From the IMG/VR virus record IMGVR_UViG_3300013307_000010, positions 1-45,633 of that record: a stretch of DNA of 45,633 nt, one strand, 5' to 3'. Positions 1 through 45,633 of the stretch are shown piece after piece. The translations under genes were made by a program, and so were the position numbers. The notes under the pieces were generated by a model. The model did not search any database. It saw nothing but the letters and a program-made list of their open reading frames with translations, and was not told the origin of the DNA. This DNA is from a virus. Numbering within the stretch: the first letter of the stretch is position 1; the number at the start of each line of letters is the position of its first letter.

Positions 1-123
1 TTGATTATGGATTGGTGCACGGCAGCAAAAGAGTCACTTGCAATAGCATTACTTATCCCAGCGTTTTTCGGGGTGATGTGCTTTGTATTGTGGGAGAACG
101 GTTTCAAGGTTCTTGGGTGGAAA
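1..123. repeat. Terminal direct repeat, left copy
   Basis: These 123 bases are identical to 45511-45633. An exact repeat of this length at the two contig ends is what an assembler leaves when it opens a circular or circularly permuted genome, so it is probably an assembly overlap and not a biological terminal repeat. It falls inside a coding region, which also argues against a true phage end. Unique length is 45510 bp. Confidence 0.9.
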
Positions 124-204
124 TATATCGCCAGGCTGACACTGGTTGCGGCTTTTTTTCCTTGGGTTTGGGAAGTAATTGACGCTTATAAGGCAATGAT
201 ATGA
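1..204 (+). CDS. C-terminal part of a small membrane protein (gene spans the contig junction)
   Basis: Frame 1 is open from base 1 to the stop at 202-204 and has no true start at the window edge. Joined through the terminal repeat it continues the frame that begins at 45325, giving about 129 residues. This part holds two hydrophobic stretches, roughly residues 10-30 and 42-58 of the 67 codons shown, so it is an inner-membrane domain. An internal ATG at base 7 (same as 45517), preceded by a G-rich Shine-Dalgarno-like run, could also start it separately. No family is recognised. Confidence 0.7.
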   Translation: MIMDWCTAAKESLAIALLIPAFFGVMCFVLWENGFKVLGWKYIARLTLVAAFFPWVWEVIDAYKAMI

Positions 205-296
205 AAACACAACAACTATGCAAAGGCGTGGCGCTGGTGGACGGGTCGTTAACGGTGGCGCTGTGGCTTATGAGCTTCGCGGGGTATATCCGATGA
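201..296 (+). CDS. Small membrane peptide, 31 aa
   Basis: The ATG overlaps the previous stop in an ATGA junction and the next gene starts inside its own stop, so the frame fits a tightly coupled operon. The product starts MKTQQLCKGV and its second half (about residues 16-29) is hydrophobic, consistent with one membrane segment. Function unknown. Its existence rests mainly on operon geometry. Confidence 0.5.
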   Translation: MKTQQLCKGVALVDGSLTVALWLMSFAGYIR

Positions 297-403
297 ACGA
301 AAAACTTAACTTTGAAGAAAAATGTGAAAGAGTCGCTGTCGTGTTTATAGGTGCGATGGTTGTTTTGGTGCTGGTGCTTTTGCTGACTGGATATAAACCA
401 TGA
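293..403 (+). CDS. Small single-pass membrane protein, 36 aa
   Basis: Starts at the ATGA overlap with the preceding gene, which is better placed than the upstream in-frame ATG at 218. The N-terminus MNEKLNFEEKCERV is charged, followed by a strong hydrophobic helix (about residues 14-32) and a short TGYKP tail. It is an early-operon membrane microprotein of unknown role and overlaps the next start by four bases. Confidence 0.6.
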   Translation: MNEKLNFEEKCERVAVVFIGAMVVLVLVLLLTGYKP

Positions 404-594
404 CAAGCAACGATGAGCTGGAGCGGCAGGAAGGAAAGCGAGATATTAGCCTGCGCAATGGGCTGGCTGAGCTATCGGAACATATTGACCGAATCGGAGG
501 TTATAACTTTGAGGCTTTGTGTGCAGAGCAGGAAGGGCGTTGTGGTCAATGCATCTGTAATCAGTGCGCCAAACAGGAGAGCAATGATGGTTAG
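400..594 (+). CDS. Hypothetical cysteine-containing protein, 64 aa
   Basis: Begins at an ATGA overlap. The N-terminal half is charged and helical. The C-terminal half has four cysteines in a CxxCxCxxC-like cluster (residues about 48-56, RCGQCICNQC), which suggests a small metal-binding knuckle. No homologue is recognised. The end overlaps the start of the next gene. Confidence 0.6.
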   Translation: MTSNDELERQEGKRDISLRNGLAELSEHIDRIGGYNFEALCAEQEGRCGQCICNQCAKQESNDG

Positions 595-886
595 CTGGAG
601 AGGAAATAGCCGAAGCCGATCGCAGGCGATACTCACTGAATACAAATGCGACCCCAAAGACCATAACACCAAATCCGTATATCTCCTTCGACACTCATCC
701 CGCATGCAGCAAACCACCCTTGAACAGTCATTGACTGTTGAGCGGGATAACTTTGGAGCGTTCAAGCCGACCATCCAGCTTGATGACTTTCCAAGAGGGT
801 TAAGCGACCGCGAGTCAATGCTGAAGTTGGCGGACTGGCTGCACCGATTGAGTGTTGCAATTGAAGATAACTGGAGTGAACCATGA
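584..886 (+). CDS. Hypothetical protein, about 100 aa
   Basis: Two adjacent ATGs (584 and 587) lie 5 and 8 bases after a GGAG at 575-578, so either may be used. The longer upstream extension of this frame to 413 would overlap the previous gene completely and is not preferred. The product is basic at the N-terminus (SWRGNSRSRSQ) and ends in an acidic helical segment. Not recognised; the stop overlaps the next ATG. Confidence 0.6.
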   Translation: MMVSWRGNSRSRSQAILTEYKCDPKDHNTKSVYLLRHSSRMQQTTLEQSLTVERDNFGAFKPTIQLDDFPRGLSDRESMLKLADWLHRLSVAIEDNWSEP

Positions 887-1029
887 CAGCTGAAACCAAC
901 CCAATTACCAGCACCTATTCCTGGTGCATCAAAATGCGCGACAACGCCAAAGACGGCGAGACAGCATATCACTATCAACAACTGGCGCAGCTATGGCGTC
1001 AGCGTGAAGGCGGGCCGTGTAATGATTAG
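883..1029 (+). CDS. Hypothetical protein, 48 aa
   Basis: Starts at an ATGA overlap with the upstream gene. The product begins MTAETNPITSTYSWCIKMRD and is hydrophilic with no membrane segment. It resembles short phage proteins that carry a ...YxxLxxLWRxRE... tail, but I assign no function. It overlaps the start of the next microprotein. Confidence 0.55.
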   Translation: MTAETNPITSTYSWCIKMRDNAKDGETAYHYQQLAQLWRQREGGPCND

Positions 1030-1105
1030 TATTGTCGGTGTTATAGTGATCGTGATTATTTTAATAATCGTTGGTACTTGTGTCTATTTTGGTGGTGACG
1101 TATAG
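1022..1105 (+). CDS. Single-pass membrane microprotein, 27 aa
   Basis: ATG at 1022 overlaps the end of the previous gene. The product is almost entirely one hydrophobic helix (starts MISIVGVIVIVIILIIVG) with a short polar tail ending GGDV. It resembles the other short transmembrane peptides of this early operon. Function unknown; a host-envelope effect is only a guess. Confidence 0.55.
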   Translation: MISIVGVIVIVIILIIVGTCVYFGGDV

Positions 1106-1116
1106 AGGGCCTTGCA

Positions 1117-1302
1117 ATGAGCGAGTGGATTAAGTGTACTGATATGCTGCCAGACACTGAAGGAGAGTTCATTGTGTATGAGACGCTTAACAACCGCGTA
1201 CAGCATGACTATTGGATGTAACCAGAGCCTGCTGAGGGATTCTGGAATCACTACGATATGAGCGTAACACACTGGCAACCTCTCCCCGAACCGCCAAAAT
1301 AA
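1117..1302 (+). pseudogene. DUF551 protein interrupted by an in-frame TAA
   Basis: The first 34 codons (MSEWIKCTDMLPDTEGEF...) match the DUF551 pattern of a small phage protein with an N-terminal W-I-x-C-x-x-x-x-P. The frame is stopped by TAA at 1219-1221. It then continues without another stop for 26 codons into the typical DUF551 ending, FW...VTHWQPLPEPPK, and stops at 1300-1302. Without the TAA it would be a normal 61-residue DUF551. It is a nonsense allele, a sequencing error, or less likely a readthrough gene. Confidence 0.75.
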
Positions 1303-1303
1303 C

Positions 1304-1331
1304 AAAAAGCCCCATTAAGGGGCTTTATTTT
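1304..1331. terminator. Bidirectional intrinsic terminator
   Basis: A perfect stem AAGCCCC/GGGGCTT with a short AT loop is flanked by A-rich bases on the left and TTTATTTT on the right. It sits between the convergent rightward early operon and the leftward lysis operon and can serve both. The end of the o-spanin gene lies inside it. Confidence 0.85.
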
Positions 1332-1551
1332 CATCTGAGCAAATCTTCTTCCACTGCTCGTTATGAGTGAGTATGTCGCGCTTGGTTTTCGGATCGAGCG
1401 TCAGGATATCCTGAGAGGTGAGGTAGATTGGCTTAACCCATGAGCAGGATTGCACCACTGGCCGCTCACTTTCTTTGCCACTCATTGCGCAACCTGTCAT
1501 CAACATCACTGTCACTAATACGGGACACATCCTGACGAATGCTCTCTGCAT
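1315..1551 (-). CDS. o-spanin (Rz1/LysC-like outer-membrane lipoprotein)
   Basis: The 78 residues begin with a hydrophobic signal and a lipobox ending LMTGC at about residues 17-21, so the mature protein would start at a lipidated Cys. The mature part (VVQSCSWVKP...ILTHNEQWKKIC) resembles the P2 LysC type of o-spanin, not proline-rich lambda Rz1. The gene starts inside the i-spanin gene in another frame, the usual Rz/Rz1 overlap. Together the pair fuses inner and outer membranes at the last lysis step. A second Met (residue 8) is an alternative start. Confidence 0.75.
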   Translation of the reverse strand: MQRAFVRMCPVLVTVMLMTGCAMSGKESERPVVQSCSWVKPIYLTSQDILTLDPKTKRDILTHNEQWKKICSDENKAP

Positions 1552-1750
1552 CGCTGTTTACCTTCTCTTGCGCCTCTGCAACGGCCTTAGCGCTCTCAAG
1601 CTTAACCTCTGCGGCCTTCACGTCGGCTTTCGCCTGTGTTTGCGCCGTAGCCACCTTTTTACCGCCAAACCATGCGGCCAGCAAAGCGACGATAACGCCA
1701 CCAATGCCGGCCAGCCATGACCAGCCACCGCTAAGGATTGTGTCTAACAT
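1466..1750 (-). CDS. i-spanin (Rz-like inner-membrane protein)
   Basis: 94 residues: an N-terminal membrane anchor (about residues 9-29) and then a long alanine/lysine/glutamate-rich periplasmic coiled coil ending in RLRNEWQRK, the typical layout of Rz-type i-spanins. It overlaps the holin gene upstream by 20 bases and holds the o-spanin start within its 3' part. That arrangement identifies it better than sequence similarity alone. Confidence 0.75.
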   Translation of the reverse strand: MLDTILSGGWSWLAGIGGVIVALLAAWFGGKKVATAQTQAKADVKAAEVKLESAKAVAEAQEKVNSDAESIRQDVSRISDSDVDDRLRNEWQRK

Positions 1751-2069
1751 TGTCAGCCTCGCGCTTCAGGTTCTTCTGACGGATGAACTGCGATACGACG
1801 CCCAGCGCGATCAGGATATAGCTGATGTACTGCGCGAAGTTAACCGGGAGCGCCTGCTTCATGTCTGGAGGTAACATAGCCCAGATTGTTACCAGGTTAT
1901 CAGGCGCAGATGCCAGCCATACGCCGATGATGGTTCCGATACTGGTAAGCCATACCGACCAGGCCTTGAAAAGCAGGCGGGTGTGCGCCACCCACTCAAT
2001 GGGTGTGAATTTACGCGCCAGCAAAGCCAGAACGATGATCACCGCTACCGCAATAAGAAACCAGATCAT
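1731..2069 (-). CDS. Holin-like membrane protein
   Basis: 112 residues with three hydrophobic segments (about 2-18, 38-54 and 80-97) separated by short polar loops, and a basic C-terminal tail (RQKNLKREAD). This is class I holin topology. The loop MLPPDMKQALP resembles phage holins of enterobacteria. It lies between lysozyme and spanin genes and overlaps both neighbours by a few bases, so its role is very likely to permeabilise the inner membrane and time lysis. Confidence 0.75.
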   Translation of the reverse strand: MIWFLIAVAVIIVLALLARKFTPIEWVAHTRLLFKAWSVWLTSIGTIIGVWLASAPDNLVTIWAMLPPDMKQALPVNFAQYISYILIALGVVSQFIRQKNLKREADNVRHNP

Positions 2070-2533
2070 AACAGCCCCTTATACGCATCATAGGTGCCAG
2101 TTCTCATGACTTCAGCGTGGCGCTTCGCGCGGTTCGGAACTTGACGTGCCCACAGGCTGTTAAGCATGCCTTCCGCGGCGCTTCCGAACTTACCCGCAGA
2201 AACCATTGCCAGCGTGTTCTTAAACCCAGCAAGACCGTTAACGCCCATATTGTAAGCCATGCTTGCCAGGATGTCGGCACGGGCGTCATTGCAAGCCTGT
2301 AGCGCAGAAGCAATGCCGGGTGACTTCAGCATGTTCTCGCGAGTGGATTTGACGAGACTGTCCAGCCAGGCGTCCGATGCTGCTTTGGGGATCGTAAACG
2401 TATAGTTGCTGAGTGCGGCACCTTTTGGGCCGATAAGGAATCCGGTTCCTACGGTGGGGTAGCCCTCAGAATCGATATAAGGACGGGCACGAAACCCTTC
2501 CTCATAGTTCAAAATCTCAATAATCTTGCTCAT
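2066..2533 (-). CDS. Endolysin, T4-type lysozyme (GH24 muramidase)
   Basis: 155 residues. The N-terminus carries the GH24 catalytic layout of T4 lysozyme: Glu12 in NYEEGF, Asp21 in PYIDSEG and Thr27 in YPTVGTG match T4 Glu11/Asp20/Thr26. No signal peptide or SAR anchor is evident at the N-terminus, so release depends on the adjacent holin. The length is close to that of T4 lysozyme. It cleaves the glycan strands of host peptidoglycan. Confidence 0.92.
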   Translation of the reverse strand: MSKIIEILNYEEGFRARPYIDSEGYPTVGTGFLIGPKGAALSNYTFTIPKAASDAWLDSLVKSTRENMLKSPGIASALQACNDARADILASMAYNMGVNGLAGFKNTLAMVSAGKFGSAAEGMLNSLWARQVPNRAKRHAEVMRTGTYDAYKGLL

Positions 2534-2856
2534 CTGCTGCCTTCTGATGATAGTTTGTCAATAACGGTGTCGGTCTTGTCGCCAAGCGTCACCAGCCTTG
2601 CTGACAGTTTATCATTGTTTGTGAGGCACTGAGCAAGAATTGTCTTACGCGCCTCGCTGGCTTCCATGTAGGCGCGTTCCTGTTCGGCAATGACGTGCTT
2701 AGCCTGGCTGGCGGCGTACCAGTTTCCGATAAGGTATCCGATAAGGATGCAGCAACCCACAACCGCCATGATGAGCGCCCAGAACTTCCGGGTGCGCCAG
2801 AAGCTTTTGGCTGCAACAGTCACCGCGCCATCGTGCGCGTTAGGTTCGGTGTTCAT
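2530..2856 (-). CDS. Membrane-anchored coiled-coil protein of the lysis cassette
   Basis: Start chosen at MNTEPN, preceded by AGGAG eight bases upstream; a longer in-frame start at 2892 would overlap the upstream gene. The 108 residues have one membrane helix (about residues 24-46) followed by a helical periplasmic tail. It overlaps the lysozyme gene in an ATGA junction. The architecture is i-spanin-like, but a better i-spanin/o-spanin pair lies downstream, so this may be an accessory holin or antiholin component. Not firmly assigned. Confidence 0.6.
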   Translation of the reverse strand: MNTEPNAHDGAVTVAAKSFWRTRKFWALIMAVVGCCILIGYLIGNWYAASQAKHVIAEQERAYMEASEARKTILAQCLTNNDKLSARLVTLGDKTDTVIDKLSSEGSR

Positions 2857-3199
2857 TTCGCATACTCCTGATCGTGTCGCGCAATGAGACAACCTCCATC
2901 CGCATCTCTTCCATCTGGGTTGTCATGAATTGCATTTTTTCAAGCGCTGAATTAAGCTTTGACTCGAAGGTGAATTTTTCATGCATCAGGCGAGAGTTGT
3001 CATCGCGCAGGCGGTTATTTTCAACGCGAAGTTCTTTGTTGTCCTCCTGCAACTCGTTAAGCATGTTAACCGTCGCCTGAGATGTTGCCGAATCAGTCCG
3101 TGTAGTCAGGTACTGATTGTAAAGCTTCATCAGGAAAGCAGCGCCAACCGCGCCAAAACCGCCTACTCCCGCCAGGGTGCCCAGATCATTAGGATCCAT
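2840..3199 (-). CDS. Membrane-anchored coiled-coil protein, first gene of the lysis operon
   Basis: Start chosen at MDPNDLG, with AGGTGG at proper spacing. The upstream in-frame ATG at 3232 has no such site. 119 residues: a short glycine-rich hydrophobic segment (about residues 7-24), then a strong heptad-rich coiled coil with many E/R/N residues to the C-terminus. It resembles the small membrane proteins that often precede phage endolysins. Specific function unknown. Confidence 0.6.
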   Translation of the reverse strand: MDPNDLGTLAGVGGFGAVGAAFLMKLYNQYLTTRTDSATSQATVNMLNELQEDNKELRVENNRLRDDNSRLMHEKFTFESKLNSALEKMQFMTTQMEEMRMEVVSLRDTIRSMRNEHRT

Positions 3200-3263
3200 A
3201 ATCGCCACCTTTGTTGCATTGCTCACAGGCACGCTCCGTTTTAAATGCCATAGTATCCTGCAT
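3189..3263 (-). CDS. Possible 24-aa CxxC peptide
   Basis: A short frame with AAGGG 8-9 bases before the ATG; its end overlaps the start of the next gene by 11 bases. The product contains ACEQC, a CxxC pair. It could be a leader or a degraded Com-like zinc-finger peptide that couples translation to the lysis genes, or chance. Support is only ribosome-site geometry. Confidence 0.3.
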   Translation of the reverse strand: MQDTMAFKTERACEQCNKGGDYGS

Positions 3264-3288
3264 TAGTATCACCCTTCAGCATGAATTA

Positions 3289-3330
3289 AGTATAGGAAGT
3301 ATCCTACTGTACACATGATAAGCATGATAA
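3289..3330 (-). promoter_or_regulatory. Candidate late (lysis) promoter with direct repeats
   Basis: Read leftward there is a good -10 box TATACT (3294-3289) with no recognisable -35. Just upstream are two direct repeats TTATCATG (3330-3323 and 3321-3314), nine bases apart. A -10 box without a -35 plus repeats suggests an activator-dependent promoter for the lysis operon. The sequence at and after the -10 (TATACTTAATTCA) is nearly repeated ahead of the terminase genes. Confidence 0.4.
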
Positions 3331-3341
3331 CGGCACTGGCG

Positions 3342-3371
3342 GGAAATAAAAAGCCCGCATTGCGCGGGCGA
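3342..3371 (-). terminator. Intrinsic terminator before the lysis operon
   Basis: On the minus strand a GCCCGC/GCGGGC stem with a small loop is followed by TTTTTATTT. It closes the transcript carrying the 3375-3623 gene and separates it from the lysis promoter region. Confidence 0.8.
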
Positions 3372-3374
3372 TAG

Positions 3375-3623
3375 TTATTTAGGAGTGTAAAACGTTAGCT
3401 GGATTGTACCTTGCCCCCTCGCGTAGACTTTTTCCGTTGTAGCAGGGAAGTTTCCACTTGAAGATAAAGGAATACCACTTACTGATGTCGATGGGGTTGC
3501 AGTTTCAAAGGTTATCTCGCATGAGGCGAAACCAAATCCGCTGCGTTTTTTGGTTATCAGCAGTGATCTGGTGCCGTCACTTATTTGCTGCCATGTACCG
3601 CTTAGCGTTACGTCTGTAGACAT
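3375..3623 (-). CDS. Hypothetical small virion-type beta protein, 82 aa
   Basis: The sequence MSTDVTLSGTWQQISDGT... is rich in S/T/G and alternating hydrophobics, typical of a small beta-sandwich found near phage decoration proteins. It lacks signal or membrane segments. AAGGG precedes the ATG. It follows the Ig-like gene and precedes a terminator. Probably structural; no family can be named with confidence. Confidence 0.65.
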   Translation of the reverse strand: MSTDVTLSGTWQQISDGTRSLLITKKRSGFGFASCEITFETATPSTSVSGIPLSSSGNFPATTEKVYARGQGTIQLTFYTPK

Positions 3624-3633
3624 TTTTTTACCC

Positions 3634-4317
3634 TTATACTGGAGTGATTTCGACTGTAGATTTAAGGTTGTTCCAGGTGGTAGTAAGCGTTGCCTTTCCC
3701 GGCTTTAAAGCGACTATCCTGACTGTCCTGCCAGAAGTAGTTCCTACCTGAACAACAGCGCTGTCTGATGAAAGGCCTGCAATACCATTAGCCACACCCT
3801 GATTTGTTGCCGATGAAACATTAGCTCGTTTGCGCAAGAATCCGCTAATCGGGATTGATGTGGTCGTTGATGCAGGAACGGTAAGCATTGTGTATTTTGT
3901 GGGGTCTATTGCATCACGTTTAACTGCTGACGCACCTGTGCCGGCATTGTCATTATCATTTTGCAGGTAAAGAACTGTGTCCTGCGCGACGACTTCATTA
4001 GAGTATGCAGGCAGGCTGTTACCATTAACCGCCATAAGACGGTAGGTTCCATCATCTGCCGCGCTGCCTGATGGAATGGTATAGACAATACTTTTACCTG
4101 TAGTATCAGACCAGCTACCATCTGCGTTCTTTTTTTGCCATGTAAGGGATGAATATCCGGTTACGCTGGCTGATTTTATCTCAAGCTTACCACCCTGCTG
4201 AAAGTAAGACAGTGAGTCTGGTTGGGAAGTAAATACGGGAGAGTTCGCAACCGGAATTTTCCCTCTTTTGTTAAGGTTTATGGAGCCGGGAAGGCCGTAC
4301 ATGGTAAGATCGAGCAT
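3634..4317 (-). CDS. Ig-like domain protein, probable virion decoration or adhesion protein
   Basis: Start chosen at MLDLTMYG, with AGGGGG just upstream; the open frame extends to 4464 but that part crosses a terminator. 227 residues: an immunoglobulin-like domain (about 25-100, with an SLTWQKKNADG... core and DDGTYRL near the second cysteine position) and a C-terminal BIG2-like domain (about 150-227, ending KPGKATLTTTWNNLKSTVEI). Such domains decorate phage heads, tails or fibres and bind cell-surface glycans weakly. Attachment site unknown. Confidence 0.7.
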   Translation of the reverse strand: MLDLTMYGLPGSINLNKRGKIPVANSPVFTSQPDSLSYFQQGGKLEIKSASVTGYSSLTWQKKNADGSWSDTTGKSIVYTIPSGSAADDGTYRLMAVNGNSLPAYSNEVVAQDTVLYLQNDNDNAGTGASAVKRDAIDPTKYTMLTVPASTTTSIPISGFLRKRANVSSATNQGVANGIAGLSSDSAVVQVGTTSGRTVRIVALKPGKATLTTTWNNLKSTVEITPV

Positions 4318-4365
4318 GGTGCCCCCTGATAATAACGTATTGCAACATTCTATCGGTGATAACAC

Positions 4366-4394
4366 GCAAAAGAAAGCCCGCACGAGGCGGGCAT
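4366..4394 (-). terminator. Intrinsic terminator ending the leftward early region
   Basis: Minus-strand stem GCCCGCC...GGCGGGC-type (4376-4392) is followed by TTTCTTTT. It lies immediately after the stop of the 4397-4648 gene and ends the long early leftward transcript before the virion-type genes. Confidence 0.8.
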
Positions 4395-4396
4395 GG

Positions 4397-4648
4397 TTAC
4401 TTGAGGCGGGATTTTGTTTTTGACTGCTTAATGACATCAGCAGTCGTCTCATCGCTTCGTGCATGTACCGCTATACGCTCTCTATCTGGTGATAACTCCT
4501 TAAGCACTGACACATTCCCTTCACTATGGACTTCAATGTCCTTGATGGCATCTTTGCCAAAAGCTTTGACGATCGCGCTGATGCCCTCCGTTAACCCAGT
4601 TTCGTCTGCGTGCTGGCGGACGGCGGCGGGGCCGTAGTTGATATTCAT
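4397..4648 (-). CDS. Hypothetical protein, 83 aa
   Basis: The ATG at 4648 overlaps the previous stop (ATGA), so translation is probably coupled; a TTG 12 bases upstream is an alternative. The product (MNINYGPAAVRQHADE...) is soluble, mixed charge, with a basic C-terminus (KQSKTKSRLK). Unrecognised. Last gene before the terminator. Confidence 0.6.
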   Translation of the reverse strand: MNINYGPAAVRQHADETGLTEGISAIVKAFGKDAIKDIEVHSEGNVSVLKELSPDRERIAVHARSDETTADVIKQSKTKSRLK

Positions 4649-4833
4649 CCCTTTTGCCAACGCATAGCCGCCAGCAAATCTTTCTGCGGGATCTGCATCA
4701 ACGCATCTCTCTGACTTTTCGTTAATCTCGTCATGCCAGAGAAAACAACCTGTCCGTGTTGATTTTTATAGGCGACCACACCCTGGCCGTGCATCATGTT
4801 AAGTATTGATAATACGTTGTGTAAGTTATTCAT
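4645..4833 (-). CDS. Hypothetical protein, 62 aa
   Basis: The ATG at 4833 shares a base with the upstream stop (TGATG), a coupled junction. The sequence MNNLHNVLSILNMMHGQGVV... is soluble; the middle reads as a short beta hairpin (GVVAYKNQHGQVVFSG) followed by a helix. It resembles small phage early proteins but no function is assigned. Confidence 0.6.
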   Translation of the reverse strand: MNNLHNVLSILNMMHGQGVVAYKNQHGQVVFSGMTRLTKSQRDALMQIPQKDLLAAMRWQKG

Positions 4834-5117
4834 CAAAATTTACTCCAAAATCCTTCATTCTTCCCTTCAACCTGCATAGCGCCAGCCATCCAGAAGTTAG
4901 CCTCATTGAAAGCACGCTCTGCTTTCTGATCCTGACCAAGCCAAGAGAAGATAACAGCACGACTTGCCATGCGACGTGCTTCGTTCATGCTCTTAACATC
5001 TACTGCGTATTCTTCACGATTGTAACGGACTGCAAGCTGCTCGTGAGATGCTGTTGTCGGGTATAGTGATTTAGGCTCAGCCCAGTATTTTTCGCGAAGT
5101 TGGTTAATTTTCAGCAT
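4833..5117 (-). CDS. Hypothetical protein, 94 aa
   Basis: Preceded by AAGGAAATCAAA and an upstream hairpin. The product begins MLKINQLREKYWAEPKSL and is largely helical with many A/E/R residues (MNEARRMASRAVIFSW). No motif is recognised. First of three overlapping short genes. Confidence 0.65.
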   Translation of the reverse strand: MLKINQLREKYWAEPKSLYPTTASHEQLAVRYNREEYAVDVKSMNEARRMASRAVIFSWLGQDQKAERAFNEANFWMAGAMQVEGKNEGFWSKF

Positions 5118-5130
5118 TTTGATTTCCTTA

Positions 5131-5155
5131 GTGACGCCCGGAGAACCGGGCGTGG
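5131..5155 (-). other. Intergenic hairpin
   Basis: A GC-rich inverted repeat (CGCCCGG/CCGGGCG) lies in the 41-base gap between two genes. It lacks a T tract, so it is more likely an mRNA-processing or stabilising hairpin than a terminator. Confidence 0.5.
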
Positions 5156-5158
5156 TTG

Positions 5159-5482
5159 TTATGCTTTGGTGATGTAGTTAAGTGCGCCTGTTTTGCCTGA
5201 TGCGCGCACATATTCTTCATATTTCGGGTTGATTGCGTCTTTGAACGCCGCTGCCATCGGTTTCAGCAGTTCATACATTACAGCAGCGAATGTGGCGCGT
5301 TGGTCAGCGTTGAACGCCAGAACTTCTGCGGTCATCTGCTGGCCTTTGTTGAAGTAAGCCAAGATTTCTTCGTGAACAATCGCCATCACTTCAGCGTCAT
5401 TCATTTCCGGTGTAACGCGAACTTTCACGGATTCAACGATGTAAGGTGCGATTTTTTTAAACTGGTTCATGATGTCTTTCAT
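5159..5482 (-). CDS. Hypothetical helical protein, 107 aa
   Basis: Start chosen at MKDIMNQF because GAGG lies eight bases upstream; earlier in-frame ATGs at 5509 and 5500 have weaker sites. The product is helix-rich with lysines throughout and no cysteine. Unrecognised. It is the first gene after promoter P1 (5530-5574), so it is probably expressed early. Confidence 0.65.
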   Translation of the reverse strand: MKDIMNQFKKIAPYIVESVKVRVTPEMNDAEVMAIVHEEILAYFNKGQQMTAEVLAFNADQRATFAAVMYELLKPMAAAFKDAINPKYEEYVRASGKTGALNYITKA

Positions 5483-5529
5483 TTTGTTCGCCTCATTCAT
5501 TCGCGGCACCGCGCCGCTCTATGGATACA

Positions 5530-5574
5530 AATATACCCGCACACGGCGGGTATTGTTTTGCAAAAAGTGCTATT
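5530..5574 (-). promoter_or_regulatory. Early promoter P1 with shared operator motif
   Basis: Minus strand: AGCACTTTTTGC, then AAAACAA, a 17-base spacer and -10 TATATT (5535-5530). The first base of AGCAC is exactly 36 bp from the -10. The spacer holds a hairpin (CCCGC/GCGGG). The TAG stop of the upstream gene is embedded in the motif. Nearly identical to P2. Confidence 0.75.
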
Positions 5575-6424
5575 GAGCCTGACAGACCGAGCACCCGCCT
5601 TCCCCCCGAACCAGACCCTGTTCAACGTACTCAGCGATCTTTTGATCAATGGTCTTGCTACGGCAAAGCCCGCGCGTAGTGCTTTCAGGTGTCATCTTCG
5701 TAAGCTGGTAATTAGCCTCCAGATTCTTGATGCGCGCGAACTCATCAGGGTATATGACCTTAACCATGTGAAGTTCTTTTCCGCTCATGTGAGGGCAGCA
5801 GTAGCAGCTGCTCTTCCCTGGATAGTACAGTCCCACCTCATCAACCTGTACAGACTCTTGCTCGCCTATCTTCCAGTCAACCAGCGGGAACACCTGCAAC
5901 CATTTATGCTCAGGCTTCCAACCTTTGATGCGGTGGTCTTCGTCAGCGTTGATTCCCACGATACGCAGTATGGTTCCGGTATGGCTATCGAGAGGCTTAC
6001 CCTTCCCATTGACTCCCCACGCTTCCCAGCACTTGGGGTGGTTGTTGAAGTACTTGTCAGCCGTTTCTACCTTGAATCGTAGCGAGCAGGACTTGCTGCC
6101 GAAAGCCGCCGAAGGGAGATCATTGGCACTCTCAGCGGTTCCTATGACACTCAGAGGGTTGCCGTCCTTATCGAACTTGTGCAGCACGACAACATTTGAC
6201 CAATTGCGATCGACGCACCACTTCTTCAGATGCTCGATGAACTCGTAGGTATGAGGAAACTCAGAACCGGTATCGCAGAACACGATCTCGTCTGGCTCGT
6301 AGCCGCGGGCATGCAGCTCAGCAATAACCATTGCGGTGTCGTCACCCATGCCGCCCATAACCACCCGGAAAGATGTTTCTGCCCATGCAGTGTCGAAATC
6401 GGGACGTTCGGTAAATTTAATCAT
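5570..6424 (-). CDS. PAPS reductase / PP-loop family protein
   Basis: Start chosen at MIKFTERPDFD, with GGAGA upstream; the open frame reaches 6499 but runs through the promoter. 284 residues of the adenine-nucleotide alpha-hydrolase-like (PP-loop) superfamily: VVMGGMGDDTAM takes the place of the usual SGGKDS loop and is followed by EIVFCDTGSEFPHTYEF, typical of phage PAPS-reductase-like proteins. Cysteines SKSCS, SCYCCPHM, GLCRS and GGCSVC suggest metal or Fe-S binding. The role in infection is unknown; nucleic-acid modification or nucleotide chemistry is more plausible than sulfate assimilation. Confidence 0.75.
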   Translation of the reverse strand: MIKFTERPDFDTAWAETSFRVVMGGMGDDTAMVIAELHARGYEPDEIVFCDTGSEFPHTYEFIEHLKKWCVDRNWSNVVVLHKFDKDGNPLSVIGTAESANDLPSAAFGSKSCSLRFKVETADKYFNNHPKCWEAWGVNGKGKPLDSHTGTILRIVGINADEDHRIKGWKPEHKWLQVFPLVDWKIGEQESVQVDEVGLYYPGKSSCYCCPHMSGKELHMVKVIYPDEFARIKNLEANYQLTKMTPESTTRGLCRSKTIDQKIAEYVEQGLVRGEGGCSVCQAQ

Positions 6425-6465
6425 TTTTATTCTCCAGGTTAGCGGCCCTGTGCCGCGCTGATAAA

Positions 6466-6510
6466 AATATACCCGCGCGCGACGGGTATTGTTTTGCAAA
6501 AAGTGCTATT
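6466..6510 (-). promoter_or_regulatory. Early promoter P2 with shared operator motif
   Basis: Minus strand: AGCACTTTTTGC, AAAACAA, a 17-base spacer with a CCCG/CGGG hairpin, then -10 TATATT (6471-6466). AGCAC-to--10 distance is 36 bp. It is the same as P1 except for bases in the hairpin loop, and drives the PAPS-reductase-like gene. Confidence 0.75.
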
Positions 6511-6512
6511 TA

Positions 6513-7046
6513 CTACGCTAATGCAGACCATAGCAAGCCTTCTCTGCTTATCATCTTCTTCTTTCTTAACTGTTCGTGCGCATTCTGAATGGAGTAATAG
6601 TTAAACCCTTCCCTTCTAAAGTGCTGAATGCAGGTTATTGCTTTTTGCTGAGGGTTTTTGCTTATCCAGTCATAAACCATTTTTTGGGTTTCGTTTAAAG
6701 ATCCTATTGAAGCCCTTAGCGGGGGAAGATCCCCATAATGCCTGGCAAGTTTTAACAGGTAGCAGATCCTTCCGTAACTTATCCCCGACTCACTTGCCGC
6801 AGCAACGCCGCTACCGTGCTTCTTAAATAGTTCTACCGCTTCATCAATGTGCCGTTGTTTTACAGGGTTATTGCCTTTGTGCCTAAGCCTTTCACAAGCG
6901 GTGCTTACTCCAAGCTGGAATGCCCTGTTACGAACTGCGGATTCTGTTCGGTTAAGCGTGTCTGCCAACCATTTAACGTCAATTGGCTTAGCGGCCGTTT
7001 CGATTAGTTTTTCATCAGCAATTGACCATGGCTTATAATGTTTCAT
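6513..7046 (-). CDS. SANT/Myb-like DNA-binding regulator
   Basis: 177 residues. The first 50 (KPWSIADEKLIETAA...WLADTLNRTESAVRNRAFQLG) match the SANT/Myb-like tri-helical pattern of phage regulators, with a W at residue 7 and the ...RTxxAVxxRAxxLG third helix. A second helical segment (about 65-100, HIDEAVELFKKHGSGVAAAS) looks like another HTH, and the C-terminus resembles a winged helix. It is likely a transcription factor and one candidate to bind the shared promoter motif. It is followed directly by promoter P2. Confidence 0.7.
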   Translation of the reverse strand: MKHYKPWSIADEKLIETAAKPIDVKWLADTLNRTESAVRNRAFQLGVSTACERLRHKGNNPVKQRHIDEAVELFKKHGSGVAAASESGISYGRICYLLKLARHYGDLPPLRASIGSLNETQKMVYDWISKNPQQKAITCIQHFRREGFNYYSIQNAHEQLRKKKMISREGLLWSALA

Positions 7047-7054
7047 AAATACCT

Positions 7055-7086
7055 CGTTAAATTAAACTCGCGTCCTTGCGAGTTTG
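7055..7086 (-). terminator. Hairpin, possible weak terminator
   Basis: Minus strand AAACTCGC/GCGAGTTT stem followed by AATTTAA. It lies in the gap before the SANT-like gene. The T tract is poor, so it may attenuate or protect mRNA rather than stop transcription. Confidence 0.55.
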
Positions 7087-7093
7087 ATGGCTA

Positions 7094-7393
7094 TCACGGT
7101 GTGGGGGATGCGGCGATCATGGCTCGGTATCCGCATTGAAACCCTCCAGATGCGACTCCATTCATATGCGCATCTACCATTTCCTGTGTCGGCTCTACCG
7201 GCACAAGCTTCCATCCTTTCGGTGCGGCAACCGGATCGGTGGTTAGGGCGTCAAGAGCGATTTCTGCCATCATAAGCTCAGGTTCAAGATGACCCCTTAC
7301 CGACTCAAATGCAGTCTGTTTTAAACAGAAACGCAACGATTCAATCTTCTTCTTTGCATATTCAACCAGAGCCGCCTTTTCTTCTGTAGTCAT
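7094..7393 (-). CDS. Hypothetical phage protein, 99 aa
   Basis: Start at the ATGA overlap (7393), with GGGGAG upstream; the longer frame to 7435 lies inside the upstream gene. The C-terminal half has the widespread phage motif GWKLVPVEPTQEMVDAH followed by YRAMIAASP. The N-terminus is a charged helix. Function unknown. Confidence 0.65.
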   Translation of the reverse strand: MTTEEKAALVEYAKKKIESLRFCLKQTAFESVRGHLEPELMMAEIALDALTTDPVAAPKGWKLVPVEPTQEMVDAHMNGVASGGFQCGYRAMIAASPTP

Positions 7394-7827
7394 TCTGCAA
7401 TCTCCCCGCCTGCGGCTTTGACTTCTGCAAACCACTGTTCATCGTGTTCATGAATAGCTTCCTTCACCCATCCGATGCATTTCGTTGTGGGGCGCTTCAC
7501 AACGAACCTCTGCGCCTTCAGCCGCGTCAGCTCTGCCTCTAACCGCGCTTTCTCTTCTGATGACCGTTTACGGTCAACGATATGTGCAGTTACACGGCCT
7601 TCCAGCTCTTTGACGCGCGCTTCCAGATCATCACAAGTTACCTCAAGTGATGAGTTTTTCTTTTCAGCCTTAGCCCAATTGTTTAAATACTTCTCTTTAA
7701 GTAGCTCCAGTGCTGCGTAGTCTTCATAGCTAACAAATGGTCCTTCAAAGCTATCTGGCACGGGACTGATCTCATGTGTACCCGTAGCAACGTCTTCATT
7801 CAGGTCGTAGCGTGTAACTTTACTCAT
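7390..7827 (-). CDS. Coiled-coil protein, Ead/Ea22-like, 145 aa
   Basis: A long charged coiled coil (about residues 45-110, with ELEGRVTA...EEKARLEAELTRLKAQ) between a short N-terminal segment and a C-terminal HEHDEQWFAEVKAAGG stretch. This resembles Ead/Ea22-type accessory phage proteins. No catalytic motif. It overlaps both neighbours. Confidence 0.6.
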   Translation of the reverse strand: MSKVTRYDLNEDVATGTHEISPVPDSFEGPFVSYEDYAALELLKEKYLNNWAKAEKKNSSLEVTCDDLEARVKELEGRVTAHIVDRKRSSEEKARLEAELTRLKAQRFVVKRPTTKCIGWVKEAIHEHDEQWFAEVKAAGGEIAE

Positions 7828-8291
7828 TGGCCTTTATCCTCTGGCTGGCGGAGCAATCCATCCGCAAGAACATCAAGCTCGTATGGTGCATAACTGACAT
7901 CCCCCATAGCCACTAGCTTATTTTTCGCTAGACTAACACCCTCAGCCATCCATTGGCGCTTGATGGCGTCGAAATTCGGTGTATTCAGAGTGAAGTCAAT
8001 TTTACCGCCCTTAGCGTATGCAACGGCTATTTTCGCGGCAGCACATTCTACGAGGTATTTTTCTTTCTCGGCCGCCAGCGCGTTCACCTGTTTCTGAAGG
8101 GCTTCGCGCTCTGATTGTTCTTCCAGCTGATTAAGCGCTAACTTCTGAACTTCTATTGTCCATAAATAATCAACCGCGTCTTTAGGTGTAGGTTCAATCG
8201 CCACATATGAGGTCAGGTCGTCAATGCTGTTTCGCAATTGGCGGGCCAGATCTTTTTTGTGTTCACTCTGCTGCAAATCTAACTGTTTCAT
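7824..8291 (-). CDS. Coiled-coil protein, 155 aa
   Basis: First gene after promoter P3, with ACAGGAG before the ATG. Helix-rich (EEQSEREALQKQVNALAAEK) with a C-terminal region containing MGDVSYAPYELDVLADGLLR. Resembles accessory phage proteins of the Ead/Ea22 group. Function unknown. It is translationally coupled to the next gene by ATGA. Confidence 0.6.
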   Translation of the reverse strand: MKQLDLQQSEHKKDLARQLRNSIDDLTSYVAIEPTPKDAVDYLWTIEVQKLALNQLEEQSEREALQKQVNALAAEKEKYLVECAAAKIAVAYAKGGKIDFTLNTPNFDAIKRQWMAEGVSLAKNKLVAMGDVSYAPYELDVLADGLLRQPEDKGQ

Positions 8292-8318
8292 TTTTACTCT
8301 CCTGTGTTGTGTGTCTTT

Positions 8319-8362
8319 ATATTACGAAATGCCTTATCTTTTTTCTTAGCAATTAGTGCTCT
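8319..8362 (-). promoter_or_regulatory. Early promoter P3 with shared operator motif
   Basis: Minus strand: AGCACTAATTGC, TAAGAAA, 17-base spacer, -10 TAATAT (8324-8319). AGCAC-to--10 distance is 36 bp. The stop of the upstream 76-aa gene (TAA) is part of the motif's GCTAA. Confidence 0.75.
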
Positions 8363-8576
8363 TTCGTGGATATCCTGAAGATTTAACGTATTCAAGGCAG
8401 TCTTTCAGTATCATCCTGTATCGGCGCTGATGGTTTGCTTCCGGCAGGTAATCCTGCTCAATAGACATATCTAGGTCCCCGCTGAAGTCCCATGCTTCAC
8501 CCCTATCCATATAGGTAAGGTGCATCAGCGCACGTACGATCATCATGCGCGTTACGAAGGTTTGGTGTTTGCTCAC
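8346..8576 (-). CDS. Hypothetical protein, 76 aa
   Basis: Begins MSKHQTFVTRMMIVRALMHL, coupled to the upstream gene. Its last codons overlap promoter P3. A soluble helical protein with aromatic residues (YMDRGEAWDFSG). Not recognised. Confidence 0.6.
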   Translation of the reverse strand: MSKHQTFVTRMMIVRALMHLTYMDRGEAWDFSGDLDMSIEQDYLPEANHQRRYRMILKDCLEYVKSSGYPRKSTNC

Positions 8577-9148
8577 TTAGCCACCTTCACAAACATCTCA
8601 CACACCGCGAATCCGTGCTTGATAGTTGCCATAAATGTTGACTGCTTACCTTTCTGAAATGAGATATCAACCGCCTTTGACTGCCCAGCCAGAGCCCGAG
8701 CCACCTTGTGTATCTTCTCAAGATTACATGACATCACCGCGATATCAGACACCGAACCGCGAGTGTGGCTCAGGCGTGAAACATCAGGGTAACAGATATC
8801 TACAACCGAAACTTTGGCAATCCTTGCCGCGTATTTGTGTAGCTCATTCGGTAGCGGCTCGACATGGGAATAGCTGGATTTAAGCAGGTATACGCATCCA
8901 GTATCGGTATCCACCACTGCTGATTCGCATCCAGCGGGCATGCTGAACTGGTCAAACTTAACCAGCACCGAACCAGATTTCTCCGCGATAAAAGCTCCTT
9001 GCTTCGGTGTTCGCATCATGACCTTCCCATCACCAGACCAGGCATGTTCATCATTGAAAAGCACAGTCTGAAGCTCTGCGCGACTTTTTAACTTGCTTAC
9101 CGTTTGCAGGTGCGCTTTCAGTACATTAGTGCGGATTATAATTTTCAT
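8573..9148 (-). CDS. Protein of unknown function, 191 aa; faint sliding-clamp-like N-terminus
   Basis: Follows promoter P4 and GAGGAAATCC. The N-terminus (MKIIIRTNVLKAHLQTVSKL...) resembles in pattern the first strand and helix of DNA polymerase III beta subunits, with a later WSGDGKVMMRT strand. The C-terminus is strand-rich. At 191 residues it would be shorter than a bacterial clamp (about 365). The likeness is weak and I do not assign it. A DNA-metabolism role fits the methylase and dUTPase neighbours. Confidence 0.6.
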   Translation of the reverse strand: MKIIIRTNVLKAHLQTVSKLKSRAELQTVLFNDEHAWSGDGKVMMRTPKQGAFIAEKSGSVLVKFDQFSMPAGCESAVVDTDTGCVYLLKSSYSHVEPLPNELHKYAARIAKVSVVDICYPDVSRLSHTRGSVSDIAVMSCNLEKIHKVARALAGQSKAVDISFQKGKQSTFMATIKHGFAVCEMFVKVAK

Positions 9149-9167
9149 GGATTTCCTCGTAAAATAA

Positions 9168-9187
9168 AGGCCGCATCATCGCGGCCT
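9168..9187 (-). terminator. Hairpin at the start of the P4 transcript
   Basis: Minus strand AGGCCGC/GCGGCCT stem followed by TTATTTTA. It begins within a few bases of the +1 predicted for P4, so it may terminate upstream transcription and also cap the new mRNA with a 5' hairpin. Confidence 0.6.
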
Positions 9188-9191
9188 GTTA

Positions 9192-9236
9192 ACTATATCT
9201 GAATGCAGATGTTGTGTTTTAGCTATTCGTGCTAAA
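9192..9236 (-). promoter_or_regulatory. Early promoter P4 with shared operator motif
   Basis: Minus strand: AGCACGAATAGC, TAAAACA, 17-base spacer, -10 TATAGT (9197-9192). AGCAC-to--10 distance is 36 bp. The palindrome is the most symmetrical in the set (TTTAGC...GCTAAA). The methylase stop TAG is embedded in it. Confidence 0.8.
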
Positions 9237-9846
9237 TTATATCGCTGTTTTCTTGCTCCATCTCATGACGTGACAGCCAGGTGGTTTTAAGCGGCGCAGT
9301 GTGCCGGCGGAAGATGAAAATAAACGTTCCTTTCGGATTACCCTTAACAGCCTCCCCCGTAACCGGATGGATATAACCAACCCTACCAGTGTTATAACCA
9401 TCACTAACCAGACCATACATCTCCGCTGCGCCATCAACAGCCATGCGGAACCATTTGGTACTGATGTCGTCCGGCAGCACTACACACACCGTGGAACCAG
9501 CATTGCCTGACTCAATCGCCTTTAATATCCACGGGCGCGGATCAGAGAAGGGTGGGTTCAGCCATATTTTCTCTTTCGCCGGCCACTCTAAAGACAAGGC
9601 GTCATCTTCTTTCGTGAAGAACTTTTCGCACTTTGCATTCTCTGCGCTGGCCGCTGCATCCAGGGTAAATGGCCCTTGCTTCTGGTTAAGGTAATCGTAC
9701 AGCCATGATGGAGTGCTCCATGTTGACCTAACATCCTCTGGCGTAGTGCTTCCTTTCCAGCGCTTCCCAGTGATCTTGAGGTTATCCCCCATCACTTCAT
9801 CATTATCGTATGCGTCAACCGTCATCACATCGTTCTCGTCTTTCAT
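9232..9846 (-). CDS. Phage N6-adenine DNA methyltransferase (Dam type, PF05869-like)
   Basis: 204 residues. The S-adenosylmethionine-binding segment FTLDAAAS (about 60-67) and the catalytic NPPF (97-100, in IWLNPPFSDPRPWI) are the hallmarks of the short phage Dam family seen in T1-like phages and prophages. C-terminal GRVGYIHPVTG and GTFIFIFR are also typical. It likely methylates adenine in phage DNA, possibly against host restriction. It is coupled by ATGA to the dUTPase. Confidence 0.88.
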   Translation of the reverse strand: MKDENDVMTVDAYDNDEVMGDNLKITGKRWKGSTTPEDVRSTWSTPSWLYDYLNQKQGPFTLDAAASAENAKCEKFFTKEDDALSLEWPAKEKIWLNPPFSDPRPWILKAIESGNAGSTVCVVLPDDISTKWFRMAVDGAAEMYGLVSDGYNTGRVGYIHPVTGEAVKGNPKGTFIFIFRRHTAPLKTTWLSRHEMEQENSDII

Positions 9847-10391
9847 TTACCCGTACTCCCAAAGCCATTCTCACCACGCGCAGTTTCCGACAGGTTATCC
9901 ACTTCTAAAATTGTTGTGTGCGGAACAGGGATTAGCATGGCCTGAGCAACGCGATCTCCCGGCTTGATGTTATCCAGGTAATCCCACCCACCCATGCTGT
10001 CGGCGGTAAGCTTTACCATCACCTCGCCGCGATAGCCGCTATCGATAACGCCCACGCAGTTCGACAGGCGAACATCATGGCTAAATCCCTGTCCGCTGCG
10101 TGAGTAAACCATCAGCGCGTAACCTTTGGGGATCTCAAATCGAAGGCCTGTCTTAATAAGCGCTATGCTCACTTCAGGGTAGGTGACGCTGTGGCAGTGC
10201 AGATCGAAACAGGCATCTCCATCGTGCGCATATTTTGGCAGGATGCTATCTTCATATATGCGGTACGAGCCCAACATAACAGATGGCTGTAAATCATCAC
10301 CGATGCTGCGTTGCTTAGGATAACCCTCGACAGTTCGGCGGCACTCTTTAATCAGTTGGTCTAACTCTTGGTCTGCAAATGGATTCGACAT
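9843..10391 (-). CDS. dut: dUTPase (deoxyuridine 5'-triphosphate nucleotidohydrolase)
   Basis: 182 residues, a trimeric dUTPase with all five motifs in order: DGDACFDL (57-64), SRSG (97-100), GVIDSGYRG (114-122), GDRVAQ (145-150) and the arm RGENGFGSTG (172-181). An extra N-terminal helix of about 40 residues precedes the core. It hydrolyses dUTP to dUMP and PPi, limiting uracil in phage DNA. First gene after promoter P5. Confidence 0.93.
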   Translation of the reverse strand: MSNPFADQELDQLIKECRRTVEGYPKQRSIGDDLQPSVMLGSYRIYEDSILPKYAHDGDACFDLHCHSVTYPEVSIALIKTGLRFEIPKGYALMVYSRSGQGFSHDVRLSNCVGVIDSGYRGEVMVKLTADSMGGWDYLDNIKPGDRVAQAMLIPVPHTTILEVDNLSETARGENGFGSTGK

Positions 10392-10415
10392 TTTATTATC
10401 TCCTGTGAAAGAAAA

Positions 10416-10433
10416 CCCAGCATATGCGCTGGG
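10416..10433 (-). terminator. Hairpin overlapping promoter P5
   Basis: A near-perfect palindrome CCCAGC/GCTGGG is followed on the minus strand by TTTTCTTT. It overlaps the -10 of P5, so it could stop upstream transcripts right where the new one starts. Confidence 0.6.
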
Positions 10434-10463
10434 TAATTTTATGGTTAGGCAAAAAGTGCTACT
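10419..10463 (-). promoter_or_regulatory. Early promoter P5 with shared operator motif
   Basis: Minus strand: AGCACTTTTTGC, CTAACCA, 17-base spacer, -10 TATGCT (10424-10419), a weaker -10. AGCAC-to--10 distance is 36 bp. The TAG stop of the upstream gene is in the motif. Confidence 0.65.
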
Positions 10464-11052
10464 CGCAGAGTTTTACGCCGGGGATCTTTCCTGCCGCAAT
10501 GGTTTCGTACAGATTGGAGCTAATTCCATTTCCAGCATGCACAACATCCATGATTGCTTTCACTGCTGCCTCACGCCTGCGATCTGTTTCGGCGCGAATG
10601 GGGCGAAAATTTTTTCGTTTTTCGTCTCCATAGTTCTCAATGGCAACCTCCACCAGGTCATCATTATCATTGGCTTCACGAATAACTGTTAACCACTCTG
10701 ACGCATAAACAACATCTACAGCAAACCAATTCTTGGTGTTTGCATCCATCCACTCGCATCTTACTCCCATGGTCGGCAGCCCCTTACCATCCCACACCAA
10801 ACTCTCAACTTGCTGCGGCGCGGTTTCTGTCAGGGCGGTGAGGGCGGATTCGTAATCATCTTTACTTATAATGAAAGCGCCATAATTACCACAATAATCA
10901 ATTATCTTCCCAAGGTTAATTGACTTAATACACTCATTAACCTTATAAAAATCTACTTCACCACGCATAAGGCCGTTAACTGCAACGTCAGCACCTTGAG
11001 GCCATCCGCCAAATTTAGGCAGTTCTGTAACAAACACATCAAGCACTTTCAT
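10459..11052 (-). CDS. Hypothetical phage protein, 197 aa
   Basis: Start chosen at MKVLDVFVTE; the open frame to 11106 would run into the upstream gene. The middle contains GLPTMGVRCEWMDANTKNW, then NFRPIRAETDRRREAAVKAI, a pattern common in phage proteins that end in a short helical tail. It is probably an accessory early protein; no enzymatic motif is visible. Its stop overlaps promoter P5. Confidence 0.65.
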   Translation of the reverse strand: MKVLDVFVTELPKFGGWPQGADVAVNGLMRGEVDFYKVNECIKSINLGKIIDYCGNYGAFIISKDDYESALTALTETAPQQVESLVWDGKGLPTMGVRCEWMDANTKNWFAVDVVYASEWLTVIREANDNDDLVEVAIENYGDEKRKNFRPIRAETDRRREAAVKAIMDVVHAGNGISSNLYETIAAGKIPGVKLCE

Positions 11053-11335
11053 TTCTATTTTCCTCTTTATCCAACCACAATAAGAACAGCACACAGCAAC
11101 CAGCATGCGCCAGATGGCTTAGCCCACTTTCCTGATCGTTACGCTCACCGCTCCACCATGCCGCAAGGTGGCGCATACATGCATCGAAATAACGCGTCCG
11201 TGATTCAGGTACTGACATCCAGTTTCCTGGTGCGTATTTCTTTGCGCCAAATTCCAGCGCCATGATGATTTCCATCAACGATGACATTGGCACCAGACTG
11301 AATCGCCACTTACCTGCGTCGTGTTTAGTTGTCAT
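11039..11335 (-). CDS. dATP/dGTP diphosphohydrolase-like protein (DUF5664/PF18909 type)
   Basis: 98 residues with the signature KHDAGKWRFSLVP...EFGAKKYAPGNW...RYFDACMRHLAAWW and a late HLAHAGCCVLFLLWL, as in the phage family annotated dATP/dGTP diphosphohydrolase, N-terminal. Members are helical all-alpha NTP-pyrophosphatase-like proteins. Activity is inferred by family. It fits with dUTPase and methylase in a nucleotide-metabolism block. No PurZ or DpoZ partner is seen, so there is no sign of 2-aminoadenine DNA. Confidence 0.75.
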   Translation of the reverse strand: MTTKHDAGKWRFSLVPMSSLMEIIMALEFGAKKYAPGNWMSVPESRTRYFDACMRHLAAWWSGERNDQESGLSHLAHAGCCVLFLLWLDKEENRNESA

Positions 11336-11342
11336 GCCAGCC

Positions 11343-11684
11343 TCAGTTCAGAATTACGCATTCAATCGGATCTCCACTCTGCAACATCAACCATGCTTTG
11401 CGCTGAGCAAGGCTGACGTCGGTAACGAAGATAGCCGCAAGTTCGCCTTTCATATTGGCCGCTGACTGCATGGTTATCATGCCGTTCCCTTGTGGGTCTG
11501 GCTGGCGCAGTGTTTCCTGACCGACAGGGTACGAGGATCCGTCTACGGTAATGGATACGTGAGACATCTCATTGATGCTGTAAACCACGTTACGACCCTG
11601 GCAGTGCATGTTGTAGCTTTCTGCCTGCACTGCCGCTGATACAAAGGATGCTGCAATTACTGCCAGGGTTATTAATTTTTTCAT
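11343..11684 (-). CDS. Secreted periplasmic protein, 113 aa
   Basis: A clear Sec signal peptide (MKKLITLAVIAASFVSA, cleavage after AVQA about residue 21) precedes a small domain with two cysteines (MHCQG and IECVIL) that could form a disulfide. It is coupled by ATGA to another signal-peptide gene. A role in superinfection exclusion or envelope modulation is possible but not shown. Confidence 0.65.
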   Translation of the reverse strand: MKKLITLAVIAASFVSAAVQAESYNMHCQGRNVVYSINEMSHVSITVDGSSYPVGQETLRQPDPQGNGMITMQSAANMKGELAAIFVTDVSLAQRKAWLMLQSGDPIECVILN

Positions 11685-11980
11685 TTTGCTTCTCCAAATC
11701 TCATTGACTGTAGTTTGTTAATTTTGCGCTCCAGAGATGCTAACTCTTTGCGTCGCATAATTTCTGCTTTCTCTTCTGCCTGCTTCTGGCTTAGCTCAAA
11801 CTCGCCTGCCTGGTAGAAGTTTGTTGAAGTGAATGCTACACGACCTCCCGCTTCGATTTTTGCCTTTTCGTGCTGTATTCCCCTGGTGAGCGCATACTTT
11901 GTCACCCAGATATCCGCGATTATTTCAGCCTGAGATACTGCCGGCATCGCAAGTAGCAAGGCGATTATTATTTTGCGCAT
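11681..11980 (-). CDS. Secreted periplasmic protein, 99 aa
   Basis: N-terminus MRKIIIALLLAMPAVSQA is a good signal peptide with an AxA-like cleavage site (SQA/E). The mature part has a beta-like section and a charged coiled coil (SQKQAEEKAEIMRRKELAS). It pairs with the next gene as an exported two-protein unit. Function unknown. Confidence 0.65.
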   Translation of the reverse strand: MRKIIIALLLAMPAVSQAEIIADIWVTKYALTRGIQHEKAKIEAGGRVAFTSTNFYQAGEFELSQKQAEEKAEIMRRKELASLERKINKLQSMRFGEAK

Positions 11981-12864
11981 AGCTCACCTGCCTTGTGCAG
12001 CTTCTTCGGGATTCCTTTACTCCAGATGTCGTGCCGAGGAAGGATGATATCCAGCCCAGTCTCATCAGCCGCAAAGATGGTATCCAGATCGGAATGCAGG
12101 CAAGATACGCGAAGCTTTGCATCTTTATTTCTGAATGCCACCTGAGCAAGATTAGTTGACGACCAGCAGCACCACACTTCAGCACCTGTACCGTAATGTG
12201 TATGCCAGGCATCCAACCATGAAGAACACAGGTAAACGTACTCGCCTTCCCCTTTAATGATCGTAACCCCGCCTGCTGGCATCCCGCCAGACATGAACTT
12301 GACATGGTGGTCGGAATTCATTACCGCCACGTCACACAACTGACCGGGAGTAGCAGCTAAGCTTACCGGGGCAAATATGAAGCTGCCTTTATCCGTGTGT
12401 CGCAGGTTAACCTCTGCCGCAATGCCGTGGCGCAGGTTGTCTATTGACAAACCCACTGCGCATTTATCCAGTGCAGCTACGCACTCATCGTGACTAAGGT
12501 ATGTGCCGTATTTCTCCTGAGAAGCCCTGGCGCTAACTTCCACTTTCACCGCCTCGCGCTTCTCAAAGGGTACATGTCCAACCCATGCCGCCAGATCATT
12601 GATGCACTCACCGAAGTTCATTCCCGTCAGCTTTTGCAGCAGGTATATGCCATCACCGCTGCCACACTGCCCGCAGATATTGCCACCATCTCCGGCGTAG
12701 TTGCAGTGATCATCGAAGCGAAACCTGTCCTTTCCCCCACAAGATGGGCAGGGCCCGTGCTTCTTGCGAAACGTTTCCGATGTGACGTTTGGGCAGATAG
12801 CCATGATCGCCTGAGGCCACATCCCGGCAACTGAGCGCAGCACTTCGTCTTTGTCGTTTCTCAT
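11968..12864 (-). CDS. DNA primase-like protein with zinc ribbon (Prim_Zn_Ribbon)
   Basis: Start chosen at MRNDKDEVLR, with GGTGG upstream and overlapping the stop of a microprotein. 298 residues. Cys39/Cys42 (CPSC) and Cys64/Cys67 (CGQC), around GGKDRFRFDD, form the zinc ribbon of T7 gp4-type and P4-alpha-type primases. A Toprim-like core may follow (EGEYVYLCSSWLDAW...AEVWCCWSSTNL). There is no helicase domain; the superfamily 2 helicase is encoded divergently at 13771. It probably synthesises primers for phage replication. Confidence 0.8.
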   Translation of the reverse strand: MRNDKDEVLRSVAGMWPQAIMAICPNVTSETFRKKHGPCPSCGGKDRFRFDDHCNYAGDGGNICGQCGSGDGIYLLQKLTGMNFGECINDLAAWVGHVPFEKREAVKVEVSARASQEKYGTYLSHDECVAALDKCAVGLSIDNLRHGIAAEVNLRHTDKGSFIFAPVSLAATPGQLCDVAVMNSDHHVKFMSGGMPAGGVTIIKGEGEYVYLCSSWLDAWHTHYGTGAEVWCCWSSTNLAQVAFRNKDAKLRVSCLHSDLDTIFAADETGLDIILPRHDIWSKGIPKKLHKAGELCAK

Positions 12865-12947
12865 AGGTAAACCACCGCCAGAATAACTACCGCCCACACT
12901 ACGGCACTGATAAGCAGCGCCATGCTCATGCCAACATTAATCTTCAT
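12861..12947 (-). CDS. Single-pass membrane microprotein, 28 aa
   Basis: GGGAGG precedes the ATG, and the stop overlaps the primase start (ATGA). It starts MKINVGMSMALLISAVVWA, a hydrophobic helix covering most of the length. It may mainly couple translation of the primase gene. Function unknown. Confidence 0.55.
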   Translation of the reverse strand: MKINVGMSMALLISAVVWAVVILAVVYL

Positions 12948-13131
12948 TTACTACCTCCCACTCACCGAATACGCACGATGGTATTTTAATAAGAGACTTA
13001 ATTCCCATATCATTTAAAATCTCAGCCCATGTACCGCCGTTGATGCATGACATGCTTACCATTACCTCATACTCCGCACCTTCTGTAAGGCAACTGTACT
13101 TGATAAAGCACTTCTTCATTTTGACTTTCAT
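12937..13131 (-). CDS. Hypothetical protein, 64 aa
   Basis: First gene of the long leftward early transcript, after promoter P6, with AGAGG before the ATG. Basic N-terminus (MKVKMKKCFIKY), then a beta-strand-rich body with four cysteines in all. Compact SH3-like composition; not recognised. Confidence 0.65.
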   Translation of the reverse strand: MKVKMKKCFIKYSCLTEGAEYEVMVSMSCINGGTWAEILNDMGIKSLIKIPSCVFGEWEVVNED

Positions 13132-13158
13132 GATGCATTCCTCTGTGTTGATGGATGC

Positions 13159-13204
13159 ATTATGTCAAATCCATTTACGGATGTCTTTAGCTTTTCGTGC
13201 TGTT
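13159..13204 (-). promoter_or_regulatory. Early promoter P6 (leftward) with shared operator motif
   Basis: Minus strand: AGCACGAAAAGC, TAAAGAC, 18-base spacer, -10 CATAAT (13164-13159). AGCAC-to--10 distance is 37 bp. It faces P7 in the divergent control region between the leftward and rightward early operons. Confidence 0.7.
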
Positions 13205-13210
13205 GTGGAT

Positions 13211-13263
13211 AGCACTTTTTGCTAAATATTGGCATTGCCACGGCGCCACCTTACCATTATAGT
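13211..13263 (+). promoter_or_regulatory. Early promoter P7 (rightward) with displaced operator motif
   Basis: A sigma-70 promoter TTGCCA (13235-13240), 17-base spacer, TATAGT (13258-13263). The shared palindrome AGCACTTTTTGCT is at 13211-13223, 47 bp from the -10, that is 11 bp (one helical turn) further than in the other promoters. Here it would lie upstream of RNA polymerase instead of on the -35. Confidence 0.75.
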
Positions 13264-13292
13264 TGTATCACATCCACAAACGGAGAATCACC

Positions 13293-13523
13293 ATGCAACA
13301 CGCAAACAACATCTTTACGCCTGACGATACCGACATTGAAACCATCATTGACTACGCAGGAGATCTGGACGGTTCGACGACGCCGCTGGGAATCCTGGCT
13401 GATAAAATGTCATGCGGAACAAACTTTGCCCGCGGCTTTGCTATGGCTAAGCATCTTTATACAGAAAAATCCCGGATGGCAATGGTTGTCATCCTTCACA
13501 AAATGAAAGAGGCATCAAAATGA
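13293..13523 (+). CDS. Hypothetical protein, 76 aa
   Basis: Start at MQHANNIF after CGGAGAATCACC; the frame to 13263 overlaps the promoter. A soluble acidic N-terminus (TPDDTDIETIIDYAGDLDG) precedes a basic C-terminal helix. First gene of the rightward replication and recombination operon. Not recognised. Confidence 0.65.
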   Translation: MQHANNIFTPDDTDIETIIDYAGDLDGSTTPLGILADKMSCGTNFARGFAMAKHLYTEKSRMAMVVILHKMKEASK

Positions 13524-13759
13524 TTAATGAGCATGTTTTCGACCTTAACCCTGGCAACCTTCGTGCGGGCAAGCGAACCACCAGCGACATGCCGTCACGC
13601 GAAGAGCTAATGAAGAGGAACTCTTTCGGTTCGCCGGATGATAACCGGCATCTTGATAAGATACTTGGCGTGGATTATAAGGGTCGGCGCGTTTATGAAG
13701 AGCAGCCAGTAGCTAACAAGCTGGAAGAGCAGAAGGCCAGAAAGGTTAAGGGCAAATAA
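13520..13759 (+). CDS. Hypothetical basic protein, 79 aa
   Basis: Coupled to the previous gene by ATGA. Hydrophilic, lysine/arginine-rich (KRTTSDMPSREELMKRNS; C-terminal EEQKARKVKGK), probably partly disordered and possibly nucleic-acid binding. It precedes the helicase gene by 11 bases. Confidence 0.65.
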   Translation: MINEHVFDLNPGNLRAGKRTTSDMPSREELMKRNSFGSPDDNRHLDKILGVDYKGRRVYEEQPVANKLEEQKARKVKGK

Positions 13760-13770
13760 AAGGGTTAATA

Positions 13771-15762
13771 ATGAAAACGATTGAACAGCAGATCGAGGAA
13801 ACTGATTGCGATGCTATCCGGGCGCAGTTCACGCAAGCTCCTTACCCGGCTTACGATTACCAAGTGGCCACGTACCGCCTTATCGCAGAGGAAATCCGCA
13901 ATAAGAAGTCGCTTCCATTCGTTATCAAGGCTGCGGTGTCTGCTGGTAAGTCTACGATGCAGGCCATGATTGCGGCCAGGGTTCAGCAGATGAACGACCA
14001 GCAGGAGAGGAACGGCAGGGAGCCATATCCTTTCTTGCTGATGAGTCGCCAGGGAGAGATCATCAGACAAAACGCTGATGAGTTGTGGGCTTACGGAGTG
14101 AGGAATTCTATTTTCTGCGCCGGCCTGTCATCCAAGGCTGCGGCATACCCGATTATTTGCGGAAGCGAAGGTACGATTGTTGGTGCGCTGGCTGACAAGG
14201 TTAACCCTGAAACGGGAAGGGTGACGCACGGAAAGCTAAAGGATTACACGCCTTACTTCGTGGCGGTCGATGAGGGGCACCACGTTGCCGTAGATGACTA
14301 CGTGGCATCAGAGATGGCTGAAGAAACCTACGAGCAGATGGTGGCGGGGAAGCGTACGGCGTACACCATCATCATCCGGACTCTACAAAAGCGTTGCCGT
14401 GAGAAATACGGTCGCGAGCTGGTGCTGATGAACTTTACGGGTACGCCATACCGTGGCGTTGATCCGATTATTAACGAGAACCTGGCAACACCTGGACTCT
14501 GGCGAAAGTCCATCGTGGATATCAGCACGGATTATCTGGTCAAGTTCGGCGCGGTAGTGCCTACCAGATTTGGTGACACAGGCGGCCTGAAGTACGATCT
14601 TGGCGCGTTCCATTCCTCAGGAGAGGAGGGTATTAAGGACTACAGCGCCGAAGAGCTTCGGCAGATGGAGAAGTCCATTCACGATCAGGGCACGTTAACG
14701 CAGAAAATAATGCTGGAAGTGCAGCGCATCGCCAAAGATATGCACTCAGTGCTCATCACCTGCGCGGGTAAGAAGCACTGCCAGGAGGCCGCGGCGGCTC
14801 TACTACCTGGCGAGACTTATGCCATTATCACGGAGGATTCTTACAACCAGAAGGAGCGGCTGGCCGTCATTGAGGAGATTAAGGCTGGAAAGATAAAGTA
14901 CACTTTTCAGATCGGCACCATGACCACCGGCGTGAATATCCCCATCTGGCAGGTTAACGTACTGCTGCGGCCAATAGGAAGCCTTACGCTTCTAACTCAG
15001 TTGCTGGGTCGAACCATGCGCAAGCTGAAGAAGGAGCAGGTTGAGGCAGGATTAGTTAAAGATCATGCTCTGGTTTTGGATTACGCCGGATGCATGGATG
15101 ACCTCGGAACCATGTACTTTGATACGATGCTGGAGCAGTACCAGTATCAGCAGGCAGAGATTGACGATGATTTCATTACCTGCCCAGTATGTGACGGACA
15201 AAACAGCCCATTCGCGCGACGCTGCATCAACACAGATTATAATGGCGATCGCTGCGAGTTTTTCTTCAAGTTCAGGCTGTGCGAAACATATACCGACAAC
15301 GCGGGTAAGGTGATTAAAGAAGGTTGCGGTACGAAGAACGACCCGTGCGCCAGGTTCTGCCGTTGCTGCGGGGGTACTCTTATCGATCCGAACGACAAGC
15401 TGTCCAGCACGCACTACCGGGAAGGCGACTATTACGACGTCCTGGATTTCAAGATGAAACTGACCAGCGACCAGAAGGCTATCGTTTTCGAATATAAGCT
15501 GGATGACCGAAATGGAGGTGACTTCTTCGCCCGGGAGACATTCATGCCGGAATCAGATCAGGCCTGGGCCAGAAACGCATTCAAGACGAATGCGGTGGGT
15601 AAGCATATCGTTAACCCTAGAGTACGTTCGGAAGTTCGCGGCATCCGCAACGCTATCCGCATCATGAGTTATGCAAGCGAATTTATGCGCCCTAAGCAGG
15701 TCAGCCATCGCAGATCTGGTAAGGGTAAAGGCAAAGACGTTATCGCGCACAAGGTGTTCTGA
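13771..15762 (+). CDS. Superfamily 2 DEAD/DEAH-type DNA helicase
   Basis: 663 residues with ordered helicase motifs: Walker A AAVSAGKST (about 54-62), Walker B VDEGHH (about 166), NFTGTPYRG (about 220, motif III), MTTGVNIP (about 385, motif V) and QLLGRTMR (about 410, motif VI). The C-terminal third has cysteine pairs (CPVCDGQ..., CRCCGG) forming one or two zinc fingers. It unwinds DNA, likely at the phage fork or in recombination. It is coupled by an ATG/TGA overlap to a VRR-NUC nuclease. Confidence 0.9.
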   Translation: MKTIEQQIEETDCDAIRAQFTQAPYPAYDYQVATYRLIAEEIRNKKSLPFVIKAAVSAGKSTMQAMIAARVQQMNDQQERNGREPYPFLLMSRQGEIIRQNADELWAYGVRNSIFCAGLSSKAAAYPIICGSEGTIVGALADKVNPETGRVTHGKLKDYTPYFVAVDEGHHVAVDDYVASEMAEETYEQMVAGKRTAYTIIIRTLQKRCREKYGRELVLMNFTGTPYRGVDPIINENLATPGLWRKSIVDISTDYLVKFGAVVPTRFGDTGGLKYDLGAFHSSGEEGIKDYSAEELRQMEKSIHDQGTLTQKIMLEVQRIAKDMHSVLITCAGKKHCQEAAAALLPGETYAIITEDSYNQKERLAVIEEIKAGKIKYTFQIGTMTTGVNIPIWQVNVLLRPIGSLTLLTQLLGRTMRKLKKEQVEAGLVKDHALVLDYAGCMDDLGTMYFDTMLEQYQYQQAEIDDDFITCPVCDGQNSPFARRCINTDYNGDRCEFFFKFRLCETYTDNAGKVIKEGCGTKNDPCARFCRCCGGTLIDPNDKLSSTHYREGDYYDVLDFKMKLTSDQKAIVFEYKLDDRNGGDFFARETFMPESDQAWARNAFKTNAVGKHIVNPRVRSEVRGIRNAIRIMSYASEFMRPKQVSHRRSGKGKGKDVIAHKVF

Positions 15763-16151
15763 TGGAAAAATTCCCGCACCTGCCAGAAGAGGAAGATGGC
15801 CGCCTGGAGTGGCTGCATCAGGCTGATTGCTTTAGCTGGGTTAGCGAGCATCACCCTTGGCTGGTCTTTGCGCACGTCAGTAATGAGAGCGGCACTAAGT
15901 CATCGGCAGGATTCATCGAGAAGCGCCGACGGATGGGTGTAGTGAAAGGGGTTAGCGACAACATGATCCTGACGCCAACCAATGCAGGCCACCCATTCAG
16001 CATGGTTGAGCTGAAGCGACCAATGAAGAAGTCTAAACCATCGCCTGAGCAGCTTGCTTTTGGTGAGCGATTGGAGGCTAATGGCGGTCTGTTTGTAGTC
16101 GTTTGGGGGCACCTAGCTTTCCGGCGCTTCATTCAAAAATATTACCAATAG
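15762..16151 (+). CDS. VRR-NUC domain nuclease
   Basis: 129 residues of the stand-alone VRR-NUC (PD-(D/E)XK) type found in phages. Motif KRRRMGVVKGVSDNMIL carries the acidic residue, FSMVELKRP the ExK, and a downstream KPSPEQLAF is also typical. The family cleaves branched or single-strand junctions. The gene overlaps the helicase stop by one base, suggesting that the two act together. Confidence 0.85.
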   Translation: MEKFPHLPEEEDGRLEWLHQADCFSWVSEHHPWLVFAHVSNESGTKSSAGFIEKRRRMGVVKGVSDNMILTPTNAGHPFSMVELKRPMKKSKPSPEQLAFGERLEANGGLFVVVWGHLAFRRFIQKYYQ

Positions 16152-16156
16152 AATAG

Positions 16157-16185
16157 TAGACGCGATGACTTAGCGGTGATATTAT
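16157..16185 (+). promoter_or_regulatory. Candidate internal promoter
   Basis: TAGACG (16157-16162), 17-base spacer, TATTAT (16180-16185), 28 bases before the ATG at 16213. It has no shared AGCAC motif. It would boost the recombination genes independently of P7. Confidence 0.6.
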
Positions 16186-16212
16186 CCTTATACAGATTAT
16201 CGAGGAGGTGTT

Positions 16213-16419
16213 ATGCGTATTTTACTGAAAAACAATGGCGGTTATGCAGGAATGGAGTTTGTGCAATTCCCTGTAGAGGTTGAAGGTAAGGATAATGGCG
16301 AGGGATGCTACCAAGTAGAGTGCTCTGAGCTTGTTCGCGTTGGGGCAGATGCTGACTTCTTTTGTGATGAACACCTGTGGAATTTTGTTACTGGAGTTCA
16401 CCTGGGGGTTATTGAATGA
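16213..16419 (+). CDS. Hypothetical protein, 68 aa
   Basis: A strong Shine-Dalgarno AGGAGG lies six bases before the ATG. Begins MRILLKNNGGYAGMEF; mixed beta pattern with two cysteines. Short phage early protein; no family recognised. Coupled to the next gene. Confidence 0.65.
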   Translation: MRILLKNNGGYAGMEFVQFPVEVEGKDNGEGCYQVECSELVRVGADADFFCDEHLWNFVTGVHLGVIE

Positions 16420-16655
16420 TAATTAAACTATTAAAACCAGGCGGTATGGGTCAGTTCGCTGACTTTAACGACACGTCATTCCCTTTGCGCATTCGGGCGC
16501 GTTCACGCAGAAGTAAAGAGAACGGCAAAGTAACTGGATACTTTGTTTCTCAGCGAGAGCTTTTAAAGCATGGCATCCAGCCAAACAAGTCGCTCTGCGG
16601 AAACGATGACTTTTATTTTTCACTGGCGTTAGGTGAATGCGAGAAGGCGAAATGA
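16416..16655 (+). CDS. Hypothetical protein, 79 aa
   Basis: Coupled by ATGA at both ends. Begins MIIKLLKPGGMGQFADFN and has an arginine-rich middle (IRARSRRSKENGK), suggesting a nucleic-acid-binding loop. Unrecognised; it sits directly ahead of the RecE-like nuclease. Confidence 0.6.
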   Translation: MIIKLLKPGGMGQFADFNDTSFPLRIRARSRRSKENGKVTGYFVSQRELLKHGIQPNKSLCGNDDFYFSLALGECEKAK

Positions 16656-17638
16656 CCATCCAAATATTCTCAAGTGCTCAACTGAGCAACGAAGATTATC
16701 ATCTGAACACAACTCACGTTTCCGGCACGACGCTGCACAAGCTTTTTACCACTTGCCCGGCCAGCGTGCGCTACGGGGTGGAAACGGATGATGACGGCAA
16801 CATAATCGACAAGAAGTCTCGCGCCCTGGAGTTCGGTAGCTGCGCACACACAAACTTCCTTGAGCAGAGCAAGTTTGATGAAGAGTATATGCGTGGCACA
16901 ACGAAAGAGGATGAATTTTCTGGAGAACTGATAATCACAAAGACAGCCTGTGAAGGTTGGCTGAGAAGCCGCGGTATTAAGGGGTTTTCAGGAAAGGCTT
17001 ACCATGAGCTTATCTCAATGATAAGGTCGGCCCAGAAGCCTGGAGAAGAGGTTTTTATCCTGGCTGAGATTGAAGAAAAGGAATCCAAGCTGGCAGATCA
17101 GTCCTGTCGAAAGCTGATCCGTGGTGATGACTTCGACGCCTGCATGAAAATGCGTGAGGTGCTTTATCAGAACGGCGGCATCAGGGACATTATGGAACTT
17201 GGCGAGCCAGAGGTAAGCGTATTCGCAGTTATTGATGATGTTCCCGTAAAGGTGCGTTTCGACTACATCTATGACTGGCGCATCATCGACTACAAAACCA
17301 CGGCCAGCGCAAACCCTCAGGAATTTGCTAGGCAGTGCTACAACGCCGGGTATTACCTGAAGATGGCTCTTCAGCATGACGTGTTTGAGATAGCCTATGG
17401 GCAGAAGCCAAAGGAAGTTAAGCTTCTGGCTCAGGAGAAGAAGAACCCGTTCATTCCTGCCATGTATCGCATCCAGGAGGAGCAGCTGGCTATTGGACGT
17501 CTGCAGTATCGATCTGCATTGCAAACATGGCGTGCTTGCGTAGAGAAAGACGTCTGGCCTGCGTATGGCGGTGGCGCGGAGCTGGAGTTACAGACTCCAG
17601 CATTCGTCAAGAACCAGTATAAGGATTTTATTAAATGA
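16652..17638 (+). CDS. RecE/exodeoxyribonuclease VIII-like exonuclease (PD-(D/E)XK)
   Basis: Start chosen at the ATGA overlap (MTIQIFSSAQLSNEDYH); an in-frame ATG at 16637 is less likely. 328 residues matching the DUF3799/RecE C-terminal nuclease: FGSCAHTNFLEQ (motif I His), VRFDYIYDW and IIDYKTTASANP (catalytic D...D-Y-K) and a late GYYLKMALQHD. It would resect dsDNA ends to give 3' tails for the Erf annealing protein encoded next. Together with SSB this is a complete phage recombination module. Confidence 0.85.
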   Translation: MTIQIFSSAQLSNEDYHLNTTHVSGTTLHKLFTTCPASVRYGVETDDDGNIIDKKSRALEFGSCAHTNFLEQSKFDEEYMRGTTKEDEFSGELIITKTACEGWLRSRGIKGFSGKAYHELISMIRSAQKPGEEVFILAEIEEKESKLADQSCRKLIRGDDFDACMKMREVLYQNGGIRDIMELGEPEVSVFAVIDDVPVKVRFDYIYDWRIIDYKTTASANPQEFARQCYNAGYYLKMALQHDVFEIAYGQKPKEVKLLAQEKKNPFIPAMYRIQEEQLAIGRLQYRSALQTWRACVEKDVWPAYGGGAELELQTPAFVKNQYKDFIK

Positions 17639-18294
17639 TACTCAGCGAGAAAAGCAGCAACTTCATTAAGGCTTTCTTCGAGGTTCGATCGCTAATCAGC
17701 GGCAAGGTTGAGAAGAACACGGCCAACAACCACCTTAAAAGCAAATATGCCGATCTGGGTTCTGTGTTCAAGGCAATCACGCCTGCGATGGAGGCAAACA
17801 GGATCGTACCTATCCAGAGCGCTACCATGAACGACCGCAGCCAGGTTGAGGTTGTCACTGTCCTGATGCACGAAAGCGGGGAGAGCGCGACCTTCACAAG
17901 TTGCATCCCTCTGGCAAAGGCAGACGCTCACGGTTTCGGCAGTGCTTTCACCTATGCTCGCCGATACTCGCTGATGGGGATCTTCGGCCTTGTCCCGGCA
18001 GACGACGACGGCAACGCTTCACGCAAGAGCGCGAAGGACGTAACCAAGTCACTATCTGGCTGCACAGACGTTGCTGCGATGGATGTAGTCATGGAGGCGG
18101 CGCGTAAGTACTTCTCCGGAGACCAGGCTAGCATGCGCGTCATTCAGTCGCATTACGAGAAACTGAAGGCAGACATGGTTGTCGGTAACGCAGAACCTTT
18201 CCGGCCGTTGCAGCCAAGGCAGAAGCCACAGCCACAATCAGATAAAACCGAATCACCGAAAGGTGATAACATCGAACCAGAAATTAACTTCTGA
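17635..18294 (+). CDS. erf: Erf-family single-strand annealing protein
   Basis: 219 residues. The Erf signature is clear: a KYADLGSVFKAITPAM region near residue 40 and GSAFTYARRYSLMGIFGL about residue 105, with the following ADDDGNAS. The C-terminus is proline/glutamine-rich and probably disordered. It anneals complementary ssDNA produced by the exonuclease, supporting end repair, circularisation or concatemer formation. Coupled by ATGA to the exonuclease. Confidence 0.9.
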   Translation: MILSEKSSNFIKAFFEVRSLISGKVEKNTANNHLKSKYADLGSVFKAITPAMEANRIVPIQSATMNDRSQVEVVTVLMHESGESATFTSCIPLAKADAHGFGSAFTYARRYSLMGIFGLVPADDDGNASRKSAKDVTKSLSGCTDVAAMDVVMEAARKYFSGDQASMRVIQSHYEKLKADMVVGNAEPFRPLQPRQKPQPQSDKTESPKGDNIEPEINF

Positions 18295-18306
18295 CAGGAA
18301 TAAAAT

Positions 18307-18759
18307 ATGCACGTAATCACAGGCCAGATCAGGAAAGACGTTTACACGAAGGAAGGTAACGGCAACAAGGGACGTTGGAAAATGTATGCGGTTGATCTTT
18401 CAGAGCGATATAAAGACAGGGACGGAGCGACTCAGTATACCAATTACAGAGCGACGTTCTTCGCAAGTGAAAACCAGATCCAGTATTACGATCAGTGGAT
18501 CCAGAAGGGCCAGGTAATCTCTGCCACAGCTAAAACGCTGGCGGTAAATGTGCGCGATAGCAACGGCAAAACTTATATCACGCTGGAGATGGAGCGACCA
18601 GATCTGGCGTTCTTTGAGGATGCCAGATCTCAACAGGGTGGCGGCCAGCAGCAACATCAGCAACAGCAAGGTCAGCAGCAGCAACGACCGCAACAGCAGA
18701 ATCAGCAGGCCAACAATGAACCGCCGATGGATTTCGACAATTCCGATATTCCTTTTTGA
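18307..18759 (+). CDS. ssb: Single-stranded DNA-binding protein
   Basis: 150 residues: an OB-fold-like N-terminal domain (about 1-105) and a glutamine-rich linker. The C-terminal tip DNSDIPF is the conserved acidic SSB tail that recruits host or phage replication proteins. The ATG follows CAGGAATAAAAT. Its place after exonuclease and Erf supports a role in recombination and replication. Confidence 0.85.
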   Translation: MHVITGQIRKDVYTKEGNGNKGRWKMYAVDLSERYKDRDGATQYTNYRATFFASENQIQYYDQWIQKGQVISATAKTLAVNVRDSNGKTYITLEMERPDLAFFEDARSQQGGGQQQHQQQQGQQQQRPQQQNQQANNEPPMDFDNSDIPF

Positions 18760-18768
18760 GGTTAAGCG

Positions 18769-18963
18769 ATGAAAACAAACCTACAGCAGCAACGAAACAA
18801 AGCAGGGCTGACGCAACAGCAACTGGCCGACCTGGCAGAAGTCAGCCAGCAGACTATCAGCAAGATTGAGGCGGAGGCAAAAGGATACTCGCCAACAATG
18901 GAGACGATGGTCAGGCTGGGTAACGCGCTAGGCATTCCGCTTGAATCTCTGATGAGTAAATAA
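18769..18963 (+). CDS. Small XRE-type helix-turn-helix regulator
   Basis: 64 residues that are little more than one Cro/CI-type HTH domain: QQQRNKAGLTQQQLADLAEV (helices 1-2) and VSQQTISKIEAEAKG (recognition helix), ending in GIPLESLMSK. It has no dimerisation or cleavage domain. Last gene before the terminator. It is a candidate for the protein that binds the shared AGCAC palindromes. A repressor/Cro pair is not evident. Confidence 0.85.
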   Translation: MKTNLQQQRNKAGLTQQQLADLAEVSQQTISKIEAEAKGYSPTMETMVRLGNALGIPLESLMSK

Positions 18964-18965
18964 GA

Positions 18966-18992
18966 AGAAGCCCCTTTCGGGGCTTTTTTTTA
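18966..18992. terminator. Bidirectional terminator between early and late operons
   Basis: AAGCCCC TTTC GGGGCTT stem with a T tract to the right and AAGAAGAAG to the left, which reads as a TTCTTCTT tail on the other strand. It ends the rightward early operon and the leftward late operon, which converge here. Confidence 0.92.
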
Positions 18993-19421
18993 TGGGATCG
19001 TTGGCTTTTCAGGAAATGTTACTGTATCAGATGTTTCCGCATTAACCCTGCTAAGCAATACTCGATACTTTTTCCATAAAGGCAAAGCTTCCTCCTCCAG
19101 CTCAGTTGCTATCCCCATATCTACGGCGTCCTGTAGAGTATCCCTCTTTTGTGTAGCTTCATTCATAAGAGAGCTTTTAAGAGAAATATTTCCATTAATT
19201 GCCATTGCCTTCTGCTGATCCAACTCTTCCTGTGTTGGAGGTGGGGGGATAAACTTCCCGTCTACATAAGTGAATCCTGGCCCTGCCTGCATACTGCCGT
19301 CGATAAGTACAGCTTGATTGCCGGCAGATGCGCCATAATCGAAATCTGGCTGGTCTTCAGGATCCCACGAGATAGAGTTTATTACCAGGCCATCTTTGTT
19401 CACAATTGCATATGCACCCAT
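18990..19421 (-). CDS. Tail fibre assembly protein (Caudo_TAP-like)
   Basis: Start at the TAATG overlap with the fibre gene. About 143 residues: MGAYAIVNKDGLVINSISWD resembles fibre-assembly proteins that begin with a YAIV...GxV...W pattern, then a proline-rich hinge (FIPPPPTQEELDQ) and a helical C-terminus ending LWKKYRVLLSRV...FPEKPTIP, typical of this family. It probably chaperones folding or attachment of the upstream fibre. Confidence 0.85.
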   Translation of the reverse strand: MGAYAIVNKDGLVINSISWDPEDQPDFDYGASAGNQAVLIDGSMQAGPGFTYVDGKFIPPPPTQEELDQQKAMAINGNISLKSSLMNEATQKRDTLQDAVDMGIATELEEEALPLWKKYRVLLSRVNAETSDTVTFPEKPTIP

Positions 19422-20740
19422 TATGAGTACTCCCATACGATAACAACACCACCGGCTCCAGCGCCACCGGAAAAACCAGCACGATTATAAGCAAATCCGC
19501 CGCCGCCGCCATTTCCATACCCCAAGGCACTTACCGGAGTAGCGCCATTGTTTGCCGGACTTAGAGTCTGCCCACCATAGAATGATGCCCCACCATTACC
19601 AGGGAAGATGGCTCCTGTGCTCGCCGCGATACCTGGGGATGAAGCTCCACCGCGAGCGTTCACAATATTTCCTCCGGTACAAACGCCCCCCGTAGATGGT
19701 GTCACAGTATACGGTACACCTGTCTGAGCCTGTGCTAAACCGCCACCACCGCCGTTAGCTACGATTACCGATCCAAAGGAAGACAGTCCTCCATCAGTTC
19801 CATTTGTCGGCGCCAGATTACCACCCGCCCCGCCCGTGCCAACCGTGATAGCTGTGGTTGTGATGCCAGAAGTAATCATGCTTTTCGCATAACCTCCGGC
19901 CCCACCACCATTTCCTATTGCGACCGTTGAAGACCCAGCAGCGCCGATGCCACCACCACCACCACCGCCCCCCTGAACTTCTACAATAATTTTTTTCGTG
20001 CCGGGAGTTGGCGTGTAAGTTCCACTTACAGTAAATATTTGTGGTGAGCCGAGAAGAGACCCAGGAGAGTTAGACGTGTTGATGTTAACCCCGTCACCAT
20101 AGACAATCACAGATGACCCAGATGTTGACGCTACACCAGTTCCGCTGGGGGTTTTCACTGTAACTGTAAAATTACCTGTACAGTTGTTATCAATGCGCCA
20201 AACTTTAACCCACGCTGGCAGGACGAGTGAAATGTTAGCGGTCAATGCGCCAGATAGTACGATCCTGTCTTTTGATGCTTGTAGGGTAGTAGCGGTTATG
20301 CTTGCTGCCGCCAGTCCTGAAATATTGGTGACGCCATAGCTGTCAACAGGAACCCAGCCAGTGATCGCAGCCGTCGTATTCTCCGGGTTAGTGCTGTTGT
20401 CATCAATTGTATTTAGCCAGTATCCGCTGGCAGTGGAGTTTGGGATTAAAGCGCCTTTAGGATACCCAGCAAGACTGGTAGCAAACGCTGCGTCAAATTG
20501 ATACCCACCGCCCGCGCTAAGATAACGCCCCTGACTGGACAGCTCGAACAGGATTTGGTTCATGTCCTGGCCTTTGGGTGGCAGTCCGCCGGCGCTTTTA
20601 AGGGTCATGGTGATGGCAGGGAATCCATCATCATAAGATGCCTGATTGCTTCCTGATGGCGTATCGGCAAGGATATCCTCACGCGGGCCATTCACACCAA
20701 ACGGTGTACTATGTTTCTTTGGTGCGTCGTTAGCCTTCAT
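19421..20740 (-). CDS. Glycine-rich tail fibre / adhesin
   Basis: 439 residues. An N-terminal fibre-attachment domain (about 1-130, ...DMNQILFELSSQGRYLSAGGGYQF...) is followed by a beta segment and a C-terminal glycine-rich domain from about residue 245. That domain holds repeated poly-glycine stretches (EVQGGGGGGGGIG and GYGNGGGGG), reminiscent of the polyglycine-sandwich receptor-binding domains of T-even gp38-like adhesins. It is likely the main host-recognition protein. It is encoded at the 3' end of the late operon, next to its chaperone. Confidence 0.8.
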   Translation of the reverse strand: MKANDAPKKHSTPFGVNGPREDILADTPSGSNQASYDDGFPAITMTLKSAGGLPPKGQDMNQILFELSSQGRYLSAGGGYQFDAAFATSLAGYPKGALIPNSTASGYWLNTIDDNSTNPENTTAAITGWVPVDSYGVTNISGLAAASITATTLQASKDRIVLSGALTANISLVLPAWVKVWRIDNNCTGNFTVTVKTPSGTGVASTSGSSVIVYGDGVNINTSNSPGSLLGSPQIFTVSGTYTPTPGTKKIIVEVQGGGGGGGGIGAAGSSTVAIGNGGGAGGYAKSMITSGITTTAITVGTGGAGGNLAPTNGTDGGLSSFGSVIVANGGGGGLAQAQTGVPYTVTPSTGGVCTGGNIVNARGGASSPGIAASTGAIFPGNGGASFYGGQTLSPANNGATPVSALGYGNGGGGGFAYNRAGFSGGAGAGGVVIVWEYS

Positions 20741-21387
20741 TATTGAACTCCATAAAAAATACCCTCATTGAAGGGATATGCATCATCAGCGAAACCGAAA
20801 TCCGGGTTCACGATCTGCGTTAGTCTTAGCTTAACACCGGTTGGTATTGGCATTACATCATAATTCATCAGTATGGCTTTCTCATAGGGCTGCAGCTCGA
20901 AAAGCGTTGTTATCCCCATAGCCATGCCAAAATAGTTGTTGCAGAAAACCATGCCACGACCTTTAAAAAGCATCCTCAGGAAGCGGTTTATCTCCGGAAT
21001 AGTGGCGATTGAAATGTTACTGAAAGCCTTTGCCAGGATCAGCGTTCGGTATGCGTCATCGCCAAGCCGCACATTGGTCGTCTCCTGAACGCCTCCATAA
21101 AATGGGGAACTGTTGAAAGTGTCAGGATATCCGTCTCCCGTGCCGTTATCCGCCTCGTAAAAACCAAAACTATCGCTGTCAATGTCGGCAGTAATGTATC
21201 GGCTGATGTTGACTATTTTCCCCCACACGTCCAGCCCAAAGCTTCCGTTGGCGGTCAGATCCCAGACCTCATCAATGAATGTGTCTGTGAAATCTTCAAG
21301 GCTCACAGCATCATTGAAGGTGCTGATGATGTTAAGCAACTTCTCGCTGGCTGAGTATTGCTTCAGCACGGTATCTTGCCATGTCAT
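20740..21387 (-). CDS. Baseplate/tail protein, DUF2612 (tail protein I-like)
   Basis: 215 residues; start TWQDTVLKQYSASEKL and the DLTANGSFGLDVWGKIVNISR signature match DUF2612. Members occupy the gpI slot of P2-like baseplates and link wedge (gpJ) to fibres. It lies between the baseplate J gene and the fibre, and overlaps both by about one codon. Confidence 0.88.
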   Translation of the reverse strand: MTWQDTVLKQYSASEKLLNIISTFNDAVSLEDFTDTFIDEVWDLTANGSFGLDVWGKIVNISRYITADIDSDSFGFYEADNGTGDGYPDTFNSSPFYGGVQETTNVRLGDDAYRTLILAKAFSNISIATIPEINRFLRMLFKGRGMVFCNNYFGMAMGITTLFELQPYEKAILMNYDVMPIPTGVKLRLTQIVNPDFGFADDAYPFNEGIFYGVQ

Positions 21388-22607
21388 GACAACACCACCT
21401 GAATATTGCCAGAAGATATCGTTGGCACTTCATCTATTCCCATCGTCACAGAAGGGAGGAAGTTTGTTCCGTCCTTTGAAACCTGAAGCGAGGTTATGCT
21501 AACCGTTCTTGGGTCGATAGCAATAACTGGAGCATAGAATCGACCAGATGATACAGTAGCCCCTATGCGAGCTTTGGGTATTCCGTCAACAAGACCATTC
21601 ACCGAGTCCTGGATGGCATATTTGACCTGATTCGTGATGTCACTTGGTGGGTTAAGGCTTTTGTCCAGTTCAATCCGGAAGTAAAGAGGGGTTGGCTCTG
21701 GCCTGTTCCACTGCATCACATACTCAGGCTTTGGCGCTTCGTACTCATCATCATAAACGGTGTAAGTGGTGTCACCATTCATGTTTGCGCCTGGGTTATA
21801 CGTGTTAAAAATTGCCTCCGCAACATCAGAATCCGATCCGCCATAAACGGCGATGTAAACGGAGTGAGGTTTTACGGAATAGGCAGTGCTTCCCTTGACA
21901 ACCGCCGAATCCTCTCTGTTTGACCACACATAAGCGTCAAGCACTCCCGCAGTGCTTAGCAGGGCAGATCTGATGCTTCCATCTTGATTGCGGCTGCCAC
22001 GGAAAACGGATTCCTTACGCCGAGTCTCAAACGCTATCCGCGATTCGACGTCAGAACCTACTACACCATCAGACTCGTTAAGGATTGCATCCCACCCAGG
22101 CACTGCTCGATAAATCTGATTAAGGTTGCCAGCAGGGCAGGGGATAGGGCCATTCGTCTGATTGGTGAAGTAACCGACCACGCTACCCGATGCAGGAATA
22201 GTGATATCATCTCTCGTAGCGTAAATATAACCATCTGTGTCGATTGCCGTGCTTCCTGCCGGGATAACAGTTCCAACCGCGCCCACGCAGTTAGCCGGGA
22301 CAACAGTTCCCGTCCCTGCATTCCTGTCCATGAAGTAGATCCTGCCAATGCCATCCTGAAATCTCCCGGCGGCATAGTCAGGGTTTATCTGGTTGAAAAG
22401 GCATAGAATCTTGTCGTAAACCTGAGCGATGATGGCAGTGTCAGACATTGAGATCTGCCCCTGAGGTGAGCTTAAGCTCTCGCTATTGCTTCCCATCGCG
22501 GTATTGATGTCTGTCAGCCTGCCAGAAAGAACGTCGGCGATCTCCGGGACACTTATCCCGTTCTCTGTTATCGTTACGTCCGGCACTGATGTTTGAATAG
22601 TCGTCAT
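21384..22607 (-). CDS. Baseplate wedge protein, J/gp47 family
   Basis: 407 residues. The IADVLSGRLTDINTAMG start and the central FETRRKESVFRGSRNQDGSIRSALLSTAGVLDAYVWSN are typical of Mu gp47/P2 gpJ-like proteins. C-terminal VKYAIQDSVNGLVDG...RIGATVSSGRFYAPV also fits. It forms the baseplate wedge ring that triggers sheath contraction. Start preceded by AGGTT in an ATGA-coupled junction. Confidence 0.9.
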   Translation of the reverse strand: MTTIQTSVPDVTITENGISVPEIADVLSGRLTDINTAMGSNSESLSSPQGQISMSDTAIIAQVYDKILCLFNQINPDYAAGRFQDGIGRIYFMDRNAGTGTVVPANCVGAVGTVIPAGSTAIDTDGYIYATRDDITIPASGSVVGYFTNQTNGPIPCPAGNLNQIYRAVPGWDAILNESDGVVGSDVESRIAFETRRKESVFRGSRNQDGSIRSALLSTAGVLDAYVWSNREDSAVVKGSTAYSVKPHSVYIAVYGGSDSDVAEAIFNTYNPGANMNGDTTYTVYDDEYEAPKPEYVMQWNRPEPTPLYFRIELDKSLNPPSDITNQVKYAIQDSVNGLVDGIPKARIGATVSSGRFYAPVIAIDPRTVSITSLQVSKDGTNFLPSVTMGIDEVPTISSGNIQVVLS

Positions 22608-22963
22608 ATGGTAACCTGGGCCTCGTTTCCGGCTTCATCGGTAACCCGCAGCGTGCCGCGAGTAGACCTTGTAACTCTGTCAAAGTATACCGTACAAACA
22701 GCCTGCTCCACCACATCAAGCTTCAGCGCCTCATTTTGCATCTTCTGGGCGATATAAACATTGGATGGGCGCTTGCCAAGAACGTCAGTATCCCACGGAA
22801 TGCCCAGCGTATTATCGTAATAGCATTCACCATAGAAAACGAGGCAGGCGCTGGCACTGTCCTGAGCCATAGCGATTTCACTGGTAGCGGTGGCTATATT
22901 ACCCGCACCGTCAAGAGTCAGATCCCAGTCTTCAGGTGATAACTTCATTGTAGAGTAATTCAT
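22604..22963 (-). CDS. Baseplate wedge protein, gp25/gp46-like
   Basis: 119 residues (MNYSTMKLSPEDWDLTLDGAGN...). The region IAQKMQNEALKLDVVEQA and the beta pattern match the small gp25/gpW-like or Mu gp46-like wedge subunit usually encoded just before gpJ. The start has GGGGG upstream and overlaps the previous stop (TAATG). Confidence 0.8.
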   Translation of the reverse strand: MNYSTMKLSPEDWDLTLDGAGNIATATSEIAMAQDSASACLVFYGECYYDNTLGIPWDTDVLGKRPSNVYIAQKMQNEALKLDVVEQAVCTVYFDRVTRSTRGTLRVTDEAGNEAQVTI

Positions 22964-23571
22964 TATGCCCCCAAAGGCTGCGTAGAAGAGTTTCCGCTCT
23001 CAACGCCCTTGTGCGTATGGTTGTCAACTATAGCCCCACCCACAAGCTGTAGCTGGCCGTTAGCCATGACTTGCAGGCCATTAATATTCACCGGGCCATT
23101 GCTTTTGATATTAATTCCGCCACCGGTAAATTGCATATACTCTGATGGCTGACCATTCAGCACGCCTCCCAGGTAAATGCCATCTGACATGCTATGACGC
23201 CGTTTGCTGCCAGGGACTGACTCTGTTCTCTCCGTGCGGGCAATGGTTATATCCTGATCGCAAACAGCAAGAAAGCCAATATCACCAGGAACAGGATCCA
23301 TAATTATGGCGCTTGCCCCGCGCTGCAATCTGAATACCGGGCAGCCGAAAATGGTTGAGTTGCCAATTTTCGCGCCAGAAGGGTCAACCTGAGTCACCAT
23401 CGGCAGTGCGTCAACGGTAAGGTTTGGCGCCGAACCTTCTACAGAGACAACCTTGCACAGAACGATAAAGAAACGCTGCCCGAGCATCTGATTAAAGGTA
23501 TAAGCAGCAGCCTCGGCGTCGCTGGTTTGTACGTTTGGTGGCTGATAAAAACTTTGATTATTGTTTGACAT
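22963..23571 (-). CDS. Baseplate spike protein, Gp138/gpV-like
   Basis: 202 residues. N-terminal OB-like domain with VEGSAPNLTVDALPM...; then IMDPVPGDIGFLAVCDQDI, typical of Gp138/gpV spikes; then a beta-helical repeat region (GGINIKSNGPVNINGLQV). The tip DNHTHKGVESG contains HxH, which in P2 gpV and phi92 gp138 binds an iron at the spike tip. It pierces the host outer membrane when the sheath contracts. Confidence 0.88.
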   Translation of the reverse strand: MSNNNQSFYQPPNVQTSDAEAAAYTFNQMLGQRFFIVLCKVVSVEGSAPNLTVDALPMVTQVDPSGAKIGNSTIFGCPVFRLQRGASAIIMDPVPGDIGFLAVCDQDITIARTERTESVPGSKRRHSMSDGIYLGGVLNGQPSEYMQFTGGGINIKSNGPVNINGLQVMANGQLQLVGGAIVDNHTHKGVESGNSSTQPLGA

Positions 23572-24415
23572 CTTGCCTCACGACTGCCTGAGCAACACTT
23601 AACCACGGGCCGTTTTTCATCCATGATGAAAGGTAGTGGTCAACTGCGAATATGTAACATATCCCCGATGCATGGGGGAGGTCTGTTATAAGCTTAACAT
23701 TCCTGCCCTGTGAGATATAGGTGGAAAACTGCGTCTGGAAAGTAATCCCTGACTGAGTGAATACCGGGTATCCAATCAGCCCATGCTCTGCCGAAACTAC
23801 CGGGTAATCATCGTAAATAGTTACTCCCGGCTGCCACACGGTAACCTCTTTCCCGTTAATAGCGAGCTGGAAGCCAGCCTCATTGCAAGCAGCCTTTACC
23901 TGAGCCAGGGGGCTGCCTGCCAGTGAAATATTATTGGAAAACTTGCCATCAATACCGACTGCTCGCAGCGTATACCCGTTAGCCTTGCAGATAGACTCTA
24001 TCACGTCCTTGTATTGCTGCTTACCCTTGAAGGTAAAAGGCGCGGCCACGGTGCGGGCCATGCTGTTACCAGCTACCGCACTGAGAATTATTGCCGTGTC
24101 GGGGATCGCGTTCATGTTTGCGTAACAGGAGTAGATATCACCAGAAAAAACCATCGTGCCATCAGCGGTAATCGTCATTCCTATCTGCGATAGCTGATTG
24201 GTGTACGGGCCGATACCTTTTGCAGACAGCGCGGATATAAGTTCGATGCCAAGGCCGTATATTGTCGCCTCAGCCTGGAATCCGCCCGTGTTACCCATGT
24301 AAGAAACTTTGCAGGTCGCTTTGACGTTGGATAGCTTTATTTTGGTGTTGCCATTCTCATCAAAGGCGCCGCTGTAGTTTTCAAACTCGAACTCTAGAAG
24401 CTTATTACTGTACAA
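23558..24415 (-). CDS. Baseplate hub protein (Mu gp44/T4 gp27-like)
   Basis: 285 residues. Position between the plug and the spike genes, and the pattern of tandem beta domains ([56 protein letters not shown]), match phage hub proteins. It forms the central hub to which the spike attaches. Overlaps both neighbours. Confidence 0.8.
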
Positions 24416-24710
24416 GTTCAGCCTCCGTCAGATAGAAGAGTTTGTACCTGCCGCCCAGTCCGGAATATTCAGGGTCGCTTGTCCCATCGGTATCCAGAAA
24501 AAAAAGATCTCCGGAGAAGCCGAGGTAGGAATATCTCACTATCTTGTTTGCGTAAAGGCAAGGAACACCCTGGATGATTGGCGTTCCGCGAAGAGACAAG
24601 TCCATGTAGATGGCGCTTTCTCTCTGCACAAGGCGGATATCGCATGGCTGATTTTCCAGCGTGACGCTGAAGCTCTGTTCTTTCACTGGCTCTAAAGAAA
24701 GCGTGATCAT
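24405..24710 (-). CDS. Baseplate plug protein (DUF6983-like)
   Basis: 101 residues ([21 protein letters not shown]... [18 protein letters not shown]...). This pattern is typical of the small phage baseplate plug family, found between the Dit-like and hub genes. It is ATGA-coupled to the upstream gene. Assignment is from pattern and position. Confidence 0.75.
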
Positions 24711-25519
24711 GATATTGCCCCGGAGATGCTTTTAACCAGCGTGGAGGCCTTGTCTGTGGCGCTCTTTGCTACTTCCGCAGCGGTTCGGCTTGCGGTGTCA
24801 GTAGCGCTTTGAAAGGACTCACTGACAGCATCGCCGATCTTACCTGTTAGCTGGCCTGTTTCCTTCTTCAGATTATTCCATGACTTGCTAAGCTCATCAA
24901 CAGGCGAGGTCTTGGCGTTACCCAATCGTGACTCGCTGGAAACTCCCGTTACGCCGGATGAAATGCTATTGCTGGTCGGTTTCGAATCTGACTGACTGCC
25001 GGAAAGTTGCACTTCCAGTTGCTCAATCACCTCCTGGAAGTCAAGGAACACGCGCAGCAATGTTACTCCGCTCTGGGCAGTGACGCGATAGCTCCAGTCT
25101 ATCAGGTCATAACCTTCAAGGGTTTCCTTCGGCGTCTCGATGTCGTATGTGTTAGTAGTTGATATCATTTCTTTCACGGTTGCAAGCACGTCAGACTGGC
25201 TGGTTGAGCTTAGTCCCAGAATGTCTGGGATACTACCGCTAAAGCCTGTCAGGCCAGAAACCACCACTTCTGCACGCACCAGGTTAGGCTCGCGCACTTT
25301 ATTGATGGCCTGATACTTTCCTTTTTCCACTGGAGCTGTCGTGATTGATGCGCGGCCAGAAGGAGCGATGGACATCACCCCAGCAACATCAAGAGCGACG
25401 CCACCGCTGGAATAGCGAATGGCGTAAGAAGGGTTGATAACGCTGTTGATGATAGATAAAGGAGAGCCACCACCAATGGCGTTAAAAATATCTGCGGTAT
25501 TTAGTGATAAAATGCTCAT
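24707..25519 (-). CDS. Dit-like tail tube/baseplate connector
   Basis: 270 residues. The N-terminal half, with [19 protein letters not shown] and [18 protein letters not shown], resembles Dit-like baseplate proteins; the C-terminal third is a low-complexity helical S/T/A/K tail. Encoded between the tape measure and the plug, it probably caps the tail tube at the baseplate. Confidence 0.7.
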
Positions 25520-27363
25520 GATGGGTTAACAGCTCCTGATAATGCAACCGTTGTCTGTCCGCGTTTAGCCTGCTCGATAACCGAATCCATAAGCTGATCC
25601 ACATTTTGCGGGTTGCTGTTTACCGTTACCGTGCCGATGTGTGTTGTGCTGGTCTGGCTCTGGTCAACGCTTGACTGCGAACCGGCCGGCATGTTGGCCT
25701 GGGATGTCATACGCTGATAGTAAGAAGCCACCTTGTTTGGATACTCTTGCGTCTCACGCGGCATGCTTCCAACACGTCCGCCAGCGATAAACTTATCCAT
25801 GTTGCCCATACCCCAGTTGTAAGCCTGTAGGGCATCCTTAACGTTACCATTATACCTCTTCAGTAGCTGCGACATATATGCGCTGGCAGCAGCCCTGGAT
25901 TTATGCGGGTCAAGCCTTTCATCAACTCCACCGCCAACTTGTAAGCCCATATCACGCGCAGTAGCAGGCATAAATTGATAAGCGCCGGCAGCGCCACTAC
26001 GCTTGTTAACCGCGTAAGGGTTGCCACCTGATTCCGTCATCATCAGCGAGTTAAGCAATGCGTCGCCGTGGTTAGTGTTAAGGGTAGGGGTGACGGTTGA
26101 AGCGCCAGCCGGACTGAATCCCAGCAGCGATGAAATATTGTCCCACCATCCAGAATCTTTCGGCGGATCCATTGCCGCCTCCGGGTTTGTTGCGCCCTCA
26201 CTTATCATTCGGCGATTATAATGAGACTTCCGTTTTTCTTTTTCATCCCACGATCCTGACAGCTCATTCCATAGCTTTCCAAGAGGAGAGTTAGCCCTTA
26301 AGTTTCCCCCTGCGGTAAGTTCAGGACCATAGGCTTTCTCTCTGTCACCCAGCATATCATCATATTTTTTATCAGCGTAAAGACCGGCAGCCATCAATGC
26401 GCCCATCGGAGTCCTTGCCCATGTAGCAGCCAGAATGAGAAGGGCATTACTTGTCCCACCTACGGAATCGGTAAATTTACCTGCCCACTCACCAGCTTCC
26501 TTAAAGAAGTCTTTAATGTCTCCTTTGTGGTTATCAATCCAATCGCCAAACTCCTTCAGTACCTCGTTAACGTCCTTACCGAACGCCTCCACGAAAGTTT
26601 GCCCAAGCCCGTCCACAGTCTGGTTAAGCTGCTCAAGGGTTTTGTTTACCTCTCGGGCGCGTGCAATGGCAGGGTCGGTTGCGTTGGAGCGCTTTTCGTA
26701 ATCCTTCTGGAGCGAGTTGATGTCCCCGTTATACATCAGGTCGAACATGTCCGCCTGCCCGCCGGAGCGCTCCCACATAACCTGAGCCTGATCTTTCCCC
26801 AACTTACGCAACGCCTGCGCCTGAGCAACCAGAGCTTTCCCTGGGTCTGCCTGCCCAATGATATCAACACCAGTCATGCCCTGAAGCTGCATAGTGGCGA
26901 TAGTGCTTTCATCGGGCGCGCCCATACCCGTTCGCTGCCATAGCTGAGCATTTTTCAGACGCATGAGCATGCTGGACATTGATCCGCCAGACACGCCAGC
27001 AGCATTCGCGGCGCGGGTGAAACCGTCCAGTGATCGTGCCGACATTCCAAGGAAGCTGGACATATTTCCCATCTGCACCAGATCGCGAGTTGTGGATGTG
27101 AACATCCTGCGAGCACCTTCCAGGGTAAGCGCTACGCCAAGGAACTTAGCGGCACCCATCTGGATGGTATTGAAGCTGCGCTTACTGGCCTCGCCAAGGC
27201 TGCCTACAGTCCCGGAAAGCTTCCCGAACTCAGCATCCATCTCCCGAACAGGGCGCTTGGTTTTATTCCCCAGGTCGGCAACCTCATCCTCAACCTTCTT
27301 CTTGTTGTTGAGGAAATCATCTACCTGGATGGAAATTTTATACGCTAGGCTTTCTACAATCAT
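25516..27363 (-). CDS. Tape measure protein with soluble lytic transglycosylase domain
   Basis: 615 residues, short for a tape measure, so the tail should be short. The N-terminal half is helical; two hydrophobic stretches lie near the middle (NALLILAATWARTPMGALMAAG). At about residues 440-515 is an SLT domain with the catalytic ESGG motif (MMTESGGNPYAVN, GAAGAYQFMPATA, AYNWGMGN). The C-terminal GTVTVNSNPQNVDQLMD is a typical tape-measure end. It sets tail length and locally opens peptidoglycan on DNA entry. Coupled by ATGA. Confidence 0.9.
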   Translation of the reverse strand: MIVESLAYKISIQVDDFLNNKKKVEDEVADLGNKTKRPVREMDAEFGKLSGTVGSLGEASKRSFNTIQMGAAKFLGVALTLEGARRMFTSTTRDLVQMGNMSSFLGMSARSLDGFTRAANAAGVSGGSMSSMLMRLKNAQLWQRTGMGAPDESTIATMQLQGMTGVDIIGQADPGKALVAQAQALRKLGKDQAQVMWERSGGQADMFDLMYNGDINSLQKDYEKRSNATDPAIARAREVNKTLEQLNQTVDGLGQTFVEAFGKDVNEVLKEFGDWIDNHKGDIKDFFKEAGEWAGKFTDSVGGTSNALLILAATWARTPMGALMAAGLYADKKYDDMLGDREKAYGPELTAGGNLRANSPLGKLWNELSGSWDEKEKRKSHYNRRMISEGATNPEAAMDPPKDSGWWDNISSLLGFSPAGASTVTPTLNTNHGDALLNSLMMTESGGNPYAVNKRSGAAGAYQFMPATARDMGLQVGGGVDERLDPHKSRAAASAYMSQLLKRYNGNVKDALQAYNWGMGNMDKFIAGGRVGSMPRETQEYPNKVASYYQRMTSQANMPAGSQSSVDQSQTSTTHIGTVTVNSNPQNVDQLMDSVIEQAKRGQTTVALSGAVNPS

Positions 27364-27596
27364 TATTTTGCCGCCTGATGTTTATGCCATACCCGCTGGT
27401 TGTAGTTCTCAACCATTATCGCCTCAAGGATGTTATACATATCGCGCACTGATAGCTTTTCCTGAAGGTCAATATAAGACGCCCGCCCGGACGACATAAT
27501 CGCGCAGGCGGACATTGAAAGGTTTACGGCTGATACTAATTGCTGCGGCGGGTCATCTTCCCTCATAAAGGGGAATTCTACTCGCCGCCTACTGCC
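27363..27596 (-). CDS. Tail assembly chaperone, -1 frameshift extension (T part)
   Basis: This frame has no convincing start of its own but is open without a stop from the slippery site at 27602-27596. After a -1 shift the product of the upstream gene would continue GSRRVEFPFMREDDPPQQ... for 77 residues and end HKHQAAK. The extension lies just before the tape-measure gene, the position of the lambda gpGT-type extension. An internal ATG at 27566 is possible but has only a weak site. Confidence 0.8.
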   Translation of the reverse strand, partial: GSRRRVEFPFMREDDPPQQLVSAVNLSMSACAIMSSGRASYIDLQEKLSVRDMYNILEAIMVENYNQRVWHKHQAAK

Positions 27597-27991
27597 AAAA
27601 AACCGAAGTTTACCTCAAACACCTTATCCATCAGCCTGCGGATGGTATCAACCTCTTCAAAATCCATTTTACCCTGAACAGGGCGCATCTGAGTATTGCC
27701 GTTATGCTCAATGACAACCTGCACGGTAGCCATCAATCGGTCACGCAAAAGCCTTGAAACATCAGGGTTGGCAGCGGAAAGAACACTCAGACCGACAGTT
27801 GCAAGACCCGCGCAGCCCATAGAGATTACGTCTGGCTCGATACCAGTAAATCCGCTTTCTCCCATGCTGCGAAACAGATCTTGCGCCATCTCATCAGCAT
27901 CCCATGCCGACATCTCCGTGATGATGAACTTCTTGCCAAAATCACGACTCTTCTGGTTGTCGATTTCAAATGTTACTTCTTTCCGCGCCAT
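27578..27991 (-). CDS. Tail assembly chaperone (G part)
   Basis: 137 residues (MARKEVTFEIDNQKSRDFGKK...). Contains a FEEVDTIRRLMDKVFEVNFGF end, typical of tail chaperones. The slippery heptamer T-TTT-TTG at 27602-27596, in the FGFL codons, sits six codons before the stop. The minor -1 product (about 209 residues) would carry the T domain. It lies between tube and tape-measure genes, as usual. Confidence 0.82.
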   Translation of the reverse strand: MARKEVTFEIDNQKSRDFGKKFIITEMSAWDADEMAQDLFRSMGESGFTGIEPDVISMGCAGLATVGLSVLSAANPDVSRLLRDRLMATVQVVIEHNGNTQMRPVQGKMDFEEVDTIRRLMDKVFEVNFGFLAVGGE

Positions 27992-27995
27992 TTAA

Positions 27996-28424
27996 TTAAC
28001 TCCGAGTTACTGATTCAAAGTGGAATACTGCCGCACGCGGCTGGAGGATACGGCGGCCAGGAGGGGTGGGGTTCCAGGTGTACAGTACGCCATTCACGAA
28101 GTTCCACTTGGCATCCAGTGATGGTACAGACAAAGTTGCGTTAACGGCGAAAGCAGTGATTGCCGTGCGCTCTGCTGCATAAAGCTGGTCGAGGTTCAGA
28201 CCGGCCTGAGAAGTAGCCATCAGGTTAATGGTGAACTCAACCGGGTTGAAGATGAAGCCAGCATGGTATTTACCATCTGCCGACATCATATCCTCTTTGT
28301 TCTGAAGAGAACCCGTCTCAAACATGGAGTCCGCTGAGTAATCATCAACATCGAAACCTGCCGGGAATAGGGCAGGGACTACGATCCTGAGCTTACTGTT
28401 TGCGCTGGTAATGTTAATTGGCAT
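27996..28424 (-). CDS. Tail tube protein (DUF3277-like)
   Basis: 142 residues starting MPINITSANSKLRIVVPALF, with GYHAGFIFNPVEFTINLMATS-like beta segments. It follows the sheath gene directly, the usual place for the tube. It polymerises into the inner tube through which DNA passes. Assigned from pattern and context. Confidence 0.8.
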   Translation of the reverse strand: MPINITSANSKLRIVVPALFPAGFDVDDYSADSMFETGSLQNKEDMMSADGKYHAGFIFNPVEFTINLMATSQAGLNLDQLYAAERTAITAFAVNATLSVPSLDAKWNFVNGVLYTWNPTPPGRRILQPRAAVFHFESVTRS

Positions 28425-28433
28425 TTTATTTCC

Positions 28434-29918
28434 TTACAGGATCGCAGTTGATGACATATCAATAGACTGAATGAGCTGGCCGTCTACATAGTAGAATACC
28501 ACGCCATTAAGCTCACGGGAAATACGACTCGCACCCGTCTGAGTTGGGATATGCAGATACCAGCCATCGCTGTACAGAGGAGCAGAGATATCTTTGCCCA
28601 CAACGTTTGTAACCTGCTTGATCTGCGAGTTATCCAGAGTCACGCCGCGCTGAATTGCGCCGAAGTTAACCGCGTTGTTTGCAACATCAATGGTGGCTGC
28701 CTGAACGGAAGCGTAACCCTGCGCGTTATAGCTGTAACTTTGGTTGTTGGTGAACAACTCAGCATAAGCTGAAACGAGGTTGGCGTTCATCCATACCTGA
28801 TTGATGAATGAGTCCAGCCACAGGAATGATCCGGTAATGCTTCCATCAGCCGCATAGTCCTTCAGCGTCTTATTTAGGCCGTAACTACCGTAGTAGTTGT
28901 AACCATTACTTTCCAGCGCGTTTGCCGCAGCCAGGTTGGTTACCTTTGGCGTAACGCCACTAAACGCGCGGAACTTATAGGACACGCGACCCGCTGTCTG
29001 GTCAAAATTGATGCTGCCAGCGTAAGCCAGTGCGGTAACAGCATCCAGATAGTCGCCATAAACAGGGAAGACGCCAGCGTATCCGGCGGGTGTTACCTGG
29101 GTGGGGACGAAAGCAGTCGAGCTGTTGGCTACCAGTGCATCGGCACTGCTGTCATGCATGGAATAGAAGTATCGGCTATTCTGGTTGTTAACCCAGGCAC
29201 AAAGCTCCAACTTCTCAACATCATCCAGATCATTAATGACAGAGAAGCCGATCCAGTTTTGATTCTGATTGGTGATGTTGGTCATCGTGTCGGTCAGAGA
29301 TGTCACGTCGTTACCGGCCGAAGTGGTCGCACCAGAAGCGGTGGTCAGCTTCAGTCCGGTTGTCAGGGCAGATGCATTGGCCGCGCTCACTTTGGAATCG
29401 GCACCCGTGGTAGCAGAAGTGAAAATGAACGTGTTGCTGGTTGCGTTCCACGTAACGTTGACGCCAGTGAATGCCGCCTGAAGCAGGGTGGCGATATTGC
29501 TCTGGCTGGTAGCTGCTGACAGGTTAACCGTCTGGCTGGTCTTTGAAGCGCCGTCTACCGTGAGGGTAATAGTTCCCGGCGTCAGAGCCTTCAGCGTGTT
29601 CAGTGGGACGCCCTTCAGGCTGCCTGACATCATATAGCCAGCAGCAGCGGTAAGCTGGGTGCGTGACATCAGCAGCACGCCCGGAGTTACGGATGAATTG
29701 TCGTAGCCGTTAAAGTAAACTGCGGCAGCAAGGTATTCGGGGGAACCAGAGCCAAGCAGGGCAGCCACTTCTGACGCCTGGTAAAATTCCATAACCCTCC
29801 CTGACGGGATGAGAACGTTTTCGGTCAGGATAAGTCCGTTAGCGTCCAGCGCATCACCCGCAGGGGACACGGTGTTCGGCGTGATCGAGAAATCTTTACT
29901 TAATGGGATGGTGCTCAT
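28434..29918 (-). CDS. Tail sheath protein (DUF3383)
   Basis: 494 residues. The start IPLSKDFSITPNTVSPAGDALDANG, and the motif FYQASEVAALLGSGSPEYLAA with YFNGYDNS, identify a DUF3383 sheath. A T/S/A-rich insertion (about residues 110-215) looks like a beta domain displayed outside. This gene, together with baseplate J, spike and hub, shows a contractile tail. Coupled by ATGA to the upstream gene. Confidence 0.9.
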   Translation of the reverse strand: MSTIPLSKDFSITPNTVSPAGDALDANGLILTENVLIPSGRVMEFYQASEVAALLGSGSPEYLAAAVYFNGYDNSSVTPGVLLMSRTQLTAAAGYMMSGSLKGVPLNTLKALTPGTITLTVDGASKTSQTVNLSAATSQSNIATLLQAAFTGVNVTWNATSNTFIFTSATTGADSKVSAANASALTTGLKLTTASGATTSAGNDVTSLTDTMTNITNQNQNWIGFSVINDLDDVEKLELCAWVNNQNSRYFYSMHDSSADALVANSSTAFVPTQVTPAGYAGVFPVYGDYLDAVTALAYAGSINFDQTAGRVSYKFRAFSGVTPKVTNLAAANALESNGYNYYGSYGLNKTLKDYAADGSITGSFLWLDSFINQVWMNANLVSAYAELFTNNQSYSYNAQGYASVQAATIDVANNAVNFGAIQRGVTLDNSQIKQVTNVVGKDISAPLYSDGWYLHIPTQTGASRISRELNGVVFYYVDGQLIQSIDMSSTAIL

Positions 29919-30427
29919 TTATTGTCCACCTGTTCAAGAGTGATGCTGGCGTGATCGAAATAATCCTGCCGTAATGTTACCGTAATATGTGCCTGCAATG
30001 ACAGGGTGACAATGTATCTCTCCTGCCACTGGCTCTCGGCGTTAATCATCGGAGCCTGCATTGCCTCAGTAGAGTAGAGTGGGGCAAGGCGTGCATCCAG
30101 TGCGTTGATTGTCTCATATCCGTAAGAACTGGCAAACAAAGTTTCTAACGCTACGGCCCGATCCCCGGCGTTTTCGCCATAAATATCCACCTGAACGTCA
30201 GCCTGTCTCGTTTCCGTGTAGCTCATCTTTGAGGTTGCGCTGTCGCCAGTGTCGCCTTTGATGTCTCGCGTCGTTCCCAGGCGCTTAAATCTCAGTGGGG
30301 TGATAATGCAAAACTGACCCTTCGGCATCGGCACTCTGTCAACCTGAGCCTGATGGCAAGCTCCTGCAATCGGCTCGATAAAGTCGGCCAGCGTGTCAAT
30401 CAGGTTATCAATGGTGTAATCGTTCAT
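29915..30427 (-). CDS. Neck/tail terminator protein (LIC_12616-like)
   Basis: 170 residues (MNDYTIDNLIDTLADFIEP...). The RVPMPKGQFCIITPLRFKRLGTT and RQADVQVDIYGENAGDRA patterns match the family of phage neck terminator proteins. It lies between head completion genes and the sheath. Confidence 0.75.
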   Translation of the reverse strand: MNDYTIDNLIDTLADFIEPIAGACHQAQVDRVPMPKGQFCIITPLRFKRLGTTRDIKGDTGDSATSKMSYTETRQADVQVDIYGENAGDRAVALETLFASSYGYETINALDARLAPLYSTEAMQAPMINAESQWQERYIVTLSLQAHITVTLRQDYFDHASITLEQVDNK

Positions 30428-30795
30428 TCAGCCACCTGCAAGCATACCAGAAGCCTCGACCAGTCCGGCCAGATCTCCAGAGGCTCAATCACCAGCCATT
30501 CCTTACCGTCAATAATAAACAGGTCGCCGCCTTTTTCCATCTCGCGGTTGACGCTGTAGTACTGGCCGTTGATATGCACGGATTTAAACAGACCCTGAAT
30601 GTTCAGACCGTCAACATGCTGTAGGTCGCCTTTGCTCAATGGCTGGAGTTGCAAAACCACATCCTGATCGGGGTAGTACTGCGGAATGGGCTTGCGGCCC
30701 GGCCCCATAACTTCCCCCTGGTAAATGCGGGAAATCGCTTTAATGTCAGGATTAACCGTGGTTATTGCAGATCTGACTATCGCGTGCAGGTTCAT
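30424..30795 (-). CDS. Head-tail joining / collar protein
   Basis: 123 residues, MNLHAIVRSAITTVNPDIKA...; the VVLQLQPLSKGDLQHVDGL and VIEPLEIWPDWSRLLVCLQ stretches recur in phage collar or tail-completion proteins. Position between two neck genes supports this. Precise role not resolvable from sequence. Confidence 0.65.
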   Translation of the reverse strand: MNLHAIVRSAITTVNPDIKAISRIYQGEVMGPGRKPIPQYYPDQDVVLQLQPLSKGDLQHVDGLNIQGLFKSVHINGQYYSVNREMEKGGDLFIIDGKEWLVIEPLEIWPDWSRLLVCLQVAE

Positions 30796-31253
30796 AATTC
30801 TTCCTCACCATCAATCTCAGAAACCTGGTACTTAATAGAGTTGAGCATAGTCTTTGTATCTTCCAGTGGCTTCGTTGACATGTTGCCGCGCTCCTGCCTT
30901 TCTCGTATGGTACGAGCAGAAAGAGCAGGATCCATAAGCTGGGTGATGGATATGTAAACATCGGATGCAGCCAGAGCACCAACCACCTCAAGAACCTGCT
31001 CGACAGGAGCGCCGGCACGAATACCCCTGGCAATCGTGTCTTTCCAGTTATCCTGATTGTTGGCTATTGCGTTGCGGAAGAATGGGCGGGCTGGGATTCG
31101 CTCTGATGGTTCGCCATATTCGTTCTTTGCAGCCACGGCGGCGACGCTTGTGCCATCAGGATAGGTTTCACCTTCAACAAAGCCAATCCTTACCTGCTTA
31201 TTACCCAGGTCGTTGGCTACCTTGTTGAGGAAATCAATAATCTTGTCTGACAT
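30792..31253 (-). CDS. Tail completion / minor tail protein (HK97 gp10 or Mu virion-morphogenesis type)
   Basis: 153 residues; VRIGFVEGETYPDGTSVAAVAAKNEYG and RIPARPFFRNAI are typical of this group of tail-completion proteins. The start overlaps the upstream gene by 20 bases. Confidence 0.78.
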   Translation of the reverse strand: MSDKIIDFLNKVANDLGNKQVRIGFVEGETYPDGTSVAAVAAKNEYGEPSERIPARPFFRNAIANNQDNWKDTIARGIRAGAPVEQVLEVVGALAASDVYISITQLMDPALSARTIRERQERGNMSTKPLEDTKTMLNSIKYQVSEIDGEEEL

Positions 31254-31659
31254 AGCGGTAAGTCATGCCAGGGTAGTACTTAGCCATGCGGTAAACCTTG
31301 GTGGCCTGCCAGAATGACAATCCGTAAGGGCTTTGCGTATACCAGGCGGTTCCTGCACCTATAGCGCCAAGTTCGAAGCCAACAGATACACTACCCTCGC
31401 TGGCTGATGATGCACGGCCAACAAGGCCAGACCCGCCATTACCTCTGGCGTCGCCATATCGCCCGTACGCAAGGTGAGCCATCAGAAGGTAAAGAAGTCG
31501 TTCACGCTTGCTCAGATCTGAAACAGCAGAGTACGCATCATTGCTGAGGTAGTCGGTCGCCTCATCAAAAAGGAACTGTAGCTGAACGTCTGTTACAGCG
31601 TCAAAATCCGGGAACAATGCCCGAAATTTAGGTATATCAAGCGTGACGACTTGTAGCAT
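31234..31659 (-). CDS. Head completion / neck protein, DUF4054
   Basis: 141 residues: the N-terminal FRALFPDFDAVTDVQLQFLFDEA matches DUF4054, and the C-terminal YGLSFWQATKVYRMAKYYPGM is equally typical. It probably forms the ring between portal and tail. Confidence 0.82.
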   Translation of the reverse strand: MLQVVTLDIPKFRALFPDFDAVTDVQLQFLFDEATDYLSNDAYSAVSDLSKRERLLYLLMAHLAYGRYGDARGNGGSGLVGRASSASEGSVSVGFELGAIGAGTAWYTQSPYGLSFWQATKVYRMAKYYPGMTYRYVRQDY

Positions 31660-31988
31660 TAGTCTTCGCCTTTATCTTCTTTAACGCCAGCGGATTCAGG
31701 AGTTGCCTGTTCCAGACCAGTTTTCTGCTTCTCGCGCTCTTTGGCAGCATCAGCGGCTGACTTGCGGTCGCCAGTAGCAAACACCAGGCCGTTCACGAGG
31801 GCAGGGGATTTGGCATGCGCCTTCTCGTAGTCTTCCCAGATATCAGCAGGAACACCTTCGGTGATGCCGTAGCCGTTGATGATGCTGGATGAGTTAGCGC
31901 CCAACAGGGTGAATTCCTTGCCAGCACCGCGAATCTTCAGGCCGTTCGGCAGCTTGCAGCCGATAACGTAATCTTTTTTAGAAGCCAT
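31659..31988 (-). CDS. Conserved virion-region protein, 109 aa
   Basis: MASKKDYVIGCKLPNGLKIRG..., with LGANSSSIINGYGITEGVPADIWEDYEKAH and a charged E/K-rich C-terminus. Similar short proteins follow the major capsid gene in related phages; the likely role is head completion. AGGAACAGCTATC precedes the ATG. Confidence 0.65.
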   Translation of the reverse strand: MASKKDYVIGCKLPNGLKIRGAGKEFTLLGANSSSIINGYGITEGVPADIWEDYEKAHAKSPALVNGLVFATGDRKSAADAAKEREKQKTGLEQATPESAGVKEDKGED

Positions 31989-32004
31989 GATAGCTGTTCC
32001 TCAT

Positions 32005-32034
32005 AAAATAAAGCCGCCCCGAAGAGCGGCGGTG
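32005..32034 (-). terminator. Partial terminator downstream of the major capsid gene
   Basis: Minus strand CCGCCGCTC TTCG GGGCGGC-type stem followed by TTTATTTTA. It may lower expression of downstream neck and tail genes relative to the capsid protein. Confidence 0.7.
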
Positions 32035-32045
32035 TTATAAGTCTA

Positions 32046-33071
32046 TCACACACCCAGCATACTGGACACTGCCAGCGGCTGAGTAATCACAGCGCCGTAG
32101 GTGGCAGCAGAGTATTTCTGCTTGTAGCTGGAAACCTGCGGGATAAGCGGATGAGCGCGCAGCTTGTCGCTGTAGGCCAGATAGCCAGTTTCCTGACCCT
32201 GAATGCGGGTAGCAAACATCTGCACCAGCTCGCCAGCATCAGTGCTGTACTGCGGCGCCACCACGAAACGGATGTTCGGGAAGCTGTCACGAACCATCTT
32301 CTCTACGGTGTTACCGAAGATTTCGTTGGCACGCTTGAACCACACGGACGCTTTCGGAGACATCGCCAGAACCAGATCGGATGCCATGTTGATGCCATCA
32401 CCCAGCACGCCATTGGTGCGCGAAATCAGATCTTCGTACAGAGCCAGGATATCGTTATAGATACCCAGCACTGATTTCTCAGACCACAGCACCGAGCCGT
32501 TATCCGTGTTAGGGGAGATAGGCGCTGGCAGAGATGGATCGTTCAGGATGCCGTAGTTTTGGATACCGGTAACGCCGTAGAAGTAGAAGCGGTTGGCGGC
32601 CTGATTCAGCACGATAGCGGCAGCGCGTTGCTTCTCAGCAGCATATGCCAGACCAGTCAGGCCGTAGCGTTCCTGCTCCAGTTCGCCATAGGTTACCATC
32701 GTCTGATAGCGGTAAACCTGACGGTTTTCCCACTGTGACGTGACCTGAACCGCACCTTGCTCGCTGTAATCGTCATACGCGACGATATCACCGGTAGGCT
32801 CAACGCGCTGGATCATCAGGTTGTCCTGAGCCCATGAGCCTTTCATGCGCTCAGGGAACAGCTCAGTTGATGTCAGATTCGCGAATAAGGTACGGATGAC
32901 TTCCGGTTCGATGAAGCTGGACACGATAGTCGGGATGCCGCCGCTTGGTGGCAGCATTGGCTGCGGGTCGGCGTCGTTTGCGAACTTGGTAACCGTAGCA
33001 GGGAGGTGAACACCTCGTTTTGCTGCCTGGGCACGGAAGGCCGCGAAATCAGCCTGAGTTAAGTTATGCAT
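32046..33071 (-). CDS. Major capsid protein (DUF2184)
   Basis: 341 residues matching DUF2184 capsids: TVTKFANDADPQPMLPPSGGIP and FIEPEVIRTLFANLTSTELFPE near the N-terminus, AAEKQRAAAIVLNQAANRFYFYG in the centre, and SYKQKYSAATYGAVI near the end. It forms the icosahedral shell and lies directly after the decoration gene. Confidence 0.9.
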   Translation of the reverse strand: MHNLTQADFAAFRAQAAKRGVHLPATVTKFANDADPQPMLPPSGGIPTIVSSFIEPEVIRTLFANLTSTELFPERMKGSWAQDNLMIQRVEPTGDIVAYDDYSEQGAVQVTSQWENRQVYRYQTMVTYGELEQERYGLTGLAYAAEKQRAAAIVLNQAANRFYFYGVTGIQNYGILNDPSLPAPISPNTDNGSVLWSEKSVLGIYNDILALYEDLISRTNGVLGDGINMASDLVLAMSPKASVWFKRANEIFGNTVEKMVRDSFPNIRFVVAPQYSTDAGELVQMFATRIQGQETGYLAYSDKLRAHPLIPQVSSYKQKYSAATYGAVITQPLAVSSMLGV

Positions 33072-33073
33072 CT

Positions 33074-33568
33074 TTATTTGCTCCAGGAAGAAATGATAAT
33101 CAGGTCACCAATGGCCGCGCCGTGCGCAACCCAGAATCCGGTTTCAACAAATCCAGTCACGGTAGCACCAGCAGCACCGGTCGCCAGCTTGCCGTTGGTC
33201 AGGCTTGCAAATACTTTCTGGCCCTGCGTTGCAACGGTGGTGGACTTAGCCCAGAAATCGCCGCCAACTTTAGGGGCAACTTCGCGACCAGCAGCAATCA
33301 GCATCGAACCATTCTGGAACGGGTAGATTGTCGCCTGGTGTACGTTCTGGATAAAGCCAACGGGAGTTGAGTCAGCAGCAGGAGCTACGTTAGTTACCAC
33401 GACTGAATCAACCGCCTCGCGGAAAACGAAGGTACCGATGGTTACGCCATTCTCGCCAGCGCGGAACGACTCAGGGCCGCCAGCGGCTGCGATGATCGGG
33501 CTGGTAGATGCTGGCTGCGCTTCGGCACCAACACCCACATAAACATTAACGCCAGTTTGGAAAGCCAT
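33074..33568 (-). CDS. Capsid decoration / structural cement protein
   Basis: 164 residues, alanine- and valine-rich beta protein (MAFQTGVNVYVGVGAEAQPAS..., AGENGVTIGTFVFREA). The composition and position between the protease/scaffold gene and the major capsid gene match the structural-cement family. Confidence 0.8.
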   Translation of the reverse strand: MAFQTGVNVYVGVGAEAQPASTSPIIAAAGGPESFRAGENGVTIGTFVFREAVDSVVVTNVAPAADSTPVGFIQNVHQATIYPFQNGSMLIAAGREVAPKVGGDFWAKSTTVATQGQKVFASLTNGKLATGAAGATVTGFVETGFWVAHGAAIGDLIIISSWSK

Positions 33569-33570
33569 CT

Positions 33571-34713
33571 TTATTTACCCTCGAAGAAGTTGTTAACGCG
33601 GCTCATTGAGTCGGCAGTAACCGTAGGTGCTGCGTCATTCGCCATTGTGCGCGAAGTTTTCAGCATGTCAACCATCGGCTTCAGTGCAGCAGATGGCAGG
33701 GCATCTACGCCTTTAACGCCAGCGTGGTTCAGCGTTGCGCGGTACAGCTCTTCTGCTGAGTCGCAGGCCATGTTGCCAACGAAAGGCGCGCAATCACGCT
33801 CTGCCTGGCGCAGGGCGCGATACTCACCCTGAAGCTGATCACGCAGGCGCTGCTCGATAGCTTTGGAGTCGGAAGCCATGCGGCGCTCTTTCTCTTCGCT
33901 TTCCTTAATGCGCTCATCGCGCTCTTTAGCCATGCGGGCCATACGCTCTTCTTCGGTTTCATCGGCATCAGAGTCATCGGCCATTTTTTCTTTCTTGCTG
34001 TCCTTTTCTTTATCGTCGTCCTTATCTTCATCTTCGACGATTTTCTTAACTTCTTTTTCCACTTCATCGGGATTCGCATCACTCGCCAGACGCGGCTTAA
34101 CGAAGGCCCATAGCTTATTGAACTTAGACATTATGTCGTATCCTATCGGTTTGGAGTCGTACACTAAAACGTCAGGGCCAGCCCGTCCGTCCGGAACTAT
34201 AGCAACGTGATTGCAAACAATGTCACGCATCACGCCGTCGTATTCTTCGCCATTATACACACCTGGCGTCATGTCTGCACGATATCGGTAAGAAGAGGAA
34301 ATCTCGCGCTGCTGGTTGGACTCGATCCCGGCGATAGACTTATCGTCCCATACGACCATCGAGTTATTCAGCATAGTGCCATCGAAGTTAGCCCCCTCAC
34401 CAGTAGAGCCGATAATGGCATCTTTGGGCGGGGCTGAGGCGAAAACAGGGAGGTGGGTATTGAGTACAGGCTTTTTGTTGAATGTCGGCGCAGCCTTCTT
34501 CAGCTCTTCAGGGCAACGCAGCATTTTGTAAGGGGTTGCAGCATCCAGTCCAAGAGCTTCCGAGTCAGGGATTTCCCGGCCATAGTAAGTGCAGACGTTC
34601 GCCTTGCTGATAGGTGTCATAGATACGTGCAAAAGCCCATCCTGGTCAAACGTTCTCACGCTGGCCCGGTCGAAAGCTAACACACTTTGCACCTGAGTAA
34701 CTTCGGTTGTCAT
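33571..34713 (-). CDS. Prohead protease fused to scaffold (DUF2213)
   Basis: Start chosen at MTTEVTQVQS because a longer frame (to 34755) would run into the promoter just upstream. 380 residues: the protease-like N-terminal part (about 1-170; VSMTPISKANVCTYYGREI, NKKPVLNTHLPV, NHVAIVPDGRAG) matches DUF2213. The central and C-terminal part is very acidic, K/E/D-rich coiled coil, typical of a scaffold. It would guide and then process the prohead. Confidence 0.85.
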   Translation of the reverse strand: MTTEVTQVQSVLAFDRASVRTFDQDGLLHVSMTPISKANVCTYYGREIPDSEALGLDAATPYKMLRCPEELKKAAPTFNKKPVLNTHLPVFASAPPKDAIIGSTGEGANFDGTMLNNSMVVWDDKSIAGIESNQQREISSSYRYRADMTPGVYNGEEYDGVMRDIVCNHVAIVPDGRAGPDVLVYDSKPIGYDIMSKFNKLWAFVKPRLASDANPDEVEKEVKKIVEDEDKDDDKEKDSKKEKMADDSDADETEEERMARMAKERDERIKESEEKERRMASDSKAIEQRLRDQLQGEYRALRQAERDCAPFVGNMACDSAEELYRATLNHAGVKGVDALPSAALKPMVDMLKTSRTMANDAAPTVTADSMSRVNNFFEGK

Positions 34714-34746
34714 TGCACCTAACGCCTTACAATCAGAATATTCAGC

Positions 34747-34775
34747 ATTATGCAATGATGATTAGGATAAAGCAA
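34747..34775 (-). promoter_or_regulatory. Candidate promoter for the protease/capsid genes
   Basis: Minus strand TTGCTT (34775-34770), 17-base spacer, CATAAT (34752-34747), about 34 bases before the ATG at 34713. It would restart capsid transcription downstream of the inserted early cassette and its hairpin. Confidence 0.6.
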
Positions 34776-34798
34776 GCGGCGGGGTAGGGTAGGGGTTA

Positions 34799-34816
34799 AA
34801 GCGCCCGAAGGCGCTT
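34799..34816 (-). terminator. Hairpin at the end of the inserted cassette
   Basis: A perfect stem AAGCGCC/GGCGCTT with a tetraloop, just after the last cassette gene. It has no long T tract, so termination strength is uncertain. Confidence 0.5.
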
Positions 34817-34820
34817 GTGG

Positions 34821-35012
34821 TTAATGCAGGCTCGGATGACAACCATCTTCGATATCATCAGCAGCATCGCGTAAAGTCGCGGCGACTGCCATGTAGGTTG
34901 ATGGCTTAATCTGAATCTCCACATCATCAGACTCTTCGTCGTATAGATAGTCAGCCAGCAAGATATCTTCGCCTCGGTCTTCGTATCGTACTGTTACTTT
35001 AATTTTGCCCAT
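34821..35012 (-). CDS. Hypothetical protein, 63 aa
   Basis: MGKIKVTVRYEDRGEDILLADYL... small acidic alpha/beta protein with AAATLRDAADDIEDG. It starts right after the upstream stop. Part of the block of non-structural genes inserted in the head cluster. Not recognised. Confidence 0.6.
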   Translation of the reverse strand: MGKIKVTVRYEDRGEDILLADYLYDEESDDVEIQIKPSTYMAVAATLRDAADDIEDGCHPSLH

Positions 35013-35300
35013 TTATTTCCCCAGAGCCTTGGCGATTGCTGCCAGTGATTTCTTGCCAACTTCGGTATCTTCCAGATCCCAGAATCCAGCATCAACTGAG
35101 TCTGCAAGCTGCTTGTAGTCGGCGAATAATTCTTGCAGCGCCTCCAGTAGCTCAGGGGCTGCGGCCATGAGAGTGGCATTATATTCATCTTGCTCCCACG
35201 AAGTATCATCCCCATTAATCTCTGCAATACAAGAACCTTCCGACTCGATAACTGTATCGGCTGCAACCCAAGGCCCCGGCGTGCCTTTAAAATCTTTCAT
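35013..35300 (-). CDS. Conserved phage protein with TPGPW motif, 95 aa
   Basis: FKGTPGPWVAADTVI... and NATLMAAAPELLEALQEL are a combination seen in many phage early proteins of unknown function. The ATG overlaps the previous stop (TAATG). Confidence 0.65.
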   Translation of the reverse strand: MKDFKGTPGPWVAADTVIESEGSCIAEINGDDTSWEQDEYNATLMAAAPELLEALQELFADYKQLADSVDAGFWDLEDTEVGKKSLAAIAKALGK

Positions 35301-35464
35301 TATTTCCCCTCCAGATAATATTCCCGCACTGCTTTAGAAAGCTGGCTGCGTGTCATTGTTTCACCCTGACGGTGTGTTATGCCAGTATTGCTTGGCTTTA
35401 GCCTGAACAGATCGCCACAGGCCATCATGACAACCTTTCGCTTCTCACCGCGGAACATGATCAT
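35300..35464 (-). CDS. Hypothetical basic protein, 54 aa
   Basis: An uninterrupted frame coupled by ATGA to the gene before and TAATG to the gene after. Starts MIMFRGEKRKVVMMACGD and ends AVREYYLEGK; basic, with TRSQLSKAVREYY resembling a short helix-loop-helix. Not recognised. Confidence 0.6.
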   Translation of the reverse strand: MIMFRGEKRKVVMMACGDLFRLKPSNTGITHRQGETMTRSQLSKAVREYYLEGK

Positions 35465-35610
35465 TTATCTTTGCTCCTTTCGATCTGAATGCGACGCTCC
35501 GCGAAACATGCGAAAGCTTTTGCGTAGTTTCCAGCCTTGCGGAACTCCAGGCCTCGCTGATGCGACATCACCGCGAGCTGGTGGAAGTGGTAGCGAATGT
35601 AACTTGTCAT
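35461..35610 (-). CDS. Hypothetical protein, 49 aa
   Basis: Start chosen at MTSYIRYHFHQLA, with AGAGG five bases upstream; the longer frame to 35676 crosses promoter P8. Histidine- and arginine-rich, helical. First gene after P8. Confidence 0.6.
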   Translation of the reverse strand: MTSYIRYHFHQLAVMSHQRGLEFRKAGNYAKAFACFAERRIQIERSKDK

Positions 35611-35641
35611 GATAACCTCTGTGTTGCTGTCTGTGGTTATC

Positions 35642-35688
35642 AATATATCCTTAAACGGATGGCGAGTCTTTAGCAATTTGTGCTGTTA
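35642..35688 (-). promoter_or_regulatory. Early promoter P8 with shared operator motif, inside the head cluster
   Basis: Minus strand: AGCACAAATTGC, TAAAGAC, 18-base spacer, -10 TATATT (35647-35642). AGCAC-to--10 distance is 37 bp. It links the small-gene cassette to the same early regulon as P1-P6. Confidence 0.72.
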
Positions 35689-35714
35689 ATAAAACCCCGC
35701 ACGCGGCGGGTTTC
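35689..35714 (-). terminator. Terminator upstream of P8
   Basis: Minus strand AAACCCGCC GCG TGCGGGGTTTTATT. It ends the short transcript from the promoter at 36052 and abuts the P8 operator. Confidence 0.75.
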
Positions 35715-35716
35715 GG

Positions 35717-35809
35717 TTAATCTACAAGCGCCTTTATTGTCATAAATAAAATTGCAGCTGCAAAAGGCGCGGCGAAGCCAATCAAAAAGCTCACCATGTC
35801 AATCTGCAT
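35717..35809 (-). CDS. Single-pass membrane microprotein, 30 aa
   Basis: Overlaps the end of the upstream gene, with GAGGA eight bases before the ATG. Starts MQIDMVSFLIGFAAPFAAA, one hydrophobic helix with a short basic tail. Same type as the microproteins of the early operon. Confidence 0.5.
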   Translation of the reverse strand: MQIDMVSFLIGFAAPFAAAILFMTIKALVD

Positions 35810-36014
35810 CAATTCCATCCTCAGGAAAAGCATACCAGCGTACGTATTGTACGCATTCTTTTCTGCAAGCAAATGACTCCTTCATTCCTAAAACGCGAAG
35901 AAAGTCATCATCGCAAACTTCAGGGTAAGTTAAAGCGTCCAGGGATATAATGTCACCGCTTATAAGCCTTACTTCTACATGCATAATGTCCTTTGGCGTG
36001 ATTGTATATGCCAT
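35799..36014 (-). CDS. Hypothetical protein, 71 aa
   Basis: MAYTITPKDIMHVEVRLISG... followed by a cysteine-containing segment (FACRKECVQYVRWYAF). Soluble; not recognised. Preceded by a promoter with a good -35. Confidence 0.6.
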   Translation of the reverse strand: MAYTITPKDIMHVEVRLISGDIISLDALTYPEVCDDDFLRVLGMKESFACRKECVQYVRWYAFPEDGIDAD

Positions 36015-36051
36015 TTTTATCTACCTGTGTTGTTAGTTAAAATCCATATAC

Positions 36052-36079
36052 AGAATATCACATATCCGTATTCCGTCAA
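36052..36079 (-). promoter_or_regulatory. Sigma-70 promoter for the inserted cassette
   Basis: Minus strand TTGACG (36079-36074), 16-base spacer, TATTCT (36057-36052). It starts right after the stop of the Mu F-like gene and has no AGCAC motif. Confidence 0.65.
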
Positions 36080-36886
36080 TCACCATTTCACCACAGGGCG
36101 CCATGAGCATTGGCAGTTGGGGAGCTGACCAGGCATTACCCACTCTCCATCCAGGAAGCACCCCTTATCCAGTCTGAAGCTCTTACGTTCGCTTCCCGCC
36201 TTAACGTGGCTGTGACGTGGGTTGTGTTGCCCGCCGCTGTGTATCCATTCGCCTTCCTCAATGCCCGCGGCCATCTGCCTGACTGCCGAAAGGGTGGAGG
36301 TGGTTTTCCTTACCTGGTCACTCGCAATGCGTTCTGCACGGCGGCGCGTAATGCCTTCGCGCTCACCGAAGTTCTTCACAAGCTCATCCGCAAGCTGCTT
36401 GCGGTCACCGCCTTTGGCTACGGCGCGATAAACCATGCCCTCAACGTCAGTGAAATACTTCTCTGGTATCGACTTAATCAGGCTGACATTCTCGGCAATG
36501 ATAGCCTCCTGCCGCTCCTCCATCGCTGGCGTCCACTGCATCTGGATGGTCATGCTCTGCTGCCTGGCTGAAGCATGAAGGTTTCGATCGACGCTTTTCG
36601 TCGTCTCGTCAACCATCCGGTCAGATACGCCAGTTGCCATCTCCACGAATCGGTTAACCCACTTTGCAGCCAGTGAGCGCAGGGCGTTACGGACAATTTT
36701 AACCGGATTGGCATCCATCGCCATCGCGGGATCTGCTAACGGATTACCCTCGAATACCTGCAACACCTGCGACTTGACATCCTTGTTCATCGCGCGAATT
36801 TCACGAAGCAGGGTAGAGCGATACCATGCGATATCGCCCGCGTTGTAGGTGACGGGCCTAAACTTCCTCTGTTTCTTCCGGCTCAT
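36080..36886 (-). CDS. Phage head morphogenesis protein (Mu gpF-like)
   Basis: 268 residues. A helical N-terminal region precedes the Mu F domain, with the histidine/cysteine-rich signature WIHSGGQHNPRHSHV...LDKGCFLDGEWVMPGQ and NCQCSWRPV near the end. Members are minor head proteins acting with the portal at the DNA-entry vertex. The start overlaps the portal gene by 29 bases. Confidence 0.85.
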   Translation of the reverse strand: MSRKKQRKFRPVTYNAGDIAWYRSTLLREIRAMNKDVKSQVLQVFEGNPLADPAMAMDANPVKIVRNALRSLAAKWVNRFVEMATGVSDRMVDETTKSVDRNLHASARQQSMTIQMQWTPAMEERQEAIIAENVSLIKSIPEKYFTDVEGMVYRAVAKGGDRKQLADELVKNFGEREGITRRRAERIASDQVRKTTSTLSAVRQMAAGIEEGEWIHSGGQHNPRHSHVKAGSERKSFRLDKGCFLDGEWVMPGQLPNCQCSWRPVVKW

Positions 36887-38258
36887 ATCCTTCCCCTAAG
36901 TTCTCAAAGCCACCGCCCTGGATCTCGCGAAGAGCGTCGCGGCTCTCATCGGAGTTAATCATCATGGAATCAGCAGCAATGGCGATCGTGCGCACCTTGA
37001 TCTCGTTAATCTCCGCTTTCTCTTTGTCAGACAGCTCATTCAGTGGGCGGAACTCGAAATAAATCTCCGGCTTAATCTCACCGAACTCGGCAAGCTGGAT
37101 GATCTTGAAGATATTCTCCAGCGCCCGGCGGATGTCGCTCTCCTGCATGCCGGATATGGTTTCGTGCCATGTCTCCAGCTCAGAATCACCCGAAGCATTC
37201 AGCCCTGCGGGTGCGTTACCCAGCAACTTGAGGTTGGTCACCCTGGCAGGAATACAAAGCTGATCCTGATAGTTCGACAGAAGGCTGGACAGGTCGCTCA
37301 GGGAAGTTTGCTGGTGTAACAAATCCTCGGCAGTGTCGATAGCCCAAATCCCGCTATTTTCCTGGTAGTTGGTGAAAAGCTTAATGCGTCTATCAAACTC
37401 ACCCGGCTCCTGTAAACGAGCATCCATATCCGTCTTGAGCGCACGCATACGCAGGGTGCGGATGATGGCCGAAACGTTACGCTTAACGTCTCGCCAGTCG
37501 CAAACGTAGCTCTCCATGAGCTGAATCAGTGACAGGCCACCGAAGTTATACGACGGCTTCAGGATTTGCTGCACCGGGCGACTGACGATATCAATGAAGC
37601 GAGACTCATGCACGGTCTGGCCCATCACGAACCACTGGCTGGGTTTGTAGAAGTCAGCGCGAAGAGGGTATAGTGTGTTGTAGGTCGCCGGGTATACCCA
37701 TGTAGGATCTACGCAGCGGAATGAAATCCCATCGCCTTTTTTAATGACGCGCTTATCCAGCACCAGTGGGCGGGTAAGTTCTTCCTCAGAAGCGCCCACA
37801 TCGGCAAAGATATGCGCCACGCCAAAAGTAGCATCATGCTCCACGGCTTTGTGGATTAGGCGCTTGATATCGTACTTTACCAGCGCGTCCTCCATCAGCT
37901 CAACGTTCTCATCACCAGCCTCGGTAGACTTCACCTCGATCCAGTTACGAACCATCTCATCGGCCATGACGCGAACCATGTTGCTGTATTCAACCTGCTG
38001 CGCCATTGCTGCCAGCACAGGGTATCCCCGAAAGCACCCATACTCAGCGTTAAGCGGTAGCTGGTTGATGACCTCGTAGGGAGTGGAGTCCATTGCCATT
38101 GCCGATTGGACTTTATCCTCAGGCACAACACCAGGCAGCGGCTCATACGGCCTGACCTCAACGTAAGACTGCTCACGTTCGGCAGAGCGCTCTACCTGCT
38201 GGTTAGTAATGCGTGTCGGGCTGCGCTGGACTTCTTTTGTTGGTTGTTTCCTGCTCAT
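36858..38258 (-). CDS. Portal protein (DUF1073)
   Basis: 466 residues matching DUF1073 portals: YPVLAAMAQQVEYSNMVRVM, then DATFGVAHIFADV, then NYQDQLCIPARVTNLKLLG and GLNASGDSELETWHETIS. It forms the dodecameric DNA-entry ring. Coupled by ATGA to the large terminase. Confidence 0.9.
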   Translation of the reverse strand: MSRKQPTKEVQRSPTRITNQQVERSAEREQSYVEVRPYEPLPGVVPEDKVQSAMAMDSTPYEVINQLPLNAEYGCFRGYPVLAAMAQQVEYSNMVRVMADEMVRNWIEVKSTEAGDENVELMEDALVKYDIKRLIHKAVEHDATFGVAHIFADVGASEEELTRPLVLDKRVIKKGDGISFRCVDPTWVYPATYNTLYPLRADFYKPSQWFVMGQTVHESRFIDIVSRPVQQILKPSYNFGGLSLIQLMESYVCDWRDVKRNVSAIIRTLRMRALKTDMDARLQEPGEFDRRIKLFTNYQENSGIWAIDTAEDLLHQQTSLSDLSSLLSNYQDQLCIPARVTNLKLLGNAPAGLNASGDSELETWHETISGMQESDIRRALENIFKIIQLAEFGEIKPEIYFEFRPLNELSDKEKAEINEIKVRTIAIAADSMMINSDESRDALREIQGGGFENLGEGYEPEETEEV

Positions 38259-39640
38259 TTAACTGCTCCGCCGGGAATTCTGAATGGTGTATTCATGGGT
38301 GCAAACGCCATGATAAATGAATCAGCGATATTAGGCGATTTAATGTCTCGCTTAGCCAGATCTTTCTTGCTTTCAACCTTTACCCTGCCAAGGTTGTCAA
38401 ACTCTCTTTTTGGTATTGCAAGCTCGTATTTAAGCTTAGCAAGGTTAGGCATTTCACTGGATATACTTATCAAGTTTTCAGCCTTGTGTTTTGGTATCTC
38501 AGTGCCGTTTTTAATGGCATCGACCACCTGATAGGTTAGCCTGAATCTGTCCGCTACCGTCCACCACGCCTGGGCTTTCAGGTTAGCGAAGAAATCCTTA
38601 TTGGTAATCTTTGGCTGATAGAATTTATCCGGGAACAGAACCCCAGATCCGGCGTTAAATTTGAGGAATGAAACATTATCGCCATCAAGTGACCTGTTTA
38701 GCTCGGTGAACTTGGCACCAGCAGAAGCACCAACGCCGATGCAGTCGTAAATGATCATGGCGCTTCTGTTTCTTGCCTCAGAATAGGCGCGAGTGCAGCT
38801 CTTAAGTAATTCATCCTCACCTGCTGACCATTCTTCGCAGTGATAGGCCACGGCGCCTTTGGCGTAGGTTATTGCGCAAAGGTCAGCGCCGCCATCAGCG
38901 ATATCAAAGCCAAGTTTGGCACGCCCCTCATCACCAAATCCAATCAGGGTGTGCGCATCGATAGCAGCCTCAATCCAAGATGACTTAATAACGCTCTCAT
39001 CGTCATCAGTACGGGGCAGCCCCAGCCAGACATGATCAAATGTCTCCGGGTTCTTCTTCCGATGGTTCTCGATCACCTCAAGAGCAGTGTTGGACAGAAA
39101 AGGGTTCTCGTTGAAGTTAATGTGCCGAACCAGCGTATTTGCTGGTGGGTCTACAACAAAGTTACGCCATACAAAGTCCGATACCAGCGATGGGTTGAAC
39201 AGCAGCCAGCACTCAGACCCCTCCTTACGGATTGTTGGCTCAAGTATTTCCCACTGAGACTCAGTGAGCGCGTGCGACTCCTCAGACCAGAGGATGTCGA
39301 TAGACTCAATAGACTTAATCTCACTGATATGCCTCCACAGGCCATAGAACATGAACTCGCTGCCGGTGCGCTTGTGGATTATCTTGTTCTCCAGAATTCG
39401 AAATTCCCCGGAAAGCCCGAAACGCTCGATCTGAATCTTCAGTAGTGCATAGACCGATTCCTCGATCTTGTTCTGGATCTGGCGCACACACAGGAATCGC
39501 AGCTTGTAACGTTGAGCCAGGAATACTGCCATCCCGGCAGCATCCCAAGACTTTGAGCTGCCGCGGCCGCCATACAGGATTTTGTTGCGCGCCCTCGTAG
39601 TCCAGAAAGGGCGGAGGGCAGGGTTAAGGGTGGCTGTCAT
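38255..39640 (-). CDS. terL: Terminase large subunit
   Basis: 461 residues: Walker A GGRGSSKS (24-31), Walker B IDILWSEE (114-121), coupling motif LLFNPS (about 145-150), and RNase H-like nuclease FDIADGGAD (244-252) with a later NIADSFIMAF. This is the PBSX/P22-like group, usually with headful packaging, which fits a circularly permuted assembly. It translocates and cuts concatemeric DNA. Confidence 0.93.
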   Translation of the reverse strand: MTATLNPALRPFWTTRARNKILYGGRGSSKSWDAAGMAVFLAQRYKLRFLCVRQIQNKIEESVYALLKIQIERFGLSGEFRILENKIIHKRTGSEFMFYGLWRHISEIKSIESIDILWSEESHALTESQWEILEPTIRKEGSECWLLFNPSLVSDFVWRNFVVDPPANTLVRHINFNENPFLSNTALEVIENHRKKNPETFDHVWLGLPRTDDDESVIKSSWIEAAIDAHTLIGFGDEGRAKLGFDIADGGADLCAITYAKGAVAYHCEEWSAGEDELLKSCTRAYSEARNRSAMIIYDCIGVGASAGAKFTELNRSLDGDNVSFLKFNAGSGVLFPDKFYQPKITNKDFFANLKAQAWWTVADRFRLTYQVVDAIKNGTEIPKHKAENLISISSEMPNLAKLKYELAIPKREFDNLGRVKVESKKDLAKRDIKSPNIADSFIMAFAPMNTPFRIPGGAVK

Positions 39641-39786
39641 TGAATGGCTTTATAAATAAAAGAGAAGATTATCGCCGTGGTCAGGCAAACGCAAAGGCAA
39701 GCGATGGTGTAAAGGATCCACTGGACAAAAAGGTATCGCCATTTATTACTTACTATCCAGTCAGCAATTTTTTCAATCTTATCCAT
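39637..39786 (-). CDS. Membrane microprotein, 49 aa
   Basis: Fits exactly between the two terminase genes with overlapping start and stop (ATGA). Starts MDKIEKIADWIVSNKWRYLF and has one hydrophobic helix (about residues 21-42, containing two cysteines). Unusual inside a packaging module; function unknown. Confidence 0.6.
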   Translation of the reverse strand: MDKIEKIADWIVSNKWRYLFVQWILYTIACLCVCLTTAIIFSFIYKAIQ

Positions 39787-40187
39787 CACTCATCACCCTG
39801 CTTATAAAAATCATCCAGCCCTTTCGGCTCAACGGTAATGCCGCCGCTGATTTCTGTGTGCTGTTTGAATGCCTGCACGTTGACGTGATCGCCGACGAGC
39901 TTGAGGGCTGCGATGGCGTTCTTTGCGTCATCACGATCCCAGCACTGCTCGTGCATCATCGTTGCACGTTTCAGTACATAATCGACATCAATCTTCGTTC
40001 TTTCAGACCTTTCCAATTTTAACTCCTCGATCCTTCTCAGGATGTTATCATCGGTCATCAGTCGGGAACCCTGCATTCTCGACGACCTTTCACTATAGCC
40101 ACAACGTATAGCAGCCTGCGAGGCGTTTAAATCCTTAACGAATTCATTAGCGAACATCTCATGTCGCTCGTTGGCTAATGCTGGCAT
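39786..40187 (-). CDS. terS: Terminase small subunit
   Basis: Start chosen at MPALANERHEMFANEF, with GAGAGA upstream; the frame to 40235 overlaps the promoter. About 133 residues of the Terminase_2 type, with FANEFVKDLNASQAAIRCGYSERSSRMQGSRLMTDDNI (the DNA-binding HTH region). Binds the packaging site and recruits the large subunit. Confidence 0.88.
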   Translation of the reverse strand: MPALANERHEMFANEFVKDLNASQAAIRCGYSERSSRMQGSRLMTDDNILRRIEELKLERSERTKIDVDYVLKRATMMHEQCWDRDDAKNAIAALKLVGDHVNVQAFKQHTEISGGITVEPKGLDDFYKQGDE

Positions 40188-40218
40188 GTTATTATCTCTC
40201 AACAAAATATCTGAATTC

Positions 40219-40248
40219 AGTATATCACCAGCCAATCCATCAGAGCAA
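40219..40248 (-). promoter_or_regulatory. Candidate terminase promoter
   Basis: Minus strand TTGCTC (40248-40243), 18-base spacer, TATACT (40224-40219). The -10 and the bases after it (TATACTGAATTCA) match the lysis promoter (TATACTTAATTCA) at 12 of 13 positions. Confidence 0.5.
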
Positions 40249-41634
40249 CGTTTCCTGACCGCACGCGATGGTGACGGTTACGCCAGCCGTACCTGATTTG
40301 GTGAATAGCACTGGCTTTCCTGCGGGAACATCGAACGACATTACCTCGCTACGGTTGATTGTGCCGGCCAGTCCCAGAAGGATAGCATCGGTAACCCTGG
40401 CAACTTCTGCGCCATCGACTGTCGCGCTGATGGTAACATTCTGACCAACCGTCAGAAGCGCTGTAAGCGAATATGCGACGGTGTATGTCACTCTGGCGTT
40501 ACGGGTTGAGCTGAGGGTGAAAGACGTTCCTATGGCCCGTACGTTTGCGCCTACAGGGGTTATGACTGGAGAGTTAATCCTGTCGAGGATAACTTTGTCT
40601 GCCGCAGACATTAAACCCGCAGCCATTGAGGTAGCCGTGCTCGTGGCCGTTGCATTGACTCCCGCTGGCCCCTGTGGCCCCTGAATGCCCTGAAGACCCT
40701 GAGGGCCGGTTAATCCAATTGGGCCTGCTGGGCCTGCAATCCCCTGATCGCCTTTGGCACCTGCTGGCCCCATCTGTCCTGTTGCGCCAGTATCACCTTT
40801 GGCGCCAGTTTCCCCTTTGACTCCCTGTTGGCCTGCCGGGCCTTGTGGCCCTGTGGCACCAGTAGCGCCTGTCAACCCCTGAATACCTTGCTCACCCTGC
40901 TTACCCTGCGGGCCTGCCGCTCCCGTTAAACCTGTTGCGCCAGCAGGGCCTGTTGCACCCTGAGGCCCAGCTTCGCCTTTATCGCCCTTATCACCTTTGA
41001 CGCCTTGCGCACCCTGAGCGCCTGTCGCGCCCTGAATTCCTGCGTCGCCCTTGTCGCCTTTCTCACCTTGTGGCCCAGGTTCACCACGCTCTCCCTGCGG
41101 GCCTGCGACACCCTGGATACCCTGATCACCTTTTTCTCCGGCATCGCCCTTGTCACCCTTGCTTCCCTGAGGGCCAGCCACGCCCTGCATTCCCTGCTCT
41201 CCGGTGTCACCCTTGTCGCCCTTCTCTCCCTTGTCGCCATTCATGCCTGCCGGGCCAGTTTGGCCGTCCTTACCTGGTTCACCTGTTTCACCCTGCGGCC
41301 CGGTAATTTCATCCAGCGTTACCAGTTCGTTCCACGCCTCATCTCCTTCCAGCCGCCAAAGCAAGTCCACGCCATCGTTGCTGAACTCCGGGTTACGACC
41401 ATCAGCGCCCTTATCTCCTTTCGGCCCCTGAACGTCAATCTGGTCATCGGTGATGCCTGCTGCCTTGCGGATAGCATCCTGATCTGACGCTGTGAGCACG
41501 GCCATCACATCATCGCTGATGCCCTGAATACGATCGGGGGTCACCTCAACGTTTGCGATTTCTTTACGCAGTTCCGTTACGTCGCCTGGCGTTACGGAGT
41601 TAACCGGAGTGCCGTTTTGTGCAATAACTTTCAT
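40240..41634 (-). CDS. Collagen-like fibre protein
   Basis: Start chosen at MKVIAQNGTPVNSV, with AGGTGG upstream. 464 residues: an N-terminal capping domain (about 1-95), then about 230 residues of uninterrupted Gly-X-Y repeats (GPQGETGEPGKDGQTGPAG...), which should form a trimeric collagen helix. A C-terminal beta domain follows (about 335-464, ...VTYTVAYSLTALLTVGQNV...). It is a virion fibre, tail or head. Encoded directly upstream of the terminases, far from the glycine-rich tail fibre. Confidence 0.85.
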   Translation of the reverse strand: MKVIAQNGTPVNSVTPGDVTELRKEIANVEVTPDRIQGISDDVMAVLTASDQDAIRKAAGITDDQIDVQGPKGDKGADGRNPEFSNDGVDLLWRLEGDEAWNELVTLDEITGPQGETGEPGKDGQTGPAGMNGDKGEKGDKGDTGEQGMQGVAGPQGSKGDKGDAGEKGDQGIQGVAGPQGERGEPGPQGEKGDKGDAGIQGATGAQGAQGVKGDKGDKGEAGPQGATGPAGATGLTGAAGPQGKQGEQGIQGLTGATGATGPQGPAGQQGVKGETGAKGDTGATGQMGPAGAKGDQGIAGPAGPIGLTGPQGLQGIQGPQGPAGVNATATSTATSMAAGLMSAADKVILDRINSPVITPVGANVRAIGTSFTLSSTRNARVTYTVAYSLTALLTVGQNVTISATVDGAEVARVTDAILLGLAGTINRSEVMSFDVPAGKPVLFTKSGTAGVTVTIACGQETLL

Positions 41635-41724
41635 GCTGCCACCTGCTGCTGATTGTTTATGGCGTAAGAATATTCTCAACAGCGGATTTAATGAATGGGA
41701 ATTTTCTCACAGGCAAATTTTTGG

Positions 41725-41751
41725 CAAAAAAAAAGCCCACCGAAGTGGGCA
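41725..41751 (-). terminator. Strong intrinsic terminator
   Basis: Minus strand GCCCACTTCGGTGGGC followed by nine T. It ends transcription coming from the 42.7-kb promoter, before the fibre gene. Confidence 0.93.
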
Positions 41752-41826
41752 AACACACAACACAGGCAATTATCGAGGAAATCCGTGAGGATTGTACAGC
41801 GGGTGGTGCGGGGAGTGCAAGTTAGG

Positions 41827-42060
41827 TTGTGGTGGCAGGTGCTGAACTCCTGCTTTGGTGTCATGTCGATTTCAGAGGCTCGCGGCACCGTGACGCTCTC
41901 GAAGCTAATCAGCCTGAGCATTCACCACAACGGTAAGATAACTGATTGATGCATTGTGGCTCTGGTATCAGCCGCGCCGACTACATTCGCGGTACCACTA
42001 TAACCTGATAGTTAATTTGTGGATTACTTTTAGGCCCGCCCAGTTATCTTACCTGTTGTG
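41827..42060 (-). ncRNA. Candidate structured RNA module A
   Basis: Core 41827-41930 closes with TTGTGGTG/CACCACAA and contains the hairpin GCAGG (41835-41839)/CCTGC (41849-41853) with a 9-base loop. The CACCACAAC edge can instead extend a 19-bp pairing between 41926-41944 and 42041-42060 (one bulge). The two pairings exclude each other. Related to module B. The strand is inferred from the flanking leftward promoter and terminator. Confidence 0.5.
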
Positions 42061-42239
42061 TTCCGGTCTCTTCCCAGACGTCAAACCTGATCGCCACAGC
42101 GGTTAACTGCACTGATGGAAACACTTAAACCACGGCTACATCATTTCCTGTTACCGATTGTGCCACCAGGAAGGCCAAAAGGATAAGCCTGGCTACAACC
42201 GCAGGTATCGCCACATGATGCACTGGCGGAAATATTAAG

Positions 42240-42419
42240 TGTGGTGGCCGGTGCTGATCTCCGGCTTGCCTGATCAAAAGCACTTATTAGATCGGTATCC
42301 CCTCTGCGCAATGCATGGCGGGATTTCGCGCGCATCAGCCTGCGCATTCACCACATCGCAGAACCCTGAAGCCCTCTATGTTGCCCAGACGTGCAACACC
42401 TCAAGATCCTGCGATGTGG
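42240..42419 (-). ncRNA. Candidate structured RNA module B
   Basis: Core 42240-42355 closes with TGTGGTG/CACCACA and contains the hairpin GCCGG (42247-42251)/CCGGC (42261-42265) with a loop differing from that of A by one base. The same CCACA edge can instead form a perfect 11-bp pairing between 42351-42361 and 42409-42419. Compared with A, the third base pair of the hairpin changes from A-T to C-G, a compensatory change. Confidence 0.5.
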
Positions 42420-42440
42420 CTTCTGGCTTCCGTTCCATAA

Positions 42441-42641
42441 TCAGTCAATCCAGCTTAAATCCACTACAACCATCTTACCGCGATATAGCCTTACCGTTGA
42501 CTGGTTATCGCTGACCGCCTTGATTACGCGGTGAATGCTTTGGTACTTACCCGGCAGCGCTGATGCTTCGACTACCGCAATCTTTCGTTCTGAATCCTTT
42601 GCCTGCTGGATAACCTGCCTGGCGAAATCGGTGTTGCTCAT
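42441..42641 (-). CDS. Hypothetical protein, 66 aa
   Basis: MSNTDFARQVIQQAKDSERK...; a mixed alpha/beta protein ending in GKMVVVDLSWID. The only gene behind the strong leftward promoter at 42671. It has CAGG eight bases before the ATG. No family recognised; it might be an early leftward regulator. Confidence 0.65.
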   Translation of the reverse strand: MSNTDFARQVIQQAKDSERKIAVVEASALPGKYQSIHRVIKAVSDNQSTVRLYRGKMVVVDLSWID

Positions 42642-43142
42642 ATCCGTTACCTGCTTGCCCTGATGAATTGATTATCCGTTAACGGCGGCCGGGTGTCAAC
42701 TGGATATGGATAATATTTAAATTTGCCGTTTGGGGGAGAAAATTTTGCCCTCAGGGGGCCACTTTTGGGGCGTCTAAAATGTACAAATTTTTCCTTTAGA
42801 TACATATACCTATATCAATAATATAAGAGGGGGGGGTAAATGGGGGTATAGTCTATATTTTCATAACAATACATGCTTATTACTGTTCATTTGTACAGTT
42901 GTACGTGATTATTTTTATATGGGCATGGAAAGGGGGCACCCCCATTGCCCCCAAACAGAAAATTAATCAAAAAAAAGCTTCAATTACTGATGCTTATACA
43001 TAGTTTCAGGTGAGGGCAAAAGACGCCCCTGGGGGCACCCCACTGCAACTCCATGCAACAGGATTAAATGTGCGTGATGAGCTATAAGTATTGCTTTTTA
43101 TATAATGGGTGTTACTATGAATACTCAATCAGAGGGGGATGT
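42642..43142. other. Non-coding AT-rich region, candidate replication origin
   Basis: 500 bases without a gene, between a leftward gene and the rightward DUF3987 operon. GC-rich blocks (TTTTGCCCTCA 42743-42753, GGGGCGTCT 42767-42775) recur inverted and fused at 43011-43029. Between them is an AT-rich stretch (42780-42970) with a G8 run at 42829-42836, a 9-base TGTACAAAT inverted repeat, and GGGGGCACCCC palindromes. A TATAAT box at 43101-43106 may serve the 43143 gene. Origin function is inference. Confidence 0.45.
42671..42699 (-). promoter_or_regulatory. Strong leftward sigma-70 promoter
   Basis: Minus strand TTGACA (42699-42694), 17-base spacer, GATAAT (42676-42671): a perfect -35 and a 5/6 -10. 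It drives the 66-codon gene and, if not terminated, the structured modules A and B. Confidence 0.85.
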
Positions 43143-43346
43143 ATGGCAAAAGCAACGAACAGGCAGTTGGCAGTTAAGATAGCCAAAGAGGCAAAAATAG
43201 ATCTGCCTTACCGGGTGACGATCGACAAAAAGGCCAGAGCGAACATATCTAACCTGCTGGGTTCGATAGCTGCGTTTGCGGGCATGAAGTTCATCACCCG
43301 CATGGATGATGAAACGTCAGTCATGACAGTTATCAGGGTGAAATGA
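43143..43346 (+). CDS. Hypothetical basic protein, 67 aa
   Basis: Start chosen at MAKATNRQLAVKI after AGAGGGGGATGT; the in-frame ATG at 43068 has no such site. Basic helical N-terminus, C-terminal beta hairpin (MKFITRMDDETSVMTVIRVK). Possibly DNA-binding. Coupled by ATGA to the DUF3987 gene. Confidence 0.7.
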   Translation: MAKATNRQLAVKIAKEAKIDLPYRVTIDKKARANISNLLGSIAAFAGMKFITRMDDETSVMTVIRVK

Positions 43347-44899
43347 TGGCAGCTATTAAACTCCAGGACATTTTCAACTTTGCACGAGACAACGGGATAA
43401 CATCGGTTCGGTCAGCCATTCACCTTGGCTATCATAATCCGATGGACGCAAACCTCTGGCCGGAACCAAAGCACGCCGATGTGATCGGTGATGAGTTCGA
43501 ACCGAAAGAGATTATCAGCATGGAAGGTGGCCGCCAGGATCTGCTTTCTCGTTGTGCGCGTGACGTATCCGCATCGGTTCAGTTTCCGGTGAGCACCACG
43601 TTCCTGCATGGCATGGGGATTATCGCTACGGCAATGACCCCGTTCTTCCAGTACAAGTATTTTGACAACCTGAAGCACTGCAATATCTACATCGTTACCA
43701 GCCAGCCAACGGGTACCGGTAAGTCAGCTATGAACGATTACTTTTACAAGCCAGTTGAAGTGGAGTATCAGCGAGTATCTCAGGAGAACGCCAAAGACCG
43801 AAGGCGCTGCATTCTTCAAATAGAAGAATACGAGGAGCAGCTAAAGAGCGCGAAAAGAGTAGATGAGATCATGGCGCTTGAAATAAGCATCCAGAATGAG
43901 CAGGAGAAAATGAGGCAGTTCCCTAAGTTCATGTATACGTGGACTGACGTTACGCCAGAGGCGCTGGAGGCGTGTGCGTCAAGGCAGGATGGATTCTTCA
44001 ACCTCGTGAGTGATGAGGCGAGCGTAATAAACTCAGCAATGGGGGATATGTATTCCGACAGGCTAAAGAATAACGAGTTTCTGTTAAAGGGTTGGGATGG
44101 CGATCTGGTTTCTTCAGCCAGGGTAAGCAGGAAAGGTTATTATGGGACACCGAACGGTAACGTTGTTGTTTGCGCCCAGGATGAAACGATCAGGGCTATT
44201 TTGCTGGCAGGTGAGCGAGGTAACGGGATCAGCCAACGATTCCTGCTTCACAGGGAGCCAAATATGCTCGGCAAGCGTGTATATGGCCGGGATAAATACA
44301 AGCGCATGGATAAAGGGTTAAAAGCGGAATATTGCCGACTCATTCACAATATTATGATGGAGCGCGAAGCTGTTCTTGATTTCTCTGATGGAGCTATGGA
44401 CGTTATCCACCAGGTAAAGGAAAAGTATGAGGAAACCATTGCTGATAATGGACTGAACAGCCAGGAGATGATCAGGGGGGTAGTCGCCAAGATTGACAAG
44501 CAGATTATGAAGATAAGTTGCATCCTTCATGTAATGCAGGAGTGGGGTGATAGCGGCCAGAAGTCAAAGGTAATAAGCGCTGAGACGGCTATATGGGCAT
44601 ACTCAATTTATGAAGCGCTGATCGACTCTTATATTAACTCGGCAAGCTCTCAGGGGTATCTGGGTAAGTCTGTCGAGGTGGAGAAAATTAAAGACAGGCT
44701 ATCATCACTTGCTGCAAAGGGTACGATGTCAATAAGTCTCCGTAAGCTTCGTGACAATATAAAAAACGTACAGCCATTCAAGGGTCACACAAACATCTCA
44801 AAGAGGCTTAAGGATGTTGTGATGAAAGAAGTTGAGCAGGATGGATGGGCACTATTGCATGATAACGAGATCCTGATAAACCCAAAACTGAGAAAGTAG
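43343..44899 (+). CDS. DUF3987 (YfjI-like) ATPase, probable replication protein
   Basis: 518 residues with a P-loop SQPTGTGKSAMND (about 122-134), a coiled-coil insert (EEYEEQLKSAKRVDEIMAL), then DGFFNLVSDEASV (Walker B-like), FLLKGWDGD and NGISQRFLL, the pattern of DUF3987 proteins. Members are linked to phage, plasmid and integrative-element replication, as primase/helicase-like ATPases. Next to the candidate origin. ATGs at 43343 and 43346 are both possible. Confidence 0.82.
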   Translation: MMAAIKLQDIFNFARDNGITSVRSAIHLGYHNPMDANLWPEPKHADVIGDEFEPKEIISMEGGRQDLLSRCARDVSASVQFPVSTTFLHGMGIIATAMTPFFQYKYFDNLKHCNIYIVTSQPTGTGKSAMNDYFYKPVEVEYQRVSQENAKDRRRCILQIEEYEEQLKSAKRVDEIMALEISIQNEQEKMRQFPKFMYTWTDVTPEALEACASRQDGFFNLVSDEASVINSAMGDMYSDRLKNNEFLLKGWDGDLVSSARVSRKGYYGTPNGNVVVCAQDETIRAILLAGERGNGISQRFLLHREPNMLGKRVYGRDKYKRMDKGLKAEYCRLIHNIMMEREAVLDFSDGAMDVIHQVKEKYEETIADNGLNSQEMIRGVVAKIDKQIMKISCILHVMQEWGDSGQKSKVISAETAIWAYSIYEALIDSYINSASSQGYLGKSVEVEKIKDRLSSLAAKGTMSISLRKLRDNIKNVQPFKGHTNISKRLKDVVMKEVEQDGWALLHDNEILINPKLRK

Positions 44900-44900
44900 C

Positions 44901-45188
44901 ATGAGAATTGAAAAGTACAGCAAATTTGTTTTCGCTTTCGGTATGTGGTTTGAAGTTCCACCGGAGACGCAATGGGTGCTGTGTGACTTTCGCGGTGAGG
45001 TGCTGACCACAAGGCAGAAGGATGAGCCTAAAACGTTCCCCTTAACCTGGGATTGCTACATTGAATGCACTTGCTCGATGATAACTATCGGCGGGTGCCG
45101 CTGGCAGGATATGAAGAAGTTTGTGGGCGATCAGCGATACACCGAAAAGGATTATGCAGCCCATATTGTTCGGATGGGTGTGGTGTAG
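44901..45188 (+). CDS. Hypothetical protein, 95 aa
   Basis: MRIEKYSKFVFAFGMWFEVPPE..., aromatic-rich with three cysteines (DCYIECTC). Soluble beta-rich composition. Starts one base after the DUF3987 stop and overlaps the next microprotein start. Not recognised. Confidence 0.65.
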   Translation: MRIEKYSKFVFAFGMWFEVPPETQWVLCDFRGEVLTTRQKDEPKTFPLTWDCYIECTCSMITIGGCRWQDMKKFVGDQRYTEKDYAAHIVRMGVV

Positions 45189-45256
45189 TGCCAGTTGAAA
45201 TGCTGATCGCCCTGGCGGTGATAGTCATCATCGCCGCACTTTTTACGCGGCAATAG
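45188..45256 (+). CDS. Single-pass membrane microprotein, 22 aa (GTG start)
   Basis: GTG overlaps the previous stop as TAGTG, a coupled start. The product begins MPVEMLIALAVIVIIAAL, one hydrophobic helix, ending FTRQ. Its TAG stop lies inside the operator of promoter P9. Function unknown. Confidence 0.45.
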   Translation: MPVEMLIALAVIVIIAALFTRQ

Positions 45257-45296
45257 CACTTTTTGCAAAACAAGATCCATGCAGAAGTGATTTAAT
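45252..45296 (+). promoter_or_regulatory. Early promoter P9 with shared operator motif
   Basis: Plus strand: AGCACTTTTTGC, AAAACAA, 17-base spacer, -10 TTTAAT (45291-45296). AGCAC-to--10 distance is 36 bp. The motif is identical to P1 and P2 although it sits on the other strand and at the other end of the contig. It drives the operon of small genes that crosses the contig junction. Confidence 0.78.
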
Positions 45297-45324
45297 GCAT
45301 ATAACACAACACAGGAGTAAAAAT

Positions 45325-45633
45325 ATGCAAAAACTAAATTATCGCAAAGCAGTAGAGATGTTGCAGACGCTGGATTACAACCGCGATCACGGCGGGATTT
45401 CTATCCGTGAGGAATTATTCTATCAGGCGCTGGATATCGCAGCTGAAGAGCTGGCGAGGCGGGCGATAGAGCAAGGTCAGCAGCAGGGCAAGCCAAAGAA
45501 AGGGGGGCTTTTGATTATGGATTGGTGCACGGCAGCAAAAGAGTCACTTGCAATAGCATTACTTATCCCAGCGTTTTTCGGGGTGATGTGCTTTGTATTG
45601 TGGGAGAACGGTTTCAAGGTTCTTGGGTGGAAA
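45325..45633 (+). CDS. N-terminal part of a small membrane protein (continues at base 1)
   Basis: ATG at 45325 after ACAGGAG; first gene behind promoter P9. The frame stays open through 45633 and, across the terminal repeat, ends at base 204. The N-terminal 57 residues are hydrophilic (MQKLNYRKAVEMLQTL..., AARRAI-like helix, EQGQQQGKPKKGG), followed by a membrane part. A G run at 45502-45507 marks a possible indel that could hide a boundary between two genes. Confidence 0.65.
   Translation, partial: MQKLNYRKAVEMLQTLDYNRDHGGISIREELFYQALDIAAEELARRAIEQGQQQGKPKKGGLLIMDWCTAAKESLAIALLIPAFFGVMCFVLWENGFKVLGWK
45511..45633. repeat. Terminal direct repeat, right copy
   Basis: Identical to bases 1-123; see the left copy. 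Removing one copy gives a 45510-bp circle. Confidence 0.9.

What the first reader, a model, noticed from the sequence alone, without database searches (positions are those of the whole stretch)
41827..42419. Tandem structured non-coding modules with alternative pairings and a compensatory change
Modules A and B share a closing stem (TGTGGTG/CACCACA), a hairpin with a near-identical 9-base loop, and about 19 bases (CAGCCTG(A/C)GCATTCACCAC). The hairpin differs by A-T to C-G at one pair, so pairing is preserved. In both copies the CACCACA edge also belongs to a second long pairing (19 bp in A, 11 bp in B) that cannot coexist with the closing stem. The region lies between a strong leftward promoter and a strong terminator and lacks convincing genes. 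It could be a pair of regulatory RNAs, an attenuator, or something like the C4/P4-type phage immunity RNAs; the last is only an analogy.
Basis: partly seen in the sequence, partly recalled or inferred. Interest (0 to 1): 0.75.

Follow-up and report, generated by a model that had tools for sequence, protein, structure and literature searches.

The report
Phage tRNA-like RNAs with swappable cargo
This phage carries two copies of a previously unrecognised kind of RNA gene, a tRNA-shaped frame whose anticodon arm is replaced by a different RNA 'cargo' in almost every copy; the same frame occurs in hundreds of phages, including the laboratory classic P1, and in about a quarter of complete E. coli genomes.

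Summary
Both modules are real, lie on the minus strand, and belong to a large RNA family absent from Rfam and invisible to ARAGORN. The closing stem TGTGGTG/CACCACA behaves as a tRNA acceptor stem of exactly 7 bp. Then follow a 4-5 bp D-like arm, a hypervariable insert (6-178 nt; 103 unrelated clusters) in place of the anticodon arm, and a 5-bp T-like arm abutting the acceptor strand. The D and T loops kiss by 5-6 bp. Covariation supports all four pairings. tRNA genes are ~27 times denser within 300 nt of a module than beyond 2.5 kb, all on the same strand. A sister module at the same position is hit by Rfam's tRNA model, with TGTGGTG as acceptor. Phage P1 carries four unannotated tandem units behind its tRNA genes. 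Identical frame plus cargo occurs in P1, IME207 and lambdoid prophages with unrelated flanks. The 'alternative pairing' is a conserved upstream hairpin sharing the acceptor strand. Rfam's STnc100, related to the Hfq-dependent sRNA PasD, is a sister class. Most likely it is a stable tRNA-like scaffold presenting interchangeable cargo. Fold and family are well supported; function is inferred.

The parts
42671..42699 (-). sigma-70-type promoter TTGACA-17-GATAAT driving the leftward transcript (predicted)
   Evidence: consensus scan, 11 of 12 matches
42441..42641 (-). 66-aa ORF of unknown family directly behind the promoter; may or may not be a gene
42351..42419 (-). unit B upstream hairpin H (arms 42401-42419 and 42351-42369, insert 42370-42400); its 3' strand overlaps the acceptor strand
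   Evidence: inverted repeat, folding z -7.2
42240..42355 (-). unit B tRNA-like frame: acceptor 42349-42355/42240-42246, linker 42346-42348, D-like arm 42330-42345, T-like arm 42247-42265
42266..42329 (-). unit B cargo (64 nt), unique among the sampled modules
41926..42060 (-). unit A upstream hairpin H (5' arm 42041-42060, 3' arm 41926-41944, insert 41945-42040); homologous to H of DP01, KlebP_265 and E. coli MB07152
41828..41929 (-). unit A tRNA-like frame: acceptor 41923-41929/41828-41834, linker 41920-41922, D-like arm 41904-41919, T-like arm 41835-41853
41854..41903 (-). unit A cargo (50 nt), unique among the sampled modules
41735..41754 (-). intrinsic terminator of the leftward transcript (predicted)

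Best explanation
The locus encodes two tandem units of a phage RNA-gene family. Each unit has a long upstream hairpin (H) and a tRNA-like frame: 7-bp acceptor, D-like arm, T-like arm, and loops joined by a 5-6 bp kissing interaction. The anticodon arm and variable loop are replaced by an interchangeable RNA cargo. Shown by sequence: the secondary structure and its covariation, the constant-frame/hypervariable-cargo design, the tRNA-cluster location, and movement of whole cassettes between unrelated phages. Inferred: the RNA is transcribed leftward here, folds in three dimensions like a tRNA, is matured and protected from nucleases by that frame, and the cargo is the working part. The cargo probably base-pairs with RNAs, as the Hfq-dependent sister PasD/STnc100 is thought to do, or binds and decoys a host or defence factor; rapid cargo turnover would reflect changing targets.
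For: Exactly 7-bp acceptor, 5-bp T arm with no spacer, D arm and loop-loop pairing in 146 scaffold-distinct copies, with changes on both sides above shuffles. Rfam's tRNA model accepts a sister module with the same acceptor, 40 bits. 103 cargo clusters in one frame. One cargo family has 14/14 pairs kept, 12 with double changes. Identical frame plus cargo in P1, IME207 and mEp460 with unrelated flanks. tRNAs 27-fold denser nearby, 92/92 on the same strand. Terminators behind 43 of 186 copies versus 1.1 expected. STnc100 has the same plan and matches units in Magnus and P1; its relative PasD is Northern-validated and Hfq-dependent.
Against: No expression data for this class or this phage. Cargos on average fold little better than shuffles (mean z -0.47). 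Only 46 of 256 modules have a tRNA within 1.5 kb. D and T loops lack the canonical tRNA bases, and the window modules are not hit by the tRNA model. No target or partner is known.
Confidence: 0.6

Rival explanations
1. Processing signal ('t-element'): the tRNA-like frame is a substrate for tRNA maturation enzymes and releases neighbouring phage tRNAs or mRNAs; the insert is neutral filler.
For: Position within and next to tRNA clusters, same strand; tRNA-like acceptor and T arm; inserts can be as short as 6 nt.
Against: A cargo family shows strong covariation; a cargo is kept 100% identical across unrelated phages; many copies have no tRNA nearby, and some have their own promoter or terminator.
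Confidence: 0.15
2. Decoy for tRNA-targeting host defences (anticodon nucleases, retron or Septu effectors): a tRNA look-alike that absorbs the nuclease.
For: tRNA-like frame inside tRNA arrays; phage tRNAs do counter such defences (PMC11555353); hypervariable cargo fits an arms race.
Against: No enrichment of anticodon-loop-like hairpins in the cargos; canonical D/T loop bases are lost; no defence assay.
Confidence: 0.2
3. Folding switch or attenuator: the acceptor 5' strand pairs either with H or with the acceptor 3' strand, to regulate downstream transcription.
For: Both pairings are conserved; GTTG of the acceptor strand faces CAAC of H in the listed units.
Against: No downstream gene is constant between phages; many copies have no H-like hairpin (69 of 178 upstreams); here the last unit is followed by a terminator and the oppositely placed tail-fibre operon.
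Confidence: 0.1
4. DNA-level mobile element or recombination site (MITE-like or attC-like hairpin).
For: Exact cassette boundaries at the acceptor ends and transfer between unrelated phages; terminal inverted repeats.
Against: Internal arms and loop-loop pairs covary; strand is fixed relative to tRNAs; the interior is not conserved as in a MITE; ends do not fit the attC core pattern (own knowledge).
Confidence: 0.04
5. Small protein-coding genes annotated over the modules.
For: Hypothetical proteins are annotated across modules in KlebP_265, mEp460, Bas80 and others.
Against: Insert lengths fall in all three frame classes (30/34/39); overlapping window ORFs match no Pfam family; constraint is on pairing.
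Confidence: 0.02

Closest known systems
STnc100 (Rfam RF02076) and PasD prophage sRNAs
   Same: Same plan in the Rfam consensus structure: closing stem with UGGUG/CACCA, GAAU, a D-like hairpin, an insert, and a last 5-bp hairpin abutting the closing strand; one unit of the P1 array matches it and one in Magnus passes gathering.
   Different: Different D and T arm sequences; the window modules do not match RF02076; the passages read do not describe a tRNA-like plan.
tRNA (RF00005) and degenerate phage tRNAs
   Same: Acceptor 7 bp, D-like arm, T-like arm of 5 bp with no spacer, location in tRNA clusters.
   Different: No anticodon arm; T loop of 9 nt without TTCRANT; D/T loops joined by 5-6 base pairs; not detected by ARAGORN or RF00005.
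tmRNA and bacterial Y RNAs
   Same: tRNA-like domain with something other than an anticodon arm (own knowledge).
   Different: No tag reading frame, no rsr/Ro partner gene seen; not matched by Rfam.
GOLLD and ROOL RNAs
   Same: Structured phage/prophage RNAs of unknown function near tRNA islands (PMC12286853).
   Different: GOLLD members often exceed 800 nt and assemble as cages; no sequence or plan shared; no Rfam match here.
Engineered tRNA scaffold for recombinant RNA
   Same: Works-like analogy: an RNA of interest placed in a tRNA frame for expression in E. coli (PMC3753655 uses such scaffolds).
   Different: Artificial; the natural frame here has kissing loops and an extra H hairpin.
C4 antisense RNA (P1/P4-type immunity)
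   Same: Phage-encoded structured RNA.
   Different: No Rfam match; in P1 these units lie in the tRNA array next to tciA.

Membership tests
tRNA-like RNA (topology) | 7-bp acceptor stem closing the structure | tested here: met
   7 pairs at 92-100%, next two at 62% and 53%
tRNA-like RNA (topology) | 5-bp T arm abutting the acceptor 3' strand | tested here: met
   95-99% paired, no spacer
tRNA-like RNA (topology) | D/T loop contact | tested here: met
   5 pairs at 95-99% and a sixth at 79%; changes on both sides in 3 pairs; the type of contact differs from that of a tRNA
canonical tRNA (RF00005) | anticodon arm and score in tRNA models | tested here: not met
   ARAGORN and cmscan find none in the window
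canonical tRNA (RF00005) | encoded or added CCA 3' end | tested here: inconclusive
   CCA at the right offset in about 12% of copies, but as frequent one base further (15%)
STnc100 (RF02076) | score at or above the gathering threshold | tested here: not met
   window: none; sister units: Magnus 52.9 bits passes, P1 unit 4 33.9 bits does not
Hfq-dependent base-pairing sRNA | Hfq binding and RNA targets | not testable with these tools
   reported for PasD (PMC8550237), not for this class
C4 antisense RNA | match to the C4 family | tested here: not met
GOLLD/ROOL | match to the Rfam families | tested here: not met

The most novel reading that the evidence does not exclude
Phages of Proteobacteria maintain a natural tRNA-scaffold cassette system: a constant tRNA-like frame, often in tandem arrays inside tRNA clusters, that displays exchangeable functional RNA cargos and spreads horizontally as exact units. 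STnc100/PasD would be one branch of the superfamily.
Probability: 0.45. Interest if true: 0.92.

Novelty: new variant of a known kind. Interest (0 to 1): 0.83.

Why it matters
A widespread RNA gene family appears to have gone unannotated: matches in 242 of 50,697 phage records, 1,340 of 5,426 complete E. coli genomes and 688 plasmid records, and four tandem units in P1. If the cargo reading holds, phages evolved a general RNA display scaffold built on tRNA, the same trick biotechnologists use. That would give a reason for odd RNAs in phage tRNA clusters and a structural frame for the poorly understood prophage sRNAs STnc100 and PasD. It is directly testable in P1 and E. coli K-12.

Tried and rejected
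Rfam at gathering and at E up to 5 on the window: only chance-level hits. Literature search by sequence strings: nothing. Full-text searches on tRNA-like phage RNAs gave only context papers; one malformed search failed. Anticodon-loop mimicry in cargos: not enriched. General cargo structure by folding energy: weak (mean z -0.47). Promoter at a fixed distance as a family-wide rule: only a subset (score 8 or more in 12 of 69 upstreams without H, versus 6% of shuffles). Encoded CCA: weak and not at one offset. MITE/attC and protein-coding readings: see rivals. Automatic alignment of cargo family I mis-registered one helix, so pairs were counted on a hand register; that leans towards the structure, but the double changes are plain in the letters.

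Full report
WHAT WAS CHECKED. The window is a 45.6-kb virus record; its first 20 kb have no near relative among 50,697 phage records. The region 41735-42699 lies between a leftward operon (tail fibre with collagen repeats, terminase, portal) and a rightward helicase gene. A strong leftward promoter and a leftward terminator bracket it. There is no Rfam match and no tRNA in the window.

A LARGE FAMILY. BLAST first found Klebsiella phages DP01 and KlebP_265, Salmonella phage IME207, Plesiomonas phage phiP4-7 and an E. coli prophage. The exact 20-mer GTGGTGAATGCNCAGGCTGA then hit at least 120 stretches of viral contigs and 43 stretches in one-genome-per-species data, mostly Enterobacterales, with others in Aeromonas, Janthinobacterium, Xenophilus and Hahella. 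A 60-nt query made only of the two conserved edges matched 242 phage records, 1,340 of 5,426 complete E. coli genomes and 688 plasmid records. It is in P1, D6, HK620, mEp460, Magnus, ep3, Bas77-80, ZC03 and PAJU2.

CONSTANT FRAME, HYPERVARIABLE CARGO. Read on the RNA strand, copies follow TGTGGTG-AAT-GCGCAGGCTGATGCGC-[insert]-GCCGGAGATCAGCACCGGC-CACCACA. The edges are nearly invariant. The inserts are unrelated between phages: 103 clusters, 6 to 178 nt per cluster representative, median 69. Lengths fall in all three frame classes, so this is not a reading frame. Scans by the 3' edge and by the upstream hairpin brought in copies not selected on the 5' edge. A reversed/complemented decoy gave no hits.

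IT IS tRNA-LIKE. In 146 scaffold-distinct copies the closing stem is exactly 7 bp, the last hairpin is a 5-bp stem that abuts the 3' closing strand with no spacer, and the first hairpin is a 4-5 bp stem with GG in its loop. That is the tRNA plan of acceptor, D arm and T arm. The two loops are complementary over 5-6 nt. Changes on both sides occur in 6 of 7 acceptor pairs, 4 of 5 D pairs, 4 of 5 T pairs and 3 of 6 loop-loop pairs, against shuffle means of 0.8, 1.2, 1.6 and 0.9. Examples are L333/L269 (GGTCGAT with GTTCGAC) and L049 (GACTGAT with ATCAGT). These shuffles do not control for relatedness, and the percentage of paired cells of the kissing does not exceed shuffles, because the loops are so conserved. 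Independent support: other modules follow the same upstream sequence GCTCTNNCCGTTGTGGTG. The one in L259 scores 40 bits with Rfam's tRNA model (gathering 29), which takes TGTGGTG as positions 1-7, the following D and T arms as such, CACCACA as the 3' acceptor strand, and passes over 68 nt in the anticodon region.

tRNA NEIGHBOURHOOD. ARAGORN tRNAs occur at 0.29/kb within 300 nt of modules and about 0.011/kb beyond 2.5 kb; all 92 within 1 kb are on the module's strand. In P1 the 900 nt after tRNA-Asn and tRNA-Thr hold four tandem units without RNA annotation. In ZC03 the module lies within a row of tRNA genes. Still, only 46 of 256 modules have a tRNA within 1.5 kb. In HK620 the module sits between pR'/qut and terminator tQ, in PAJU2 after the Q-like gene, in mEp460 behind the repressor gene. 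At least four prophage copies carry TTGACA-18-TACATT just upstream, and 43 of 186 have a terminator within 150 nt (1.1 expected). So some copies look like free-standing RNA genes.

THE ALTERNATIVE PAIRING. It also carries hypervariable inserts (117 clusters), 13 with a T-arm-like hairpin (0.2 expected). The H of unit A is homologous to those of DP01, KlebP_265 and E. coli MB07152, with changes on both sides of 4 pairs, whereas the cargos differ: units are shuffled piecewise. The competition for GTTGTG is conserved; its meaning is unknown.

THE CARGO IS SELECTED, AT LEAST IN SOME. One cargo family (L035, L083, L235, L043, L094, L164, L210) keeps three helices: 14 of 14 pairs in all sequences, 12 with changes on both sides, around fixed segments such as GGCAAGACAA. 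Another cargo is 100% identical in P1, IME207, mEp460 and several prophages, while 100-nt flanks are at random identity (0.48-0.55; random mean 0.50). Average folding energy of cargos is only slightly better than shuffles, so this is not shown for all.

LINK TO A KNOWN RNA. Rfam STnc100 (RF02076) has the same plan in its consensus structure: closing stem with UGGUG/CACCA, a D-like hairpin, and a last 5-bp hairpin abutting the closing strand. It matches Magnus at 52.9 bits and P1's fourth unit below gathering (33.9 bits, E 1.7e-5). STnc100 shares structure with PasD but has a different seed (PMC13192938). PasD was seen on Northern blots and is Hfq-dependent (PMC8550237). STnc100 RNA was detected in STEC vesicles (PMC12370729). 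The passages I read do not describe the tRNA-like plan; subscription literature could not be searched, so the novelty claim is limited to that.

JUDGEMENT. Shown: the observation, the family, the tRNA-like secondary structure and the cassette design. Inferred: transcription in this window, tRNA-like 3D fold and maturation, and function through the cargo. I favour a stable tRNA-like scaffold presenting interchangeable cargo, most simply for base-pairing as proposed for PasD, possibly for decoying host or defence factors (phage tRNAs are known counter-defences, PMC11555353). I file it as a new variant (phage sRNA on a tRNA-like frame) and give the bolder reading as the novel case.

Noticed in passing
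L126 2920-3820 (phage P1, OP279344.1 about 65553-66453): Four tandem H + tRNA-like units behind tRNA-Asn and tRNA-Thr, with no RNA annotation; units 1 and 3 are of the window's class, unit 2 is another frame class, unit 4 is STnc100-like.
   Followed up: partly
L127 5556-5770 (phage Magnus) and Rfam RF02076: STnc100 reads as a tRNA-like frame: its last hairpin abuts the closing stem as a T arm does.
   Followed up: partly
output: L116, L255, L259, L270, L285, L316, L317, L319 and others: At least eight other frame types follow the same GCTCTNNCCGTTGTGGTG and end in CACCACA-like strands; the superfamily is much wider than the class studied here.
   Followed up: partly
L035, L083, L235, L043, L094, L164, L210 (cargo inserts): Cargo family I is a separate covarying RNA motif (three helices, GGCAAGACAA, possible GGG/CCC pseudoknot) that may be searchable on its own.
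   Followed up: partly
window 42441-42641, minus strand: 66-aa ORF of unknown family directly behind the leftward promoter; may be a moron gene co-transcribed with the RNAs.
   Followed up: partly
window 42740-43060: Repeated G-run/C-run blocks such as GGGGGCACCCC in the AT-rich stretch between the divergent operons.
   Followed up: no
L342 1965-2672 (HK620): A module lies in the pR'-to-tQ late leader, a stretch probably transcribed also in lysogens; the same place as in Detrevirus PAJU2.
   Followed up: no
KlebP_265, mEp460, Bas80 and RCS47 records: Hypothetical proteins (and 'Plp' in RCS47) are annotated over the RNA modules; some are probably spurious.
   Followed up: no
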